Shown piece by piece: positions 1 through 64,000 of a DNA stretch of 64,000 bases. Made by a program: the position numbers and the translations under genes. Position 1 is the first letter of the stretch. The number at the start of each line of letters is the position of its first letter. The DNA comes from Buttiauxella sp. A111 (GTDB lineage Bacteria; Pseudomonadota; Gammaproteobacteria; Enterobacterales; Enterobacteriaceae): contig NZ_BJFN01000004.1 in the NCBI RefSeq assembly GCF_014189855.1, forward strand, positions 124,001 to 188,000, in the 5' to 3' direction. The notes beneath the pieces are model-generated. The model saw nothing but the letters and a program-made list of their open reading frames with translations, made no database searches and was not told the origin of the DNA.

Positions 1-837
1 GTGGCTCAGATGCAACGCGGTGGTAGCAAGGGCCGAAATACCAAACGAGAAGCTCCAGAACGACGCGTTAAATGGCTGCGACAAATACCAGGGTATCAGG
101 CGCAACGTAAACAGCAGTTGCAGCAGTCCATAACCAAACAGCATTTTGGCGAAGAAATCCGGGTTTCCACCGTTAACACTCAGGTAAGCATTACACGCCA
201 CCAGCGCCGGAGCGAGCTGAATACCTAATGATGAACGCGTGGGAGCGGGCAACTCACCGCCACTTCGCAAACGCTGCAAAATCGCAGGTTCCAGACTCAA
301 CCAGGAAAACACCCCCGCCCCGAAGAATAAAATCCCAAGGTCATGATACCCCAACGCTCCGCAAGCCATGGCACTGATGAAATTATTTGCGACTGTCGGC
401 AAATAAAGGCCGGGCGTGGTGTCACTCGCCGGAAGACGGCCTCGCCACAGTCCCGCACTTTGCCAGGCAGCGTAAATCAATTGCACCAACGCGCCGAAGG
501 CAAACAACCCTACAGCAAGAGGACGAATATAAGGCTCAACTGCGATCGCAACCAGCATCGTGGTTGCAGGGAACAAGCTGACAAAGCTCCCCTTTAAACT
601 GTGGTTAGCTTCTTCGAGAACGCTCTGCGGATATTTCACCAGACGCATAATAAAAGCCGCTGCCAATGCCAGCCAGATGGCAATCGCCAGGCTCTCTAAC
701 GCATCACCAATGACTGGCGATACCGACCAGACTTTAGCGGCATAACGCCACGCGAAACCCATGCCGATAACGCCAAGGACGATACCAAAATACCCTGCCG
801 GGAGATTTAGCATGGTACGAATTGCTGACTTATTCAT
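1..837 (-). CDS. tehA: TehA, tellurite-resistance/SLAC1-type anion channel (partial, C-terminus outside window)
   Basis: The reverse strand reads an open frame of 279 codons from an ATG at 837 to the window edge. The protein begins [20 protein letters not shown] and is a run of hydrophobic segments. Landmarks include [34 protein letters not shown] and [20 protein letters not shown]. These match E. coli TehA (330 residues) almost throughout, so about 50 C-terminal residues lie outside. TehA belongs to the ten-helix SLAC1 channel family of the inner membrane. In E. coli it is linked to tellurite and cationic-dye resistance together with the methyltransferase TehB. tehB would be expected beyond position 1. 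The divergent neighbour is ydcK, as in E. coli. Confident call; the physiological substrate is not shown by the sequence. Confidence 0.95.
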
Positions 838-957
838 TAATTTGAAATCTTAAAATTTATTTTAGATCGTATTTTATGCGAATGCGCGTCAGAACGCCAT
901 CTGGGGATTTACCTGCTACGTTTTAAGCAGAGTCTGGAAAACACTGAGGCGAATCGG

Positions 958-1887
958 ATGAACAAGTATCAGCTAACGGGTGATGCGAGGCTACATGATT
1001 ATCTGATTGATGGAAAAAAGCAGCAGGTCAAACTGTGGCAGGTCATGGCACTTTGTGATTTCGCCGATGTTAAAGCCGGGCAACTAGGCGGGTGGATTGA
1101 AAACGAAGACAATCTCAGTCAGCACGGCCATTGCTGGATATATGGCAGCGAATGCGTGGTTTATGGCGGCTCAAGTGTCGCTGATGATGCGCAAATTCAC
1201 GGCAGCTCTACCCTATGCCACCAGGCACACGTCAGCGGAAAAAGTTTCGTGGAACAATCACTGATCAGCGGTGAATGCCATATTTTCGATGCTGCTCGCA
1301 TTCTGAATGGCAGCCAGATCATTGCCGTTCGCGGGCTGACCGCCGACGAAGACCAGTTACTGAAAATTTATGGAAACGCCACGGTTAACGCTTCCCGCGT
1401 GGTGCATCAGGCACAAATTTTTGGCCATGCCATCGTTAACAATGCTTTTATTGAACATCGTGCTGAAGTCTTCGGCCATGCCGTTCTGGAAGGCAACGAC
1501 GAGAACAATATCTGGGTTTGCGACTGTGCTCGTGTTTTTGATAATGCACGAATTATTGCCGGGCGCGGTGACGACCAAATCCCAACAATTCGATACTCCT
1601 CGCAAGTTTATGGTAACGCGCTGATTGAAGGTGATTGCGTCTTAAAGCACCAGGTGAATATTTTCGATGACGCCACGCTTATCGGCGGGCCTATTCAGCT
1701 AGACAACCAGGTGCAAATCTACGGGCAGGCGCGCGTTACCGGCAATGTGCTCATCGAGAATAATGTGCAGATTTACGATAAAGCCGCCGTTGACGGGCTG
1801 GGCGGCGAACTCATTCATATTCGCGGAATTAAAGATATTAACGGCGAACAACGTATTACGCGTTCACCGTTCTATGGGTTGTTTTAA
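958..1887 (+). CDS. ydcK: YdcK-like hexapeptide-repeat (left-handed beta-helix) protein
   Basis: 309 residues starting MNKYQLTGDARLHDYLIDGK, with a GAGG-like ribosome site just before the ATG. The body is a long series of six-residue turns of the hexapeptide-transferase type, for example VTGNVLIENNVQIYDKAAV and HQAQIFGHAIVNNAFIEHRA. Such turns build a left-handed beta-helix. The order tehA-ydcK-rimL is the E. coli order, and segments such as FIEHRAEVF and YSSQV are shared with E. coli YdcK (326 residues as I recall). The family is annotated as a putative acyl or acetyl transferase, but no substrate is established. The gene is slightly shorter than the E. coli version, with no sign of decay. 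Confidence 0.9.
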   Translation: MNKYQLTGDARLHDYLIDGKKQQVKLWQVMALCDFADVKAGQLGGWIENEDNLSQHGHCWIYGSECVVYGGSSVADDAQIHGSSTLCHQAHVSGKSFVEQSLISGECHIFDAARILNGSQIIAVRGLTADEDQLLKIYGNATVNASRVVHQAQIFGHAIVNNAFIEHRAEVFGHAVLEGNDENNIWVCDCARVFDNARIIAGRGDDQIPTIRYSSQVYGNALIEGDCVLKHQVNIFDDATLIGGPIQLDNQVQIYGQARVTGNVLIENNVQIYDKAAVDGLGGELIHIRGIKDINGEQRITRSPFYGLF

Positions 1888-1910
1888 GAAAGGCGTTCGG
1901 ATGAAACAAT

Positions 1911-2474
1911 TTATTCCACACTGCCTACAATCCGCCCATAAATATTCTGGTCATGAAACTCGCCGTTTAAAAATTCGGCTTGCTTCAGACAACCTTCAAG
2001 GATGAAACCATTGCGTAACGCAACCTGATTACTGGCCAAATTGCTGACGATGCACTTAATCACAAAGCGGCGCACCACACCTTCGCGGGCATATTTTTCC
2101 ACAATCGCCTGTATCGCGCGGGAAATAATCCCTTGCCCCTGGGCGTCTTTATCCAACCAGTAACCGATGTAAGCCACTTTATTGGTGGGCTCAATCTGGT
2201 TAAACGAAATGACCCCAACCATTTTCTGGTGCAGGAAGATCAGGAACATTTTCGCGTAGCCGCGATGATGCAGTATGTAATTGCCCTGCGCCATTTTGCG
2301 CGAGTCTTCGACCGACAGCACATATTGCGGCCAGTCCATCGCCGTTTGTAGCCAGGTTTTATTCTTCTGCACCAGAGCAAAAATCTCATCCGCGAAACGT
2401 TCATGAATAGAGTGCAGCGTCATGCCGTCGTCAATGTTAATCAGATCGTCTTGCCAGTTATCGGAATCCCGCAC
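1911..2474 (-). CDS. rimL: RimL, ribosomal protein L7/L12 N-alpha-acetyltransferase
   Basis: 187 residues of GNAT fold. Shared landmarks with E. coli RimL are KNKTWLQ, HRGYAKMF, GVISFNQIEP, the acetyl-CoA loop region GYWLDKDAQGQGIIS and the C-terminal NQVALRNGFILEGCLKQAEF. RimL acetylates the N-terminal serine of L12 to make L7. The chosen start is GTG at 2474, preceded on the coding strand by AAGGAGAG at a good distance. The next in-frame ATG would delete about 17 residues that align with the E. coli N-terminus. The gene runs convergent to ydcK with 23 bases between the stops. In E. coli ydcH lies between rimL and opgD. Here ydcH is missing and hpxO occupies that interval. Confidence 0.95.
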   Translation of the reverse strand: MRDSDNWQDDLINIDDGMTLHSIHERFADEIFALVQKNKTWLQTAMDWPQYVLSVEDSRKMAQGNYILHHRGYAKMFLIFLHQKMVGVISFNQIEPTNKVAYIGYWLDKDAQGQGIISRAIQAIVEKYAREGVVRRFVIKCIVSNLASNQVALRNGFILEGCLKQAEFLNGEFHDQNIYGRIVGSVE

Positions 2475-2656
2475 CCCGTCTCTCCTTTTTTCTCTATCAG
2501 AGGGAAATCATGGTGCAGAAAAAGCCATTGCACCACTGCTACTCCCCACAATTGCACAATGAATTTGCGATACACGGTTTACCGTCGCTGATCTGAACGA
2601 TTCGCCACGCTGGTATAGATATTGCTTTACATCTTTGTAACCTAAAGGAGACACAG

Positions 2657-3814
2657 ATGAAAGCGATCATAATAGGCGGCGGCATTGGTGGACTTACGGC
2701 GGCAATAGCCCTGAAAAGATGTGGCATGACAACGGAAGTCTATGAAGCAGTTAAAGAAATTAAACCCGTCGGTGCGGCGATTTCAATTTGGCCTAATGGC
2801 GTGAAATGTCTGAACTGGCTGGGTATGAAAGAACCGCTCCAGCAACTTGGCGGGACCATGGAATTTATGGCCTACAAAGAGTGTGTTGACGGCCAAACTC
2901 TGACCCGTTTTAGTCTCGATCCTTTAATCAAAAGTGTGGGTGAACGCCCCTATCCTGTCGCGCGGGCCGAGCTGCAAGAGATGCTGATGGATACCTATGG
3001 CCGCGAGGATATTCAGTTTGGCAAACGCGTAGCTAAGGTTGAAGAGTTTGATGGCGGTGTTCGGGCCTTTTTTGAAGATGGGCATGTAGCCGTTGGCGAT
3101 GTATTAATTGCCGCTGATGGCACGCATTCTGCGATTCGGCCTTATGTTCTTGGACATCAGACAGAACGCCGTTATGCCGGCTATGTGAACTGGAACGGCC
3201 TGGTAGAAATTGACGAATCTATTGCTCCGGCCAATCAATGGACGACGTTTGTTGGTGAAGGTAAACGAGTTTCTTTAATGCCCGTTGCCGGTAATCGCTT
3301 CTATTTCTTCTTTGATGTGCCCTTAGAAAAAGGCTTACCTGAAGATCGCAACACCGTAAAAGCTGATTTAACACGCTATTTTTCCGGCTGGGCGCCCGCT
3401 GTTCAAAAATTGATTTCAGCCATTGACCCTGACACCACTAACCGAATAGAAATTCATGATATCGAGCCATTTATGCAGCTGGTACGTGGGCGCGTTGCGC
3501 TACTTGGCGACTCAGGTCATAGCACCACACCTGATATTGGTCAAGGGGGGTGCGCAGCAATGGAAGACGCCGTGGTGCTGGCGGTCGCATTGCAAACCAA
3601 CTCACTAGGTATCGAAGATGCGCTACTGCGTTATCAGGAAAAACGCGCTTATCGTGTTAAAGATCTGGTACTTAAAGCGCGTAAACGCTGCGATGTGACT
3701 CACGGGAAAGATATGAGTGTCACACACAGTTGGTACGAAGAATTGAAAAGTGAAACCGGCGAACGGGTACTTTCCGGGATGCGGGAAACCATTCTCGGTG
3801 GGCCGCTGGAGTGA
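2657..3814 (+). CDS. hpxO: HpxO, FAD-dependent urate hydroxylase
   Basis: 385 residues of the flavin aromatic hydroxylase family. The N-terminal dinucleotide motif is GGGIGGLTAA (7-16). The second FAD motif is LLGDSGHSTTPDIGQGG near residue 290. The sequence follows Klebsiella HpxO closely, for example YAGYVNWNGLVEID and WTTFVGEGKRVSLMP. The two HpxO active-site residues known from Klebsiella, Arg204 and Tyr216, fall at exactly those positions here. HpxO hydroxylates uric acid to 5-hydroxyisourate using NADH and oxygen, in the cytoplasm. In Klebsiella it sits within an hpx purine-catabolism cluster. Here it stands alone between rimL and opgD, divergent from rimL, so its partners must lie elsewhere. 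A strong AAAGGAGA ribosome site precedes the ATG. Confidence 0.9.
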   Translation: MKAIIIGGGIGGLTAAIALKRCGMTTEVYEAVKEIKPVGAAISIWPNGVKCLNWLGMKEPLQQLGGTMEFMAYKECVDGQTLTRFSLDPLIKSVGERPYPVARAELQEMLMDTYGREDIQFGKRVAKVEEFDGGVRAFFEDGHVAVGDVLIAADGTHSAIRPYVLGHQTERRYAGYVNWNGLVEIDESIAPANQWTTFVGEGKRVSLMPVAGNRFYFFFDVPLEKGLPEDRNTVKADLTRYFSGWAPAVQKLISAIDPDTTNRIEIHDIEPFMQLVRGRVALLGDSGHSTTPDIGQGGCAAMEDAVVLAVALQTNSLGIEDALLRYQEKRAYRVKDLVLKARKRCDVTHGKDMSVTHSWYEELKSETGERVLSGMRETILGGPLE

Positions 3815-3895
3815 TACCTGACACTGACTATTTCGGATGCCGCTTAAGCTTATTTGACCTGGCTAAACAGTTCGCGCATGTGAGATCCAGACTTT

Positions 3896-3920
3896 AAAAA
3901 GCCCCGTATTTCTACGGGGC
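3896..3920 (-). terminator. Rho-independent terminator of opgD
   Basis: An 8-base perfect stem (GCCCCGTA/TACGGGGC, loop of four) lies 13 bases past the opgD stop. Read on the reverse strand it is followed by five T residues. There is no T-run on the forward side, so it serves opgD and not hpxO. Confidence 0.9.
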
Positions 3921-3932
3921 CATCTGGCTTAC

Positions 3933-5588
3933 TTATTTCATTATGCGGTCATCAACGTATTTACGCTTATCCGGTGCTGGTGGGAAGTAGTGATATAACC
4001 AGGTTTCACTGATGGCATCCCCCTGACAGCGCAGGAACATACGCATATCGACCGGGTCGGTAGAGTCGTCAGTCGGATACCAGTCAAACAGTATGCGGTA
4101 GCCGTTGAATGGCTCGACATACAAAATTTCAATCTGTTTGGCTTCGCCATTAGACAAAGTGATAACCGGCTCAATCCCTTTCGGTGCCGCCGCTTTCAAA
4201 TCACCGCCAATAAAATCAATCGCGAAACGACGTGACCATTTCTCCGGGAAGTGCTCGCCTGGCGCCCAACCTTCCGGGAAGCTGCCCATGCCGGTACGCG
4301 TCGCGTAAACGCGTGCCAGCGGCGATTGGATCGGTGGCAATCCGCTCCAGTACAAACGGTATTTAAACTCCAGTTCGTCCCCAGCTTTCACCGCTTTTTC
4401 CGGCTGCCAGAAGCAGACGATGTTATCCAGTGTTTCACCCGTGGTTGGGATTTCCATCAGACCAATTGTGCCCTTGCCCCACTTGTTAAGCGGCTCAACC
4501 CACAGGCTTGGACGTTTGTTATACCACCCCATAATGTCCTGGTAGTTAGCAAACTCATGGTCTAATTGCAGCAAACCAAACCCTTTCGGGTTGTTGTCGG
4601 TGTAGGCGTTGTACTGCAACTTCTGCGGGTTATTCAGCGGGCGCGTCACCCATTCTCCGTTGCCACGCCACATCGCCAGGCGATCGGAGTCGTGAATTTG
4701 CGGGTGAATGGTGTCGCACATCCGACGTTCGTTGGTGCCACAAGCAAACATACTGGTCATCGGTGCGATGCCGAGCTGTTTAATATCTTCGCGCGCATAC
4801 AGGTGATTATCGACATCCATCACCACGCGTTCAGCTTCACAACGGATGGTAAATTTATATGCTCCGGTGACGCTTGCGCTATCGAGCAGTGCGTAAACCA
4901 CAAACTGGGTATCGCCCGCTTTCGCGGTTTCAAACCAAAATGAGGTAAAGTCCGGGAACTCTTCGAGTTGGTCGGTATAGGTATTTACCGCCAGTCCACG
5001 GGCAGATAAGCCGTATTGATAAGTGTTATCTACCGCACGGAAATAACTCGCGCCGAGGAAGGAAACCACGTCGCGGCGTGCCAGTTCCGGTGCTTTAAAG
5101 GCTTTAAAACCGGCAAAGCCGAGATCAATCTGGCCTTCAAGCTGTTTGGTATCTACGCCCGCATCGTTGTAATTAAACAACTCCGGGCGGAAGTGAATTT
5201 CACGTGCCTGATGCGATGACGGGTCCACCGAGAACATGCGCACACGGCGACGGAAGCCCATCCCCACGTGGAAAAACTGCACATCAAGCTGGCGGTTTTC
5301 AATGTTATTCCACAGAGAATGGCCGGCATCATATTGAATCGCGTTGTAAGCCTGAGGCGTTAAATTTGCCAGGGTGTCAGGCAATGGACGTGGTTTTCCG
5401 ACCCAGGGTTTCTTCGACAGGTCATGGGCCATTGATTGGAGCACAGTGAAATCGAACGAAGTGGTACGACCATCGGCAATTTCAGACTCTGACGCGTAAG
5501 CGGCGCGTGAGAATAGCGTGGCAAGTGAAGTTGTGCCGCTGACTGCGGCGAGAGCCATGGAGGCTTTGATAAAACGTCTGCGGTTCAT
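3933..5588 (-). CDS. opgD: OpgD (MdoD), periplasmic glucans biosynthesis protein, Tat-exported
   Basis: 551 residues from the ATG at 5588, the same length as E. coli OpgD. The start gives [10 protein letters not shown], a twin-arginine (RRxFIK) leader followed by a hydrophobic stretch and AAYAS cleavage region, so export is through the Tat system. An upstream in-frame start at 5630 would only add residues before the Tat motif and is rejected. The body matches OpgD/OpgG, for example [19 protein letters not shown] and [19 protein letters not shown]. OpgD acts in the periplasm and controls the backbone structure of osmoregulated periplasmic glucans. In E. coli its upstream neighbour is ydcJ. Here a 19-kb accessory block separates the two. 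Confidence 0.97.
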
Positions 5589-5634
5589 GCCTGAAAAATA
5601 GTCCTTCTTTGTCGATGTGTTTCGCCCCACCGGC

Positions 5635-5760
5635 TATACCCGTCATACTTCAAGCCACAGGTGCGTTGGCTGCGACCATGCGCCCCAGTCACATAGTTAT
5701 CTATGCTCCTGGGGACTTATGCTCTGGCCGCCTTCCTGCGGCTCGAATTATTTGGGTATA
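5635..5760. repeat. 126-bp palindromic intergenic repeat, copy 1 (complete)
   Basis: The element starts TATACCCGTCATACTTCAAG and ends with the near-complement, finishing AATTATTTGGGTATA. Its two ends are inverted repeats and the centre (CACATAGTTATCTATG) is also palindromic. I recognise the end sequences as a repeat scattered through several Enterobacterales genomes, but I cannot assign a formal family name. Related sequences lie at 7893-7953 and 47014-47126 in this window. It sits in the opgD 5' region and would be transcribed as a long hairpin. Confidence 0.85.
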
Positions 5761-5866
5761 GAAGCTGTTAAGATCGCACACTCTAGACAATATTCACTGA
5801 AAAACCAATCAGAGACACAGACCTTTACGCATCGGCCCGCAATTTTTTCATGTACATGAGAATACG

Positions 5867-5897
5867 ATGAAAAAACGGCTCACAATGTGAGCCGTTA
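5867..5897 (-). terminator. Rho-independent terminator of the binding-protein gene
   Basis: A stem ACGGCTCACA/TGTGAGCCGT lies 15 bases downstream of the stop of the gene at 5912-6688. On the reverse strand it is followed by a run of six T residues. Confidence 0.88.
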
Positions 5898-5911
5898 ATC
5901 GGGTGATGCGC

Positions 5912-6688
5912 CTATTTTACGCTGACATCAATACCCGGGAAATACTTCTTCGCAAGCGCGGTAATCGTGCCGTCGGCGCGTACTTTTTCGATAGCTGTAT
6001 CCAACTGTTTCTTGGTTTGCTCATCGCCTTTACGCAGGCCATAACCAATCCCGCTGCCCAGAATCGTGTCATCGCTGACCGGTTTGCCGATAAAGCCAAA
6101 ACCTTTGCCCTGCGGCTTACTCAAGAAGCCCGCCTGGCCAGCTGCGGACATCACCAGCGACGCATCGATTCGGCCATTAAGCAAATCACCCCATGCCATA
6201 TTCTGGTCTTTGTAGGAAACGACGGTAACACCGTGTTTTTCCCAATGTTCCTTCGCATAGGTTTCCTGAATAGAACCCTGCAGAACACCGATGGTTTTGC
6301 CCTTCAGCCCTTCGGGTGTCGCTTCCATTCCACTGTCTAGCTTGCCCACTAATTGAGAAGGAATACGGTAGATTGGCTGGGTAAAATCAATACTTTTACG
6401 ACGCTGTTCGGTGATGTTCATTGCCGAGTTAATTGCATCGAATTTCTTCGCCACCAGCCCTGGAATTAACGCATCAAATGAGGTTTCTACCCATGTGCAT
6501 TTCAGGCTCGCCGCTTTACAAATCGCGTTCCCCAGGTCGATATCAAACCCTTCCAACTCCCCTGCCGAGTTACGGCTTTCAAAAGGTGGGTATTCAGCTT
6601 CCACGCCATAGCGCATTTCGCTTGCCGCAAATGTAGAGAATGAAGCACACATCCCAACCAACAAACTTAACGCATAAACTTTTTTCAT
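5912..6688 (-). CDS. Periplasmic amino-acid ABC transporter substrate-binding protein (HisJ/ArgT-like)
   Basis: 258 residues. The N-terminus MKKVYALSLLVGMCASFSTF followed by AASEM is a signal peptide. The mature part is a type 3 solute-binding protein. Landmarks are MRYGVEAEYPPFESRN, LEGFDIDLGNAIC, the ligand-region FDAINSAMNITEQRRKSIDF and GYGLRKGD. It resembles the lysine/arginine/ornithine and histidine binding proteins, but substrate cannot be decided from sequence. No permease or ATPase gene is next to it, so it must borrow a membrane complex. It lies 12 bases downstream of the aminotransferase gene and is probably co-transcribed with it, suggesting the imported amino acid feeds or responds to that enzyme. 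A terminator follows the stop. Confidence 0.85.
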   Translation of the reverse strand: MKKVYALSLLVGMCASFSTFAASEMRYGVEAEYPPFESRNSAGELEGFDIDLGNAICKAASLKCTWVETSFDALIPGLVAKKFDAINSAMNITEQRRKSIDFTQPIYRIPSQLVGKLDSGMEATPEGLKGKTIGVLQGSIQETYAKEHWEKHGVTVVSYKDQNMAWGDLLNGRIDASLVMSAAGQAGFLSKPQGKGFGFIGKPVSDDTILGSGIGYGLRKGDEQTKKQLDTAIEKVRADGTITALAKKYFPGIDVSVK

Positions 6689-6700
6689 TATGACCTCGTA

Positions 6701-7870
6701 TCAGCGTGGCTTAACCTGGCAAAGTGCCTGAGCACCCGCACGTAACGTAGCTTCATCTTTAGCAAATGACAAACGAATCAACTTGTTGTCTGTCCCATCG
6801 GTATAAAACGCGGAGAGCGGAATTGTCGCCACGCCATATTGAGTAATTAAACGTTTAACCATTTCACTGTCGGATTCATCGCTGAAATGACTGAACTTCG
6901 CCAACAGGAAGAACGAACCCGCACTTGGCAGCAGCTCGAATGGCGACTCCGCCAATAATGACTGCATTAAATCGCGTTTACGTTGATAAAACGCCGCCAG
7001 CGACAAATAGGTATCCGGGTTTGTCATATATTCAGCAAAGGCATGCTGCATTGGCGTATCGGCGGAGAACATCAGGAACTGATGCACTTTGCAGATTTCC
7101 GACATCAGCTCTGCGGGTGCCAGGCAATACCCCACGCGCCAGCCTGTCACATGGAAGGTTTTACCAAATGAGGAGACAATCACGCTGCGCTCGGCCAGCG
7201 CCGGATGCGTTGCCATGCCGTGATGGCGTTCACCATCAAACACGATGTGTTCATAGACTTCATCGGACAAAATAATGATGTCGGTATTGCGCGTCAGTGC
7301 CGCCAGCATTTCCAGATCGTGCGCGCTAAATACTTGTCCGCTTGGGTTGTGCGGCGTGTTAACGATGATCATGCGGGTACGTGGGCTAATGGCGGCACGT
7401 ACTTCGTCCCAGTTGACGGTGAAATCTGGCAACGCCAGTTTCAGTGCCACGGGTGTCGCCCCCTGCAGACGCACAATCGGCGCGTAGCTATCAAAAGACG
7501 GTTCGAAGTAAATCACCTCATCACCCGGATGGACTAACCCGCTGATGGCCGAATAAAGCCCTTCGCTGGCGCTGGCGGTGATTAAGATTTCATCATCAAC
7601 GTCATAACGTGAGCCGTAAAGCGTCGCCACTTTTTCAGCAATCAACGTTTTTAACGGCCTGTAACCGGTCATCGATGCATATTGGTTATGGTTATCCTGC
7701 ATCGCTTTAGTGACGCCTGCGATCAGTTGCGGGTCAGGTGAAAAATTAGGTGCGCCCTGAGAAAGATTGATGGCGTTATGTTGCGCCGAGAGTTGGCCGA
7801 TAACAGTAAAAATGGTGGTTCCAACATCCGGTAATTTTGAACGAAGTTGCACCGGGGTTTGCATAGTCAT
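6701..7870 (-). CDS. PLP-dependent aminotransferase, YbdL-like (methionine/aromatic preference likely)
   Basis: 389 residues of fold-type I class I aminotransferase. Motifs include INLSQGAPNFSPDP, TPHNPSGQVF, ILSDEVYEHIVFD and the PLP-lysine region SSFGKTFHVTGWRVGYCLAP. The closest relative I recognise is E. coli YbdL, a methionine-preferring 2-oxo-acid transaminase. The ATG at 7870 is preceded by AGGAG at five bases and gives MTMQTPVQLRSKLPDVGTTI. A longer frame to 7930 only reads through a decayed intergenic repeat, so it is rejected. The gene is divergent from a LysR regulator at 8055, a common arrangement for a regulator and its target. Identity as an aminotransferase is firm; the substrate is inferred. 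Confidence 0.88.
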   Translation of the reverse strand: MTMQTPVQLRSKLPDVGTTIFTVIGQLSAQHNAINLSQGAPNFSPDPQLIAGVTKAMQDNHNQYASMTGYRPLKTLIAEKVATLYGSRYDVDDEILITASASEGLYSAISGLVHPGDEVIYFEPSFDSYAPIVRLQGATPVALKLALPDFTVNWDEVRAAISPRTRMIIVNTPHNPSGQVFSAHDLEMLAALTRNTDIIILSDEVYEHIVFDGERHHGMATHPALAERSVIVSSFGKTFHVTGWRVGYCLAPAELMSEICKVHQFLMFSADTPMQHAFAEYMTNPDTYLSLAAFYQRKRDLMQSLLAESPFELLPSAGSFFLLAKFSHFSDESDSEMVKRLITQYGVATIPLSAFYTDGTDNKLIRLSFAKDEATLRAGAQALCQVKPR

Positions 7871-7892
7871 GGCCGCTCCTGTGAATTTGTGT

Positions 7893-7953
7893 TTATAGCC
7901 AAAATAATTCGAGTAGCAGACAACGCACATGCAACTTGAAGTATGACGGATAT
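7893..7953. repeat. Palindromic intergenic repeat, copy 2 (internally deleted)
   Basis: About 61 bases run from TATAGCCAAAATAATTCGAG to CAACTTGAAGTATGACGGAT. These are the two ends of the element seen intact at 5635-5760, with the middle half missing. It lies in the divergent promoter region between the aminotransferase and LysR genes. Confidence 0.75.
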
Positions 7954-8054
7954 ATTTGCATAACTATTCAAACTGTAACCGATTGCTACCACAATCGAAT
8001 TGTTGTCATAATAGCCATGCAAAAAATTCATAGCTCAATGGAGATCCATCACAT

Positions 8055-8915
8055 ATGCGGCGCAATTTTCCTCTGAATACGGTTGATGCTTTCCTGGTGA
8101 CGGCAAAACATTTGAATCTGACGCGCGCCGCCAAAGAGCTGTGTCTGACGCAAGGCGCGGTGAGCCGCAAAATATCCACCCTTGAAGAGTGGCTTGGCTA
8201 TTCGCTGTTTGATCGTCATGCCCGGGGATTGCATTTAACTCCTCAGGGAAACGCTCTGCTGCCAGAAATGCAGCACGCCTTTGAACATTTGTTGAGTGTC
8301 GCCAACAACGCCTGTCTGAAATCCCGTGTAATTCGCCTGAAAGCCCCGACCTGCGCCATGCGCTGGCTGGTGCCTAAGCTTGTGCAACTCGAGAGCGCCG
8401 CCCCTGACATTCAGGTGGAGTTAACCACCACGGTTGAACATGGGGTTAATTTCAAAAACGAGTCTTACGATGCCGCAATTATTTTCGGCCAGCCTGACAA
8501 CGGCGGCACGCTGCTGTTTGAGGAGTGCCTCACGCCGGTGATAAGCCAGCATTTGCTGCCAGATGAGCCGCTCACTGCCGACATCCTGAGCCGCTATACC
8601 TTTCTGCATCCGACTCGCGATCGTACCGATTGGTCACTGTGGCTGGCGCAAAATACCGACATCACGCCTGTTATGCATAAAAATCAACACTTCGACACTA
8701 TGGATTTAGCCATCAGCGCGGCGATTCAAGGATTTGGCATTGCGATCGCCGATGTGACGCTGGTGGCGGAAGATTTGCGACGGGGCAGATTGGTACAGCC
8801 GTTTGCAAGCAGTGTGAAAACCGGTGCGTGTTACCGCTTGTCTTTGCGTCCTGGCAACGAAAACGACGCTGGGTTGGAGTCGTTTAAAGCGGGGTTACTG
8901 ACGTTGAGTCTGTAG
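8055..8915 (+). CDS. LysR-type transcriptional regulator (GcvA/AmpR-like)
   Basis: 286 residues. The N-terminal winged helix-turn-helix covers about residues 5-65 (LNTVDAFLVTAKHLNLTRAA, LCLTQGAVSRKISTLEEWLG). The effector domain contains the GcvA-type VELTTTVEHGVNFKN and QGFGIAIADVTLVAEDLRRG segments. The gene is divergent from the aminotransferase/binding-protein pair with about 180 bases between the starts, so it probably controls them. The effector is unknown; an amino acid or its keto acid would fit. The intergenic region carries AT-rich half-sites, but I could not fix a single T-N11-A operator. Confidence 0.85.
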   Translation: MRRNFPLNTVDAFLVTAKHLNLTRAAKELCLTQGAVSRKISTLEEWLGYSLFDRHARGLHLTPQGNALLPEMQHAFEHLLSVANNACLKSRVIRLKAPTCAMRWLVPKLVQLESAAPDIQVELTTTVEHGVNFKNESYDAAIIFGQPDNGGTLLFEECLTPVISQHLLPDEPLTADILSRYTFLHPTRDRTDWSLWLAQNTDITPVMHKNQHFDTMDLAISAAIQGFGIAIADVTLVAEDLRRGRLVQPFASSVKTGACYRLSLRPGNENDAGLESFKAGLLTLSL

Positions 8916-9001
8916 GGTTCCGGCCTGTTAAATATATTATTTATGACGGAAGCGGTGAAGGTTCCGTTCACTTCAGAAATTCCGTTACATGCAACCACCG
9001 A

Positions 9002-9460
9002 ACCGGTGAACGTCATAGGGGAGCCGCCGTCGCTCCCCTATGGACCCCGACTCCCGGCAAATAAATCGCCGCTGCGCGGTAAACACCGTTTTTCACCCAA
9101 CATTCGCGGTCGTTCGCGATTCGTTCCCGACGATCGCTCTCTTTCGCCGCTCCCGGCGGCTCAACCACGACTGAAGGGTAAAAACCGGCGCGATTTAAGC
9201 CGGAACCAACGTCAACGTCAAAACCTAAAGTCAAAAGCCGAAGCGGTTTTGACCTTGCTCCCGGTATAAATTGCCCCAGTGTTCCCCATAAGTCAGGGTG
9301 GCGTGGTCGGGAACCACGCCAGTGAGCGATCGCCGGGAGCGAGTCGCGAACGACCCTGAACGTTGGGGATAAGCTGGGGTTTACCGCGCAGCGGCAATTT
9401 AAAACCGGGCGCCGGGGTTGCCAGGGGGCTGGCGTGAGCCACCTGGCACGTTCACCGTTT
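9002..9460. repeat. 459-bp imperfect long inverted repeat
   Basis: The left arm 9002-9138 and the right arm 9325-9460 are reverse complements along their whole length, with scattered mismatches. Shared blocks include CGCCGCTGCGCGGTAAA, GGTCGTTCGCGA, CGATCGCT and the outer CGGTGAACGT. The core carries further small hairpins such as GTGGCGTGGTCGGGAACCACG. The composition is GC-rich and the frames inside look like non-coding artefacts. There is no transposase. It behaves like a non-autonomous palindromic element lying between the LysR gene and the uhpA-like gene. I do not recognise a named family. Confidence 0.8.
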
Positions 9461-9625
9461 ACAACGGTTAAAGAGATTGTCAGCCGCACAGGTGAACGGA
9501 AAATAGCGGATTTACAAAGAGCGCACGCTCTTTTTGCTACCCCTGTAACATATTACCAACTTAGCCGTTGCACTGAACACATTCATCCGCATGATGTCGC
9601 CAGTTCCCTCCTGATGAAGATAACG

Positions 9626-10255
9626 ATGATTTCCGTTGCTTTAGTTGATGACCATGTTGTGGTGCGCTCAGGTTTTGCGCAGTTGCTGAGCCTTGAGAGC
9701 GATATTGAGATTGTTGGGCAATACAGTTCTGCCGCCGAAGCGTGGCCCGCACTGATAAAAAGCCAGCCCGATGTCGCAGTGCTCGACGTCGCCATGCCAG
9801 ACGAAAATGGTTTGAGTTTGCTCAAACGTCTGCGCCAACAGCGCCCTGGTTTTCGCGCCATCATCCTCAGTATTTATGACACGACCGCATTTGTGCAAAG
9901 TGCGCTGGATGCGGGTGCTGGCGGGTATCTCACCAAACGCTGTGGCCCGGAAGAACTGGTACAGGCAGTGCGTACCGTTGGTATGGGTGGCCATTACTTG
10001 TGTGCTGATGCGCTGCGTGCCCTGCGCCATGCGGGGCAACCGGCCAAAGTTCTGGAAGTCCTCACCCCACGCGAACATGAAGTTTTCGACTGGCTGATTA
10101 AAGGTGAAAGCGTGAAGCACATTGCTGAGCAACTCAATCTCAGCCACAAAACAGTGCATGTTCATCGCGCCAATATCCTCGGGAAACTGCAATGCGAAAG
10201 CACCATCGAACTGGTGCATTTTGCCCTCGAACACCAACTCTTAACCGGACACTAA
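9626..10255 (+). CDS. uhpA: UhpA-like response regulator (NarL/FixJ family)
   Basis: 209 residues from the ATG at 9626 (MISVALVDDHVVVRSGFAQL), which aligns with the E. coli UhpA start. An ATG at 9614 would add only four residues. The receiver domain has the acidic pair at 8-9, phospho-acceptor Asp54 (AVLDVAMPDE) and the LTKRC lysine. The C-terminal LuxR helix-turn-helix is LTPREHEVFDWLIKGESVKH followed by LSHKTVHVHRANIL, nearly the UhpA recognition helix. It is a cytoplasmic DNA-binding activator, phosphorylated by the kinase encoded immediately downstream. The expected target is the uhpC-afuABC unit. Sequence similarity to UhpA is clear in the recognition helix but moderate elsewhere, so it is a paralogue-type system and not the canonical uhp locus. 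Confidence 0.85.
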   Translation: MISVALVDDHVVVRSGFAQLLSLESDIEIVGQYSSAAEAWPALIKSQPDVAVLDVAMPDENGLSLLKRLRQQRPGFRAIILSIYDTTAFVQSALDAGAGGYLTKRCGPEELVQAVRTVGMGGHYLCADALRALRHAGQPAKVLEVLTPREHEVFDWLIKGESVKHIAEQLNLSHKTVHVHRANILGKLQCESTIELVHFALEHQLLTGH

Positions 10256-11797
10256 ATGTCTCGCTCGTGGCGTCATCTGCTGCTATCGCTGTTTATTGTT
10301 TTTGCCTGGGGGCTGACCTGGCTTGCCCTGTGGACCATCAGTTTTTATCTCACCAATAACGGTCAGCAAGCCACATTACTGTTACCGCAAGGTGTCCACC
10401 TGGCGTTGCTGATTTTACTGCACCGGCGTTACTGGCCTGCCCTGTTTATCCCGGTGCCCTTGATGCTCACCTGGCTTTGGCAACAGCAGTTGATGACCGA
10501 ACCGGTGATGTTACTTTCACCGTTCCTCAGCGCCATTCCTGCGTTATTTGTTCAGCATTACTGGCACCGTTTTACGCTCTACTGGCAACGGTTATCGCTA
10601 CTGATGGCGGCGATCGCCAGCGATGCGTTACTGCATACCTTAGTGTTAACGCCGTTTATCAACAGCTCCGCTTCCCAAACCTTGCTTGCCGCCTTTACTG
10701 GCGGTGTGGTGCTCACGCCATTCGTCTATTTGATTTATGAATACTTGCGCCAACAGCACCTCGAAAGCCTGCTGGCGCAGGAAACGCCCAACCCGCCACT
10801 GCGCACGTCATTGCTGGTCTGGTGCAGCCTGTTTTTCATCATTGGCGTCGGTGCGCAAATGGTGGTGTCGCCTGAAATTGAACGGCTTTTGCTGATTGTG
10901 GTGTTTTTGCCAAACGTGGTGATGGCGTACAAATTTGGTTGGCAAGGCGGTGTTCTGGCCGCGTTGTTGGGCAGCATGATGATTACCATCGCCCGTCAGA
11001 TTGGCAGCGGATTTAACGGGTTGATGGAGATGGAACTGTTCCTTTCAACCCAGGCGCTGCTGGGTATTGGGCTTGGGATTGCGATAAGCCGCCAGCAGCA
11101 TCTGGCGAACAATCTGCACCGCTATCGACAACGGCTGGAAGTTGAATTGCAGGCCAGACGCGAACTGATGGAGCAACTGGTGCACACAGAAGAGGACACC
11201 CGCAAGGACCTGGCGCGCGAACTGCACGACGAAATCGGCCAGAATATTACCGCGATCCAAATCCAGTCGATGCTGGTGAAACGCACCGCCAACGGAGAAG
11301 CCACGGTTCTCGCCGCCGAACAAATCAACCAACTCGCCCAACGTATTCATCACTCAACCCGCCATCTGCTGCGCCAGCTTCGCCCTCCTGTCTTAGACGA
11401 AATCTCACTCGATGAAGCGCTCCACCATTTGATACAGGAATTCGCTTTTACCGAACGCGGGATCCTCTGCCGTTTGCATTACGCTCTACCGGGCCAGCCG
11501 GCTAGCGAACCCGTGGTGTTCACGCTTTACCGCCTGGTGCAGGAATTACTCAATAATATCTGCAAACACGCTAACGCCAGCCTGGTTGAGATCTCACTGA
11601 CTCAGCAACCCTGTGGCGTACGCCTTGAAGTCAAAGACGATGGGATCGGTTTTAGTGGCAACGCCCATACCGGACACGGACTACGAGGAATTGCCGAACG
11701 CATCCGCGCGTTAGGGGGCGATTTGCAGCTTGAAAGCCAATCCGGCACCCGCGTAATTGTTAACTTGCCCACACTTTTTCAACAAACTCAGGGATAA
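10256..11797 (+). CDS. uhpB: UhpB-like membrane histidine kinase (MASE1 type sensor)
   Basis: 513 residues beginning directly after the uhpA stop with no gap. Residues 1-280 hold about eight membrane segments of MASE1 type. A linker leads to the HisKA_3 dimerisation box TRKDLARELHDEIGQNIT with phospho-acceptor His324. The ATPase domain has the N box LVQELLNNICKHA (about 437-449) and glycine boxes DDGIGF and GHGLRGIAERIRALGGDL. UhpB in E. coli needs UhpC to sense external glucose-6-phosphate and then phosphorylates UhpA in the inner membrane. Here UhpC-like and Afu genes follow. The start is translationally coupled to uhpA; the stop overlaps a palindrome proposed as operator for the next unit. 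Confidence 0.87.
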   Translation: MSRSWRHLLLSLFIVFAWGLTWLALWTISFYLTNNGQQATLLLPQGVHLALLILLHRRYWPALFIPVPLMLTWLWQQQLMTEPVMLLSPFLSAIPALFVQHYWHRFTLYWQRLSLLMAAIASDALLHTLVLTPFINSSASQTLLAAFTGGVVLTPFVYLIYEYLRQQHLESLLAQETPNPPLRTSLLVWCSLFFIIGVGAQMVVSPEIERLLLIVVFLPNVVMAYKFGWQGGVLAALLGSMMITIARQIGSGFNGLMEMELFLSTQALLGIGLGIAISRQQHLANNLHRYRQRLEVELQARRELMEQLVHTEEDTRKDLARELHDEIGQNITAIQIQSMLVKRTANGEATVLAAEQINQLAQRIHHSTRHLLRQLRPPVLDEISLDEALHHLIQEFAFTERGILCRLHYALPGQPASEPVVFTLYRLVQELLNNICKHANASLVEISLTQQPCGVRLEVKDDGIGFSGNAHTGHGLRGIAERIRALGGDLQLESQSGTRVIVNLPTLFQQTQG

Positions 11798-11816
11798 CCA
11801 GGAAAAATTCCTGGTT
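11796..11816. promoter_or_regulatory. Perfect 9-bp inverted repeat upstream of uhpC, candidate UhpA-type operator
   Basis: The arms AACCAGGAA and TTCCTGGTT flank a three-base centre. The palindrome overlaps the uhpB stop. It is centred about 60 bases upstream of a plausible start point set by a TATAGT -10 box at 11857-11862. E. coli uhpT has its main UhpA site at about that distance. There is no good -35 box at the right spacing, as expected of an activator-dependent promoter. It is not followed by a T-run, so a terminator is unlikely. Confidence 0.5.
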
Positions 11817-11887
11817 GACTAAAACCTTGTCTCATCCCCTTTTCTTCGCCGTTTCCTATAGTCGCTTCAATCCAAAGGGACCCTAAG

Positions 11888-13228
11888 ATGTCTGAACACG
11901 CTATTGGTCGTGATTATCGTTACTGGCGGCCACGTTTGCTGCTGTCGATGGTCGTGGGATACGCGGCTTTTTACCTGACACGCAAGAGCGTCAGCTTCGT
12001 CCTTCCTGCAATGCAGGTCGATTTGGCGTTAAGCAAAAGTGACATTGGTCTGCTGGGCACGCTGTTTTATCTGTCATACGGTTTATCAAAATTTGTCGCC
12101 GGATTGTGGCATGACCGCCGGGGCGCACGCTGGTTTATGGGTGCAGGTCTGCTGGCTACAGGGATATTGAACATTCTGTTCGCCTTTGGCAGTAACTTGC
12201 CGATGTTGCTGATTATCTGGACGCTGAACGGCTTCTTTCAGGGATGGGGATGGCCGCCATGTGCAAGGTTGTTGACGCACTGGTATTCGCGCAATGAGCG
12301 TGGCTTCTGGTGGGGATGCTGGAACACCTCCATCAATCTCGGCGGTGCGGCGGTTCCGCTGATTTCAGCGCTAATGGCGCTGTGGTATGGCTGGCAGGCG
12401 TCGTTATTTGTCTCCGGTGGCATCGGTATCCTCACCGGTATTTGGTTGTGCCGAAGCTTGACCGGCACGCCGCAAGAAATGGGATTGCCATCGGTGGGCA
12501 TCTGGCGGCATGACCCGCTGGAGATGCGCCAGCAGCAGTTAAGCCCCCCAATGCCGCAGTGGCAGATGTTTCGCAGCACGGTACTGCAAAACCCGATGGT
12601 CTGGCTGCTGGGCGCGAGTTATGTGCTGGTGTATCTGATTCGCATCGCACTTAACGACTGGGGCAACATTTGGCTTTCTGAAAGCCACGGCGTGAATTTA
12701 CTCAGCGCCAATGCCACGGTGATGCTGTTTGAAATGGGTGGATTGCTGGGCGCGTTGTTTGCCGGATGGGGTTCGGACTTGCTGTTTCGCGGCCAACGTG
12801 GGCCGATGATTTTACTGTTTGCGCTCGGGCTTTTTGTTTCGGTCGCCGCTCTGTGGTTGTCGCCCGTTCACCACTACGCGCTGCTGGCGGTCTGCTTTTT
12901 TGCCATAGGATTTTTTGTCTTCGGCCCGCAGATGCTGATTGGTCTTGCCGCCGTGGAGTGCAGCCATAAACAGGCGGCGGGCAGTGTCACTGGATTTTTA
13001 GGTTTATTCGCCTATTTGGGCGCGGCCCTGGCGGGATGGCCACTGTCGCAAGTGATTGAGCGTTACGGCTGGTCGGGAATGTTCGCGCTATTAACCGTCG
13101 CCGCCGCGCTGATTGGATTTTTGCTGATGCCGCTGTTAATGGCGGGTATCAGCGCGCAGGACAGGAGTGTTGGTGCCATGGATCCGGCAGTGACCTTACC
13201 TCAGGACCAATTATTTCAGGACAAATAG
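11888..13228 (+). CDS. uhpC: UhpC-like MFS sugar-phosphate sensor/transporter
   Basis: 446 residues of the organophosphate:phosphate antiporter family with about twelve membrane segments. UhpC/UhpT landmarks are YWRPRLLLSMVVGYAAFYLT, RKSVSFVLPAM, SKSDIGLLGTLFYLSYGLSK, GFFQGWGWPPCARLLTHWYS and RIALNDWGNIWLSESHGVNL. In E. coli UhpC binds external glucose-6-phosphate and activates UhpB. The GW-WPPCARLL segment is typical of UhpC. The gene follows uhpB by 90 bases with its own likely promoter, and afuA starts 9 bases after its stop. UhpC is therefore co-expressed with the ABC transporter it would serve. No uhpT gene is present. A direct transport role cannot be excluded. Confidence 0.87.
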   Translation: MSEHAIGRDYRYWRPRLLLSMVVGYAAFYLTRKSVSFVLPAMQVDLALSKSDIGLLGTLFYLSYGLSKFVAGLWHDRRGARWFMGAGLLATGILNILFAFGSNLPMLLIIWTLNGFFQGWGWPPCARLLTHWYSRNERGFWWGCWNTSINLGGAAVPLISALMALWYGWQASLFVSGGIGILTGIWLCRSLTGTPQEMGLPSVGIWRHDPLEMRQQQLSPPMPQWQMFRSTVLQNPMVWLLGASYVLVYLIRIALNDWGNIWLSESHGVNLLSANATVMLFEMGGLLGALFAGWGSDLLFRGQRGPMILLFALGLFVSVAALWLSPVHHYALLAVCFFAIGFFVFGPQMLIGLAAVECSHKQAAGSVTGFLGLFAYLGAALAGWPLSQVIERYGWSGMFALLTVAAALIGFLLMPLLMAGISAQDRSVGAMDPAVTLPQDQLFQDK

Positions 13229-13237
13229 GATAATAAT

Positions 13238-14269
13238 ATGAAACTGACCGTGCTCTCTTCTCTGGTTGCTGCGGGTGTTGCGTTGGCTACCCTGTCCGGT
13301 GCCGCGCAAGCCAAAGGCCGTCTGGTGGTCTATTGCAGCGCAACCAATGAAATGTGTGAAACCGAAACCAAAGCGTTCAGCGATAAATACGACGTGAAAA
13401 CCTCGTTTATCCGTAATGGTTCCGGCAGCACACTGGCGAAGGTGGATGCCGAGAAGAAAAACCCGCAGGCCGATGTGTGGTACGGCGGTACGCTGGACCC
13501 GCAATCGCAGGCCGGGGAAATGGACCTGCTGGAGCCGTATAAATCCGCAAACCTTGAGCAGATCATGCCGAAGTTCCAGGACCCAGCGAAGCGCAAAGGT
13601 AACTACTCCTCCGCGGTCTATATCGGCATTCTCGGCTTTGGGGTCAACACAGACCGCCTGAAAGAGAAAAACCTGCCGGTGCCGAAGTGCTGGAAAGATC
13701 TGACTAACCCGATTTATAAGGGCGAAATTCAGATTGCTGACCCACAAAGTTCTGGTACTGCGTATACCGCACTGGCCACTTTCGCGCAGCTGTGGGGGGA
13801 GGATCAGGCGTTTGATTACCTGAAAAAACTCAACGGCAACATTTCCCAGTACACCAAATCAGGGATTGCCCCGGCACGTAACGCCGCGCGTGGCGAAACG
13901 GCCATCGGCATTGGTTTCCTGCACGATTACTCACTGGAAAAAGAGAATGGCGCACCACTGGAACTGATTTCACCGTGCGAAGGCACAGGTTATGAAATTG
14001 GTGGCGTCAGCATCCTGAAAGGGGCGCGCAATATGGACAACGCCAAACTGTTTGTTGATTGGGTGTTGTCGAAAGAAGCGCAGGAACTCTCCTGGAAAAA
14101 AGGCAAGTCTTATCAAATCCTGACCAACACCACCGCCGAAAGCTCCCCGCTTTCCCTCAAGCTTGATGACCTGAAGCTCATCAACTACGACATGGACAAA
14201 TACGGCGCGACCGACATGCGTAAAGCGCTCATCAGTAAATGGGTTACCGATGTGAAGATGGGTAATTAA
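13238..14269 (+). CDS. afuA: AfuA, periplasmic sugar-phosphate-binding protein
   Basis: 343 residues. A signal peptide (MKLTVLSSLVAAGVALATLS, cleaved near AQAKG) is followed by an iron-binding-protein-like type 2 fold: RLVVYCSATNEMCETE, SFIRNGSGSTLAKVDAEKKN and ADVWYGGTLDPQSQAGEMD. Genes of this type were first named as ferric-iron binding proteins. AfuA of Actinobacillus pleuropneumoniae and Citrobacter rodentium was later shown to bind phosphorylated sugars such as glucose-6-phosphate, fructose-6-phosphate and sedoheptulose-7-phosphate. The Uhp-like sensor genes upstream support the sugar-phosphate role here. The AGGA site before the ATG and the 9-base gap to uhpC indicate one operon. A hairpin after the stop probably keeps the binding protein in excess over the permease. 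Confidence 0.88.
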   Translation: MKLTVLSSLVAAGVALATLSGAAQAKGRLVVYCSATNEMCETETKAFSDKYDVKTSFIRNGSGSTLAKVDAEKKNPQADVWYGGTLDPQSQAGEMDLLEPYKSANLEQIMPKFQDPAKRKGNYSSAVYIGILGFGVNTDRLKEKNLPVPKCWKDLTNPIYKGEIQIADPQSSGTAYTALATFAQLWGEDQAFDYLKKLNGNISQYTKSGIAPARNAARGETAIGIGFLHDYSLEKENGAPLELISPCEGTGYEIGGVSILKGARNMDNAKLFVDWVLSKEAQELSWKKGKSYQILTNTTAESSPLSLKLDDLKLINYDMDKYGATDMRKALISKWVTDVKMGN

Positions 14270-14275
14270 CCCACC

Positions 14276-14311
14276 AGCAGGTGACAACGTCTCGTCACCT
14301 GCTCCTTTTTT
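14276..14311 (+). terminator. Intra-operon attenuating terminator between afuA and afuB
   Basis: A 10-base perfect stem (AGCAGGTGAC/GTCACCTGCT, 8-base loop) is followed by CCTTTTTT. Partial termination here would give more afuA mRNA than afuBC mRNA, usual for binding-protein operons. afuB starts 22 bases later. Confidence 0.8.
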
Positions 14312-14332
14312 CTTTCGCCCGATGAGGCACTT

Positions 14333-16411
14333 ATGTCTGAAACTTTACTTTTGCGTCCTACGCGAAAACGGGACGCTATTCTCTGGTGGGTGGGTCTGTG
14401 CTGGCTGGCATTTGCGCTGCTGCCAAGCTGGAGCCTGGATTACGGCCTGTTCGAATCGACTCGCGAAGAGCTATTCGACGCTTACAGCTGGTCGGGGCTG
14501 AATATCAGTCTGCTGTGGTATCTATTGCCTTCGCTGCTACTGTTGCGCCCGTTCAATGAACTGGGGCCAGAAAAACGCCAGCGTCACTATTTTGATGCGG
14601 GTTGGGCGTTGTTCTGTATGGCCTTTATTGTGGTCAGCGCAACGGTGACCGAACGCGGAATGGGCTACGCCACTATTGTGTTGTTTATCGCCCTGGGCAT
14701 GGTTATCACTCTCGCGCTGACACGCCTGGAATGGCTGGGCGGCGACAGTTTTGTGATTGGATCACTGGTCGCGATTATCGCGCTGATTGGTGTGTTCATC
14801 GTCTGGCCAAGCATCGCGATTTTTATTCCGATGTTTACCACCGATACCGGTGAATTTGCCCCGCTGGCGTTTATGGCGGTGCTAAGCCAGGCACATATTA
14901 TTCAGGTCATCATCAACTCCATCGCCCTGTCGATTGCGGTGGGGATTGGCTGTACATTCTTCGGTCTGGTGCTGGCGATTTACACCACCCGCATTGCCAA
15001 ACGCAGCGCGATTATTGGCCGTATCTTCTCCATTTTACCTATCGTCACCCCACCATTCGTCGTCGGCCTTGGCGTCACGCTGATGATGGGCCGTTCAGGT
15101 TATGTGACCGAGTTGATGGTTGACTGGTTTGGGCTGACCAATACCAACTGGTTGTACGGGTTTACCGGTATCTGGCTGGCGCAGGTTCTGGCCTTTACGC
15201 CCATGGCGTTTATGATCCTCGATGGTGCGATTAAAACCATTCATCCTTCTCTGGAAGAAGCGTCTTATACCCTGCGTGCCACACGCTGGAAAACCTTCAA
15301 AGGGGTATTTTTGCCGCTGCTGAAACCGGCTCTGGCAAACGCCTTCTTGATTGTGATTGTGCAATCGCTGGCAGACTTCAGTAACCCGCTGGTGTTAGGC
15401 GGGAACTTCGACGTGCTCGCCACGCAAATCTATTTCTACATCACCGGTTCACAGCTTGATTACCAGGCCGCCAGTACACTCGGCGCATTCCTGCTGCTGT
15501 TCTCGCTGATGGTGTTCTGCATTCAGTACATGTGGATTGGTAAACGCTCGTATGTCACGGTTTCCGGTAAATCAAACCGTGGCGACGTGCAGCCGCTGCC
15601 GGTTACGCTGGTGTGGGCGGTGGTCGCATTACTCACAGTGTGGATTGCGTTTAACGCCCTGCTCTACGGCAGCATTTTCTACGGCAGTTTCACGGTGAAC
15701 TGGGGTGTGGATTACACCCTGACGTTCGATAACTTCATCAAACTGTTTGGCCAGGGTATGAGCGACGGCGCGTGGCCTTCTCTGCTCGACACCTTGTTGT
15801 ATGCCGGTATTGCCGCACCGATTACGGCATTCTTTGGGTTGTTGATTGCGTGGATTGTGGTCCGTCAGCAGTTCCGTGGCAAAAAGACCATCGAGTTCAC
15901 CACCATGTTGTGCTTTGCCGTGCCGGGTACCGTGGCGGGCGTTTCCTACATCCTCGCCTTTAACAGCGCACCGGTTTACCTGACGGGCACCGCAGCCATT
16001 GTGATTATGTCGATGGTGATGCGTAACGTGCCAGTCGGCATTCGCGCTGGCATTGCCGGGCTGGGGCAAATCGACAAATCGCTGGATGAAGCGTCGCTGA
16101 GTCTGCGTGCAGGTTCGATGCGCACCATCATCAACATTCTGCTGCCGCTGTTACGCCCGGCGATTTTGTCCGCGCTGATTTACAGTTTTGTACGGGCGAT
16201 TACTACCGTCAGCGCCATCGTGTTCCTCGTAACGCCGGATACGCGAGTTGCTACCGCCTACATTCTTAACCGCGTGGAAGATGGCGAATACGGCGTGGCC
16301 ATTGCTTACGGCTCGATTCTTATCGTCGTAATGCTGAGCATTATTTTCATTTTTGACTGGCTGATTGGTGAAGCGCGTATCTCGCGTTCTAAAGCCAAAA
16401 CCAACGCGTGA
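14333..16411 (+). CDS. afuB: AfuB, fused double permease of the sugar-phosphate ABC transporter
   Basis: 692 residues with two binding-protein-dependent permease domains in one chain, as in FbpB/AfuB. Each half has its own cytoplasmic EAA-type loop that contacts the ATPase: EEASYTLRATRWKTFKGVFL around residue 305 and DEASLSLRAGSMRTIINILL around residue 585. About twelve or more membrane segments are visible, with a non-domain N-terminal section of several helices (residues 1-160). It forms the inner-membrane channel between AfuA and AfuC. The spacing to afuC is 14 bases with a GGAG-like site. Length is normal for AfuB. Confidence 0.9.
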   Translation: MSETLLLRPTRKRDAILWWVGLCWLAFALLPSWSLDYGLFESTREELFDAYSWSGLNISLLWYLLPSLLLLRPFNELGPEKRQRHYFDAGWALFCMAFIVVSATVTERGMGYATIVLFIALGMVITLALTRLEWLGGDSFVIGSLVAIIALIGVFIVWPSIAIFIPMFTTDTGEFAPLAFMAVLSQAHIIQVIINSIALSIAVGIGCTFFGLVLAIYTTRIAKRSAIIGRIFSILPIVTPPFVVGLGVTLMMGRSGYVTELMVDWFGLTNTNWLYGFTGIWLAQVLAFTPMAFMILDGAIKTIHPSLEEASYTLRATRWKTFKGVFLPLLKPALANAFLIVIVQSLADFSNPLVLGGNFDVLATQIYFYITGSQLDYQAASTLGAFLLLFSLMVFCIQYMWIGKRSYVTVSGKSNRGDVQPLPVTLVWAVVALLTVWIAFNALLYGSIFYGSFTVNWGVDYTLTFDNFIKLFGQGMSDGAWPSLLDTLLYAGIAAPITAFFGLLIAWIVVRQQFRGKKTIEFTTMLCFAVPGTVAGVSYILAFNSAPVYLTGTAAIVIMSMVMRNVPVGIRAGIAGLGQIDKSLDEASLSLRAGSMRTIINILLPLLRPAILSALIYSFVRAITTVSAIVFLVTPDTRVATAYILNRVEDGEYGVAIAYGSILIVVMLSIIFIFDWLIGEARISRSKAKTNA

Positions 16412-16425
16412 TGATGGAGTAAAAC

Positions 16426-17475
16426 ATGACACAACCTCATTTTGTAGAACTGCGCAATGTCACGAAACGGTTTGGCAATAACACCGTCATTGCAGGCATT
16501 AATCTGGCGATCCCAAAAGGGGAAATGGTGACGCTCCTCGGGCCTTCAGGCTGCGGGAAAACCACCGTGCTGCGCCTGGTGGCTGGGCTTGAAAAACCGT
16601 CCGAAGGGCAGATTCTTATTGATGGCGAAGATGTGACGCATCGTTCCATTCAGCAGCGCGACATCTGCATGGTGTTCCAGTCATACGCCCTGTTCCCGCA
16701 TATGTCGCTGGGCGATAACGTCGGTTACGGGTTGAAGATGCTTGGCACGCCGCGTGCAGAAATTAAAACCCGCGTCAAAGAAGCGCTGGCGATGGTGGAT
16801 TTAGACGGTTTCGAAGACCGTTTTGTTGACCAGATCTCCGGTGGGCAACAACAGCGAGTGGCGCTGGCGCGAGCCCTGATCCTGAAGCCAAAAGTGCTGC
16901 TGTTCGATGAGCCGCTCAGTAACCTTGATGCCAACCTGCGCCGCAGCATGCGTGACAAAATCCGCGAGCTGCAAAAACAGTTCAACATTACGTCGCTGTA
17001 CGTCACCCACGACCAGAGCGAAGCCTTTGCAGTTTCCGATACGGTACTGGTGATGAACAAAGGCGAAATCATGCAGATTGGCAGCCCACAAACGCTTTAC
17101 CGCCAGCCTGCTTCCCGCTTTATGGCGAGCTTTATGGGTGACGCGAATGTGTTCCCGGCGCGTTTTGGCCATGATTTTGTCGAGATCCACGGTTACCGAT
17201 TACCTCGCCCGCCGCAGTTAACCGCCACACAATCAATAGGCACTGTTGGCGTGCGTCCTGAGGCGATTACGTTGAGCGAGCACGGCGAAGAGAGCCAGCG
17301 TTGCGTGGTGCGCCATGTGGCATATATGGGGCCGCAATATGAAGTGACCGTGGAATGGCACGGCCAGGCGTTGTTGCTCCAGGTGAACGCCACGCGTTTG
17401 CAGCCTGACGTGGGGGATAATTATTATCTGGAGATCCACCCGTACGGCATGTTTATTTTGGCGGATGCGGCGTAG
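16426..17475 (+). CDS. afuC: AfuC, ATPase of the sugar-phosphate ABC transporter
   Basis: 349 residues. Walker A is [15 protein letters not shown] (about 34-48), the Q-loop is [14 protein letters not shown], the signature is [16 protein letters not shown], Walker B is [15 protein letters not shown] and the switch histidine is in [17 protein letters not shown]-terminal TOBE domain (about 240-349) follows, as in FbpC/PotA-type ATPases. It energises uptake through AfuB at the inner membrane. This is the last gene of uhpC-afuABC. A hairpin lies 23-49 bases downstream, without a strong T-run. Confidence 0.92.
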
Positions 17476-17776
17476 CAATAGCATTATTTTTCACTCCGGC
17501 GGGTGACCTTTATGTTTACCCGCCTCATCAAATAGTCACCACCGTGAATGCTTCCTCCGCACTAATATTTATTGCTATTATTTTTTGAAAAGTTCCTTCA
17601 TCCTAAAACACATTAATCTTTAACATTTATCTAATAGTGCAACTTCAACGAATACCCCCCCCTTTACCAGTCCTGACACTCTCGCACAGAGTATATTTCA
17701 GTAAAGACCGTTGACTTGTTAATTAAGCAAAAACATATAATAAGGAAAAGTTTCTAACCCCAGGAAGGTGTGCAAT
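17476..17776. other. Intergenic region between afuC and the AraC-type gene
   Basis: 301 bases without a gene. It contains a stem GGCGGGT/ACCCGCC at 17498-17524 that may end the afu transcript. Base composition falls sharply to AT-rich after about 17560. An eight-C homopolymer lies at 17655-17662, roughly 115 bases before the next start. No other element is recognised. Confidence 0.6.
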
Positions 17777-18664
17777 ATGTATAAGAGTATGACTGTTCGT
17801 GATGTACTAAGTTATGTTGATGACAATTTTGACAAAGGCATTGACATTGATGACATTACTAAACGTTCTGGTTATAGTCGTAGACATATCCAGGTGTTAT
17901 TAAAGCAGTATATCGGCATCCCTATCGGCTTATATATCCGCAAGCGACGTATTACCAAGGCCTCTTATTTGCTCAGGCTGACTCATACACACCTAATTGA
18001 TATATCACTAAAGTTGGGGTTCGATTCGCAACAGTCTTTTTCCCGTGAGTTCAAAAAGGCAACAGGCTTTACTCCGATGCAATACCGTAAAAATTCAACA
18101 TGGGATCTGTCGTCCTTATACAGCGGCTTAAATTTAAATGAGATAATGATAAATTCAGTGCAATTCTTTACACTGCCGGAAGGTTATATCTCAGGATTTC
18201 ATTATAATCATGTAGTGTCTATTCCACCAGAGCGTCACTCACATATAAGTCGTTTAAAAATCATATTTGATAAACTCATTAAAGGGAAAAAAGATATAAT
18301 AGCATTAACTGACTTTATGCCTAACGAGGACTCAATAACATCTCTTAAAGTAAAAACGGTTATTGGCCTGCAAAATGATGTCGCTGGTTCAAGTTATAAT
18401 CGGTGCAACTACTCTGCTGGTACTTACGTCTGCTTTTCGTTCAAATTCACTCCTGATGATTATGCCTCTTATACCAGACATATCTACATGGCACTATTAC
18501 CGCTGTATAAATTAACCCGTAGGCCGAGTCCTGATATTGAGATTTTTCATTACAATGCCGAAAGCGAATCGTCAAATGCCATAGAGTGTACCTACTACAT
18601 TCCTGTTGAGCCTCCATTAGGCGAAGAAGTGTTACCCCGCTCATCCATAATGCCGCTGAATTAA
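17777..18664 (+). CDS. Rob-like AraC-family regulator with GyrI-like effector domain
   Basis: 295 residues from the ATG at 17777, eight bases after AGGAAGG. An in-frame GTG at 17768 overlaps that site and is rejected. The DNA-binding domain is N-terminal, as in MarA, SoxS and Rob. It covers about residues 5-105, with ITKRSGYSRRHIQVLLKQYI as first and SLKLGFDSQQSFSREFKKAT as second helix-turn-helix. Residues about 130-290 resemble the GyrI/Rob C-terminal ligand-binding fold (for example AGTYVCFSFKFTPDDYASYT and ECTYYIPVE). The gene is AT-rich compared with afuC, suggesting separate acquisition. It lies between the afu operon and the fimbrial operon and could control either. The target and effector are unknown. 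Confidence 0.8.
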   Translation: MYKSMTVRDVLSYVDDNFDKGIDIDDITKRSGYSRRHIQVLLKQYIGIPIGLYIRKRRITKASYLLRLTHTHLIDISLKLGFDSQQSFSREFKKATGFTPMQYRKNSTWDLSSLYSGLNLNEIMINSVQFFTLPEGYISGFHYNHVVSIPPERHSHISRLKIIFDKLIKGKKDIIALTDFMPNEDSITSLKVKTVIGLQNDVAGSSYNRCNYSAGTYVCFSFKFTPDDYASYTRHIYMALLPLYKLTRRPSPDIEIFHYNAESESSNAIECTYYIPVEPPLGEEVLPRSSIMPLN

Positions 18665-18695
18665 AATATCGGTAATCATTAATCTGCCAGCACTG

Positions 18696-18739
18696 GATGA
18701 GTTAAATGAAAGTATGGTTCTTCATTCAATTAACTCATC
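18696..18739. terminator. Bidirectional terminator-like hairpin between the AraC gene and the fimbrial operon
   Basis: GATGAGTTAA pairs with TTAACTCATC and an inner ATGAA pairs with TTCAT. The hairpin sits between two convergent genes (stops at 18664 and 18769). There is no strong T-run on either side, so efficiency is uncertain. Confidence 0.5.
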
Positions 18740-18768
18740 ATAAATTACACGCCGCTTTTGATGAGTGC

Positions 18769-19095
18769 TCAGGCTATCTGTAAGTCTGGTGACCAGTGAT
18801 GTTCAACTAACCTGCCAACGTTGTCTTCAACGGAGATATGCAATTGTGCGCATTCACCAGGTGCTAAATTGAACAATAATTGTGTCAGCGAATGCCGGGA
18901 ACCTGCACGATATAAAACAGGTGTTTTATGGAGAGTTCTGTAGATTCCGTTATTTGTTTTGCTGAGCAATTCTACCGTCATCAATCCCGAAATATCCTTT
19001 TCAAACTCAGCAAAAACAGTGGCATGATGGTGCTCATACTCTTTGTAATGAGAGACCCATATTTTATTTTCAGCAGAACGGTGAGCTGAATGCAT
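18769..19095 (-). CDS. Small protein of unknown function, last gene of the fimbrial operon
   Basis: 108 residues from the ATG at 19095, with GCGAGG six bases upstream. It begins MHSAHRSAENKIWVSHYKEY and contains GSRHSLTQLLFNLAPGECAQ. There is no signal peptide, membrane segment or cysteine pair, so it is not a pilin or chaperone. It is histidine-rich at the N-terminus and looks like a small beta-rich cytoplasmic protein. The gap to the adhesin gene is only 17 bases, so it is co-transcribed. I do not recognise a family. A role in regulation or assembly of the fimbriae is possible but unsupported. Confidence 0.65.
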   Translation of the reverse strand: MHSAHRSAENKIWVSHYKEYEHHHATVFAEFEKDISGLMTVELLSKTNNGIYRTLHKTPVLYRAGSRHSLTQLLFNLAPGECAQLHISVEDNVGRLVEHHWSPDLQIA

Positions 19096-19112
19096 AATAA
19101 ACCTCGCCAAAT

Positions 19113-20060
19113 TTATTGGTAATTGATGTTAAAATAAACGAAGGTGCTGATTTTTCCTGGCCTAACATTATTCCCAAATTGATAGTACTGTGCAGAAAAG
19201 GGAATTGAGTATTTCCCCTCTCCATGATCAATCGGAACGAATTTTGTTTGCTGATTAAAATTTATCGGTTGCTGTTTATCATCCAATATCTGGACCCCGA
19301 TACCTTTCGCCCCATTGTGGTCCAAATTTAACAAAACCCCTTGACTACTATTACTGCTTACAACCGGAGCAAACCAGTTTATGGAAAAAGTGGGGGTTGA
19401 AGCCATACTCCCCTGACATGCCATGTTTATATCAAAGGGTTTTCTTCCTGCAACGCTACTCTGTTTTGTAAACTTATTCAGTGCCACATCAGGTAGAATG
19501 ACCTTATTCCTATGTTTGTTACTCACCTCGCAAGAACTTCGTAGTATATTCACGTAGGAGGCAGGTAATACAATATCAATAACAGGCACCGACTGCGTTA
19601 CGCTTGTGATTTGCAAATTTATATTCCCTGAGGGAATGCTTGTATTTATATTGTCACCGATCTTTATTAACTCAATACTGATTTTGCTGCCTTTTAATTC
19701 ATCTCCCGTGGCACTAAATTCAGAAGGCCATTGAATGATTCGCCCTGTTGACAACTCCAGCGTTACTTTAGCCCCAATCCCTTTTACGTTTGTTTGCAAT
19801 ACCCCGGGTAAGATTAATGCCGATTTATCACCTGTTATTTTTGCTGAAAATAAAATACTCCGACTACAGTTTTGGGGTTGAATGCTCTGCACAGCATACG
19901 TCCGTGAATGTAACACTGCGCCTGACTGGACTGTTCGCTTCATCATTATCGTTTCAGGTGAGGCAATGATTTTTTGGCTGCTCAGATTACAGTTTGCACT
20001 CGCACTGGAGTACACAGGAAACAATCCTAACATAAGCAACATCAAACGATTTATCGACAT
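19113..20060 (-). CDS. Fimbrial adhesin/tip subunit of a chaperone-usher system
   Basis: 315 residues with a signal peptide (MSINRLMLLMLGLFPVYSSA). The size and layout suit a two-domain tip adhesin: an N-terminal binding region (about 25-185) and a C-terminal pilin-like region starting near SCEVSNKHRNKVILPDV. The end, TFVYFNINYQ, has the terminal beta-strand pattern recognised by fimbrial chaperones. It overlaps the end of the usher gene by 10 bases, so translation is coupled. No receptor can be predicted. It differs from FimH in sequence. Confidence 0.75.
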   Translation of the reverse strand: MSINRLMLLMLGLFPVYSSASANCNLSSQKIIASPETIMMKRTVQSGAVLHSRTYAVQSIQPQNCSRSILFSAKITGDKSALILPGVLQTNVKGIGAKVTLELSTGRIIQWPSEFSATGDELKGSKISIELIKIGDNINTSIPSGNINLQITSVTQSVPVIDIVLPASYVNILRSSCEVSNKHRNKVILPDVALNKFTKQSSVAGRKPFDINMACQGSMASTPTFSINWFAPVVSSNSSQGVLLNLDHNGAKGIGVQILDDKQQPINFNQQTKFVPIDHGEGKYSIPFSAQYYQFGNNVRPGKISTFVYFNINYQ

Positions 20061-22519
20061 ATCGCCTCCTGCGTTTTAAGCACAACGGTGCATTTAACCT
20101 GTCCTGTGGAAATATAAACTTCAGGAGAATGTGTCTCATCGATATATAACATCCCACCCTGCCCGACATAACCGACATGATTATTTTTGTTGTCACGAAT
20201 AGTCGCACCAAAGGGTAGCGTTTGTTGGTCCTGTAGCCGTGGGCGAATAATTTGTTGTCGATTCAGTTTTGTTTCGAAAACCACGGAGACGACATTTCCC
20301 TGGTAAGGAGCGACCTTACTTTGCGTTTTCGCAAATGAGATACCCTCCTCAGCGCCTTTAGGGTCAATGATGATTTCATTAACTCGCCACGGACGTAACC
20401 ACGGCATGATGGCATAACCGTTACTGTCAATCCGGGTTCCGGGCACGCCATCAAGATGAGCACCTTTAGCATCTGGCGCGTAGACCAGCGCGAGGGTGTC
20501 TGAGCGCTCAGGCGAAAAGGTCACGCCCCCAGCATGACCCACTACCAGGCCACTGATTCCGGTACTTGCCTGATGCCACGAACTCCCCTGGCTCCAGGTT
20601 CCATTTATCGTGGTGTACGGTGAGCGCCAGGTCCCATTTGCTCCCCAGTCCATTTCGCCGCCACGGGCATAACTGGTATTCGCTCCCCATACAAGATTAT
20701 TTTCAAAGTCTGAAGAGGTGGTGAACCCTAAACGGGTATTGTGAGCTTTTCCATTATTGCTGTACGTTTCAGAAGAAATATGTGTATAGCCAGAATTAGA
20801 CTTGGGCAGATAATAACTAAAGATAAGAGCTAGCTGATCGTCTTTAGTGACAGAGCCAAAATCATCCTCATTCCAGAAGCGCTGCGCTGAAATACTCCAT
20901 GTCAGATTACCCCAGCTATTGGTATATCCCATTGCGTACTGCCGATAGCTATTTTGCTGATCCCAATATTTCTTGATAGAGCCTGATAAATAAAGCGAGC
21001 CCCATTGTTCAATCAACGGTTGATTCACACTTACGCTATAGGACTGTTTTTCTCGTAATACCTGATATTCGTTATTTGAATCCAACTCAGCAAGCGCATC
21101 ACGCTGGCCATAATAATGTTGAGAATTCATTTTCCCCTCAAACCACAGCGAGGTCTGCAACCAGGGGATCGTTCGATTATAGCTAATACGATACTGCTGC
21201 CCCTGGTGATCGCGCTCATCATCATTAAAGCGAGAGTGCGTTATATCCAGGGCAATCGCCCCCAATGAAGTATTCAGGCCACTGCCTAGCAACGCAGATT
21301 GATAACGCTCAAATCCAGACGCTCCAGTGTAAAATGTCAGAGTGTTATTCACGCCATATTGCCAGGACACCTGCGCGGCAAGAGGATCTTGTTCATTATC
21401 ACTCTCATCAACCGCCCCTATGGACAGGTTATAACGTGAAACACCAGGTTTGAGCAGTTGCGGCACCGTAGAATATGGGACTGAGAAACGACGAATACGC
21501 CCGTCAGATTCCTGCACGGTAACCAGTAATTCCCCCCCGGTATTGGCAGGCAATATCGAATCTATCGCGAACGGCCCTGCCGGTACTGAAGTCTGGTGAA
21601 TGGTTCGCCCATCCTGCGACACGGTGATACGTGCGTTTGTTTCCGCGACGCCACGAATAATTGGAGCCCAGTTGAGTGTGTTATCCGGCCGCATCTGGTC
21701 TTCAGTTTCAAGCGCAATCCCAAGCAGGCTAATCCCATCAAACATCTGACTATCGGTATAAAACTGGCCCGCGCTGAGCATGGAATGCCAGCCAACGATG
21801 GGACGCTTTAACGTCGTACGATGACTTGAATAATGCTTACCGCTACGATTGTCCCAGTCGAGGCTACCCAAATGCTCCAGCAGCCATCCCCCGGCGCTGC
21901 CGCGAACATCCATTCCCAGCCACGCGCTATCGGAGGAGCTGCGGTTGTCACCACGCTGCTGCGCGCTGTAATAGTCCGCGCTGTAACCCAGGCTAATGGC
22001 GGGGATCCCCTGCTGCCATAATTCGGGTTGAATATAATTGCTGTCACTTTCAGACAAATAAGCCTGAGGGATCTCAAGATGTAAATCGAGTTGGCCACTA
22101 TCGAGCTTCTCACGGGCATTACCGCTGGTGTCCCATTCAGCGATGTTTCCACAAAACGATTCACGCTCCGCCAACTGTTTGTTCATCTTCTGCGAGTTGA
22201 TACCGATATTATTTAAGAGTTGCCCGGAATAACAACTCACCAGAGAGTTCCCGGAATTTTTTGTAAATATGAGTTCCTGACGACCACGCCAGACATCATT
22301 AACATAAATATCAACAATGTAACTCCCAGGTGCTAACTCTGTCGTATTGAATGAACTCAGGTCGTTATTTTTAGCATTCCCCATTAATATGGCATTATCG
22401 AATTCGTAGCGAACGTTACTTTCAGCATGAACTTCCATAGAAAATAATGAACCCTGTAAAATCAACAACGAAGTTATGGTGAGCTGCCTTTGAAATAAAT
22501 CCCTTTTGCACAAAACCAT
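20051..22519 (-). CDS. Outer-membrane fimbrial usher
   Basis: About 822 residues of the FimD/PapC usher family. An N-terminal domain (NVRYEFDNAILMGNAKNNDL, ELAPGSYIVDIYVNDVWRGR) is followed by the 24-strand barrel with a plug insertion, for example APIIRGVAETNARITVSQDG and GPFAIDSILPANTGGELLVT. C-terminal domains end in a cysteine pair (GQVKCTVVLKTQEAIC). The ATG at 22519 is six bases from AAGGA. An ATG two codons earlier lies too close to it. The usher assembles and secretes subunits delivered by the chaperone encoded 12 bases upstream. Length is normal and no interruption is seen. The phylogenetic clade of usher is not decided here. Confidence 0.9.
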   Translation of the reverse strand: MVLCKRDLFQRQLTITSLLILQGSLFSMEVHAESNVRYEFDNAILMGNAKNNDLSSFNTTELAPGSYIVDIYVNDVWRGRQELIFTKNSGNSLVSCYSGQLLNNIGINSQKMNKQLAERESFCGNIAEWDTSGNAREKLDSGQLDLHLEIPQAYLSESDSNYIQPELWQQGIPAISLGYSADYYSAQQRGDNRSSSDSAWLGMDVRGSAGGWLLEHLGSLDWDNRSGKHYSSHRTTLKRPIVGWHSMLSAGQFYTDSQMFDGISLLGIALETEDQMRPDNTLNWAPIIRGVAETNARITVSQDGRTIHQTSVPAGPFAIDSILPANTGGELLVTVQESDGRIRRFSVPYSTVPQLLKPGVSRYNLSIGAVDESDNEQDPLAAQVSWQYGVNNTLTFYTGASGFERYQSALLGSGLNTSLGAIALDITHSRFNDDERDHQGQQYRISYNRTIPWLQTSLWFEGKMNSQHYYGQRDALAELDSNNEYQVLREKQSYSVSVNQPLIEQWGSLYLSGSIKKYWDQQNSYRQYAMGYTNSWGNLTWSISAQRFWNEDDFGSVTKDDQLALIFSYYLPKSNSGYTHISSETYSNNGKAHNTRLGFTTSSDFENNLVWGANTSYARGGEMDWGANGTWRSPYTTINGTWSQGSSWHQASTGISGLVVGHAGGVTFSPERSDTLALVYAPDAKGAHLDGVPGTRIDSNGYAIMPWLRPWRVNEIIIDPKGAEEGISFAKTQSKVAPYQGNVVSVVFETKLNRQQIIRPRLQDQQTLPFGATIRDNKNNHVGYVGQGGMLYIDETHSPEVYISTGQVKCTVVLKTQEAICR

Positions 22520-22531
22520 AATCATTCCTTT

Positions 22532-23239
22532 TTATTTGTTAGCCACAACCTTTGTTTCTACAACTCCACCGTAATCATTCACAGCCTGAACCTGAAGGTG
22601 TTCTCCCTCTTTGACGTTATGCTTTATTAATACCTCCTTGTGGCTTTTAGGATCTATCATTAGGCCCTCAGCTAAAAGGTCATGTCCTGACATCGTGCGA
22701 ACATCTGAAATCGTAAGAAAAAAAGGTGTTGGGTTAATTAGCGTGATACCGTTGTGATTGAGCTGAAGTTTTAACTTCTTCTCCGCCCCATCTCTTTCTC
22801 CCAACCCCTCCGGGCGCCAGAAAAACTTAAACCGTGAACGAATAACAAGATTTAATACAGCAGCATTGTCGACCGCTTTAGTTTTATCTACCGAAGGCAC
22901 ATCCAGTATATTCAACCACCAAAGTGACTCTCTATCGTTAGCAGCAATGACATGGCTGGGATTTTTTTTAATTCTTATTGATTGACCATTGCCCGCGTCC
23001 ACTCTGACAATCGGTGGTGAGATGATAAAGGGTGTATTAATATCCTCGGGTAAGGCTTCTGAATCGCCTTCATCGAGCCAAATTTGGGCTAATGATGGCG
23101 AGTTCCCCGTGTTCGTCATTTGTACCGTGATTTCACGTACATTTTCAGGATAAACAAAACGCGTGCCATTGACGATGATATTATCAGCATACGCATTTAA
23201 TGATGACAGTATAACCAGCAATGAAAATAGAACTTTCAT
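22532..23239 (-). CDS. Periplasmic fimbrial chaperone (PapD-like, FGS type)
   Basis: 235 residues. A signal peptide (MKVLFSLLVILSSLNAYA) precedes two immunoglobulin-like domains. Typical features are NGTRFVYPENVREITVQMTN, the conserved PFIISPPIVRVDAG block before the G1 strand, SLWWLNILDVPS and the C-terminal LNHNGITLINPTPFFLTIS block. It binds and protects subunits by donor-strand complementation in the periplasm. It lies between the major pilin and the usher in one operon. A stem-loop at 23262-23282 separates it from the pilin gene. Confidence 0.92.
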   Translation of the reverse strand: MKVLFSLLVILSSLNAYADNIIVNGTRFVYPENVREITVQMTNTGNSPSLAQIWLDEGDSEALPEDINTPFIISPPIVRVDAGNGQSIRIKKNPSHVIAANDRESLWWLNILDVPSVDKTKAVDNAAVLNLVIRSRFKFFWRPEGLGERDGAEKKLKLQLNHNGITLINPTPFFLTISDVRTMSGHDLLAEGLMIDPKSHKEVLIKHNVKEGEHLQVQAVNDYGGVVETKVVANK

Positions 23240-23261
23240 TCAAACCTCTGCAGTAATAAAT

Positions 23262-23282
23262 GCCATAGTAAGAAACTATGGC
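23262..23282 (-). promoter_or_regulatory. mRNA stem-loop between pilin and chaperone genes
   Basis: An 8-base perfect stem (GCCATAGT/ACTATGGC, 5-base loop) lies just past the pilin stop, with no T-run. Such hairpins commonly stabilise the pilin message relative to the downstream chaperone and usher message. That role is inferred. Confidence 0.6.
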
Positions 23283-23291
23283 ATAGTATGA

Positions 23292-23870
23292 TTAGATATA
23301 AGTAATCATATAGCTTAACTGAGTCCGAATAGGACCTGCCGTGACAGGAGCACCACCAACATCTTTCGATTTAATATAGCCAACCTTGAATTTGTAGGTT
23401 AACCAACTATGATTTCCACTTTCACTACGGCTATAACTTTCTGGTTCAAATCCGACACTTTCATTATTAAGATCGATAAGGTCGTTATTGTATTTCATTA
23501 ACACCAGTGCAGAATTACTCACGCTACCTTTGGTGTTATCTATCATATAGCCCTCAGAACTCAACTTACCCATTTTTGCCCAATAAAGTTTAGGCTTAAT
23601 ATTACCACCAACATAACAATCTTTAACTCTTATATTAAAATCTTTAGTTTTTACTGCAGTTGCAGTATTGATGAGTGTATTCATTACCGGTGCAAGTCTA
23701 ATAGTCTGATTTTTGTCTTCACCACTAATAGTACATGAGTTTGAAAAAACCAGGCCAGTAAAGGTTATTATTCCTCTCGACTCATCATTTTGCCCCCCCA
23801 TACCTGTAGCCATAGCAGAAGGTGCGACCAGCATACATGCGATTAAAGAAGCCATTGATACCTTATTCAT
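23292..23870 (-). CDS. Major fimbrial subunit (pilin)
   Basis: 192 residues. A signal peptide (MNKVSMASLIACMLVAPSAM, cleaved near ATGMG) is followed by a pilin domain. A cysteine in NSCTISGEDK pairs with one in RVKDCYVGG, the usual pilin disulphide. The C-terminal strand is LSYMITYI, with the alternating hydrophobic pattern and penultimate aromatic residue. GGAAGG precedes the ATG. It is first in the operon pilin-chaperone-usher-adhesin-orf. It is clearly AT-rich and distinct from type 1 FimA. Confidence 0.85.
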   Translation of the reverse strand: MNKVSMASLIACMLVAPSAMATGMGGQNDESRGIITFTGLVFSNSCTISGEDKNQTIRLAPVMNTLINTATAVKTKDFNIRVKDCYVGGNIKPKLYWAKMGKLSSEGYMIDNTKGSVSNSALVLMKYNNDLIDLNNESVGFEPESYSRSESGNHSWLTYKFKVGYIKSKDVGGAPVTAGPIRTQLSYMITYI

Positions 23871-24209
23871 AATACCTTCCTCATTTAAAGAGATATTCTC
23901 TACATGATCAGTAAAGTTGATGTACTACACACTGTCTCGTATATCGAATCAGGCTTTCGCCTATACGTTATTATGAGAAGTTAATTAACCATGTATATAA
24001 GACATTAAACGTATTCACCCATATTTCGCGAAGCAAATACCGAACAAAAACCTGTTGATTAGATCGTAAAAAATGAGCGATCGCATTGCACAATATGCCA
24101 AATAAAAAAGGCGTCATGGAAATATATTTCCACCATAGCCATGATCTTATAATCCATGCTTTATAGCGATTGATAATATGGATGTTAATTATTAAAAAGG
24201 AATCAACTT
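23871..24209. other. Divergent promoter region of the fimbrial operon and CsgD-like gene
   Basis: 339 AT-rich bases between divergent starts, with no reading frame of note. A perfect 16-base palindrome lies at 24117-24132 and is listed separately. Several TATAAT-like stretches occur, but I could not choose one promoter pair with confidence. Confidence 0.6.
24117..24132. promoter_or_regulatory. Perfect 16-bp palindrome, candidate operator
   Basis: TGGAAATATATTTCCA is identical to its reverse complement. It lies about 80 bases before the CsgD-like start and about 250 bases before the pilin start. The position suits autoregulation by a LuxR-type dimer. Binding is inferred only. Confidence 0.4.
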
Positions 24210-24854
24210 GTGTGCGATATGGAAAAGAAAATATTTCTGATCACTAACCCATCATTACAAAGTCAGCTCCTGCTGAATTTTCTAACGCAAGAAAGCGATG
24301 TTCCCGTTGTTTTCCTCAATGTTAATCAACCGCTCATACCGCAGGTCAGCGAAGATTCCATTGTTCTGTATGATGTTCAGGCATCAAGCCGCCGTGCAAG
24401 CAAGCGCTGGTCTGAATTATTAAATCGCAGTAAGGATAATTTTCGTGGTCATCTTATCAACTGCCCAAAATCTCTTTCGGTTTATGAAAAAATGTCCTGG
24501 CCCTTCTTTGAGTCAATGATTTTCTGTGATTGCTCAATGGAGGTGTTATTAGATTTGATCAGTAATACAGAACCGACACCGATTAAGAAGAGAGGAAGAT
24601 ATCTATCAAAAAGGTCGCTAACTTCACCCGCCACGCATGAACGCATTAATAATTTAACCGAGAGGGAGTGCGAAATACTCAATGAGATCTGTAAGGGGGA
24701 GTCAAACTTTAGAATTGCCAACAATTTTTTTATTAGTGAACACACTGTCAGAACCCATATTTATAATATCTTTAAAAAAATATCGGTAACCAACCGTATT
24801 CAGGCTGCAAATTGGGCAAACGACAGATTAAATAAGTTCGACTGCAATTTATAA
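24210..24854 (+). CDS. CsgD-like LuxR-family regulator
   Basis: 214 residues from a GTG at 24210, nine bases after AAAAAGG; an ATG three codons later is an alternative start. The N-terminal half (KIFLITNPSLQSQLLLNFLT) resembles the CsgD/VpsT atypical receiver. The C-terminal helix-turn-helix is NLTERECEILNEICKGESNF followed by FFISEHTVRTHIYNIFKKIS and NRIQAANWANDRL. That closely matches the end of CsgD (KTHLYNLFKKIAVKNRTQAV). The usual phosphorylated aspartate is not evident. It is divergent from the fimbrial operon and is its most likely regulator. It is not csgD itself, because no csg genes are nearby. Confidence 0.82.
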   Translation: MCDMEKKIFLITNPSLQSQLLLNFLTQESDVPVVFLNVNQPLIPQVSEDSIVLYDVQASSRRASKRWSELLNRSKDNFRGHLINCPKSLSVYEKMSWPFFESMIFCDCSMEVLLDLISNTEPTPIKKRGRYLSKRSLTSPATHERINNLTERECEILNEICKGESNFRIANNFFISEHTVRTHIYNIFKKISVTNRIQAANWANDRLNKFDCNL

Positions 24855-24962
24855 GCAAGCGCATTTAACTGAAAAGTTTGAAAAACAGCGGTATGGGCTG
24901 AGGCGAAGGGCATGACCAATAATGCCCCCACCTCTACCCTTTCTGTCACGTGAATCTGCGAC

Positions 24963-26306
24963 TTACAACAATCCACAACGCCTTTTACTGCGATCCGACG
25001 CCTGCTGATACAACTCAAATTCATCAGCGACCGGAGCGCCCAGTGCTTCTTCAAACGCACTTCGGCTGGAATGCCCGTGGCTGCGTTGGCCGCCTTCGCT
25101 TCCCAGGTTCGACTGGAAAATCCCTGCCGCACTGACGGGTAGGAAATCTTCATAAATAATCGGCTGCGCCACTAACCAGCCACGCTCAATTAATGGCTGA
25201 GGATCGTCGCCTGCTTTAATTGACTGGCGATGCGTTTCGCCCACGGGGGTTAAACGATAACGGAAATAGGCTAAATCCTGACATCGCATCAGCGTATCGC
25301 TGTCGGGCAGACGGGCGAAGATCTCTTGTAAATGCTGCTGATGGCTAAAGTTATCCTGCCCGCTACCCGCTTCACTGAGCAGTTCGTCGTATAACGCGCG
25401 CCCTTTCGGGGTTAATGCCACCCCGCGCTGCTCAATTTCCCCGAAGCGTGCGGTATGCGTGCCGTGATGCACATCGGCAAAAATGATCGGTTCTTCGAGC
25501 GCTTTAAAACTGGTTTGGCGCAGCAAGATTGGGAACATGCGGCGCGGTGGGCCTTCAATAATGGCTTTCGGCGCGATGCCATATTCCGGCATCAACGCTT
25601 GTACCCGGTCGATATCCAGGGTGCGCGGCGTCAGGTGGTTAATGTGGCAACCCCGGAAGCAGACCACATCGGCAATCAGACGATGTTGCTGATGAAATGC
25701 CTGGTATGTCTGCGCGTCGACCGTGGCATGGCTGTGCCAGCGGAAGGTTTCCAGCGCCTGCTCCACAAATTCATTGGCCTGTGCTTCGCTAAAAGCCCCC
25801 TGCTGGTCGTAGATATCGAGTAACGCCAGGCAACGCGGTGTGAAAATATTACGTTCTGCAAGAATCGCCGCAGCGGTGTTTCGCAGCGCCAGGTCATCAA
25901 TCAATTCAAGGCGCAATAACGAGGTGAAAATGCGGAACGGATTGCGCGCCAGCGCCGCATCGTCAATCGGGCGAAACGCCGTGGAATGCACCGGAACGCC
26001 CGCCTGCGACAGGTCGTAATAGCCAACCGGATACATCCCCATCACCGCAAAAACACGGCGTAAGGTCGCCAGTTCTTCCGCCTTGCCAACGCGAATCGCG
26101 CCATGGCGCTCCACATTCAGCCGCGCCAGTTCGTCTGCATTTTCTAGCTGTTGTTGCAGATCGGGACTATTTTCCAGCACCGCCAGATTCACATCGGCGA
26201 CTAACTCTAACAAGGTTCCGTACTGAGGCACCTCTTGCTGGTACATCGCCGACATTGCGTGCGAAAATTTTTCCCGAATATCATCAGCCGTGATGTTGTT
26301 CGCCAT
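24963..26306 (-). CDS. ydcJ: YdcJ/HglS-type 2-oxoadipate dioxygenase/decarboxylase
   Basis: 447 residues from the ATG at 26306, the same length as E. coli YdcJ. GGAG lies upstream. A longer frame to 26390 lacks support. It matches E. coli YdcJ throughout, for example MYQQEVPQYGTLLELVADVN, GVPVHSTAFRPIDDA, GCHINHLTPRTLDIDRVQ and SAAGIFQSNLG. The DUF1338 family was assigned through Pseudomonas putida HglS: an iron enzyme of the VOC fold that converts 2-oxoadipate to D-2-hydroxyglutarate in lysine breakdown. Metal-ligand candidates are His in VHSTAF, His in INHLTP and a later Glu. Its neighbour in E. coli is opgD; here it follows the fimbrial block and is divergent from pcaHG. Confidence 0.92.
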   Translation of the reverse strand: MANNITADDIREKFSHAMSAMYQQEVPQYGTLLELVADVNLAVLENSPDLQQQLENADELARLNVERHGAIRVGKAEELATLRRVFAVMGMYPVGYYDLSQAGVPVHSTAFRPIDDAALARNPFRIFTSLLRLELIDDLALRNTAAAILAERNIFTPRCLALLDIYDQQGAFSEAQANEFVEQALETFRWHSHATVDAQTYQAFHQQHRLIADVVCFRGCHINHLTPRTLDIDRVQALMPEYGIAPKAIIEGPPRRMFPILLRQTSFKALEEPIIFADVHHGTHTARFGEIEQRGVALTPKGRALYDELLSEAGSGQDNFSHQQHLQEIFARLPDSDTLMRCQDLAYFRYRLTPVGETHRQSIKAGDDPQPLIERGWLVAQPIIYEDFLPVSAAGIFQSNLGSEGGQRSHGHSSRSAFEEALGAPVADEFELYQQASDRSKRRCGLL

Positions 26307-26504
26307 GATGTCGTATCTCCAGTGAATATTGCTGAAAGCGTAGAGGGTTGCGCGGAGGTTTAGGGCGAAGAATTTTCGTTTTGTGATCAACGATACAGCC
26401 CTGCATCAGAAGTAATGCTAACCCCCTATTGCATAACCAAAAGCTATGTAACACCACGCTTAAATTCACTTTAATTTAACAAATGATTAACCGAGACTGT
26501 GTGA

Positions 26505-27286
<782 letters not shown>

Positions 27287-27287
<1 letters not shown>

Positions 27288-27907
27288 TGAAAGATTATTT
27301 AGCGGAAACCGCCTCGCAAACTGCAGGCCCGTACGTACACATTGGCCTGGCTCCGCAAGCGGCTGGTTTCAATATTTTCGAGAAGAATTTTAGCCATGTG
27401 CTGACCAACTCCCACACCCAGGGCGAGCGGATTATCGTCGAAGGACGGGTGTTCGACGGTTCAGGTACACCGGTGCGTGATGTATTGCTGGAAGTGTGGC
27501 AAGCCAATGCCGCTGGACGTTATAACCATCCGGCGGATCAACAATCCAATAAAAAACTGGATGAAGATTTCCGTGGCTGGGGACGTACCTGTTCAGATTT
27601 CGACAGCGGTGTCTGGCGTTTTGACACCATCAAACCAGGCGCAGTAACTGGCCGCGATGGGCGCACGATGGCTCCACATTTGAATCTGTGGATTGTGGCG
27701 CGCGGGATTAATATCGGTCTGAATACGCGGATGTATTTTTCGGATGAGCAAGCCGCGAATGAGAGCGATCCGGTGCTGAATTTGATTGAGTGGGAAGTGC
27801 GACGTACTACGCTGATTGGCAAGCGTTCGATGCGCGGCAATGAGGTGGTATATACGTTTGATGTGTATCTTCAGGGGGAGAGGGAGACGGTGTTTTTTGA
27901 TCTATAA
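27287..27907 (+). CDS. pcaG: PcaG, protocatechuate 3,4-dioxygenase alpha subunit
   Basis: 206 residues starting MKDYLAETASQTAGPYVHIG, overlapping the pcaH stop in TGATG. It shares the intradiol fold (GERIIVEGRVFDGSGTPVRD, LLEVWQANAAGRYNHP, IKPGAVTGRDGRTMAPHLNL). In place of the HIH iron ligands it has PHLNLW, as expected for the non-metal-binding alpha subunit that shapes the active site. It pairs with PcaH. A strong terminator follows 38 bases later. Confidence 0.95.
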
Positions 27908-27944
27908 ATGTTCGCATTGCTGATTTCTTTATAAGAACAGTGAA

Positions 27945-27990
27945 TGTTCCGTTCACCGTGCGTTCAGTGAACGGAACATATGCATTTTTT
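27945..27990 (+). terminator. Rho-independent terminator of pcaHG
   Basis: A 12-base perfect stem (TGTTCCGTTCAC/GTGAACGGAACA) with a 10-base loop is followed by TATGCATTTTTT. It separates pcaHG from ydcI, which therefore has its own promoter. Confidence 0.85.
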
Positions 27991-28124
27991 CATACACAAC
28001 GGTGTTTGCCCCCTCACCATTTGTTATCAAACAACCTCAAATGTTAATTGTTTTTTGCTAGCAAGTTATCAAAATTAAACAACTTATCTTGTCAGCGCGG
28101 CGAGTCTGTTTTTAACATGAGGTT

Positions 28125-29048
28125 ATGGAAAAAAACGGTTTGTTCAGTCAGCGCATTCGCTTGCGCCATCTTCATACTTTCGTAGCTGTCGCTCAACAGG
28201 GAACACTGGGGCGTGCGGCTGAAACACTTAATCTTAGCCAACCGGCGCTGTCGAAGACGCTTAATGAGCTTGAGCAGTTAACCGGCACGCGCTTGTTTGA
28301 GCGTGGGCGTCTTGGCGCACAAATGACGTTGATGGGTGAGCAATTCCTTACCCACGCCGTTAAGGTGCTGGATGCGTTAAATCACGCCGGGCAGTCGCTC
28401 AACCAGAAGGATGGCCAAAGCACTGCAGTTATTCGCGTGGGTGCGCTGCCAACTGCCGCGCTGGGCATCTTGCCAAAAGTTATCGGCCAGTTTCACAAAC
28501 AACAAAACGATGTGACGCTGCAAGTTGCCACCATGAACAACACCATGCTGCTGTCGGGATTAAAATCTGGCGAGCTGGATTTAGGGATTGGCAGAATGTC
28601 CGACCCGGAATTGATGACCGGGTTGAATTATGAGCTGTTATTCCTCGAGTCTCTAAAACTGGTGGTGCGTCCAGGTCACCCGCTCCTGAACGAAAACATC
28701 ACGCTGAGCAAAGTGATGGAATGGCCGGTGGTGGTTTCGCCAAAAGGGACGATTCCGCGTCAAAATGCCGAAACGCTGCTCTCCAGCCAGGGCTGCAAAA
28801 TGTCAGCGACCTGCGTCGAAACGCTTTCTGCTTCGCTTTCCCGTCAACTTACCGTGGACTTTAACTACGTGTGGTTTGTGCCATCGGGGGCGGTGAAGGA
28901 GGATTTACGTCAGGGGATTTTGACGTCGCTACCGGTCGCGACGCAGGGTGTTGGCGAGCCTATTGGCATATTAACCCGAGTGGATACGCCGTTATCTCCC
29001 GCCGCGCAAATCTTGCTGGCCTCGATTCGTAAGTCAATTCCAGGTTAA
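28125..29048 (+). CDS. ydcI: YdcI, LysR-type regulator (PcaQ-like)
   Basis: 307 residues, collinear with E. coli YdcI (MEKNGLFSQRIRLRHLHTFV, ARGAAETL-type helix LGRAAETLNLSQPALSKTLN, GALPTAALGILPKVIGQFH, RMSDPELMTGLNYELLFLES). The opening RIRLRHLHTFVAVAQ is also typical of PcaQ, the LysR activator of protocatechuate genes in alpha-proteobacteria. In E. coli ydcI faces ydcJ directly and is described as a stress-related regulator. Here pcaHG lies between those two genes, in the same direction as ydcI. That placement suggests it regulates pcaHG, with protocatechuate or its muconate product as effector. Identity as YdcI is firm; the pca role is inference. Confidence 0.9.
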   Translation: MEKNGLFSQRIRLRHLHTFVAVAQQGTLGRAAETLNLSQPALSKTLNELEQLTGTRLFERGRLGAQMTLMGEQFLTHAVKVLDALNHAGQSLNQKDGQSTAVIRVGALPTAALGILPKVIGQFHKQQNDVTLQVATMNNTMLLSGLKSGELDLGIGRMSDPELMTGLNYELLFLESLKLVVRPGHPLLNENITLSKVMEWPVVVSPKGTIPRQNAETLLSSQGCKMSATCVETLSASLSRQLTVDFNYVWFVPSGAVKEDLRQGILTSLPVATQGVGEPIGILTRVDTPLSPAAQILLASIRKSIPG

Positions 29049-29079
29049 AAAAATGGCGGGTGGCGCAAGCTTACCCGCC
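29047..29079 (-). terminator. Terminator downstream of tssF
   Basis: A stem GGCGGGT/ACCCGCC is followed, on the reverse strand, by ATTTTTTT. It ends the tssF message and abuts the convergent ydcI stop. Confidence 0.75.
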
Positions 29080-29121
29080 CTGGAAAACCCGTTCAGCAAA
29101 CTTTGTCAGCAATCTGATGAC

Positions 29122-30951
29122 TTACATCAGGGCATGTTGTCCATTGTGTTGCCATTCCCAGGACTCCTGACTTTCCATGTTAATCATTTTCAGACAGTGA
29201 AATGAGTGGATGCTGGCGTACAGGGCGAAGAAGTGTGACAGCACACTGCCCAACAGATATATCTCCCCTTCGCAGACAAAGGGCTCAGGGTTTACCCACA
29301 GCGTAGTGGACAGTCCCCGAACCGGCACGCCCCTGAATAAACGGTCAATCGGGCGGGATTCCATTTTTTCGATGGCGTCCAATTTTTGAGAAGAAAGCCG
29401 GGCCTGCTGTGGGTGATGAATGCCGGGTAAATCAAAGGTGCGCAGTACCTGAATCAGCGCTTCCTTGTCCAGCAGTGAAAGGTAGTTCAGGTTCATGCAG
29501 GAAATCAGCGACCAGTGCATATCGCCATCCGTCACCGGGTTTAACGGTTGGGTCGGACGAGTGACATTGCGAAACGTTGCCACCGCCGGGTTTTTGTCAA
29601 CCGCGACACAGATATCACCGATATGCAGCGAAGCGGGTTGTAATCGGTTAGTACATATCAGCGAGGCAGTAAGAACCTCCCCCTCAATCCGGGAACTATC
29701 CGGTCCCTTGCCATCGGAGTGGACAAAGGCAATGGCATGATCCAGACCTCGATGAAACAGAGACGTTTTGGTGCGGTGATGCCAGTAAACCACTTCACGC
29801 TGGCGACTGTATTCAATCTGATGCTGGGCACCCTCGAATTCGGGCCAAATAAGCAACTTGTCACCAGGGCCTGGAATGCTGTCCGGAGCAGCAATTTTGC
29901 TGGAAACAGATTTAACCTGAAAAATATCGTAGTGCTCCAGGTTTTGCTGGCTGGCCCGTAACGGATATTCGGGCATGCGCCCATCGGGGCTGACAGGTTC
30001 AGCCTCATGGGCAAACAGATTTACCGCAGGGGTGCAATACAGGCGTAATGAATTCTTAGTCAGTTTGATATCCGCAGGCAGCGGCAGTTCAAAATGAAGA
30101 CGTAATGTAAAAGCGTCTGTGGGGAAGTTTTCTGGCAACCGTGCGGCATTGCGCAGATGAAAGAAGAAAAAACTTTCCGGGTAGCAAAAATACTCCTGAA
30201 GTACCCGGTAACCGTTATGGACGTTTTTCGGCCACGGCAGCAGCGCGTCTTCACGTTCAAAACCTGCGGCGTCCAGCCACAGATCGGGCAGCGCCAGGCG
30301 ATGCGGCCCGGCGACCAGTTCCGCATCCATTAAATGCTCGCTAAACCACAGATAGAGTTGCTGGCGGCTGTAATCCTCTTCATTTCCCAGCCAGAAAGTC
30401 AGTTTATTCAGATCAATCGAGCCGGGAGAGATGTTGCCCTCGGTCGAGAAATCAATCTCAATCACACCCTTTTTCAGGCTACTGCCGTTACGTACATCCC
30501 GGACAGACAGGGGTTGCAGCCAGGCATCACGTGCCAGAGTGAAATAACACGTGGGAGACGTCGTGGCGTCATCGTCCAGCGTTCTACGGCTGTCTGATGT
30601 GGCACGCGCAGCACCGGAAGAAATAAGCTCATCACGATGAACCTGAACAGGCCCGGAAAGCCGTGTGGTTATCGGTTGATATTCAATAACAGCCATCGAG
30701 GGCACGGGGCGCAGATAATTAGCCCACAGCCTGTTAATCAGGCCGTGCGTGAATTCAGGGAACTTATCCTCCAGTTTTTCCCGCAATCCACTGGAAAGAA
30801 AGGCGAAAGCCTCCATCAGGCGCTCCACATCCGGGTCGCCCCCCTTCTCCGCCAGAAACTGCGCGAGATGAGGTTTTTCCTTTGCCAGCAGATTGCCTAG
30901 CTGACGCAAATAATCCAGTTCTTCCCGATAATAACCTTCATCAAAAGCCAT
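29122..30951 (-). CDS. tssF: TssF (VasA), type VI secretion baseplate protein, orphan
   Basis: 609 residues from the ATG at 30951, eight bases after GGAG; a GTG at 30960 is too near that site. The start MAFDEGYYREELDYLRQLGN, EKPHLAQFLAEKGGDPDVER and the end region GEIYLLGSVLSHFFALYASI followed by HSFHCLKM are classic TssF. TssF joins TssG, TssE and TssK to form the baseplate wedge. None of tssA-M other than this and vgrG is in the window. The frame is intact and full length, so it may be either a functional satellite copy or a remnant of a deleted cluster. It is divergent from vgrG. Confidence 0.92.
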   Translation of the reverse strand: MAFDEGYYREELDYLRQLGNLLAKEKPHLAQFLAEKGGDPDVERLMEAFAFLSSGLREKLEDKFPEFTHGLINRLWANYLRPVPSMAVIEYQPITTRLSGPVQVHRDELISSGAARATSDSRRTLDDDATTSPTCYFTLARDAWLQPLSVRDVRNGSSLKKGVIEIDFSTEGNISPGSIDLNKLTFWLGNEEDYSRQQLYLWFSEHLMDAELVAGPHRLALPDLWLDAAGFEREDALLPWPKNVHNGYRVLQEYFCYPESFFFFHLRNAARLPENFPTDAFTLRLHFELPLPADIKLTKNSLRLYCTPAVNLFAHEAEPVSPDGRMPEYPLRASQQNLEHYDIFQVKSVSSKIAAPDSIPGPGDKLLIWPEFEGAQHQIEYSRQREVVYWHHRTKTSLFHRGLDHAIAFVHSDGKGPDSSRIEGEVLTASLICTNRLQPASLHIGDICVAVDKNPAVATFRNVTRPTQPLNPVTDGDMHWSLISCMNLNYLSLLDKEALIQVLRTFDLPGIHHPQQARLSSQKLDAIEKMESRPIDRLFRGVPVRGLSTTLWVNPEPFVCEGEIYLLGSVLSHFFALYASIHSFHCLKMINMESQESWEWQHNGQHALM

Positions 30952-31047
30952 TATATTCACTCCACTTACCCGTGATGATAATTATCACACGCTTAAGCAC
31001 TTCCCCGCGCCATTCAAATAAACCACCGCTGCACTTCCGTTCCGTTA

Positions 31048-31341
31048 TCATGTTTCCCACTCCCTGTTCAGGTGATAAATAAATCGCATATTACGCGCAG
31101 GAAATAATATTAAAAGCACTTTCTCCGAATCTAAAATGGAGTTACCCTCAACTACCTTCACTGTAGAAAACAATAATAAACGAAACATTAACGCAATGAT
31201 AACTGCAGGAAATAACATTATTTTAAGAAACAACAACCATTTATAACCCAAACGAATTAATAAGATTAAAGCACATTCACTGAAATTATGAAAAAGCAGA
31301 TTAACAACCAAAATAACAATATAAAACACTGAATGAAGCAT
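31048..31341 (-). CDS. Possible small membrane protein in the type VI islet
   Basis: A 97-codon AT-rich frame with two or three strongly hydrophobic stretches (VFYIVILVVNLLFH, WLLFLKIMLFPAVIIALMFR) and a soluble tail. No convincing ribosome site precedes the ATG and I do not recognise a family. It lies in the 630-base gap between tssF and vgrG. It may be a gene, a decayed gene or a chance frame in AT-rich DNA. The rest of that gap (30952-31047, 31342-31583) shows nothing else beyond AT-rich promoter-like sequence. Confidence 0.3.
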   Translation of the reverse strand: MLHSVFYIVILVVNLLFHNFSECALILLIRLGYKWLLFLKIMLFPAVIIALMFRLLLFSTVKVVEGNSILDSEKVLLILFPARNMRFIYHLNREWET

Positions 31342-31583
31342 TTATTAAAAATGGTTTTAGTTTAGATACACCAATATTATCCATGATGATTTCACCTTAT
31401 TTTTTGCATACAGACTTAATTACGCCGTAAACAAAAAGGTTGTCAGTAAGGAGTTACGTTTTTACGGGAGATGGCGGGTGCCGGAAACTTCGGCGGTAGC
31501 GTGCCTGAAAACAAGCGTAACACTGTACTGCCACAACCATTGGGTAGTGACAGTTTTTCTTGTGGATGCACCAGGGAGGTTAT

Positions 31584-33581
31584 ATGTCCTTAAAAGGGTT
31601 ACGTTTTACACTGGAAGTCGACGGGCTGGCGGAAACAGCCACTGTAGTCGTCCGTTTCAATCTCGCCCAGCATTACTCAGTCCCCTTCCAGCTTAATGTC
31701 GATATCGCCAGTGGTCTTTCGGACCTGACGGCGACCGATTTCCTCGAAAAAAATGCCGTCCTGACGGTCTGGCAGGGAATGGAAGCACAGCGCACCGTCA
31801 CTGGCATAGTCACCGCCGTGACGGTGGGTGAAAACAATCACTGGCAGATGGGTTACCACCTGACCATTTCCCCTCCGCTCTGGCGATGTGGTTTGCGCCA
31901 GAACTTCCGCATTTTCCAGCAGCAAGATATCCAGACTATCTCCGCCACTTTGCTTAACGAAAATGGCATCACGGAATGGACGCCAGTGTTCTACGATCCG
32001 CATCCGGCCCGCGAATTCTGCGCCCAGTACGGGGAAAGTGACCTGGCTTTCCTGGTTCGCCTGTGGGCAGAGGAAGGGATTTTCTTCTTTGACTGGCACG
32101 CGTCTGAAGGCGCGCAGCAAAAACTGGTGCTGTGTGATGATAAAGCCGGTATTTCCGGCAAGGCGTCGCTGCCCTTCAATCCCAATATCGCGACCGGAGT
32201 TGCCACCGAATGCATCAGCCAGTTTCGCTATCACGCACAGATCCGCCCCTCTTCCGTAGAAACCGAGGACTACACCTTTAAATCACCGAACTGGCAGGGC
32301 TACTACAACCGCGCGGGTGAAAACCTGAACGGCCAGCTGACGCAGTATGAAATTTTTGATTATCCGGGGCGCTTCAAAGATGAACAGCACGGGCGGAATT
32401 TTGCCCGCTACAGGATTGAAGGCTGGCGCAATGATGCAGAAATGGCGACGGGTTGCAGCAACTCACCGAAACTGTGGCCGGGAAAATGTTTCACGCTGAC
32501 CGGGCACCCGTCTGATTCGTCAAACCGGAAATGGCAGGTGACGAGAAGTGTCCTGATCGGCGAGCAGCCGCAGGCACTGCATGGCAGCCAGGGTGTGGGG
32601 ACGACTCTGAATAATCGCTTTGACGTCATCCCGGCAGACAGAACGTGGCGCCCCGGCCCGCTGCCCAAACCGAAAGTGGACGGCCCGCAGAGCGCCGTTG
32701 TCACCGGCCCGCCGGGGGAAGAAATCTTCTGCGATGAACATGGCCGGGTGCGGATACGTTTTCACTGGGATCGCTACAGCCCTGGAAACGAGAACAGCTC
32801 GTGCTGGGTGCGAGTGTCACAGGCGTGGGCGGGAGCCGGATTTGGCAACCTGGCAATCCCCCGCGTAGGCCAGGAAGTGATCGTCGATTTCCTCAACGGT
32901 GACCCGGATCAGCCCATTGTGATGGGGCGAACGTATCACCAGGACAACCGTTCGCCAGGCGGCCTGCCGGGCACCAAAACCCAGATGACCATTCGCTCGA
33001 AAACCTACAAAGGTAGTGGGTTTAACGAACTTAAGTTCGATGACGCAACTGGCAAGGAGCAGGTCTATATCCATGCGCAGAAGAATATGGATACGGAGGT
33101 ACTCAATGATCGCACCACTACGGTAAAACATGATCACACTGAAACGATCACAAATAACCAGAAAATCACCGTGGGTGTGGGTCAGTCGGTCAATGTGGGA
33201 AGTAAGAAGGAAGCGGGTCATGATCAAAAAGTGACAGTGGCGAATGATCAAAATACAACTGTAGTTAATAATCAAATCACAGAAATTACTGAAGGGAATA
33301 AAACAACTGATATTAATAAGGGAGATCAGGAAATTACTCTTCATGAAGGGAAACAAACAATAACAGTTAAAAAAACCATTAGCATTAATTCAGAAGAGAA
33401 AATTGAATTTATCTGTGGCGATTCAAGAATTACGCTTTTAAAAAACGGAGAAATTACACTTAAAGGGAAAGTAATAAAAAATATTGCAGAGAATGAATAT
33501 CAAGTGAATACAAAAATACTTTCTGCTGATGGTAGCGTTGAACAGGTATTAACCGGTGGAATATTGAAGTTGAATCCTTAA
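31584..33581 (+). CDS. vgrG: VgrG (TssI), type VI secretion spike protein
   Basis: 665 residues from the ATG at 31584 after GGGAGG. The gp27-like part covers about residues 1-350 (LRFTLEVDGLAETATVVVRF, AEEGIFFFDWHASEG). The gp5 OB part covers about 380-470 (GPPGEEIFCDEHGRVRIRFH, VSQAWAGAGFGNLAIPRVGQ, DPDQPIVMGRTYHQDN). The beta-prism repeats of the spike run from about 500 (DRTTTVKHDHTETITNNQKI). VgrG trimers tip the T6SS tube and carry effectors. No catalytic extension is fused. Base composition changes abruptly to AT-rich near 33230, so the C-terminal tip seems to come from elsewhere. A PAAR protein gene follows after 30 bases and is its probable cargo. Confidence 0.95.
   Translation: MSLKGLRFTLEVDGLAETATVVVRFNLAQHYSVPFQLNVDIASGLSDLTATDFLEKNAVLTVWQGMEAQRTVTGIVTAVTVGENNHWQMGYHLTISPPLWRCGLRQNFRIFQQQDIQTISATLLNENGITEWTPVFYDPHPAREFCAQYGESDLAFLVRLWAEEGIFFFDWHASEGAQQKLVLCDDKAGISGKASLPFNPNIATGVATECISQFRYHAQIRPSSVETEDYTFKSPNWQGYYNRAGENLNGQLTQYEIFDYPGRFKDEQHGRNFARYRIEGWRNDAEMATGCSNSPKLWPGKCFTLTGHPSDSSNRKWQVTRSVLIGEQPQALHGSQGVGTTLNNRFDVIPADRTWRPGPLPKPKVDGPQSAVVTGPPGEEIFCDEHGRVRIRFHWDRYSPGNENSSCWVRVSQAWAGAGFGNLAIPRVGQEVIVDFLNGDPDQPIVMGRTYHQDNRSPGGLPGTKTQMTIRSKTYKGSGFNELKFDDATGKEQVYIHAQKNMDTEVLNDRTTTVKHDHTETITNNQKITVGVGQSVNVGSKKEAGHDQKVTVANDQNTTVVNNQITEITEGNKTTDINKGDQEITLHEGKQTITVKKTISINSEEKIEFICGDSRITLLKNGEITLKGKVIKNIAENEYQVNTKILSADGSVEQVLTGGILKLNP
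32085..32298 (+). repeat. 214-bp direct repeat, copy A (inside vgrG)
   Basis: Bases 32085-32298 and 36121-36334 align without gaps at an offset of 4036 and are nearly identical, with a handful of mismatches. Copy A encodes part of the gp27-like domain of VgrG (FFDWHASEGAQQKLVLCDDK onward). Confidence 0.95.
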
Positions 33582-33611
33582 TATATTTCGTTATTCAAAA
33601 GGGCATATGAC

Positions 33612-34643
33612 ATGGAAAAGTTTGCTGCAAGACAAACAGCAGATAAGGCAGCACATACAGGGCCGTTAAACTCAGGGAGCCTTGATGTCACCATTGGCGG
33701 TTTTCCCGCTGCCCGTCAAGGCGACACTTTTGTTTGTGTGTTGCATGGCCCTGGTGTTATTGCCGAGGGCTCAAAGACCGTCACAATCAATGGAATTCCT
33801 GCCGCGAGGATGGGGGATATAACCAGCTGTAAAGTTAAATCATTACCGCCAGGCAAAGGCAAAAAACCTGCGATTTCTCATTTTCTGACGCCAGTTAAAA
33901 ATACCAACCCAGATGGTACAGCGAAGACAGAAAAACCAGACAATGTTGCACTGCGGGTATTAGGTATTTACACCACCCAGTCAGATGAGTCAGGTAACAA
34001 TTCATTTGATCAAGCCAAAGCTGGACTTACGGCGATGGACTTCCAGTTAAAAAACCATCCTGGTGATAAGAATAGTGGCTTTGATACTAACTGGGGAGGA
34101 GCTGTTGGAAAACTTGAAGGTACTGCGGGGTTGAATGATAAAGACGGAGAATACGGGGCAGGAGCAAAAGGCAGAGCAACTGGGGTTTCCGGAAGTGCAG
34201 GGATAAACAGCGGTAAAGAAAATTCGGGGGATTATGCTGGTGCAAAGGCAGAAGGTCATGTGGGGTATGCAGACGGAAAAATTGAAGGGAATATTATTAT
34301 TAAACCAGAAGACCAAAAATATGGCGGTGGCTTTGATATTGGTGCTGAGGCAGCCGCTGCTCATGGTGAGCTGGAAGGTGCTTTTGAGTCAAAATACTTT
34401 GCAGTAAAAGCAACACTTGGTGGATCTGCGGGAACGGTTGGGGCAGGAGCAGGATTGGCGGGCACTATAGATATTGATGATAAGGTATTAGAAATAAAAG
34501 TCTCCGGAAAAATAGCTTTATTACTAGGATTGAAAGCGGATCTCTCATTTCGGCTTGGGGATTACGATACAGCTGAGGAAAAATCAAAAGAGCTTTCCGG
34601 TTTAGTATTAACTGGTTTGCCCACAGTAATTATTGGAGGTTAA
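33612..34643 (+). CDS. PAAR-domain protein with Gly/Ala-rich C-terminal domain, putative T6SS effector
   Basis: 343 residues. Residues about 15-85 form a PAAR spike-tip domain (TGPLNSGSLDVTIGGFPAAR, GDTFVCVLHGPGVIAEGSKT, INGIPAARMGD). After a linker, residues about 140-343 are rich in Gly, Ala and alternating charged or hydrophobic residues (GAGAKGRATGVSGSAGINSG, EAAAAHGELEGAFESKYFAV, LGGSAGTVGAGAGLAGTIDI). I recognise no nuclease, lipase or amidase motif. The amphipathic glycine-rich pattern, together with a membrane protein encoded five bases downstream, suggests a membrane-acting toxin. It would ride on the VgrG encoded just upstream. The effector function is inferred; the PAAR domain is clear. 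Confidence 0.75.
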   Translation: MEKFAARQTADKAAHTGPLNSGSLDVTIGGFPAARQGDTFVCVLHGPGVIAEGSKTVTINGIPAARMGDITSCKVKSLPPGKGKKPAISHFLTPVKNTNPDGTAKTEKPDNVALRVLGIYTTQSDESGNNSFDQAKAGLTAMDFQLKNHPGDKNSGFDTNWGGAVGKLEGTAGLNDKDGEYGAGAKGRATGVSGSAGINSGKENSGDYAGAKAEGHVGYADGKIEGNIIIKPEDQKYGGGFDIGAEAAAAHGELEGAFESKYFAVKATLGGSAGTVGAGAGLAGTIDIDDKVLEIKVSGKIALLLGLKADLSFRLGDYDTAEEKSKELSGLVLTGLPTVIIGG

Positions 34644-34647
34644 TTAT

Positions 34648-35025
34648 ATGGCTAAAATAATAAAAGCATTACTTGCATTCAAACCTTTAATTAAAAATTC
34701 CGTAGTGCGATTCATTATTGGATTTCCAATAACACTAGGAGCATTACAACTATCAGAACATTATCAAGATATAAATAACACCTTAATGTCAAAAATTTTT
34801 TTAACACTCGCTGTCATACTCGCCTATTATTTAATCGTTCTCTCAGTGATAGATGGAATGACGGGGCGAATATACTCCTTTCACGAAACAAAAAACGCAG
34901 AAAATCTACACAGAAACCCTTTGAAATTTGCGTTCAGGCATCGAAATAAAATAGTTTTGTTCTATAAGGTGGGGTTTATCATTGCCTTGGGATATCCGCT
35001 TATCATGATGTGGTTTTTTGATTAA
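34648..35025 (+). CDS. Small inner-membrane protein, candidate immunity protein
   Basis: 125 residues from the ATG at 34648, eight bases after GGAGG. There are three likely membrane helices: VVRFIIGFPITLGALQL (about 24-40), IFLTLAVILAYYLIVLSVID (about 54-73) and KVGFIIALGYPLIMMWFF (about 107-124). A basic loop (RHRNKIVLFYK) precedes the last. No family is recognised. The gene is AT-rich and sits immediately after the PAAR protein gene. In T6SS effector modules that position is normally held by the cognate immunity gene, and immunity to pore-forming toxins is usually a membrane protein. Function is inferred from position. Confidence 0.6.
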   Translation: MAKIIKALLAFKPLIKNSVVRFIIGFPITLGALQLSEHYQDINNTLMSKIFLTLAVILAYYLIVLSVIDGMTGRIYSFHETKNAENLHRNPLKFAFRHRNKIVLFYKVGFIIALGYPLIMMWFFD

Positions 35026-35045
35026 TTTCTATAAAAGGAATAAAA

Positions 35046-36128
35046 GTGAACAATATTTCCCAATCACAGTTCCCATTCCCAAAGCAGGTTTCTTATTCTA
35101 TTGATTATCAGAAAGAGTATTTCTGGCGCTGTGTTTACACCTCAACCTCCTCTGAAGCTTTGCATTATAAAATTGTATTGCCCTTGCAAGTTAAACCCAT
35201 ACTGACAAAACCGACAGAAATTGAAGATTTGGGATTAACAATGATTGGCTTATATCGCACTCTCAAAGCGGAAGAGACTCCCTACATGGAAGTCACAGTA
35301 GCTTATGAAGCGATTGGCAATGAAATGAATGGCAGTGACTGGCTTTACCATATCTTGGATTTAATGGGTGAGGAAATTATAAACAAAAGAACCTTCTTTT
35401 CTGAATCAGGTGAATATGCAGATGTGTTAACACAAAAAACGTATGGCACCGAAAATATGATTGCACGCTATCGCGTGATAAAAGATTCAGGTACAGAATC
35501 AGAAGGTGCGAACTTCTTTTTAATTAAGGCAACGTGCCATGAGAAAAATTATGCAGTGTTAAGTGAAGATCTATTACAAAGCATCGCTTGGTTTACGCTT
35601 ATTCACGAAAATGAATGGAAGATGGCCGAATCCCTAAAAAGCATAAACTCTGAGTATCCTGAGCCTCTTTCCTTCTATTATCCTGCATCCTGGTCTGTGC
35701 AACAGGAAGAAGAAGATGTACCCGGTCTTAGCCATTACTCTCTTTCCCATATTACTGGGCAGGAGCAAAAGAAAATGATCAATCTTTTTTTCATGGTGCC
35801 AGAAAAGAAGGTTGCGGCACAATTTGTCAGCGACACACTGTTTCAACGGCTAGAAAATGTTCTTCATGTTCAATCGCCAGAGCTTAAGCAAGCAGTCAAT
35901 AAACGCAATGCCAGATTGGACCAACTCTGGACGGGTTGTGTTGAACTCAATAGTGAGGACAAAATCAAACGCCATATACTGACGGTTCATGTCGGTTCGG
36001 TGGAGTCACTGTGGTTTTATTTTGAACAAATATCGCCATATGCGGAACAGAGATTTTATGACTGGGCGGTAATTAAGCGTGCTCAGGAAATCATTTTAAA
36101 CTCATTAAATAATTATGATCTTCTTTGA
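35046..36128 (+). CDS. Unknown protein of the T6SS effector module, DcrB/PsbP-like fold suspected
   Basis: 360 residues from a GTG at 35046, six bases after AAAGGA. There is no signal peptide or membrane segment. Two halves are apparent, about 1-195 and 200-355. The second begins PLSFYYPASWSVQQEEEDVP, the kind of opening seen in DcrB/DUF1795 and PsbP-like domains. T6SS Eag adaptors belong to DUF1795, but they are about 140 residues and are usually encoded before the effector. So this may be an accessory adaptor-like protein, a second immunity protein or something new. Its last codons run into the duplicated vgrG fragment, so its original C-terminus may have been altered by that event. Confidence 0.55.
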   Translation: MNNISQSQFPFPKQVSYSIDYQKEYFWRCVYTSTSSEALHYKIVLPLQVKPILTKPTEIEDLGLTMIGLYRTLKAEETPYMEVTVAYEAIGNEMNGSDWLYHILDLMGEEIINKRTFFSESGEYADVLTQKTYGTENMIARYRVIKDSGTESEGANFFLIKATCHEKNYAVLSEDLLQSIAWFTLIHENEWKMAESLKSINSEYPEPLSFYYPASWSVQQEEEDVPGLSHYSLSHITGQEQKKMINLFFMVPEKKVAAQFVSDTLFQRLENVLHVQSPELKQAVNKRNARLDQLWTGCVELNSEDKIKRHILTVHVGSVESLWFYFEQISPYAEQRFYDWAVIKRAQEIILNSLNNYDLL

Positions 36129-36334
36129 CTGGCACGCGTCTGAAGACGCGCAACAAAAACTGGTGCTGTGTGATGATAAAGCCGGTATTTCCGGTAAGGC
36201 GTCGCTGCCCTTCAATCCCAATATCACCGCTACAGTCTCCACAGAATGCATCAGCGAATTTCGCTATCACGCACAGATACGCCCTTCATCAGTCGAAACC
36301 GAGGACTACACCTTTAAATCACCGAACTGGCAGG
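36121..36334 (+). repeat. 214-bp direct repeat, copy B (vgrG scrap)
   Basis: This is the second copy of vgrG bases 32085-32298, gap-free and nearly identical. It begins eight bases before the end of the preceding gene. It can recombine with copy A, deleting or looping out the effector module between them. Confidence 0.95.
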
Positions 36335-36357
36335 ATGTAATTCCACCGCTGTTATGA
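36121..36357 (+). pseudogene. vgrG: vgrG internal fragment
   Basis: The frame reads FFDWHASEDAQQKLVLCDDK and on through TEDYTFKSPNWQ, matching about 71 residues from the gp27-like domain of the intact VgrG. It then leaves homology (DVIPPLL) and stops at 36357. There is no VgrG start and no gp5 part, so it cannot make a spike. It is the remnant of a second vgrG or of a partial duplication. A terminator follows 36 bases later. Confidence 0.88.
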
Positions 36358-36392
36358 TTTTTTAAAGTGGGATCATAACGAGCTACATGCAT

Positions 36393-36418
36393 GCCACCCC
36401 GCTACGGGTGGCTTTTTT
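36393..36418 (+). terminator. Rho-independent terminator at the end of the T6SS islet
   Basis: A stem GCCACCC/GGGTGGC with a short loop is followed by TTTTTTAT. It ends transcription from the vgrG module before the convergent pca operon. Confidence 0.88.
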
Positions 36419-36489
36419 ATGTCTGTTTGTTTTACTTACATCAAGGCATCCTTCCTATAGTAAACATAAGCGTCATCCACCCTAACCTA

Positions 36490-36873
36490 CTATTTCGCGT
36501 CTATCTCATCAAACACCTGTTGGGCCAGATGCATCGTGGCATTGGCCGCAGGTAAACCGCAGTACAGCGCCGAGTGCATAATTAACTCTTTTAATTCATC
36601 ACGCGTCACGCCGTTATTAAACGCCGCGCGCAGGTGCATTTTCAGCTCAGCTTCACGGTTTAACGCAATCAGCATGGCGATGGTTATCATGCTGCGGGTA
36701 TGGCGTTCAAGGCCCGGTCGCGTCCAGATATCACCCCATGCGTAACGCGTAATGAAGTTCTGAAACTCCTCGTTAAGCGGCGTGAGTTGCGACAATGTGC
36801 GGTCAACGTGCTTATCTCCCAGCACCGCGCGGCGCACGTCCATCCCTTGCTGATAATACTCTTCATCCTTCAT
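36490..36873 (-). CDS. pcaC: PcaC, 4-carboxymuconolactone decarboxylase
   Basis: 127 residues from the ATG at 36873, preceded by AGGACG inside the end of pcaD. A longer frame to 36933 only reads through pcaD. It is of the CMD/AhpD-like fold: YAWGDIWTRPGLERHTRSMI, AELKMHLRAAFNNGVTRDEL and HSALYCGLPAANATMHLAQQ. It decarboxylates 4-carboxymuconolactone to 3-oxoadipate enol-lactone in the cytoplasm. It is the last gene of pcaIJFBDC, with one base between the pcaD stop and its start. Confidence 0.95.
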   Translation of the reverse strand: MKDEEYYQQGMDVRRAVLGDKHVDRTLSQLTPLNEEFQNFITRYAWGDIWTRPGLERHTRSMITIAMLIALNREAELKMHLRAAFNNGVTRDELKELIMHSALYCGLPAANATMHLAQQVFDEIDAK

Positions 36874-36874
36874 T

Positions 36875-37633
36875 TCAGTCGTCCTGTTGAATAAAGTTAA
36901 GCAGTGCGGTGTTAAAACCGTGTGCGTCTTCAATGTTGGAAAGGTGCGAGGCTTTGAGCGTCACCAGATGCGAACCGCTAACCTGACGCTGCATAAATTC
37001 GCTGTCTGCTACGGTGGTGACCGGATCGTGAACGCCTGCAATAAACAACGTCGGCAGGGAAATCGCGTCAATTTCGCCACGGAGATCGGCTGCGGCTAAG
37101 GCTTCGCAACAAGAGGCGTAACCTTCCGCGTCACTTGCCGCAAGGCTTGAACATAAGGCCTCTATTTGCGTGCCGTGATGTTTTACAAAATCTTCAGTGA
37201 ACCAACGCGAGGGGGCGCTTTTCGCAATGGCGGACATCCCTTCGAGGCGAACGTTACGCGCACGCTCCAGCCAGCCGCTTTGCTCGCCGATTTTTGCAGC
37301 GCTGTTGGCGACCGTAATAGAAAGAAAACGCTCCGGTGCAAAACGTGCCAGCCATAATCCGGTGAGCCCGCCCATGGAAATCCCACAGAAATGCGCCTGC
37401 TGTACGCCAGCATCATCCATCACGCTGATAACGTCTTCGGCCAGTTGCGGTAAGCTGGTTTTGTCGTGTTTTGCGGTGCGTCCGTGGCCGTGTGTGTCAT
37501 AACGCAGCACGCGGAAGTTCGCCAAAAGTGCCGCCATTTGTGGCTGCCACATCTCAAATGTGGTGCCCAGTGAATTTGATAACACCACGACCGGTGCACC
37601 ACTCGGTCCTTCCAACTGATAATAATGGCTCAT
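36875..37633 (-). CDS. pcaD: PcaD, 3-oxoadipate enol-lactonase
   Basis: 252 residues of alpha/beta hydrolase fold. The oxyanion region is VLSNSLGTTFEMWQPQM, the nucleophile elbow CGISMGGLTGLWLARF, the acid lies in LFIAGVHDPVTTV and the histidine in ASHLSNIEDAHGFN. It hydrolyses the enol-lactone made by PcaC to 3-oxoadipate. The start overlaps the pcaB stop by four bases (ATGA), so the two are translationally coupled. Confidence 0.95.
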   Translation of the reverse strand: MSHYYQLEGPSGAPVVVLSNSLGTTFEMWQPQMAALLANFRVLRYDTHGHGRTAKHDKTSLPQLAEDVISVMDDAGVQQAHFCGISMGGLTGLWLARFAPERFLSITVANSAAKIGEQSGWLERARNVRLEGMSAIAKSAPSRWFTEDFVKHHGTQIEALCSSLAASDAEGYASCCEALAAADLRGEIDAISLPTLFIAGVHDPVTTVADSEFMQRQVSGSHLVTLKASHLSNIEDAHGFNTALLNFIQQDD

Positions 37634-38985
37634 GTAGGCTCCCTGTTTTGTTGTGCTGCCCGTGCCAAAACCTGGTTGATGAATTTGTCGTTGCTACCCA
37701 GGGCATGTTGCGGGTCGAGCAGATGGGCAATTTGTGTCGAAGAAAGATGTGATGTGACTTGTGGATGTTGTGCGAGCAATGCCGCAAGCGGCTGGTTTTC
37801 GTCAAGCGCACGGTGGCATAGCTGTTCTACAAGATGATGCGCCGCCTGTTTACCGAGTGATTTCGCCAGCGCCAGTGTGATCGACTCCGCCATAATCAGG
37901 CCGTGGGTGATGTCCAGATTCGCGCGCATTTTGTCGGTGTTTACCTGCATCCCGCTGAAAAGCTCCCGCGTCGTTTGCATCACGCCGCCGGCAAGCGTGA
38001 TCAGCTGAGGAAGGGTTTCCCACTCCGCTTGCCAGCCGCCGAGCGCCCTTTCGTGTTGCTGATTTTGGCTGGCATACAGTGTCGCCATCAGGCCAGGAAT
38101 TCGGGTGGTAGCGGTCAGGATCGCCGCACAGCTCACCGGATTACGTTTGTGCGGCATGGTAGATGAACCGCCGCGACCAGGGGCAACCGGTTCACCCACT
38201 TCTGCCACTTCGGTCTGCATCAGCAATGAAAAATCGTTGGCGAATTTGCCCAGCGTCGTGCTCACTCCCGCAAACCAACTGGCGACTTCGAGTAGCCTGT
38301 CGCGCTGACTGTGCCATGGCGTATCGGGCTGATTCAGTGACAGCGAGTTGGCCAACGCCTGCACAACGGCGACGCCCTGCTCATTGAGCGAGGCCAGCGT
38401 GCCCGCAGCACCACCAAATTGCAGCACTAACACGCGAGGTTTCATTTCTTGCAGGCGCTCACTCCAGCGCAAAAGTGCGTCGAGCGTACCGGCCAGTTTC
38501 AAGCCAAATGTAATCGGCAGCGCATGCTGCATCCAGGTCCGCCCAGGCATCACACTGTGTTGATGACGCTGGATTTGTTCGATTAACGCAGAAATTAACT
38601 GCTCAAGAAGTGCTTCACTGGCGTCAATCGCCTCACGCAGTTGCAATATCAGGCCGGTGTCAATGACGTCCTGGCTGGTTGCCCCCCAGTGAACATAGCG
38701 CGCGGCCTGTTCGTCCTGTTGTTTGACGTTGGCCGTGAGCTGTTTGACCAGCGGAATGGCCAGATTTCCGGCTCCGGCGGCCGCCTGTGCTAAAGCCGGT
38801 ATATCGAGTTTATCAGCCTGACACTGCGCGGAAATAATTGTCATTGACGACTCAGGCGTCACGCCACAAAGCGCTGTCGCCCGTGCCAGTGCCGCTTCAA
38901 AATCCAGCATCCGCTGTAGCGTGTTTTCATCGCTGAAAATCTCGCTCAACGGTGAGTCACGTAACATCGGGGTAAACAGTGTCAT
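37630..38985 (-). CDS. pcaB: PcaB, 3-carboxy-cis,cis-muconate cycloisomerase
   Basis: 451 residues of the fumarase/aspartase superfamily. The signature is GSSTMPHKRNPVSCA (about residue 273). Other family blocks are HWGATSQDVIDTGLILQLRE and GRTWMQHALPITFGLKLAG. It lactonises 3-carboxymuconate to 4-carboxymuconolactone. AAGGAG lies six bases before the ATG, within the end of pcaF. Length and motifs are normal. Confidence 0.95.
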   Translation of the reverse strand: MTLFTPMLRDSPLSEIFSDENTLQRMLDFEAALARATALCGVTPESSMTIISAQCQADKLDIPALAQAAAGAGNLAIPLVKQLTANVKQQDEQAARYVHWGATSQDVIDTGLILQLREAIDASEALLEQLISALIEQIQRHQHSVMPGRTWMQHALPITFGLKLAGTLDALLRWSERLQEMKPRVLVLQFGGAAGTLASLNEQGVAVVQALANSLSLNQPDTPWHSQRDRLLEVASWFAGVSTTLGKFANDFSLLMQTEVAEVGEPVAPGRGGSSTMPHKRNPVSCAAILTATTRIPGLMATLYASQNQQHERALGGWQAEWETLPQLITLAGGVMQTTRELFSGMQVNTDKMRANLDITHGLIMAESITLALAKSLGKQAAHHLVEQLCHRALDENQPLAALLAQHPQVTSHLSSTQIAHLLDPQHALGSNDKFINQVLARAAQQNREPT

Positions 38986-38994
38986 GCCTGCTCC

Positions 38995-40200
38995 TTAAAC
39001 GCGTTCGATAATCAGTGCAATCCCCTGACCGACACCAATACACATAGTACATAGCGCGTAACGTCCACCGCTACGCTTTAGCTGATATGCGGCGGTCATC
39101 GCCAGACGCCCACCTGATGCACCAAGCGGATGGCCCAGCGCAATTGCGCCACCGTTCGGGTTCACATGCTCTGCGTCATCCGGCAGGCCAAGGTCGCGCA
39201 TTACCGCCAGTGCCTGCGCGGCAAAGGCTTCATTTAATTCGATAACATCCATTTGTGCGAGGGTTAACCCGGTTTGTGCCAGTACTTTACGTACCGCAGG
39301 TGCCGGGCCAAAGCCCATAATCCGTGGTGCAACGCCTGCGGTTGCCACACCCACGACGCGCGCCAACGGCTGCAAACCGTGAGTGTTGAGCGCTTGCTCG
39401 CTGGCAAGTAGCAACGCACAAGTGCCATCGTTAACGCCCGACGCATTTCCGGCGGTGACGGTACCGTCAGCACGAACCACCCCTTTTAGTTTTGCCAGCG
39501 ACTCGAACGAGGTGGAACGCGGATGTTCGTCACGGTTAAATAACAACGCTTCGCCTTTGCGTTGCGCGATGGACACGGGGATTAGCTCGTCGTCAAAAAT
39601 ACCCATTTCCTGAGCGCGCGCAGTACGAAGCTGGCTGCGTAAGGCGAAAGCGTCCTGATCTTCACGATTAATATTGAAGTCAGTCGCGACGTTTTCCGCC
39701 GTTTCCGGCATCGCATCCACACCGTATTGTGCTTTCATCAGCGGGTTGATAAAACGCCATCCGATGGTAGTGTCTTCCATTTTCATGCTGCGGCTAAACG
39801 CGCTTTCCGCTTTACCCATCACAAACGGCGCGCGTGACATGCTTTCCACACCACCGGCAATCATCAGATGGGTTTCACCGCTTTTAATTGCTCTTGCCGC
39901 CACGCCTAACGCGTCAAGGCTTGAGCCACATAAACGGTTGATGGTAGTGCCGGGTACGGTTTCAGGCATTCCCGCCAGCAACAACGCCATGCGCGCGACG
40001 TTGCGGTTATCTTCACCGGCCTGGTTCGCACAGCCGTAAATCACATCATCTACCGCCGACCAGTCGACATTGGGGTGTCGCGCCATTAATGCTTTCAACG
40101 GCAGTGCGGCTAAATCATCGCTACGCACTGTCGACAACGTGCCACCAAAACGACCAAACGGAGTACGCACTCCATCACAGATAAATGCTTGATTCATCAT
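38995..40200 (-). CDS. pcaF: PcaF, 3-oxoadipyl-CoA thiolase
   Basis: 401 residues (or 400 if the second ATG, six bases from AAGGA, is used). Thiolase motifs: the nucleophilic cysteine in [40 protein letters not shown] with the active histidine, and [13 protein letters not shown] with the second cysteine. It cleaves 3-oxoadipyl-CoA to succinyl-CoA and acetyl-CoA. It lies between pcaJ and pcaB with gaps under ten bases. PaaJ thiolases are close relatives, but the context decides for PcaF. Confidence 0.95.
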
Positions 40201-40206
40201 AGTTCC

Positions 40207-40863
40207 TTACGCGCTTTCTGCCAGTTGTTCGAAGCCAAGTGTGACCGGAGTAATACGTTGTAATTCTTCAAATGACAGGCCGTTAAAGATTTCGCGCACC
40301 ACCGGTCCTTTGTCCGTGATATCAATCACCGCAAGGTCGGTATAAATGCGGCTCACACAGCCAATTCCGGTGAGCGGATAAGAGCAGCTTTCCACCAGTT
40401 TGCATTCGCCGTCACGGGTGAGGTGATCCATCATCACAAATACCTGGCGTGCGCCGATGGCTAAGTCCATCGCCCCACCGACCGCCGGTATAGAGTCCGG
40501 TGCGCCGGTGCTCCAGTTAGCCAAATCGCCGCTGGCCGACACCTGATAAGCACCCAACACGCAGATATCGAGATGGCCGCCGCGCATCATGGCAAAGGAG
40601 TCGCCATGGTGGAAAAAACATCCTCCCGTCAGCAGTGTGACGTGTTCTTTTCCGGCGTTGATCAATTCGGGATCTTCTTCGCCTTCAGCCGGTTTTGGCC
40701 CCATACCGAGCAAGCCGTTTTCACTGTGCAAAAAGATCTCTTTGTCTGCCGGAAGGTAGTTGGCAATGCGTGTCGGTAAGCCAATACCGAGGTTAACGTA
40801 AGCGCCTTCTTGGATATCACGAGCGACACGTTTTGCCATTTCATCACGGGTTAATTTTTTCAC
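40207..40863 (-). CDS. pcaJ: PcaJ, 3-oxoadipate CoA-transferase subunit B
   Basis: 218 residues of the family I CoA-transferase beta type. It carries the active-site glutamate in LHSENGLLGMGP. Other blocks are YVNLGIGLPTRIANYLPADK and GGHLDICVLGAYQVSASGDL. With PcaI it moves CoA from succinyl-CoA to 3-oxoadipate. The pcaI stop lies 11 bases upstream. Confidence 0.95.
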   Translation of the reverse strand: MKKLTRDEMAKRVARDIQEGAYVNLGIGLPTRIANYLPADKEIFLHSENGLLGMGPKPAEGEEDPELINAGKEHVTLLTGGCFFHHGDSFAMMRGGHLDICVLGAYQVSASGDLANWSTGAPDSIPAVGGAMDLAIGARQVFVMMDHLTRDGECKLVESCSYPLTGIGCVSRIYTDLAVIDITDKGPVVREIFNGLSFEELQRITPVTLGFEQLAESA

Positions 40864-40874
40864 GTCTTTTCTCC

Positions 40875-41558
40875 TTAAGCGCTCTGTGCCAGTGCGTTTT
40901 CAACCGCCACCAGGCGCTGAACGAAAATGCCCGGCGTGATGATATGTTCCGGGTCGAGGTCGCCCAACGGCACTATACGGCTGACTTCAGCAATCGTGAC
41001 GGTCGCAGCCGTTGCCATGATGGGCCCAAAATTACGGGCCGCTTTGCGATACACCAGGTTGCCCCAACGGTCGCCTTCGTAAGCTTTGATTAATGCGAAG
41101 TCAGCTTTCAGCGGGTATTCCAGCACATAGTGACGCCCGTCGATTTCACGCGTTTCTTTGCCTTCTGCGAGGGGAGTTCCATAACCGGTTGGCGTGAATA
41201 CGGCGCCCAGCCCTGAACCTGCGGCCTGAATTCGTGCCGCAAGGTTGCCTTGTGGCACCAGTTCCAGCTCGACTTCACCACGGCGATACAGGTCATCAAA
41301 AATCTGTGAATCCACCTGACGTGGGAAGGAGCACACCATTTTGCGCACCCGTCCGGCTTTCAACAGTGCGGCCAGCCCGACTTCGCCATTCCCCGCGTTG
41401 TTATTAATAATCGTCAGGTCTTTCGCGCCCTGCGCTATCAGCGCATCGATAAGATGGGTTGGCTGGCCTGCGGTGCCAAAGCCACCAATCATGACGGTTG
41501 CCCCATCGAAAATTCCGGCAACTGCTTCTTCAAGCGAAACCACACTTTTGTTGATCAT
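40875..41558 (-). CDS. pcaI: PcaI, 3-oxoadipate CoA-transferase subunit A
   Basis: 227 residues from the ATG at 41558, after GGGAG. A longer frame to 41696 runs through the promoter region and is rejected. The CoA-transferase alpha blocks are GATVMIGGFGTAGQPTHLID, NNNAGNGEVGLAALLKAGRV and GSGLGAVFTPTGYGTPLAEG. It is the first gene of pcaIJFBDC and lies divergent from pcaR, facing a PcaR-type operator. Confidence 0.95.
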   Translation of the reverse strand: MINKSVVSLEEAVAGIFDGATVMIGGFGTAGQPTHLIDALIAQGAKDLTIINNNAGNGEVGLAALLKAGRVRKMVCSFPRQVDSQIFDDLYRRGEVELELVPQGNLAARIQAAGSGLGAVFTPTGYGTPLAEGKETREIDGRHYVLEYPLKADFALIKAYEGDRWGNLVYRKAARNFGPIMATAATVTIAEVSRIVPLGDLDPEHIITPGIFVQRLVAVENALAQSA

Positions 41559-41658
41559 CACAGTTCTCCCTTGTGTGCGCATTTCGCACAAGATTGCGTT
41601 GTTCGAACAAAATGTGACCCCGTTAACGAAGCTGGTCAAGGGCGATAATCGAAATATG

Positions 41659-41673
41659 GTGCGATTATCGAAC
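41659..41673. promoter_or_regulatory. PcaR operator
   Basis: The reverse strand reads GTTCGATAATCGCAC. To my recollection this is exactly the PcaR-binding 15-mer described for Pseudomonas putida pca promoters. A second related arm, GCGATAATCGAA, lies 12 bases away at 41642-41653, forming an inverted pair. It sits between the divergent pcaI and pcaR starts. Confidence 0.8.
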
Positions 41674-41730
41674 ATCATGTATGTTTGTATTCGCAAGTGT
41701 GATCAACGGCGAAAATTTCAGGAGAACAGA

Positions 41731-42537
41731 ATGGAAATTCAACGTGATGAGCTGGCTGCGGGTGACGGCGATCCGTTTAAAGGCGATCCTAATTTTATGG
41801 CGTCGCTGGCTCGAGGGCTGGAAGTGATTCAGGCCTTCACCCCACAGCGTCGGCAGTTGTCTATCTCACAAATCAGCCAAAAAACGGGAATTCCTCGCGC
41901 GGCGGTGCGCCGTTGCTTGTACACGCTGGGGAAGCTGGGTTTTGTCTACGCAGAAGATGGAAAATATTATCAGTTGAGGCCACGAATTTTATCGCTCGGC
42001 CATGCTTATCTGGCTTCAACGCCGCTGGCGAAGTCCACCCAGCCGGTGCTGAAACATTTAAGCGAAATGCTGAATGAGTCATGCTCGATTGCCACCCTTG
42101 ATGGCGACGATATTCTGTATATCGCCCGCGCTTCCAGCTCACGCATCATGACCATTGATTTAGATATTGGCAGCCGCCTGCCCGCCTGGTCGACGTCAAT
42201 GGGCCGCGTGTTACTGAGCTATCTACCGGAAGAACAACTCAACGATTTTCTCGGACGCATCACCATGATCCGCTACACCCCGCAAACGGTGGACTCGGTG
42301 AGTAAACTGCGCGAGGAGTTAAAACGCGTGCGCCAGCAGGGGTACGCGCTTAACGATCAGGAACTGGAGATGGGGCTGCGTTCAATTGCCGTCCCGCTGG
42401 TGAATCCAGACGGTGTGGTGGTTGCCGCGCTGAACGTTGGCGTTCACGCCGGCCAAGTCTCCGCGCAGGAGCTGCTAACCCGGGTGCTACCCAAACTGCA
42501 AACGGCAGCAGAAGAGTTGTCATTGTTGTTGAAATAA
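41731..42537 (+). CDS. pcaR: PcaR, IclR-type regulator of the beta-ketoadipate pathway
   Basis: 268 residues from the ATG at 41731, after AGGAGA. The N-terminal winged helix is FMASLARGLEVIQAFTPQRR with LSISQISQKTGIPRAAVRRC. The C-terminal effector domain includes MTIDLDIGSRLPAWSTSMGR and ELEMGLRSIAVPLVNPDGV, typical of PcaR/PcaU/PobR. It activates pca genes with 3-oxoadipate as inducer in pseudomonads. It is divergent from pcaIJFBDC and ends two bases from the convergent smrA stop. Confidence 0.93.
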   Translation: MEIQRDELAAGDGDPFKGDPNFMASLARGLEVIQAFTPQRRQLSISQISQKTGIPRAAVRRCLYTLGKLGFVYAEDGKYYQLRPRILSLGHAYLASTPLAKSTQPVLKHLSEMLNESCSIATLDGDDILYIARASSSRIMTIDLDIGSRLPAWSTSMGRVLLSYLPEEQLNDFLGRITMIRYTPQTVDSVSKLREELKRVRQQGYALNDQELEMGLRSIAVPLVNPDGVVVAALNVGVHAGQVSAQELLTRVLPKLQTAAEELSLLLK

Positions 42538-42539
42538 GA

Positions 42540-43103
42540 TTAACGGCTGCGTTTTGCGTGGCGTTCCCAGTTTTCGACTTTTGCCTGGTCGGATTTTTTG
42601 AGCGCCACATAGCACGCCCCGCTTCCGCCGTGATGCGGCATTGCGCTGCAAAACGCCTGCACTACTTCAAATTCCGCCAGCCATCGGGCAACGTAGCTGC
42701 GTACGATATTGGCGTGGGATTTTTCTTCGCGCCCTTTCCCATGAACGATCAGCAGATTACGCAGCCCCTCTTTTTTGGCTTGCTGAATGTAAGCAAAAAG
42801 CAGCTGGCGGCATTGTTCTACGGGCTGGCGAATGAGGTTGAGGCTGGCTTCCTGTTTATATTTACCCTGCCGCAGTTTATCCAGCACACCGATTTGCAGC
42901 CCTTCTCGCTTAAATTCAAGCGGATTGCCGAGCGGAATAATTTCCAGAAAATCGGTGGTCAGAAAGTTATCAAGCTGCACGGTATCGAGTTTCTGCACCA
43001 CCTTCTCTTTCACCGGTTTCAACCACTGACTGCTGTGACAGTCTTTCAGCGGTTTGACATCCTCCATGGCATCAAGAAATAGAGATTTTTCGTCAAGGCT
43101 CAT
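42540..43103 (-). CDS. smrA: SmrA (YdaL), Smr-domain endonuclease-like protein
   Basis: 187 residues from the ATG at 43103, seven bases after GGAGG, the same length as E. coli YdaL. It starts MSLDEKSLFLDAMEDVKPLK. The C-terminal Smr domain contains VHGKGREEKSHANIVRSYVA and HHGGSGACYVALKK. The family has DNA-nicking activity in E. coli. It lies beside abgR, as in E. coli, so the E. coli synteny resumes here after the pca cluster. Confidence 0.93.
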   Translation of the reverse strand: MSLDEKSLFLDAMEDVKPLKDCHSSQWLKPVKEKVVQKLDTVQLDNFLTTDFLEIIPLGNPLEFKREGLQIGVLDKLRQGKYKQEASLNLIRQPVEQCRQLLFAYIQQAKKEGLRNLLIVHGKGREEKSHANIVRSYVARWLAEFEVVQAFCSAMPHHGGSGACYVALKKSDQAKVENWERHAKRSR

Positions 43104-43170
43104 GCGCAAATCCTCCAGGCTTAATTCTGAGGCCACTATAGCCGCCGATGTGCCGTGGCTCAATGCCCGA

Positions 43171-44067
43171 TTAACGGCACTGACGACGAAATTGATTGAT
43201 TAGCGCAACGGTCAGCGGTGCGGGGGAAGCATCACGCCGCTGAATTAAATAGTAGGTAGCCTGAGGCAGCGTTTCGACCACATGGATCTGCTTTAACGAG
43301 TGGGCAATCAATGGGTCATGGCCCAGTTCAGCGGGCAAAATACTCAAAAAATCACTTTGTGCGACCAGACTAATACAGGCAGAAAAGGTTTCACAGACCA
43401 CGCTGATATTGGGCATTTCTGACCGTTTCTGGAACATTTCTTCCAGTTGTTTGTAATAACTGCCACGGGGGGTTGGCATCGTCCAGTTGTATTGCAGTAA
43501 TTCTTTTATGGAGGTGGCATTTATCCCCGGATGGCCTTCACGGGCAAAAACCGCAAACGGTTTTTCGAGTAACCGTTCAAAGGTGAACTCGTGATCGTAC
43601 GGCCCCTGATAATAGGTGTTTATCGTGAAATCCAGCTCCCCCTGGCGCAACGCATTGATCATCGAAACCAGTTGCCCTTCCATGATGCGCACTTTGACTT
43701 GCGGGTGTTTTTGGTGAAACGACGTGATAACCGGCGGCATTAGGGTGCGGGAAATGCTGGCCCCCAACCCAATATTGATCTGCCCGGCTAATTGGCCCTG
43801 GCGCTGCAAAATGTCCTCTTGCGCTGCGCGTAACTCTTCGAGAATAAGCTGTGCATGCTGATAAAAACTCTCTCCGCATTCGGTCAATGCCACGCCCTGG
43901 CTGCGGCGGATAAACAGACGTGCCGATAGCCCTTCCTCTAATTCTTTGATCGATTTTGTCAGCGCGGGCTGTGACATATTTAACGCCCGACTGGCTCCGC
44001 GAATACTGCCATTTTGCGTTACCGCCACGAATGCACGAATCTGATGGAGCTTAACCTGGAAGGTCAC
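43171..44067 (-). CDS. abgR: AbgR, LysR-type regulator of p-aminobenzoyl-glutamate use
   Basis: 298 residues from a GTG at 44067 following AGGAGGCGAT. The helix-turn-helix is GSIRGASRALNMSQPALTKS. The effector domain matches E. coli AbgR closely: GQLAGQINIGLGASISRTLM, LRQGELDFTINTYYQGPYDH and CETFSACISLVAQSDFLSIL. It is divergent from abgA and probably controls abgABT. Confidence 0.94.
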   Translation of the reverse strand: MTFQVKLHQIRAFVAVTQNGSIRGASRALNMSQPALTKSIKELEEGLSARLFIRRSQGVALTECGESFYQHAQLILEELRAAQEDILQRQGQLAGQINIGLGASISRTLMPPVITSFHQKHPQVKVRIMEGQLVSMINALRQGELDFTINTYYQGPYDHEFTFERLLEKPFAVFAREGHPGINATSIKELLQYNWTMPTPRGSYYKQLEEMFQKRSEMPNISVVCETFSACISLVAQSDFLSILPAELGHDPLIAHSLKQIHVVETLPQATYYLIQRRDASPAPLTVALINQFRRQCR

Positions 44068-44242
44068 ATCGCCTCCTGATAACCATTAGCTATCAACCGA
44101 AAGATTTTGGCATCTACTGTAATTCAATCTCTTGTGCCAGGGTAATCCTACGACGGCGAAATCTAACAAAAGCCGCTGAGTGATAAGTAAAAACTATCAC
44201 AGCGTGAACCCGATCACAGAAGATGCTTTTACAGGAAAGGTT

Positions 44243-45553
44243 ATGTCCACACTAGAACTGGCAGTACATGAGTTAGCACCGCGCATGCAGCACTGGCGGC
44301 GTGATTTTCACCATTTTGCAGAGTCCGGCTGGCTTGAGTTTCGCACAGCCACTCACGTCGCAGAAACGTTGCATCAGCTTGGTTATCAATTGGCGTTGGG
44401 CCGGGATGTCGTTGATGACGCGGCACGTATGGGCTTGCCGTCAGCGGAGGTGTTAGCGCGTGAAGAACAACGTGCGTTGGAACAAGGGGCTCTTGCCCAC
44501 TGGCTACCGCATTTTTCAGGTGGATTCACCGGGATTGTTGCCACTCTCGAGACGGGACGCCCGGGCCCAACTCTCGCTTTCCGTGTTGATATGGATGCGC
44601 TGGATTTAGGCGAGATGCAACAGCCCGCCCATCGCCCATTTGCCGAGGGGTTTGCCTCGTGTAACGCAGGAATGATGCACGCTTGTGGGCATGACGGACA
44701 CACCGCGATTGGGCTGGGTCTTGCCACCGTTCTGCAACAATTTTCCAGCCAGCTAAACGGCACCATCAAAATCATTTTCCAGCCTGCTGAAGAAGGTACA
44801 CGCGGTGCGCGAGCGATGGTCGCTGCGGGTGCGCTCGATAATATCGACTATTTTACTGCCATTCATATCGGTACGGGCATCCCAACCGGCACCGTGGTGT
44901 GTGGTAGCGATAACTTTATGGCGACCACCAAATTTGATGTGCAATTTACGGGCATCGCCGCACATGCGGGCGGTAAACCTGAAGAAGGTCGTAACGCACT
45001 GCTCGCCGCCGCACAAACAGCGCTGGCATTACACAGCATCGCCCCGCATAGCGCGGGAGCATCACGCGTGAACGTCGGCGTTTTACAAGCCGGATCCGGG
45101 CGCAATGTGGTGCCCGCACAAGCCTTGCTGAAAGTGGAAACCCGTGGCGAAACCAATGTCATCAACGACTATGTGTTTGAACGCGCCCAAGAAATTATTC
45201 GCGGTACTGCAACCATGTATGGCATTGAAGCGGAGATTCGTTTAATGGGGGCGGCAACCAATAGCGAGCCATCGCCAGAGTGGGTGGCATTTATCCACCA
45301 GCAAGCACTTGAAGTGAATGGCGTCACGAACGTTGTCGATACCGTCAAAGGTGCCGCCGGGTCTGAAGATGCGACATTAATGATGGCGCGGGTGCAGGAG
45401 CAAGGTGGGAAAGCGTCGTATATGGTTTTCGGCACGCAATTGAGCGCCGGACATCATAACGAAAAATTTGATTTCGATGAGAGCGTGATGGAAGTTGCCG
45501 TGTGTACTCTGGCGCGCCTCGCACTTAATTTCCCCTGGCCGCGAGGTGTGTAA
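44243..45553 (+). CDS. abgA: AbgA, p-aminobenzoyl-glutamate hydrolase subunit A
   Basis: 436 residues from the ATG at 44243, after AGGAAAGG, identical in length to E. coli AbgA. An M20 amidohydrolase: metal-binding landmarks are FRVDMDALDL, MMHACGHDGHTAIGLG, IFQPAEEGTRGARAMV and GTQLSAGHHNEKFDF. With AbgB it splits p-aminobenzoyl-glutamate, a folate breakdown product, into p-aminobenzoate and glutamate. An upstream in-frame start at 44180 lacks a ribosome site. The stop overlaps the abgB start. Confidence 0.95.
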   Translation: MSTLELAVHELAPRMQHWRRDFHHFAESGWLEFRTATHVAETLHQLGYQLALGRDVVDDAARMGLPSAEVLAREEQRALEQGALAHWLPHFSGGFTGIVATLETGRPGPTLAFRVDMDALDLGEMQQPAHRPFAEGFASCNAGMMHACGHDGHTAIGLGLATVLQQFSSQLNGTIKIIFQPAEEGTRGARAMVAAGALDNIDYFTAIHIGTGIPTGTVVCGSDNFMATTKFDVQFTGIAAHAGGKPEEGRNALLAAAQTALALHSIAPHSAGASRVNVGVLQAGSGRNVVPAQALLKVETRGETNVINDYVFERAQEIIRGTATMYGIEAEIRLMGAATNSEPSPEWVAFIHQQALEVNGVTNVVDTVKGAAGSEDATLMMARVQEQGGKASYMVFGTQLSAGHHNEKFDFDESVMEVAVCTLARLALNFPWPRGV

Positions 45554-46998
45554 TGAGTTCAATTTATCAGTTTGTTGATGATGTGATTGAAGCTAAACGC
45601 GACAAGTTTACCGCCATTGCTGATGATATCTGGGATCACCCGGAAACCCGTTTTGAGGAACACTGGTCAGCGGAACGCCTGGCTTACGCCCTTGAAGCTG
45701 AAGGGTTTAGTGTTGAGCGAAATGCCGGGAATATCGAAACCGCGTTTGTGGCAAGTTTTGGCGCAGGTCTGCCGGTTATTGCGCTGCTCGGCGAATACGA
45801 TGCCCTCGCCGGATTAAGTCAGTGTTCAGGGGATGTCGTCCCAAACCCACTGACGGAAGGCGCTAACGGTCACGGCTGCGGCCACAATTTGCTGGGAACC
45901 GCCGCGTTTGCTGGGGCCGTGGCCGTTAAACAGTGGCTTGAGCAATACGGTGGCAGCGGAACGGTGCGTTTTTATGGCTGCCCTGGCGAAGAAGGCGGTT
46001 CAGGCAAAACGTTTATGGTGCGCGAAGGGCTTTTTGACGATGTCGATGCCGCCGTCACCTGGCATCCTGAAGCTTACGCAGGCATGTTCAGCACCAGTTC
46101 ACTGGCTAATATTCAGGTGGCTTATCGCTTCCAGGGAATTGCTGCACATGCGGCCAACTCACCGCATTTAGGGCGCAGCGCACTGGATGCGGTCACCCTG
46201 ATGACCACCGGAACGAATTTCCTTAACGAACACATTATTGAAAAAGCCCGCGTGCATTACGCCATCACCAACGCGGGCGGAATTTCGCCAAACGTGGTAC
46301 AGGCGCAGGCCGAAGTGCTGTATTTGATTCGCGCGCCGGAAATGGCGCAGGCACAGCATATTTACGAACGCATCAATAAAATCGCTGAAGGCGCGGCGTT
46401 GATGACGGAAACCTCGGTGAATGTGCGTTTTGATAAAGCCTGTTCGAATTACCTGCCGAATCGCCAGTTAGAAAACGTGATGTATCAAGCGTTACAGGCG
46501 TTAGGTGTGCCGGAGTGGAGCGCGGAAGAAGTCGCATTTGCTAAAAAAATTCGTGCCACGTTGACCGAAAACGACCTGCAAAACAGCTTAAATAATATTG
46601 CTAACACCTCTGATGAAGAGGGAAAAGCGTTTGCTCGTCGTCACCGTGAAACCTTGCTTATCAACGAAATTGCGCCGTATGCCGCAAATGACAAAATCCT
46701 ACCGGGATCAACCGATGTGGGCGATGTCAGTTGGAAAGTCCCGGTCGCACAATGTTTTAGCCCCTGCTTTGCAGTAGGAACACCGTTACATACCTGGCAA
46801 TTGGTGAGCCAGGGGCGCACGTCTGTCGCGCACAAAGGGATGTTACATGCCGGGAAAGTGATGGCAGCCACCGCGCTGCAATTATTCACTCAACCGCAGA
46901 CGCTGGAAGCCTGCCAAAGTGAGTTGCACGCACAACTTGCTGAACGCCCTTACCAGTGTCCGATTCCAGTAGGCGTGACACCGTCACCTTTAAAATAA
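45553..46998 (+). CDS. abgB: AbgB, p-aminobenzoyl-glutamate hydrolase subunit B
   Basis: 481 residues, the E. coli length. A second M20 protein: LLGEYDALAGLSQCSG, NGHGCGHNLLGTAAFAGAVA, GCPGEEGGSGKTFMVREGLF and STDVGDVSWKVP. It begins within the abgA stop (TAATG), so the two subunits are co-translated. A decayed palindromic repeat lies between it and abgT. Confidence 0.95.
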   Translation: MSSIYQFVDDVIEAKRDKFTAIADDIWDHPETRFEEHWSAERLAYALEAEGFSVERNAGNIETAFVASFGAGLPVIALLGEYDALAGLSQCSGDVVPNPLTEGANGHGCGHNLLGTAAFAGAVAVKQWLEQYGGSGTVRFYGCPGEEGGSGKTFMVREGLFDDVDAAVTWHPEAYAGMFSTSSLANIQVAYRFQGIAAHAANSPHLGRSALDAVTLMTTGTNFLNEHIIEKARVHYAITNAGGISPNVVQAQAEVLYLIRAPEMAQAQHIYERINKIAEGAALMTETSVNVRFDKACSNYLPNRQLENVMYQALQALGVPEWSAEEVAFAKKIRATLTENDLQNSLNNIANTSDEEGKAFARRHRETLLINEIAPYAANDKILPGSTDVGDVSWKVPVAQCFSPCFAVGTPLHTWQLVSQGRTSVAHKGMLHAGKVMAATALQLFTQPQTLEACQSELHAQLAERPYQCPIPVGVTPSPLK

Positions 46999-47013
46999 TA
47001 AATAAACAATAAT

Positions 47014-47126
47014 TACCCAAAATATTCCGTGTTGCAGTCAGGCGGCAAGCGTGTGAATTCTCAAGTCAGTGACTGGGGTTTACAAGTGCCGCCAACACCG
47101 CTGTGGCGTGAGGTATGAAGGGTAAA
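47014..47126. repeat. Palindromic intergenic repeat, copy 3 (degenerate)
   Basis: About 113 bases aligning end to end with the repeat at 5635-5760. The start is TACCCAAAATATTCCGTGTT, the middle has GGCGGCAAGCG and CAGTGACTGGGG, and the end is AGGTATGAAGGGTA. It sits inside the abg operon between abgB and abgT. Confidence 0.75.
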
Positions 47127-47151
47127 ACATAACAACACATGAGGTACGCCC

Positions 47152-48678
47152 ATGAGTATGTCTTCCATACCCACGCAGTCCGGGCCGGGCAAGTTGTACG
47201 GTCTGGTCGAAAAAATTGGCAATAAAGTGCCCCATCCTTTTTTGCTGTTCGTCTATTTGATTGTCATTTTATCGGTGAGCACCGCCGTACTTTCGGCATT
47301 TAATGTGGGGGTACGAAACCCCGCTGACGGCAGTTTGGTTCAGGTAAAAAACCTGCTGAGTGCCGATGGTGTTCAGTGGTTTTTACCCAATGTGATTAAA
47401 AACTTCAGCGGGTTTGCGCCATTAGGGGCCATTCTGGCGCTGGTACTGGGTGCGGGGTTGGCAGAACGTGTCGGCCTGTTACCCAGCCTGATGGTGAAAA
47501 TGGCATCGCATGTTAGTGCTCGTTACGCCAGCTATATGGTGTTGTTTATCGCTTTCTTCAGCCACATTTCGTCCGATGCCGCGTTGGTGATCATGCCGCC
47601 GATGGGCGCACTTATTTTCCTTGCCGTGGGTCGCCACCCGATTGCCGGTTTACTGGCGGCCATCGCCGGTGTCGGTTGTGGCTTTACCGCGAACTTATTG
47701 ATTGTCACCACCGATGTGCTGCTTTCGGGGATCAGTACCGAAGCCGCTCATACTATCGACCCTTTGATGCACGTTAGCGTTATTGATAACTGGTATTTTA
47801 TGGCGACCTCGGTGATTGTTTTGTCGATTGTCGGCGGGTTGATTACCGACAAAATCGTCGAGCCGCGTTTGGGTGTCTGGCAAGGTGAAAACAAAGAAAA
47901 ACTTCAGCAATTAGATGATGTTCAACGCTTCGGTTTGCGTGTGACAGGGATTGTAGCATTGATGTTTGTTGCTGTTATCGCCCTGCTGCTCGTCCCGGAG
48001 AACGGTTTACTGCGTGATCCGGTGAAAGGCACCATTATTCCTTCCCCGTTTATTAGCGGAATTGTGCCGCTGATTATTCTGTTCTTTTTTGTCGTTTCGC
48101 TGGCTTACGGCATCGCCACCAGAAAAATACGTAAACAGGCAGATTTACCGCAGTTAATGATCGAACCGATGAAAGAGATGGCGGGTTTTATCGTGATGGT
48201 GTTCCCGCTGGCGCAATTTGTCGCGATGTTCAACTGGAGCAACATGGGCAAGTTTATGGCTGTCGGGCTGACTGATGTGTTGGAAGGCTCAGGTCTGAAT
48301 GGTATTCCGGCGTTTCTTGGCCTTGCGTTGCTGTCTTCGTTTTTGTGCATGTTTATCGCCAGCGGCTCGGCTATCTGGTCGATTCTGGCCCCCATTTTTG
48401 TGCCGATGTTCATGATGCTCGGTTTTCATCCGGCGTTCGCTCAGATCCTTTTCCGTGTGGCAGACTCATCTGTCATCCCACTCGCCCCGGTTTCGCCTTT
48501 TATTCCATTATTCCTGGGCTTCCTGCAACGCTATAAACCCGATGCCAAATTAGGCACGTATTACTCTTTAGTATTACCTTACCCCCTGATCTTTTTGGGT
48601 GTCTGGTTGCTGCTACTGGTCGCGTGGTATCTTGTGGGCTTACCCATTGGGCCAGGGGTTTACCCACACCTGAGTTAA
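47152..48678 (+). CDS. abgT: AbgT, p-aminobenzoyl-glutamate transporter
   Basis: 508 residues, the E. coli length, with about nine to twelve membrane segments and two re-entrant hairpins of the AbgT family. Landmarks are GKLYGLVEKIGNKVPHPFLL, AFFSHISSDAALVIMPPMGA, MFIASGSAIWSILAPIFVPM and RVADSSVIPLAPVSPFIPLF. It imports p-aminobenzoyl-glutamate across the inner membrane. The 153-base gap after abgB is filled by the repeat, so abgT may be partly uncoupled from abgAB. Confidence 0.95.
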   Translation: MSMSSIPTQSGPGKLYGLVEKIGNKVPHPFLLFVYLIVILSVSTAVLSAFNVGVRNPADGSLVQVKNLLSADGVQWFLPNVIKNFSGFAPLGAILALVLGAGLAERVGLLPSLMVKMASHVSARYASYMVLFIAFFSHISSDAALVIMPPMGALIFLAVGRHPIAGLLAAIAGVGCGFTANLLIVTTDVLLSGISTEAAHTIDPLMHVSVIDNWYFMATSVIVLSIVGGLITDKIVEPRLGVWQGENKEKLQQLDDVQRFGLRVTGIVALMFVAVIALLLVPENGLLRDPVKGTIIPSPFISGIVPLIILFFFVVSLAYGIATRKIRKQADLPQLMIEPMKEMAGFIVMVFPLAQFVAMFNWSNMGKFMAVGLTDVLEGSGLNGIPAFLGLALLSSFLCMFIASGSAIWSILAPIFVPMFMMLGFHPAFAQILFRVADSSVIPLAPVSPFIPLFLGFLQRYKPDAKLGTYYSLVLPYPLIFLGVWLLLLVAWYLVGLPIGPGVYPHLS

Positions 48679-48690
48679 CCGGAGCACAGA

Positions 48691-49206
48691 ATGCTGACAC
48701 TGTTAGAAGACAAAATCGTTACGCCATTAGGCCCGTTATGGATAATTTGCGACGAGCAATACCATTTGCGTGCAGTGGAATGGGAAGAACATAGCGACAG
48801 AATGGTGCAATTACTGGGTCTTCACTATGGTGTCAGCGGTTATCAGCGTTTGGCTTGTGCCAATCCTGACGGCCTGAGCGATAAACTGCGCGACTATTTT
48901 GACGGTGATTTGGCGGTAATTGAAACACTGCCAACTGCCACCGCAGGTACTGCGTTTCAGCGGGAAGTGTGGCAAACACTGCGTACTATCCCTTGCGGCC
49001 AGGTGATGCATTACGGGCAATTAGCGGACCACATTGGCAGGCCTGGCGCTGCCCGGGCTGTCGGCGCGGCCAATGGCTCAAACCCAGTCAGTGTAGTGGT
49101 GCCGTGTCATCGCGTTATTGGGCGTAATGGCACCATGACAGGCTATGCCGGTGGTGTGGGTCGAAAAGAGTGGTTATTGCGTCACGAAGGTTATTTGTTG
49201 CTTTAG
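48691..49206 (+). CDS. ogt: Ogt, O6-alkylguanine-DNA alkyltransferase
   Basis: 171 residues. The acceptor cysteine is Cys139 in [13 protein letters not shown], the same position as in E. coli. The helix-turn-helix with the arginine finger is [16 protein letters not shown]. It removes alkyl groups from O6 of guanine by suicidal transfer. It lies 12 bases after abgT, the same order as E. coli (abgT-ogt-fnr), and may share its transcript. Confidence 0.95.
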
Positions 49207-49371
49207 GTAACTGTGCACTGATTGTTGGGCTTTTTTCGTGCAGAAACAATCAGTAATCAAAGATAATGTCATTAATTTCAATAGGATATTTCTTTATCCC
49301 TGATCTTAATAGCCGTTATATTCTGATTGCGCTTTCATCATACTTACGTGCTCAAGAAAAAGATGTTAAAA

Positions 49372-49385
49372 TTGACTAATATCAA
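49372..49385. promoter_or_regulatory. FNR box upstream of fnr
   Basis: TTGACTAATATCAA matches the FNR consensus TTGAT-N4-ATCAA with one difference. It lies 20 bases before the fnr start and suits the known autorepression of fnr. Confidence 0.75.
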
Positions 49386-49404
49386 TTACGGCCCGAGCAT
49401 ATCT

Positions 49405-50157
49405 ATGATCCCTGAAAAGCGAATTATTCGACGCATTCAGTCTGGCGGTTGTGCTATCCATTGCCAGGATTGCAGCATCAGCCAATTATGCATCCCCTTC
49501 ACACTCAATGAACATGAGCTTGATCAGCTTGATAATATTATCGAGCGTAAGAAGCCTATTCAGAAGGGACAAACCCTGTTTAAGGCAGGTGATGAGCTGA
49601 AGTCGCTGTACGCTATTCGTTCAGGGACCATAAAGAGCTACACCATCACTGAACAAGGTGACGAGCAAATTACAGGCTTCCATTTAGCCGGTGATTTGGT
49701 GGGCTTTGACGCCATTGGGACAGCAACGCATCCAAGTTTCGCGCAAGCGCTCGAAACCGCAATGGTTTGCGAAATCCCATTCGAAACCCTTGATGATTTG
49801 TCCGGTAAAATGCCAAACCTGCGCCAGCAGATGATGCGTTTGATGAGCGGCGAAATTAAGGGCGATCAGGATATGATCCTGCTGCTTTCCAAAAAGAATG
49901 CAGAAGAGCGTCTGGCCGCATTTATCTATAACCTTTCACGTCGCTTTGCCCAGCGCGGTTTCTCACCTCGTGAGTTCCGTCTGACCATGACGCGCGGTGA
50001 CATCGGTAACTACCTGGGCCTGACCGTTGAAACCATCAGTCGCCTGTTAGGTCGCTTCCAGAAAAGTGGCATGCTGGCAGTGAAAGGCAAGTACATTACT
50101 ATCGAAAATAGCGAAATTCTTGCACAACTCGCTGGTCAATCGCGTAACGTTGCTTGA
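49405..50157 (+). CDS. fnr: Fnr, oxygen-responsive global regulator
   Basis: 250 residues from the ATG at 49405, as in E. coli. The iron-sulphur ligands are at the E. coli positions: Cys20, Cys23, Cys29 and Cys122. The CRP-like beta-roll is followed by the recognition helix [13 protein letters not shown]. The [4Fe-4S] form dimerises without oxygen and activates anaerobic genes. A longer frame to 49327 would run through the FNR box and is rejected. Neighbours ogt and uspE are as in E. coli. Confidence 0.98.
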
Positions 50158-50293
50158 TTTCTGCTTCCCTGAGTCGGATCTCTAAATTTTCCTGATTTAT
50201 TGATCCGGCAAAGGGTTATCACCTGTTTCAATCTACACATATAGGTTAATCTTACTTAACAGACTGTGGTTAAGCAGTTGTAAGGAGACCTGT

Positions 50294-51244
50294 ATGGCAA
50301 AGTATCAAAACATGCTAGTCGCAATAGATCCCAATCAGGACGATCAACCCGCCCTGCGGCGTGCTGTTTACTTGCATCAACGGATTGGTGGCAGGATTAA
50401 AGCCTTTCTGCCTATCTATGATTTTTCCTACGAAATGACCACCCTTCTGTCGCCAGATGAGCGCACGGCTATGCGTAAAGGCGTCATTAGCCAACGTGCA
50501 GCCTGGATTAAAGATCAAGCCCAGTACTACATTGATTCAGGTGTCCCCATTGAAATCAAAGTGGTTTGGCATAATCGTCCGTTTGAGGCAATTATTCAGG
50601 AAGTGATAAGCGGTGGACACGACCTGGTGCTCAAAATGACGCACCAGCACGATAAACTGGAAGCGGTCATTTTCACCCCAACCGACTGGCATCTGCTTCG
50701 TAAATGCCCAAGCCCGGTATGGATGGTTAACGAAAAGCCATGGCCGGAAGGTGGACGAGCGGTCGTCGCAGTAAACCTGGCGAGTGAGGAGCAGTACCAC
50801 AACGCACTCAACGAGAAGTTGGTTAAAGAGACGATTCGTCTTGCCGAAGATGTTAACCACACTGAAGTTCACCTCGTGGGTGCCTACCCGATAACCCCCA
50901 TTAATATTGCCATCGAGCTTCCTGATTTTGACCCGAGTGTTTATAACGATGCCATCCGCGGCCAGCATTTAGTCGCGATGAAAGCGTTGCGCCAGAAATT
51001 TGGTATCGATGAGAAAATGACTCACGTCGAGAAAGGACTACCGGAAGAAGTGATCCCCGATCTGGCTGAGCATCTGCAAGCAGGTATCGTGGTTCTTGGT
51101 ACGGTGGGACGCACCGGGCTATCCGCTGCTTTCCTCGGCAATACCGCTGAACAAGTTATTGACCATTTGCGCTGTGATTTGTTGGTCATCAAACCTGATG
51201 AGTACCAAACTCCAGTTGAAATGGATGACGATGAAGACGATTAA
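50294..51244 (+). CDS. uspE: UspE, tandem universal stress protein
   Basis: 316 residues, the E. coli length, with two UspA-like domains (about 1-150 and 155-310). The second carries the glycine-rich loop [20 protein letters not shown] followed by [19 protein letters not shown]. It starts [20 protein letters not shown] after AAGGAG. It is linked to stress resistance and motility in E. coli. A rho-independent terminator follows 20 bases later. Confidence 0.97.
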
Positions 51245-51263
51245 CGTCCTAATTTGATAAAGA

Positions 51264-51299
51264 AAAGGCCGCCCATGCAGAACATGAGCGGCCTTTTTA
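51264..51299 (+). terminator. Rho-independent terminator of uspE
   Basis: A stem AAGGCCGC/GCGGCCTT with an inner CATG pairing is followed by TTTTTAT. Confidence 0.88.
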
Positions 51300-51379
51300 T
51301 TTGCCTGGGTGCTTAATCTCATACATAACACTAACGTGGCGGGGAAAATCCCCCGCCACTGACCTACTTAACCTCGTAC

Positions 51380-51529
51380 TTACGACCTCATACAGGCTAA
51401 CGATGCCGCCACCTCGATGCCTCCTTTTCGGTAATGGAGTTCACACAGTGAATCCTTTACCAGAAAAATAATCATGAGGATTGTCAAACAGATAACGATC
51501 AAACTAAACAGCCTGTTTTTCGACGACAT
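51380..51529 (-). CDS. hok: Hok/Gef-family type I toxin peptide (HokB-like)
   Basis: 49 residues: MSSKNRLFSLIVICLTILMI begins a single membrane helix (residues about 7-24), and ELHYRKGGIEVAASLACM lies in the periplasmic tail. The pattern helix-LCEL-(R/H)-(Y/F)-R-x-G-x-x-EVAA is the Hok signature, nearest to HokB among E. coli members. AGGAGG lies seven bases before the ATG. Hok peptides depolarise the inner membrane when translation is not blocked by Sok RNA. The gene is reversed between uspE and pntB. The mok frame overlaps its ribosome site and a Sok-like RNA is encoded opposite the leader. All residues of the family core are intact, so the toxin is probably functional. Confidence 0.88.
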   Translation of the reverse strand: MSSKNRLFSLIVICLTILMIIFLVKDSLCELHYRKGGIEVAASLACMRS

Positions 51530-51696
51530 CTTCGCCTCCTGCGTTGCAAACACAAAATTAAGAGGCTACTATCATGGTGTTCATGCATGAGAGGGCCTCG
51601 GGTTGGTTTAACTAACTCGGGGCTTTTTTCTGTCTGCTTTTCACCATACGGGTCGAAGCATTCAGCTTCAGCACCCGCCGATATTTTACTCACCAC
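51499..51696 (-). CDS. mok: Mok leader reading frame overlapping hok
   Basis: A 65-codon frame (or 30 codons from the internal MHEHHDSS) on the hok strand runs across the hok ribosome site and start in another frame, ending CRRKTGCLV. In hok/sok loci translation of this overlapping frame is required for hok translation, and Sok RNA blocks it. The peptide itself is probably of no importance. The start is uncertain. Confidence 0.6.
   Translation of the reverse strand: MVSKISAGAEAECFDPYGEKQTEKSPELVKPTRGPLMHEHHDSSLLILCLQRRRRRCRRKTGCLV
51544..51572 (+). promoter_or_regulatory. Promoter of the Sok-like antisense RNA
   Basis: TTGCAA and TACTAT are separated by exactly 17 bases, a good sigma-70 promoter, directed against hok. 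Confidence 0.7.
51579..51630 (+). ncRNA. sok: Sok-like antisense RNA
   Basis: A predicted RNA of about 50 bases starts near 51579, seven bases after the -10 box. It ends at a terminator whose stem (CCTCGGGTT with AACTCGGGG, two G-U pairs) is followed by TTTTTT. It is complementary to the mok leader upstream of hok. Size, position and orientation are those of Sok RNAs. Confidence 0.7.
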
Positions 51697-51776
51697 CCAG
51701 CGACTTATCTATTAAATTATTCCATAGATTCAGATGGTTGAATGTAATGTTGCATTCATTCCTGTGATGAGCAGGT

Positions 51777-51803
51777 GAAAAAAAACCGCCTGTTAAGACG
51801 GTT
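51777..51803 (-). terminator. Rho-independent terminator of pntAB
   Basis: On the reverse strand AAACCGTC pairs imperfectly with GGCGGTTT around a short loop and is followed by a T-run. It lies 20 bases after the pntB stop. Confidence 0.8.
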
Positions 51804-51822
51804 TTGGAATACAACTCGCAAA

Positions 51823-53214
<1,392 letters not shown>

Positions 53215-53221
53215 TTACCCC

Positions 53222-55307
<2,086 letters not shown>

Positions 55308-56252
55308 ATGAAGCTCAAGACCACCCTTCTGGCGTCAGCACTGATTTCCCTTACTACGCTGTCCGCACAGGCAGCAACGGAATTGACACCGGACCAAGCT
55401 GCTGCTCTTAAACCTTTTGATCGCATTACCATCACTGGCCGTTTTAACTCGATTGGTGAAGCGGTGAATTCCGTTTCTAAACGTGCGGATAAAATGGGTG
55501 CGGCATCTTTCTACGTGTTGGACACTAACGATACCGGCAGCAGCGGTAACTGGCGTGTGGTTGCAGACGTGTATCATACTGATGCCCCTAAAGCTGAGAA
55601 ACAGAATTACCGCGTAATCAATGGCGTGACTGAATTACCGAAAGACCAAGCATATGCTCTTGAGCCATTCGATACCGTGACAATCCAGGGTTTTTATCGC
55701 AGTCAGCCTGAAGTTAACGATGCCATTACGCGTGCCGCTAAACAAAAAGGTGCGGATTCGTACTTCATCGTGCGTCAAATCGACACCAACTCAGGCGGCA
55801 ACCAGCGCATTACTGCGTTCATCTATAAAAAAGATGCCAAGAAACGTGTACTGCAAAGCGCTGATGCGATCCCTGCTAACTCCGAAGCGGGTAAAGCAGC
55901 GTTGGCTGCGGGCGGCGCGGCAGCTGCAAACGTTGAGATCCCAGGTGTTGCAACAACCAGTACCCCTACTACTGATGTCGGTCGCTTCTTCGAAACGCAA
56001 ACCACTAAAGGTGGTCGTTACACTGTAACGCTGCCAGATGGCACAAAAATCGAAGAAGTGAATAAAGTGACTGCGGCGCAAATGGTTCCGTTTGATAGCG
56101 TGAAGTTCACGGGTCACTATAGCAGCAGCACTGAGGTGTCTTACCAGGTGGCTAAACGTGCCGCTAAGAAAGGCGCGAAGTACTACCACATCACCCGTCA
56201 ATGGGAAGAGCGTGGCGGTAACCTGACGATTAGCGCTGATTTGTATAAGTAA
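55308..56252 (+). CDS. ydgH: YdgH, periplasmic protein with three YhcN/BhsA (DUF1471) domains
   Basis: 314 residues from the ATG at 55308, the E. coli length. The signal peptide (MKLKTTLLASALISLTTLSA, cleaved after AQA) is followed by three related domains. Each opens with PFD-x-(V/I): LKPFDRITITGRF (about 38), LEPFDTVTIQGFY (about 122) and MVPFDSVKFTGHY (about 262). Each closes with an (A/S)-D/F-(V/L/I)-Y(H/K) strand. Family members affect envelope stress and biofilm; YdgH function is not established. A longer frame to 55194 would precede the signal peptide and is rejected. Confidence 0.95.
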   Translation: MKLKTTLLASALISLTTLSAQAATELTPDQAAALKPFDRITITGRFNSIGEAVNSVSKRADKMGAASFYVLDTNDTGSSGNWRVVADVYHTDAPKAEKQNYRVINGVTELPKDQAYALEPFDTVTIQGFYRSQPEVNDAITRAAKQKGADSYFIVRQIDTNSGGNQRITAFIYKKDAKKRVLQSADAIPANSEAGKAALAAGGAAAANVEIPGVATTSTPTTDVGRFFETQTTKGGRYTVTLPDGTKIEEVNKVTAAQMVPFDSVKFTGHYSSSTEVSYQVAKRAAKKGAKYYHITRQWEERGGNLTISADLYK

Positions 56253-56271
56253 GTTTTCACCTCGTTAAAAC

Positions 56272-56302
56272 TTTCAAAAAGGGCCAGTTGTGCCCTTTTT
56301 TT
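56272..56302 (+). terminator. Rho-independent terminator of ydgH
   Basis: AAAGGGC pairs with GCCCTTT across a short loop and is followed by TTTTTTA, 20 bases after the stop. Confidence 0.85.
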
Positions 56303-56445
56303 ATTTCCCCGCGTATTTTGTGGTTCATGCCATTGCAAGCAGCGCTTACACTCCGTAAAATCCCGCGCCTTAGTGTTACCCACCATTTTTATGCACAAAA
56401 GCATAATAATTATTCTGGCTCTATTTTGAATTTTACAGGACTGCA

Positions 56446-57828
56446 ATGGAAAAGAAGCTTGGCCTCGCTGCATTAACTGCATTGGTTTTGAGTTCAATGC
56501 TCGGTGCTGGTGTATTTAGCCTACCGCAAAACATGGCGAGCGTGGCGAGTCCGGCAGCGTTGCTGATCGGCTGGGCCATTACAGGTGCTGGGATTTTACT
56601 GCTGGCACTGGCCATGTTGGTGTTGACCCGTTTGCGACCCGATCTCGATGGCGGGATTTTTACTTATGCGCGCGAGGGCTTTGGTGAGCTGATCGGTTTC
56701 TTTTCGGCCTGGGGCTACTGGCTTTGTGCGGTCATCGCCAACGTTTCATATTTGGTTATCGTTTTCTCGGCGCTGAGTTTCTTCACTGACACACCAGAAT
56801 TGCGTCTGTTTGGCGATGGTAATACCTGGCAGTCGATAGTCGGTGCCTCAGTATTGTTGTGGATGGTGCACTTCCTGGTAATGCGTGGCGTGCAAACCGC
56901 TGCCAGCATCAACCTGGTCGCGACCCTTGCGAAACTTCTGCCGTTGGGCCTGTTTGTTGTACTGGCGGCGATGGCCTTTAAACTCTCGACCTTTAAGCTC
57001 GATTTCAGCGGGATTGCGCTGGGCGTTCCGGTTTGGGAACAGGTCAAAAACACCATGCTTATTACCCTGTGGGTCTTTATTGGTGTTGAAGGTGCCGTCG
57101 TAGTTTCTGCCCGCGCGCGCAATAAAAATGATGTAGGTCGTGCCACATTGCTGGCGGTCATTGCCGCATTATGCGTTTATCTGCTGGTGACGTTGCTTTC
57201 ACTGGGCGTCATTGCACGTCCAGAACTTGCCGGAATGCGTAATCCGTCAATGGCCGGTTTGATGGTTGAAATGATGGGGCCGTGGGGTGAAATCATTATC
57301 GCCGCTGGGCTGATTGTTTCAGTGTGCGGAGCCTACTTAAGCTGGACGATTATGGCAGCCGAAGTGCCTTTCCTGGCCGCCACCCACAAAGCTTTCCCGA
57401 AAATGTTTGCCCGTCAGAACAAAAACAATGCGCCATCCGCGTCCCTGTGGCTCACTAATATCAGCGTACAAATTTGCCTGGTGTTGATTTGGCTGACCGG
57501 GTCGGATTACAACACCCTGTTGACCATTGCTTCAGAAATGATTCTGGTGCCCTACTTCCTGGTCGGTGCCTATTTGCTGAAAATCGCAACTCGTCCGCTG
57601 CATAAAGCAATTGGTCTTGGTGCATGTATTTATGGCTTATGGTTGCTTTATGCATCTGGCCCCATGCATTTACTGCTTTCAGTGGTACTGTATGCGCCTG
57701 GTTTATTAGTCTTTATGTACACACGCAGTACACATACACATGATATTGGGCTGAATTTGAAAGAAAAATCAGTCATCGTCTTCATGCTGGTGGCTGCGTT
57801 TCCGGCGACGTGGATACTGGTGAAATAA
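56446..57828 (+). CDS. ydgI: YdgI, basic amino-acid antiporter (ArcD-like, APC family)
   Basis: 460 residues, the E. coli length, with about twelve membrane helices. The APC start motif is TALVLSSMLGAGVFSLPQNM. Other landmarks are WVFIGVEGAVVVSARARNKN and SWTIMAAEVPFLAATHKAFP. It is annotated in E. coli as a putative arginine:ornithine antiporter. No arginine deiminase genes are nearby, so the exchange partner is inferred. It lies between ydgH and folM, as in E. coli. Confidence 0.93.
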   Translation: MEKKLGLAALTALVLSSMLGAGVFSLPQNMASVASPAALLIGWAITGAGILLLALAMLVLTRLRPDLDGGIFTYAREGFGELIGFFSAWGYWLCAVIANVSYLVIVFSALSFFTDTPELRLFGDGNTWQSIVGASVLLWMVHFLVMRGVQTAASINLVATLAKLLPLGLFVVLAAMAFKLSTFKLDFSGIALGVPVWEQVKNTMLITLWVFIGVEGAVVVSARARNKNDVGRATLLAVIAALCVYLLVTLLSLGVIARPELAGMRNPSMAGLMVEMMGPWGEIIIAAGLIVSVCGAYLSWTIMAAEVPFLAATHKAFPKMFARQNKNNAPSASLWLTNISVQICLVLIWLTGSDYNTLLTIASEMILVPYFLVGAYLLKIATRPLHKAIGLGACIYGLWLLYASGPMHLLLSVVLYAPGLLVFMYTRSTHTHDIGLNLKEKSVIVFMLVAAFPATWILVK

Positions 57829-57871
57829 CTCGCTTCATCGCACAAAACAGGTCAGAAAACAGGAGCCGCCA

Positions 57872-58597
57872 ATGGGGATTGCATCATCCGCACGTCCAAT
57901 TTTAATTACCGGAGCGGGTAAACGAATTGGTCTGGCTTTAGCTCAGCACTTTCTGGCCCAACAGCAACCGGTGATTATCAGTTACCGCACGCGTTATGCG
58001 GCGGTAGATTCTCTTGAGCAAGCCGGTGCAGTGTGTTTGTACGGGGACTTCTCGAGCAATGACGGCATTGAGCAATTTGCTGATGCCGTGAAACAACATT
58101 GCAGCGGCCTGCGCGCAATCTTGCATAATGCCAGTGCCTGGCTTGCGGAATCACCGGATGTATCACCCGCTGCGACTCTGGCAGCAATGCTACAAATTCA
58201 TGTCCATGCTCCCTACCTGCTCAATCTTCACCTCGAATCTTTACTTCGCGGACAAGGTCATGCCAGTGCCGACATCATTCACTTCACCGATTATGTTGTT
58301 GAGCGCGGAAGCGACAAGCATATTGCCTATGCAGCCAGTAAAGCCGCGCTGGATAATCTGACCCGTTCCTTTGCCCGTAAGCTGGCACCTGAAGTTAAAG
58401 TGAACGCGATTGCACCCGCGATGATTATGTTCAACGAACATGACGATGCTCAATATCGCCAGAAAGCGCTCAACAAATCGTTGATGAAAATTGCCCCCGG
58501 TGAACAAGAAATTATTGCCCTGGTCGATTACCTGCTCAGTAGCCAATACGTCACCGGGCGAACACATGCTGTGGATGGTGGCCGCCCGCTTCGGTGA
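57872..58597 (+). CDS. folM: FolM, dihydromonapterin/dihydrofolate reductase
   Basis: 241 residues of the short-chain dehydrogenase family. The cofactor motif is TGAGKRIGLALAQHF, NAS lies in ILHNASAWLAE, and the catalytic tyrosine and lysine are in HIAYAASKAALDNLTRSFA. It uses NADPH to reduce dihydromonapterin and, weakly, dihydrofolate. CAGGAG precedes the ATG. In E. coli ydgC lies between folM and rstA; here only 74 bases separate them. Confidence 0.95.
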   Translation: MGIASSARPILITGAGKRIGLALAQHFLAQQQPVIISYRTRYAAVDSLEQAGAVCLYGDFSSNDGIEQFADAVKQHCSGLRAILHNASAWLAESPDVSPAATLAAMLQIHVHAPYLLNLHLESLLRGQGHASADIIHFTDYVVERGSDKHIAYAASKAALDNLTRSFARKLAPEVKVNAIAPAMIMFNEHDDAQYRQKALNKSLMKIAPGEQEIIALVDYLLSSQYVTGRTHAVDGGRPLR

Positions 58598-58671
58598 ATC
58601 TGTTTATCCACCATATATGGTGTTAACCGTGTAACCAGGGTATGTTTTCCTTTTGATTCGATGTGCTGGCC

Positions 58672-59400
58672 ATGAACAAAATCGTATACGTAGAAGACGA
58701 TCCGGAAGTAGGAGCGTTGATTGCCGCTTACCTCGGCAAACATGACATCGACGTTATTGTCGAAAGCCGGGGTGATCGCGCCGAAGCGACTATTGCGCAA
58801 CAGAATCCAGACCTCGTGCTGCTGGATGTGATGTTGCCAGGTAAAGATGGCATGACGTTGTGCCGTGATTTGCGTCCGCAGTGGGATGGCCCGATTGTCT
58901 TGCTCACCTCTCTCGACAGCGATATGAACCATATTTTGTCGCTTGAAATGGGGGCTAACGATTACATTCTTAAAACCACCCCGCCTGCTGTTTTGCTCGC
59001 TCGCCTACGTCTTCATCTGCGCCAGCGCGTCTCTGCGCAACTTACTGTCGAAAGCAGCACAAATGCGCTTAAACCTCACAAAGCAATGCGCTTTGGCACG
59101 TTGTGTATCGATCCGGTAAACCGTCAGGTCACGTTGGGTAGCGAAACCATTACGCTCTCAACCGCAGACTTCGATTTGTTGTGGGAACTTGCTACCCATG
59201 CGGGACAAATCATGGACCGCGATGCGTTGCTAAAAAACCTGCGCGGCGTGACCTATGACGGCTTAGATCGCAGCGTCGATGTCGCGATTTCCCGCTTGAG
59301 AAAAAAACTCTACGACAGCGCTACTGAGCCATTCAGAATCAAAACCGTGCGTAATAAAGGCTACCTTTTCGCCCCACATGCCTGGGAGAGTGAAGCGTAA
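58672..59400 (+). CDS. rstA: RstA, OmpR-family response regulator
   Basis: 242 residues from the ATG at 58672. Phospho-acceptor Asp52 is in LVLLDVMLPGKDG. The winged-helix DNA-binding domain ends LDRSVDVAISRLRKKLYDSA followed by RIKTVRNKGYLF. In Salmonella and E. coli RstAB is under PhoP control and RstA regulates acid-, iron- and biofilm-linked genes. Its kinase gene rstB normally follows at once. Here it is 2.8 kb away, beyond an inserted EIIC-EAL gene. Confidence 0.96.
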   Translation: MNKIVYVEDDPEVGALIAAYLGKHDIDVIVESRGDRAEATIAQQNPDLVLLDVMLPGKDGMTLCRDLRPQWDGPIVLLTSLDSDMNHILSLEMGANDYILKTTPPAVLLARLRLHLRQRVSAQLTVESSTNALKPHKAMRFGTLCIDPVNRQVTLGSETITLSTADFDLLWELATHAGQIMDRDALLKNLRGVTYDGLDRSVDVAISRLRKKLYDSATEPFRIKTVRNKGYLFAPHAWESEA

Positions 59401-59877
59401 ATTTCTCTATCGAGAAAATGCTTCAATTGTGCAGTCGTCGCCCCTTCAGTAAAGTACGCGTTTTCGGTGCCAGCCCATCGAATTCGCGTCCTGCATTTTT
59501 TATTACCTTAAGTGAACGTTTAATTAAGTCGTCTGCACTATAGAAACACTCGCTCTCGATATGATAGATTCCACTACCGATATATTTATTCTCACATCAC
59601 TTATTTAATATTTCATAAGAAGAGCAACTTTATTATTTCGATGTGTTTATTTTGTTATCGGTCTGTTTATTTACAACTTCCCAGACAATTCCATTGTTTA
59701 TACAACGCTATTATTTGTTGCAAGCATGTTGCTAATAACAATTAAACCAGAATTTTTTAATGCTTTATTATGGACATTATAAACTCAGCCAAATGTACAA
59801 AAAACAATTCAGCACCTCCGTGAATATTAAAATCACAGAGTTTTATAATTCAGTTATTTGCTTAAAAACAACCCTTA
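59401..59877. other. Intergenic region between rstA and the EIIC-EAL gene
   Basis: 477 bases, strongly AT-rich, without a supportable gene. AAATTTCTCTATCGAGAAA just after rstA forms a small dyad. The remainder probably holds the promoter of the fusion gene and is foreign in composition to rstA and rstB. Confidence 0.6.
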
Positions 59878-62007
59878 ATGAGCTTAATTGCTTTAGGTAA
59901 TTTCGTGATAAAAGAGTGGCTTTACAACAATCTGCTACGTCGTTTAAATAACAGTCAGATCAAGTTGTTAAACAATCGCTATGCTAATGCCATTATCGCC
60001 AGCACGATGGCAATCGTTCCTCTTTCGATTGTACGTGGGCTTGTGATTACCGCGTCGGTCATCTGTGACACGGCAGGATTCAACAGCGCAGCCGTTTGGT
60101 TCATGCAATTGCAGATCGGCTTCTTAGCCCTGGCACCGCTGGTGATGAATATCTATATCGCCGTACACTGGGCCGTGAGAAACCGTCTTTCCCAAATTTT
60201 CTGTATTGCACTGAGCATAAGTACCCTGATGATTTTCCGTCGCATACTCGATAATAATGCGCAGTTTTTCCTCGATATTAGTATTCCTATGGCGTTAGCC
60301 TCAGGAATCATCGGCAATGTATTGCAGGAGATTGTCAGTAAAAAACTGCTCAAAATCCGTCAATGGAATGATAACACTAACATCACTATTGTCTCTTTTT
60401 TCATCACACTGGGAATTATCGCTCTGTTTAGCAGCGTAATAAAATTAGGAGCGGAAATTTACGTCACCAATGTGATGAGCTTCTTTAGCCATATTTCGGT
60501 GTATTTTTACCCGACAGATTTTTTACATGGTATTTCGTATGTGCTGTTACGCAGTGTGCCATGGTTCTTTGGTTTGCACGGTTATTATCTATTTATGGAC
60601 ATTGATGTCGCTTTTACTGCAGCTGCAAAAGTTAACATTAGCGAATGGCATGCAGGACATAGCGCGCTCAATATTCTCAGCCCGGTGTTTTATGATATGT
60701 GGTGTAATTCCGGAGGTACCGGAAACACGCTAAGCCTGATCATTTGTATTTTAATGCAACCAAAGAGCCCGCACAGACGTCTACTGAGTATTGCCGCCCC
60801 CATGGCGTTATTTAATATCAATGAGCCACTGATTTTTGGCTTCCCGATTGTACTCAACCCCGTGATGATAATTCCGTTTGTCCTGACACCATTAACGGCC
60901 TATCTGGTGGCCTACGGCGCGACCTATATGGATCTCATTCCACGAATTTCCGAAATCGTCAGTTGGTCAACTCCTGGACCGCTTAAAGTGTGGTTAGCCA
61001 GCGGCCATTCAGCGAGTGCGTTAATAGTGTATCTACTGCTGCTCGTCCTTGGGGTCATCATTTATCACCCATTCGTCAAAAGCTCGTTAAAACAATCCGT
61101 CGCTGAAAACACCAATCTGGATTTACTGACCGGCGAGATGAAAGTCAATCAGCCGGCTGACTTTGAAATGGTGCCCAATTACAGCCATGTCGTTGAGCAA
61201 AACAACTACATCGAGGCGCAGCGGCAAATTGAGAAGTTGCAAAGAGACGGGCAGTTCATCCTCTACTTCCAGCCCCAGGTGCGTATTGCAGACAGCAAAA
61301 TAGTCGCTCTTGAGGTATTGATACGCCACCAAAGCGACGCAGGAAAAATCACTCCACCGGTGTTCCTGAAATATTATGAGCAGACCGGCATGATGCCGGA
61401 GATTGATTTCTGGGTGATGGAACATGCACTGGATTATGTCCGCGAGCATATGTCTGACTGCGAGAAGATGACGCTCTCAGTGAATATTTCACCTCAGACG
61501 CTGATCGACTACCGGCTTCCGAACATGGTACGTAAGGTGATGGCCACCCCTCTCCCGTCCGGGTGGAATCTGGAATTTGAAATAACCGAGTCACAAAAAG
61601 TGCAGGATCCGGTACGCGTCGCTGAAGTTCTGGAAAAACTGCGCGATCTAGGCATCAAGATTGCGCTGGATGACTTTGGTTCCGGATACTCAACGTTGCA
61701 TTATCTGACACGCTACCCGCTGGATAAAATTAAACTCGATCGTTCTATGGTTCTGGGTTTAGCCAAACCCGATGGATTTAACTTCCTGCAGCAGGTCGTG
61801 AAGCTATGCACGGTGATTCAGTGTGAAATTTTAATTGAGGGTGTCGAAACTCAGCAAGAATTAGAACTGGTGCAAAAAGCAGGAATTGAGCTGTGCCAGG
61901 GCTTTTTCTACTATCGGCCATTACCGGGAGACGTGGTTTACCCACTCCTGAAGGAACAACGACAGCAAGCAAGTCATGCCCATCAACAGGTTGCTGCAAC
62001 GGTATAG
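59878..62007 (+). CDS. PTS EIIC-like membrane domain fused to an EAL cyclic-di-GMP phosphodiesterase
   Basis: 709 residues. Residues 1-400 form a cellobiose/chitobiose-type EIIC with about ten helices, including GHSALNILSPVFYDMWCNSG (260-279) and the substrate motif FNINEPLIFGFPIVLNP (312-328). Residues about 445-700 form an EAL domain whose catalytic set is complete. It has Glu479 in EVLIR (the EAL motif as EVL), Asn536 in VNISPQ, the EITES glutamate near 571, Asp598-Asp599 in DDFGSGYS, Lys619, Glu654 in EGVET and Gln674 in QGFFYYRP. No EIIA or EIIB domain is attached. It should hydrolyse cyclic-di-GMP at the inner membrane, perhaps controlled by a sugar bound to the EIIC part. No ribosome site is strong at the first ATG. 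It splits the rstA-rstB pair. Confidence 0.88.
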   Translation: MSLIALGNFVIKEWLYNNLLRRLNNSQIKLLNNRYANAIIASTMAIVPLSIVRGLVITASVICDTAGFNSAAVWFMQLQIGFLALAPLVMNIYIAVHWAVRNRLSQIFCIALSISTLMIFRRILDNNAQFFLDISIPMALASGIIGNVLQEIVSKKLLKIRQWNDNTNITIVSFFITLGIIALFSSVIKLGAEIYVTNVMSFFSHISVYFYPTDFLHGISYVLLRSVPWFFGLHGYYLFMDIDVAFTAAAKVNISEWHAGHSALNILSPVFYDMWCNSGGTGNTLSLIICILMQPKSPHRRLLSIAAPMALFNINEPLIFGFPIVLNPVMIIPFVLTPLTAYLVAYGATYMDLIPRISEIVSWSTPGPLKVWLASGHSASALIVYLLLLVLGVIIYHPFVKSSLKQSVAENTNLDLLTGEMKVNQPADFEMVPNYSHVVEQNNYIEAQRQIEKLQRDGQFILYFQPQVRIADSKIVALEVLIRHQSDAGKITPPVFLKYYEQTGMMPEIDFWVMEHALDYVREHMSDCEKMTLSVNISPQTLIDYRLPNMVRKVMATPLPSGWNLEFEITESQKVQDPVRVAEVLEKLRDLGIKIALDDFGSGYSTLHYLTRYPLDKIKLDRSMVLGLAKPDGFNFLQQVVKLCTVIQCEILIEGVETQQELELVQKAGIELCQGFFYYRPLPGDVVYPLLKEQRQQASHAHQQVAATV

Positions 62008-62191
62008 CGCCCTCATTTCTGCACGGATACTCCAGAGTTCTGCACGCCAGATATTGTAAGCAGGGGCAAACCCTGCTTACATAGCCAGCCAGATGGGGCA
62101 TGAAATTTCTAAAACGACGCCACTCCTGTCCCCATAGCGCGCCTGGACTCCAGGAGGCTGCCCCAACCAACTGATAAGCCGGTGATTTCCG

Positions 62192-63508
62192 TTGAAAAAG
62201 TTATTTATTCAGTTCTATCTTTTGCTGTTCGTCTGCTTCCTGGTGATGACCATGCTGGTTGGCCTGGTATACAAATTCACCGCTGAGCGTGCTGGCCGCC
62301 AGTCGCTGGATGATTTGATGAAGAGCTCGCTGTATTTGATGCGCAGCGAGTTGCGTGAAATCCCGCCTCGCGACTGGAACCGCACTATCAAAGATCTCGA
62401 CCTTAACCTGTCCTTTAAACTCCATATCGAGCCAATGGACAAGTTCAAACTTGATGAGATAACAATGCGTCATCTGCGAGAAGGCGAAATTGTCGCCCTC
62501 GACGACGAATACACCTTTATTCAGCGTATCCCCCGCAGCCATTATGTTCTTGCCGTCGGCCCGATTCCCTATCTCTTTTTCTTGCATCAAATGCGCTTGC
62601 TGGATGTGGCACTGATGGCATTTATTGCGATCTCGCTCGCCTTCCCGGTTTTTATTTGGATGCGGCCCCATTGGCAGGACATGCTGAAACTGGAAACAGC
62701 GGCGCAAAGATTAGGTAAAGGGCATCTTGATGAGCGTATCCATTTCGACAGCGCTTCAAGTTTTGAGCGTTTAGGTGTCGCATTCAACCAGATGGCAGAC
62801 AGCATCAACGCACAAATTGCCAGTAAGAAGATGCTGATTGACGGAATTGCGCATGAACTGCGAACACCACTGGTGCGCCTGCGTTATCGCCTTGAGATGA
62901 GCGACAACCTGACGGATGCGGAATCATTGGCGCTAAACCGTGATATTGGCCAACTGGAAGCCTTGATTGAAGAGCTGCTGACTTACGCGCGCCTCGACCG
63001 CCCGCAAACGGAGTTGCAACTGGCAAGTGTGGATGTTCCACGCTGGCTTGATGAGCACATTGCTGATGTCAGAATCATTCATCCTCAGCTCGATATTCAA
63101 CTGGATATTCCATCAGCAGGTGATTTTGGTTTAATCGATCTGCGCCTGATGGAGCGTGTCACCGATAATCTGGTCAATAACGCGCTGCGTTACAGTAATG
63201 AGAAATTGCGAATCAGTCTGTGGCTCGACAACAGAACCGCAATTTTACAAGTTGAGGACGATGGTCCAGGTATTCCAGCAGAAGAACGCGAACGGGTATT
63301 TGAACCGTTTGTTCGCCTTGACCCCAGCCGCGACCGCGCCACGGGTGGATGCGGTCTAGGACTTGCGATCGTTCATTCTGTCGCAACGGCGATGGAAGGT
63401 TCGGTGGGCGTAGACAGCGGTGCACTGGGCGGCGCCCGCTTCCGCTTTAGCTGGCCAATCAAAACGGAATCCCCTTTAGCGTTAGCCTCCGTAACGCCGC
63501 GCCGCTAA
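62192..63508 (+). CDS. rstB: RstB, sensor histidine kinase
   Basis: 438 residues. Two membrane helices (about 5-27 and 136-157) flank a periplasmic domain. HAMP follows, then the H box DGIAHELRTPLVRLRYRLEM with His221, the N box VTDNLVNNALRYS and glycine boxes DDGPGIPAEER and GGCGLGLAIVHS. The N-terminus MKKLFIQFYLLLFVCFLVMT is nearly identical to E. coli RstB and begins at a TTG at 62192 with only a weak ribosome site. The gene has 184 bases of its own leader, including a GTAAGCAGGG/CCCTGCTTAC hairpin at 62056-62080, so it no longer depends on rstA translation. Confidence 0.95.
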   Translation: MKKLFIQFYLLLFVCFLVMTMLVGLVYKFTAERAGRQSLDDLMKSSLYLMRSELREIPPRDWNRTIKDLDLNLSFKLHIEPMDKFKLDEITMRHLREGEIVALDDEYTFIQRIPRSHYVLAVGPIPYLFFLHQMRLLDVALMAFIAISLAFPVFIWMRPHWQDMLKLETAAQRLGKGHLDERIHFDSASSFERLGVAFNQMADSINAQIASKKMLIDGIAHELRTPLVRLRYRLEMSDNLTDAESLALNRDIGQLEALIEELLTYARLDRPQTELQLASVDVPRWLDEHIADVRIIHPQLDIQLDIPSAGDFGLIDLRLMERVTDNLVNNALRYSNEKLRISLWLDNRTAILQVEDDGPGIPAEERERVFEPFVRLDPSRDRATGGCGLGLAIVHSVATAMEGSVGVDSGALGGARFRFSWPIKTESPLALASVTPRR

Positions 63509-63579
63509 AAATCATGTTTCCCTGCCAGGCCATCGAAACGACGATGGTCAGGTTCATCTCCCTGTGTTATAAATCCATA

Positions 63580-63595
63580 AGTATGTTGTAACTAA
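63580..63595 (+). other. TerB replication terminator site
   Basis: AGTATGTTGTAACTAA is the Tus-binding core as found in E. coli TerB. It lies 11 bases before the tus start, the same place as in E. coli, where Tus bound to TerB both arrests forks and represses tus. It shows that this window lies in the terminus region. Confidence 0.95.
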
Positions 63596-63606
63596 TGAGT
63601 GGCAAA

Positions 63607-64000
63607 ATGGCAAAATATGATTTGATTGAACGCCTGAACAGCACCTTCCGCGAGCTTGAGCACGACTTACATCAACTTCGTGAGCAACTCGATAGTTACA
63701 GATTGTTGGTGGGACGTGTGTTCCCCTTACCCACCGTGGATAAAGGGAAGGAACATGATGCCGTCACGAAAATAGAAGTGACTCAATTACTGGGGCACGT
63801 GGCACATCAGTCTACCCTTTCCCATTTTACGCGCTTGTTCATCCAGCAACAGTCGGAGAAAATCAGCAGCAAAGCCGCTGTACGCTTGCCTGGCGCCGTT
63901 TGTTATCAGGTCGATGAGAGAGAACGCGAACAAACACTGGCACTGATTGAACGCATCAATCAGCGTAAACAGGCGTTTGAAAACATTGTCAGTGTGGAAT
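63607..64000 (+). CDS. tus: Tus, replication terminus-binding protein (partial, C-terminus outside window)
   Basis: 131 codons from the ATG at 63607 to the window edge. The protein begins MAKYDLIERLNSTFRELEHD and contains LFIQQQSEKISSKAAVRLPG and VCYQVDE, clearly Tus (309 residues in E. coli). Tus binds Ter sites as a monomer and blocks DnaB helicase from one side. About 180 residues lie outside the window, so DNA-contact residues in the C-terminal half cannot be checked. Confidence 0.96.
   Translation, partial: MAKYDLIERLNSTFRELEHDLHQLREQLDSYRLLVGRVFPLPTVDKGKEHDAVTKIEVTQLLGHVAHQSTLSHFTRLFIQQQSEKISSKAAVRLPGAVCYQVDEREREQTLALIERINQRKQAFENIVSVE

Follow-up and report, generated by a model that had tools for sequence, protein, structure and literature searches.

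A 64-kb stretch of the genome of Buttiauxella sp. A111 (64,000 nucleotides, hereafter the window) carries a gene whose product joins a membrane permease domain of the phosphotransferase system (PTS), EIIC, to a C-terminal EAL domain. We propose that the EIIC part senses a sugar and thereby controls the EAL enzyme, so that a former PTS permease would serve as the sensor of a membrane c-di-GMP phosphodiesterase, and consider this proposal somewhat likelier to be right than wrong. A receptor is favoured over a permease because most of the fusion-bearing genomes lack EIIA and EIIB proteins of the lactose/cellobiose (Lac/Cel) type, because a loop motif of free EIICs has been lost and because the glutamate of the sugar pocket has been kept.

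The open reading frame occupies positions 59878-62007 of the plus strand and comprises 709 codons without internal stops; it is one intact gene in a host genome of 4.89 Mb. Residues are numbered throughout from the ATG at 59878. Comparison of the start regions indicated that the GTG at 59905 is probably the true start, giving a gene of 59905-62007 (plus strand) and a product of 700 aa instead of 709 aa. This GTG is preferred because in aligned orthologs the sequence AGGTrATTTyGTG is kept in 9/9, whereas the ATG at 59878 is present in only 5/9. In two further genomes (L229 and L230) the earliest start codon in frame is the GTG equivalent to 59905.

A Pfam search at E≤0.001 detected only two domains in the protein: PTS_EIIC (residues 44-338), with 61.3 bits against a cut-off of 30.7, and EAL (PF00563; residues 450-681), with 204.9 bits against a cut-off of 31.3. 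No EIIA or EIIB domain was found within the protein at the same threshold, which bears out the original prediction on this point. Against TIGR00410, the lactose/cellobiose EIIC family, the protein scored 148.3 bits, below the curated cut-off of 236. Combining Pfam and NCBIfam matches with alignment to, and structural matching with, bcChbC (3QNQ), we placed the EIIC domain, of cellobiose/lactose type, at residues ~34-405 (59977-61092, plus strand). The EAL domain spans residues ~441-690 (61198-61947, plus strand) according to Pfam, alignment and structure matching, and the linker between them, residues 406-440 (61093-61197, plus strand), is the least constrained part by both model pLDDT and dN/dS. 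With two Pfam domains above cut-off and the predicted folds described below, the fusion of EIIC and EAL in one frame is real. A chance fusion is excluded because full-length relatives are found in all 12 Buttiauxella genomes (host included, orthologs at 79-100% identity) and because both domains appear to be under purifying selection. Median dN/dS within the genus was 0.044 for EIIC, 0.056 for EAL and 0.128 for the linker; with dS saturated, these ratios are only approximate, but as such they suggest that the two domains are about equally constrained and the linker less so.

The structure was predicted from 47 sequences, which replaced an earlier model from 12 sequences that was dropped as too weak in the pocket (pLDDT <50 at residues 317-330). 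The 47-sequence model has a mean pLDDT of 85.8. The mutual placement of the EIIC and EAL domains in it is unreliable, because pTM is 0.59 and residues 411-435 fall under pLDDT 50. The EIIC part of this model matched bcChbC 3QNQ with Z 27.6 and an rmsd of 8.8 over 328 residues (VIA-align); the Foldseek TM-score was 0.49 by target length. The high rmsd could reflect a different arrangement of the EIIC halves in the two structures. The modelled EAL part matched solved EAL domains with Z up to 28.4 (VIA-align), in keeping with an EAL fold.

Mapping of the EIIC binding residues, suggested together with the original prediction, placed H234 (60577-60579, plus strand) and E316 at the positions of bcChbC H250 and E334, which we take to be sugar-site residues. 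E316 lies in the predicted NEPLIFG motif, which is indeed present at residues 315-321 (60820-60840, plus strand). Among 43 aligned fusions, the window protein included, position 316 is E in 42 and D in one; it is E in all 26 members of a second set. Of these 26, 24 are new, L045 and L052 being the same genes as L053 and L059 of the first set. G279, G280, G282, N313 and N327 are kept in 43/43 fusions that otherwise diverge widely; in the second set G232 is retained in 24/26, and so is N313. Position 234 varies: the counts of H and N are 23 and 20 among the 43 fusions, 22 and 4 in the second set, and 15 and 2 among 17 free EIICs. Judged by this H/N split, the pocket is not uniform across the fusions. 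The choice of H or N showed no association with the presence of EIIA (27 rows, Fisher p 0.12). One diverged Buttiauxella copy (L057:6067-8151) combines N at 234 with D at 316. The proline of NEP, which is kept in 18/43 fusions, and the sequence PWTxP were considered as signatures of a receptor and dropped, as bcChbC itself has NEM and VTWTTP.

These data make it unlikely that the EIIC part is an inert anchor, which would only position and dimerise EAL at the membrane, bind no ligand and leave activity to be set by protein level. Such an anchor would fit the asparagine found at position 234 in nearly half of the first set, the frequent loss of the NEP proline and the flexible linker of low model confidence. 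However, a mere anchor should lose its pocket residues, and the invariant glycines and asparagines and the near-invariant E316 have been retained; in addition, the two domains are under similar constraint in Buttiauxella.

Alignment of the 43 fusions with the 17 free EIICs revealed a difference in the loop between TM4 and TM5 (residues 153-173; 60334-60396, plus strand), which is probably cytoplasmic, as suggested by nearby positive residues. The motif VPxx[VI]xxS[FI]xxxxP precedes TM5 in 17/17 free EIICs and in 0/43 fusions. The pattern was composed after this alignment had been viewed, and was afterwards tested on further sequences, where it was found in 29/29 free EIICs and 0/26 fusions; the 29 are high-scoring Enterobacteriaceae loci, by score many of them perhaps orthologs of one permease, and do not amount to 29 independent trials. 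bcChbC carries the motif, and a relaxed form of it is present in 10/43 fusions. Likewise, a proline at position 209 occurs in 17/17 free EIICs and 0/43 fusions. Out of 40 columns common to at least 15 of the 17 free EIICs, 28 are kept by the window protein and 21 by at least 80% of the 43 fusions, the latter mostly in the sugar-binding half. The EIIC had been described as a complete cellobiose-type channel; this stands for its fold and pocket but not for the loop, where the motif of all examined free EIICs is missing. It is a guess that the lost motif serves EIIB docking or transport.

Potential phosphotransfer partners were counted in 40 fusion-bearing genomes, each at least 90% complete (the host and 39 of other genera); the count covers fusion-bearing genomes only. 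Lac/Cel EIIA was present in 12 of them and absent from 28. The Lac/Cel EIIB model matched in 13 (weakly in G417) and found nothing in 27. The host itself encodes two EIIA and four EIIB proteins of Lac/Cel type, and by coordinates each of the four EIIBs is no more than about 3 kb away from a free EIIC. For three host free EIICs, at G000 C1:326131, C2:230218 and C2:508093, the contig that carries them gave no match to Lac/Cel EIIB. A search of the 64-kb window for homologues of the host EIIAs and EIIBs detected none at E≤0.01. When 43 stretches around fusion genes were searched with 13 host EIIA/EIIB query frames at the same threshold, at which very distant homologues could escape, the sole match was an EIIB-EIIA pair in C. 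difficile, about 7 kb from the fusion. The free-permease search (E≤1e-60) also covered 8 fusion genomes other than the host, and in 7 of them it found no free EIIC belonging to this family. The search for a free EIIB partner, which had been recommended, thus gave four Lac/Cel EIIBs in the host genome but none in the window, and more than half of the fusion genomes had no match to the EIIB model.

A working permease that imports sugar with borrowed EIIB and EIIA, its EAL domain responding to transport or to whether the partner EIIB is phosphorylated, is an improbable alternative, a little more so than the anchor. The host has the proteins to lend, H234, E316 and NEP are all present in the window protein, and EIIA occurs in a minority of the fusion genomes. 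Against this, most fusion genomes are without EIIA, the host EIIBs are situated close to free EIICs, the loop motif is missing from every fusion examined, and the score against the lactose/cellobiose EIIC family is below its cut-off. Because the host encodes Lac/Cel EIIA and EIIB, its own copy may still borrow phosphotransfer. The proposal that a transporter domain has been reused as a sugar receptor thus agrees with the scarcity of EIIA and EIIB in fusion genomes and, C. difficile apart, around fusion genes, with the lost motif and with the retained pocket and EAL residues; the Lac/Cel set of the host, the H/N split of the pocket and the lac-like neighbours of some paralogs (below) sit badly with it.

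The EAL domain contains every catalytic residue, as had been stated. The eight positions, E479, N536, E568, D598, D599, K619, E654 and Q674, are presumably the metal- and substrate-binding residues and the general base known from the EAL literature. They are invariant in 40/40 aligned fusions of the first set and in 26/26 of the second. This suggests that the fusion is a candidate c-di-GMP phosphodiesterase. The least probable of the alternatives, and a distinctly doubtful one, is a receptor for a ligand other than free sugar (e.g. a cell-wall glycan fragment or EIIB itself), for which solute-binding domains encoded next to some relatives leave room, or a catalytically silent c-di-GMP effector, against which the catalytic positions are kept in 66/66 rows, some rows being the identical gene or close relatives.

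If the EIIC part does sense a sugar, its ligand would most likely be a beta-linked disaccharide of the cellobiose, chitobiose or lactose type, presumably reached from the periplasm. Binding would move the sugar-binding half, and the movement would pass through the C-terminal helix and the linker to the cytoplasmic EAL domain, whose dimer state or activity would change. A sugar outside the cell could in this way alter the level of c-di-GMP inside, in one direction or the other, by way of the predicted hydrolysis, and the EIIC would no longer take part in phosphotransfer. c-di-GMP is a signalling molecule governing swimming and biofilm formation. Sugar receptors derived from PTS permeases would thus tie extracellular carbohydrate to the switch between motile and sessile life without a phosphorelay. 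A wider proposal, which we put forward tentatively and regard as slightly more likely to fail than to hold, is that the fusions represent a lineage of PTS permeases that stands fully outside the phosphotransferase system: the pocket and perhaps the elevator movement are kept, the loop motif is lost, the hosts are mostly without Lac/Cel EIIA and EIIB, and the domain is wired directly to c-di-GMP hydrolysis. Yeast Snf3 and Rgt2 are transporter-like glucose sensors, and such a lineage would be their bacterial counterpart. The signature of a kept pocket, a lost loop motif and hosts mostly lacking Lac/Cel EIIA and EIIB may sort receptor-like from transporter-like EIICs, and it makes the receptor idea testable by a few point changes.

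The analysis of the distribution of fusions showed that they are not confined to Buttiauxella. In a sample of the order, fusions were found in at least 43 of 394 genomes and 12 of 114 genera (E≤1e-75 over both domains), a lower bound, as up to two candidates were scored per genome. A sample of the family gave matches in 4/295 genomes at E≤1e-58, all of them Buttiauxella; up to three candidates were scored per genome, and weak fusions could be missed. Another scan yielded 6/392 genomes at E≤1e-90, from one genus only. Relatives among the matches listed include Photobacterium and a Clostridiales Family XIII MAG, and further named relatives come from Photobacterium, Vibrio, Pseudoalteromonas, Acetoanaerobium and C. 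difficile records. The statement that such fusions occur in some Enterobacterales is accordingly correct for the broad order of GTDB, but among the sampled Enterobacteriaceae only Buttiauxella has them. In a tree of the 43 fusion EIICs and the 17 free ones, the fusions form one side of a branch with support 94/95, recovered in 93% of bootstrap trees. A single origin of the fusions is compatible with this tree, in which the sample of free EIICs is small (n=17).

Extra full-length copies at 38-48% identity are present in 8 of the 12 Buttiauxella genomes. Genes for MASE1-EAL or CSS-EAL type proteins lie near the paralogs L053 and L060, and GGDEF or EAL genes adjoin some relatives, as do the solute-binding domains mentioned above. 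In L054, L058, L061, L062, L063 and L064 three genes come after the Buttiauxella paralog; those of L054 encode a GGDEF-EAL protein and two SBP_bac_3 proteins. The paralogs of L054, L061 and L064 adjoin genes that by eye resemble lacI-lacZ-lacY, an arrangement seen nowhere else among the loci listed; judged by eye, this ties some paralogs to sugar uptake. The paralogs L055 and L056 share one 124-kb contig with transposase-like genes (by eye), perhaps a plasmid. In G437 the fusion (L227:6855-8894) lies between rpsQ-like and rplN-like ribosomal protein genes, named by eye, on the opposite strand.

The fusion resembles bcChbC and the lactose/cellobiose EIICs (ChbC/CelB) in its fold, in the counterparts of H250 and E334 and in the NINE, GGxG and NP motifs. 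It differs from the free members in having a C-terminal EAL domain, in lacking the loop motif and EIIA/EIIB genes alongside, and in falling below the TIGR00410 cut-off. With MASE1-EAL and CSS-EAL phosphodiesterases it shares the plan of a membrane or periplasmic sensor joined to EAL; unlike MASE1, CSS, MHYT and Cache sensors, its sensor has the fold of a PTS permease. The nearest worked-out case found is PdeS (VC1710) of Vibrio cholerae: in the available portion of PMC6877527, EIIA-Glc binds PdeS and the phosphorylation of EIIA-Glc matters. As proposed for the fusion, a PTS component and the availability of sugar there control a c-di-GMP phosphodiesterase. The PTS component of PdeS is the separate protein EIIA-Glc, whereas here it is a fused EIIC with nothing pointing to phosphorylation. 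The architecture itself is already catalogued in the portion available of PMC8846402, which counts PTS_EIIC among the domains joined to c-di-GMP enzymes, terms it rare and describes EIIA_1 and EIIC as phosphoreceiver domains. The domain pairing is the same, but our data lend no support to phosphorylation of the fusion EIIC. No described function was found in the open-licence literature for any EIIC-EAL protein, in agreement with the original prediction; the available portions of PMC10513181, PMC2453333, PMC10333796, PMC9286219 and PMC13304067 hold nothing on EIIC-EAL function. Salmonella STM0343, considered as a possible EIIC-EAL relative, was not confirmed as such: PMC11737180, PMC3229569 and PMC4219756, in the portions available, treat it as an EAL protein, and the main text available for PMC11737180 is without the words 'PTS', 'EIIC' and 'transmembrane'.

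The gene order at the locus is rstA - fusion - rstB - tus. Directly upstream is the response regulator gene rstA (58663-59400, plus strand; NF007977, 468.2 bits, cut-off 330) and directly downstream the sensor kinase gene rstB (62192-63508, plus strand, TTG start; NF007898, 783.8 bits, cut-off 478). The spacer between fusion and rstB can form an 11-bp hairpin without a T-run (62055-62081, plus strand), and the whole spacer folds not clearly better than its shuffles (z -1.46). No site with up to 3 mismatches to the RstA box was found between rstA and the fusion, and no Rfam RNA reached gathering score in positions 54000-64000. The number of promoter-like sites fell short of that in shuffled sequence (3 vs 7.3), and that of terminator-like sites was about equal (5 vs 3.5).

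The fusion lies between rstA and rstB in 9/12 Buttiauxella genomes. In G001 and G006 the ortholog is at another site and rstA adjoins rstB; a gap of 3 bp separates these two genes in the E. coli genome compared. In B. warmboldiae (G011, L230) the order is folM-fusion-tus, rstA is absent from the 15-kb stretch and rstB was not found genome-wide at E≤1e-100. Dependence of the fusion on RstAB was rejected, since B. warmboldiae keeps the fusion at a locus that lacks rstA and in a genome where the search found no rstB. The start codon of rstB is TTG in 9/9 genomes with the fusion between rstA and rstB, and ATG in the two in which these genes are adjacent.
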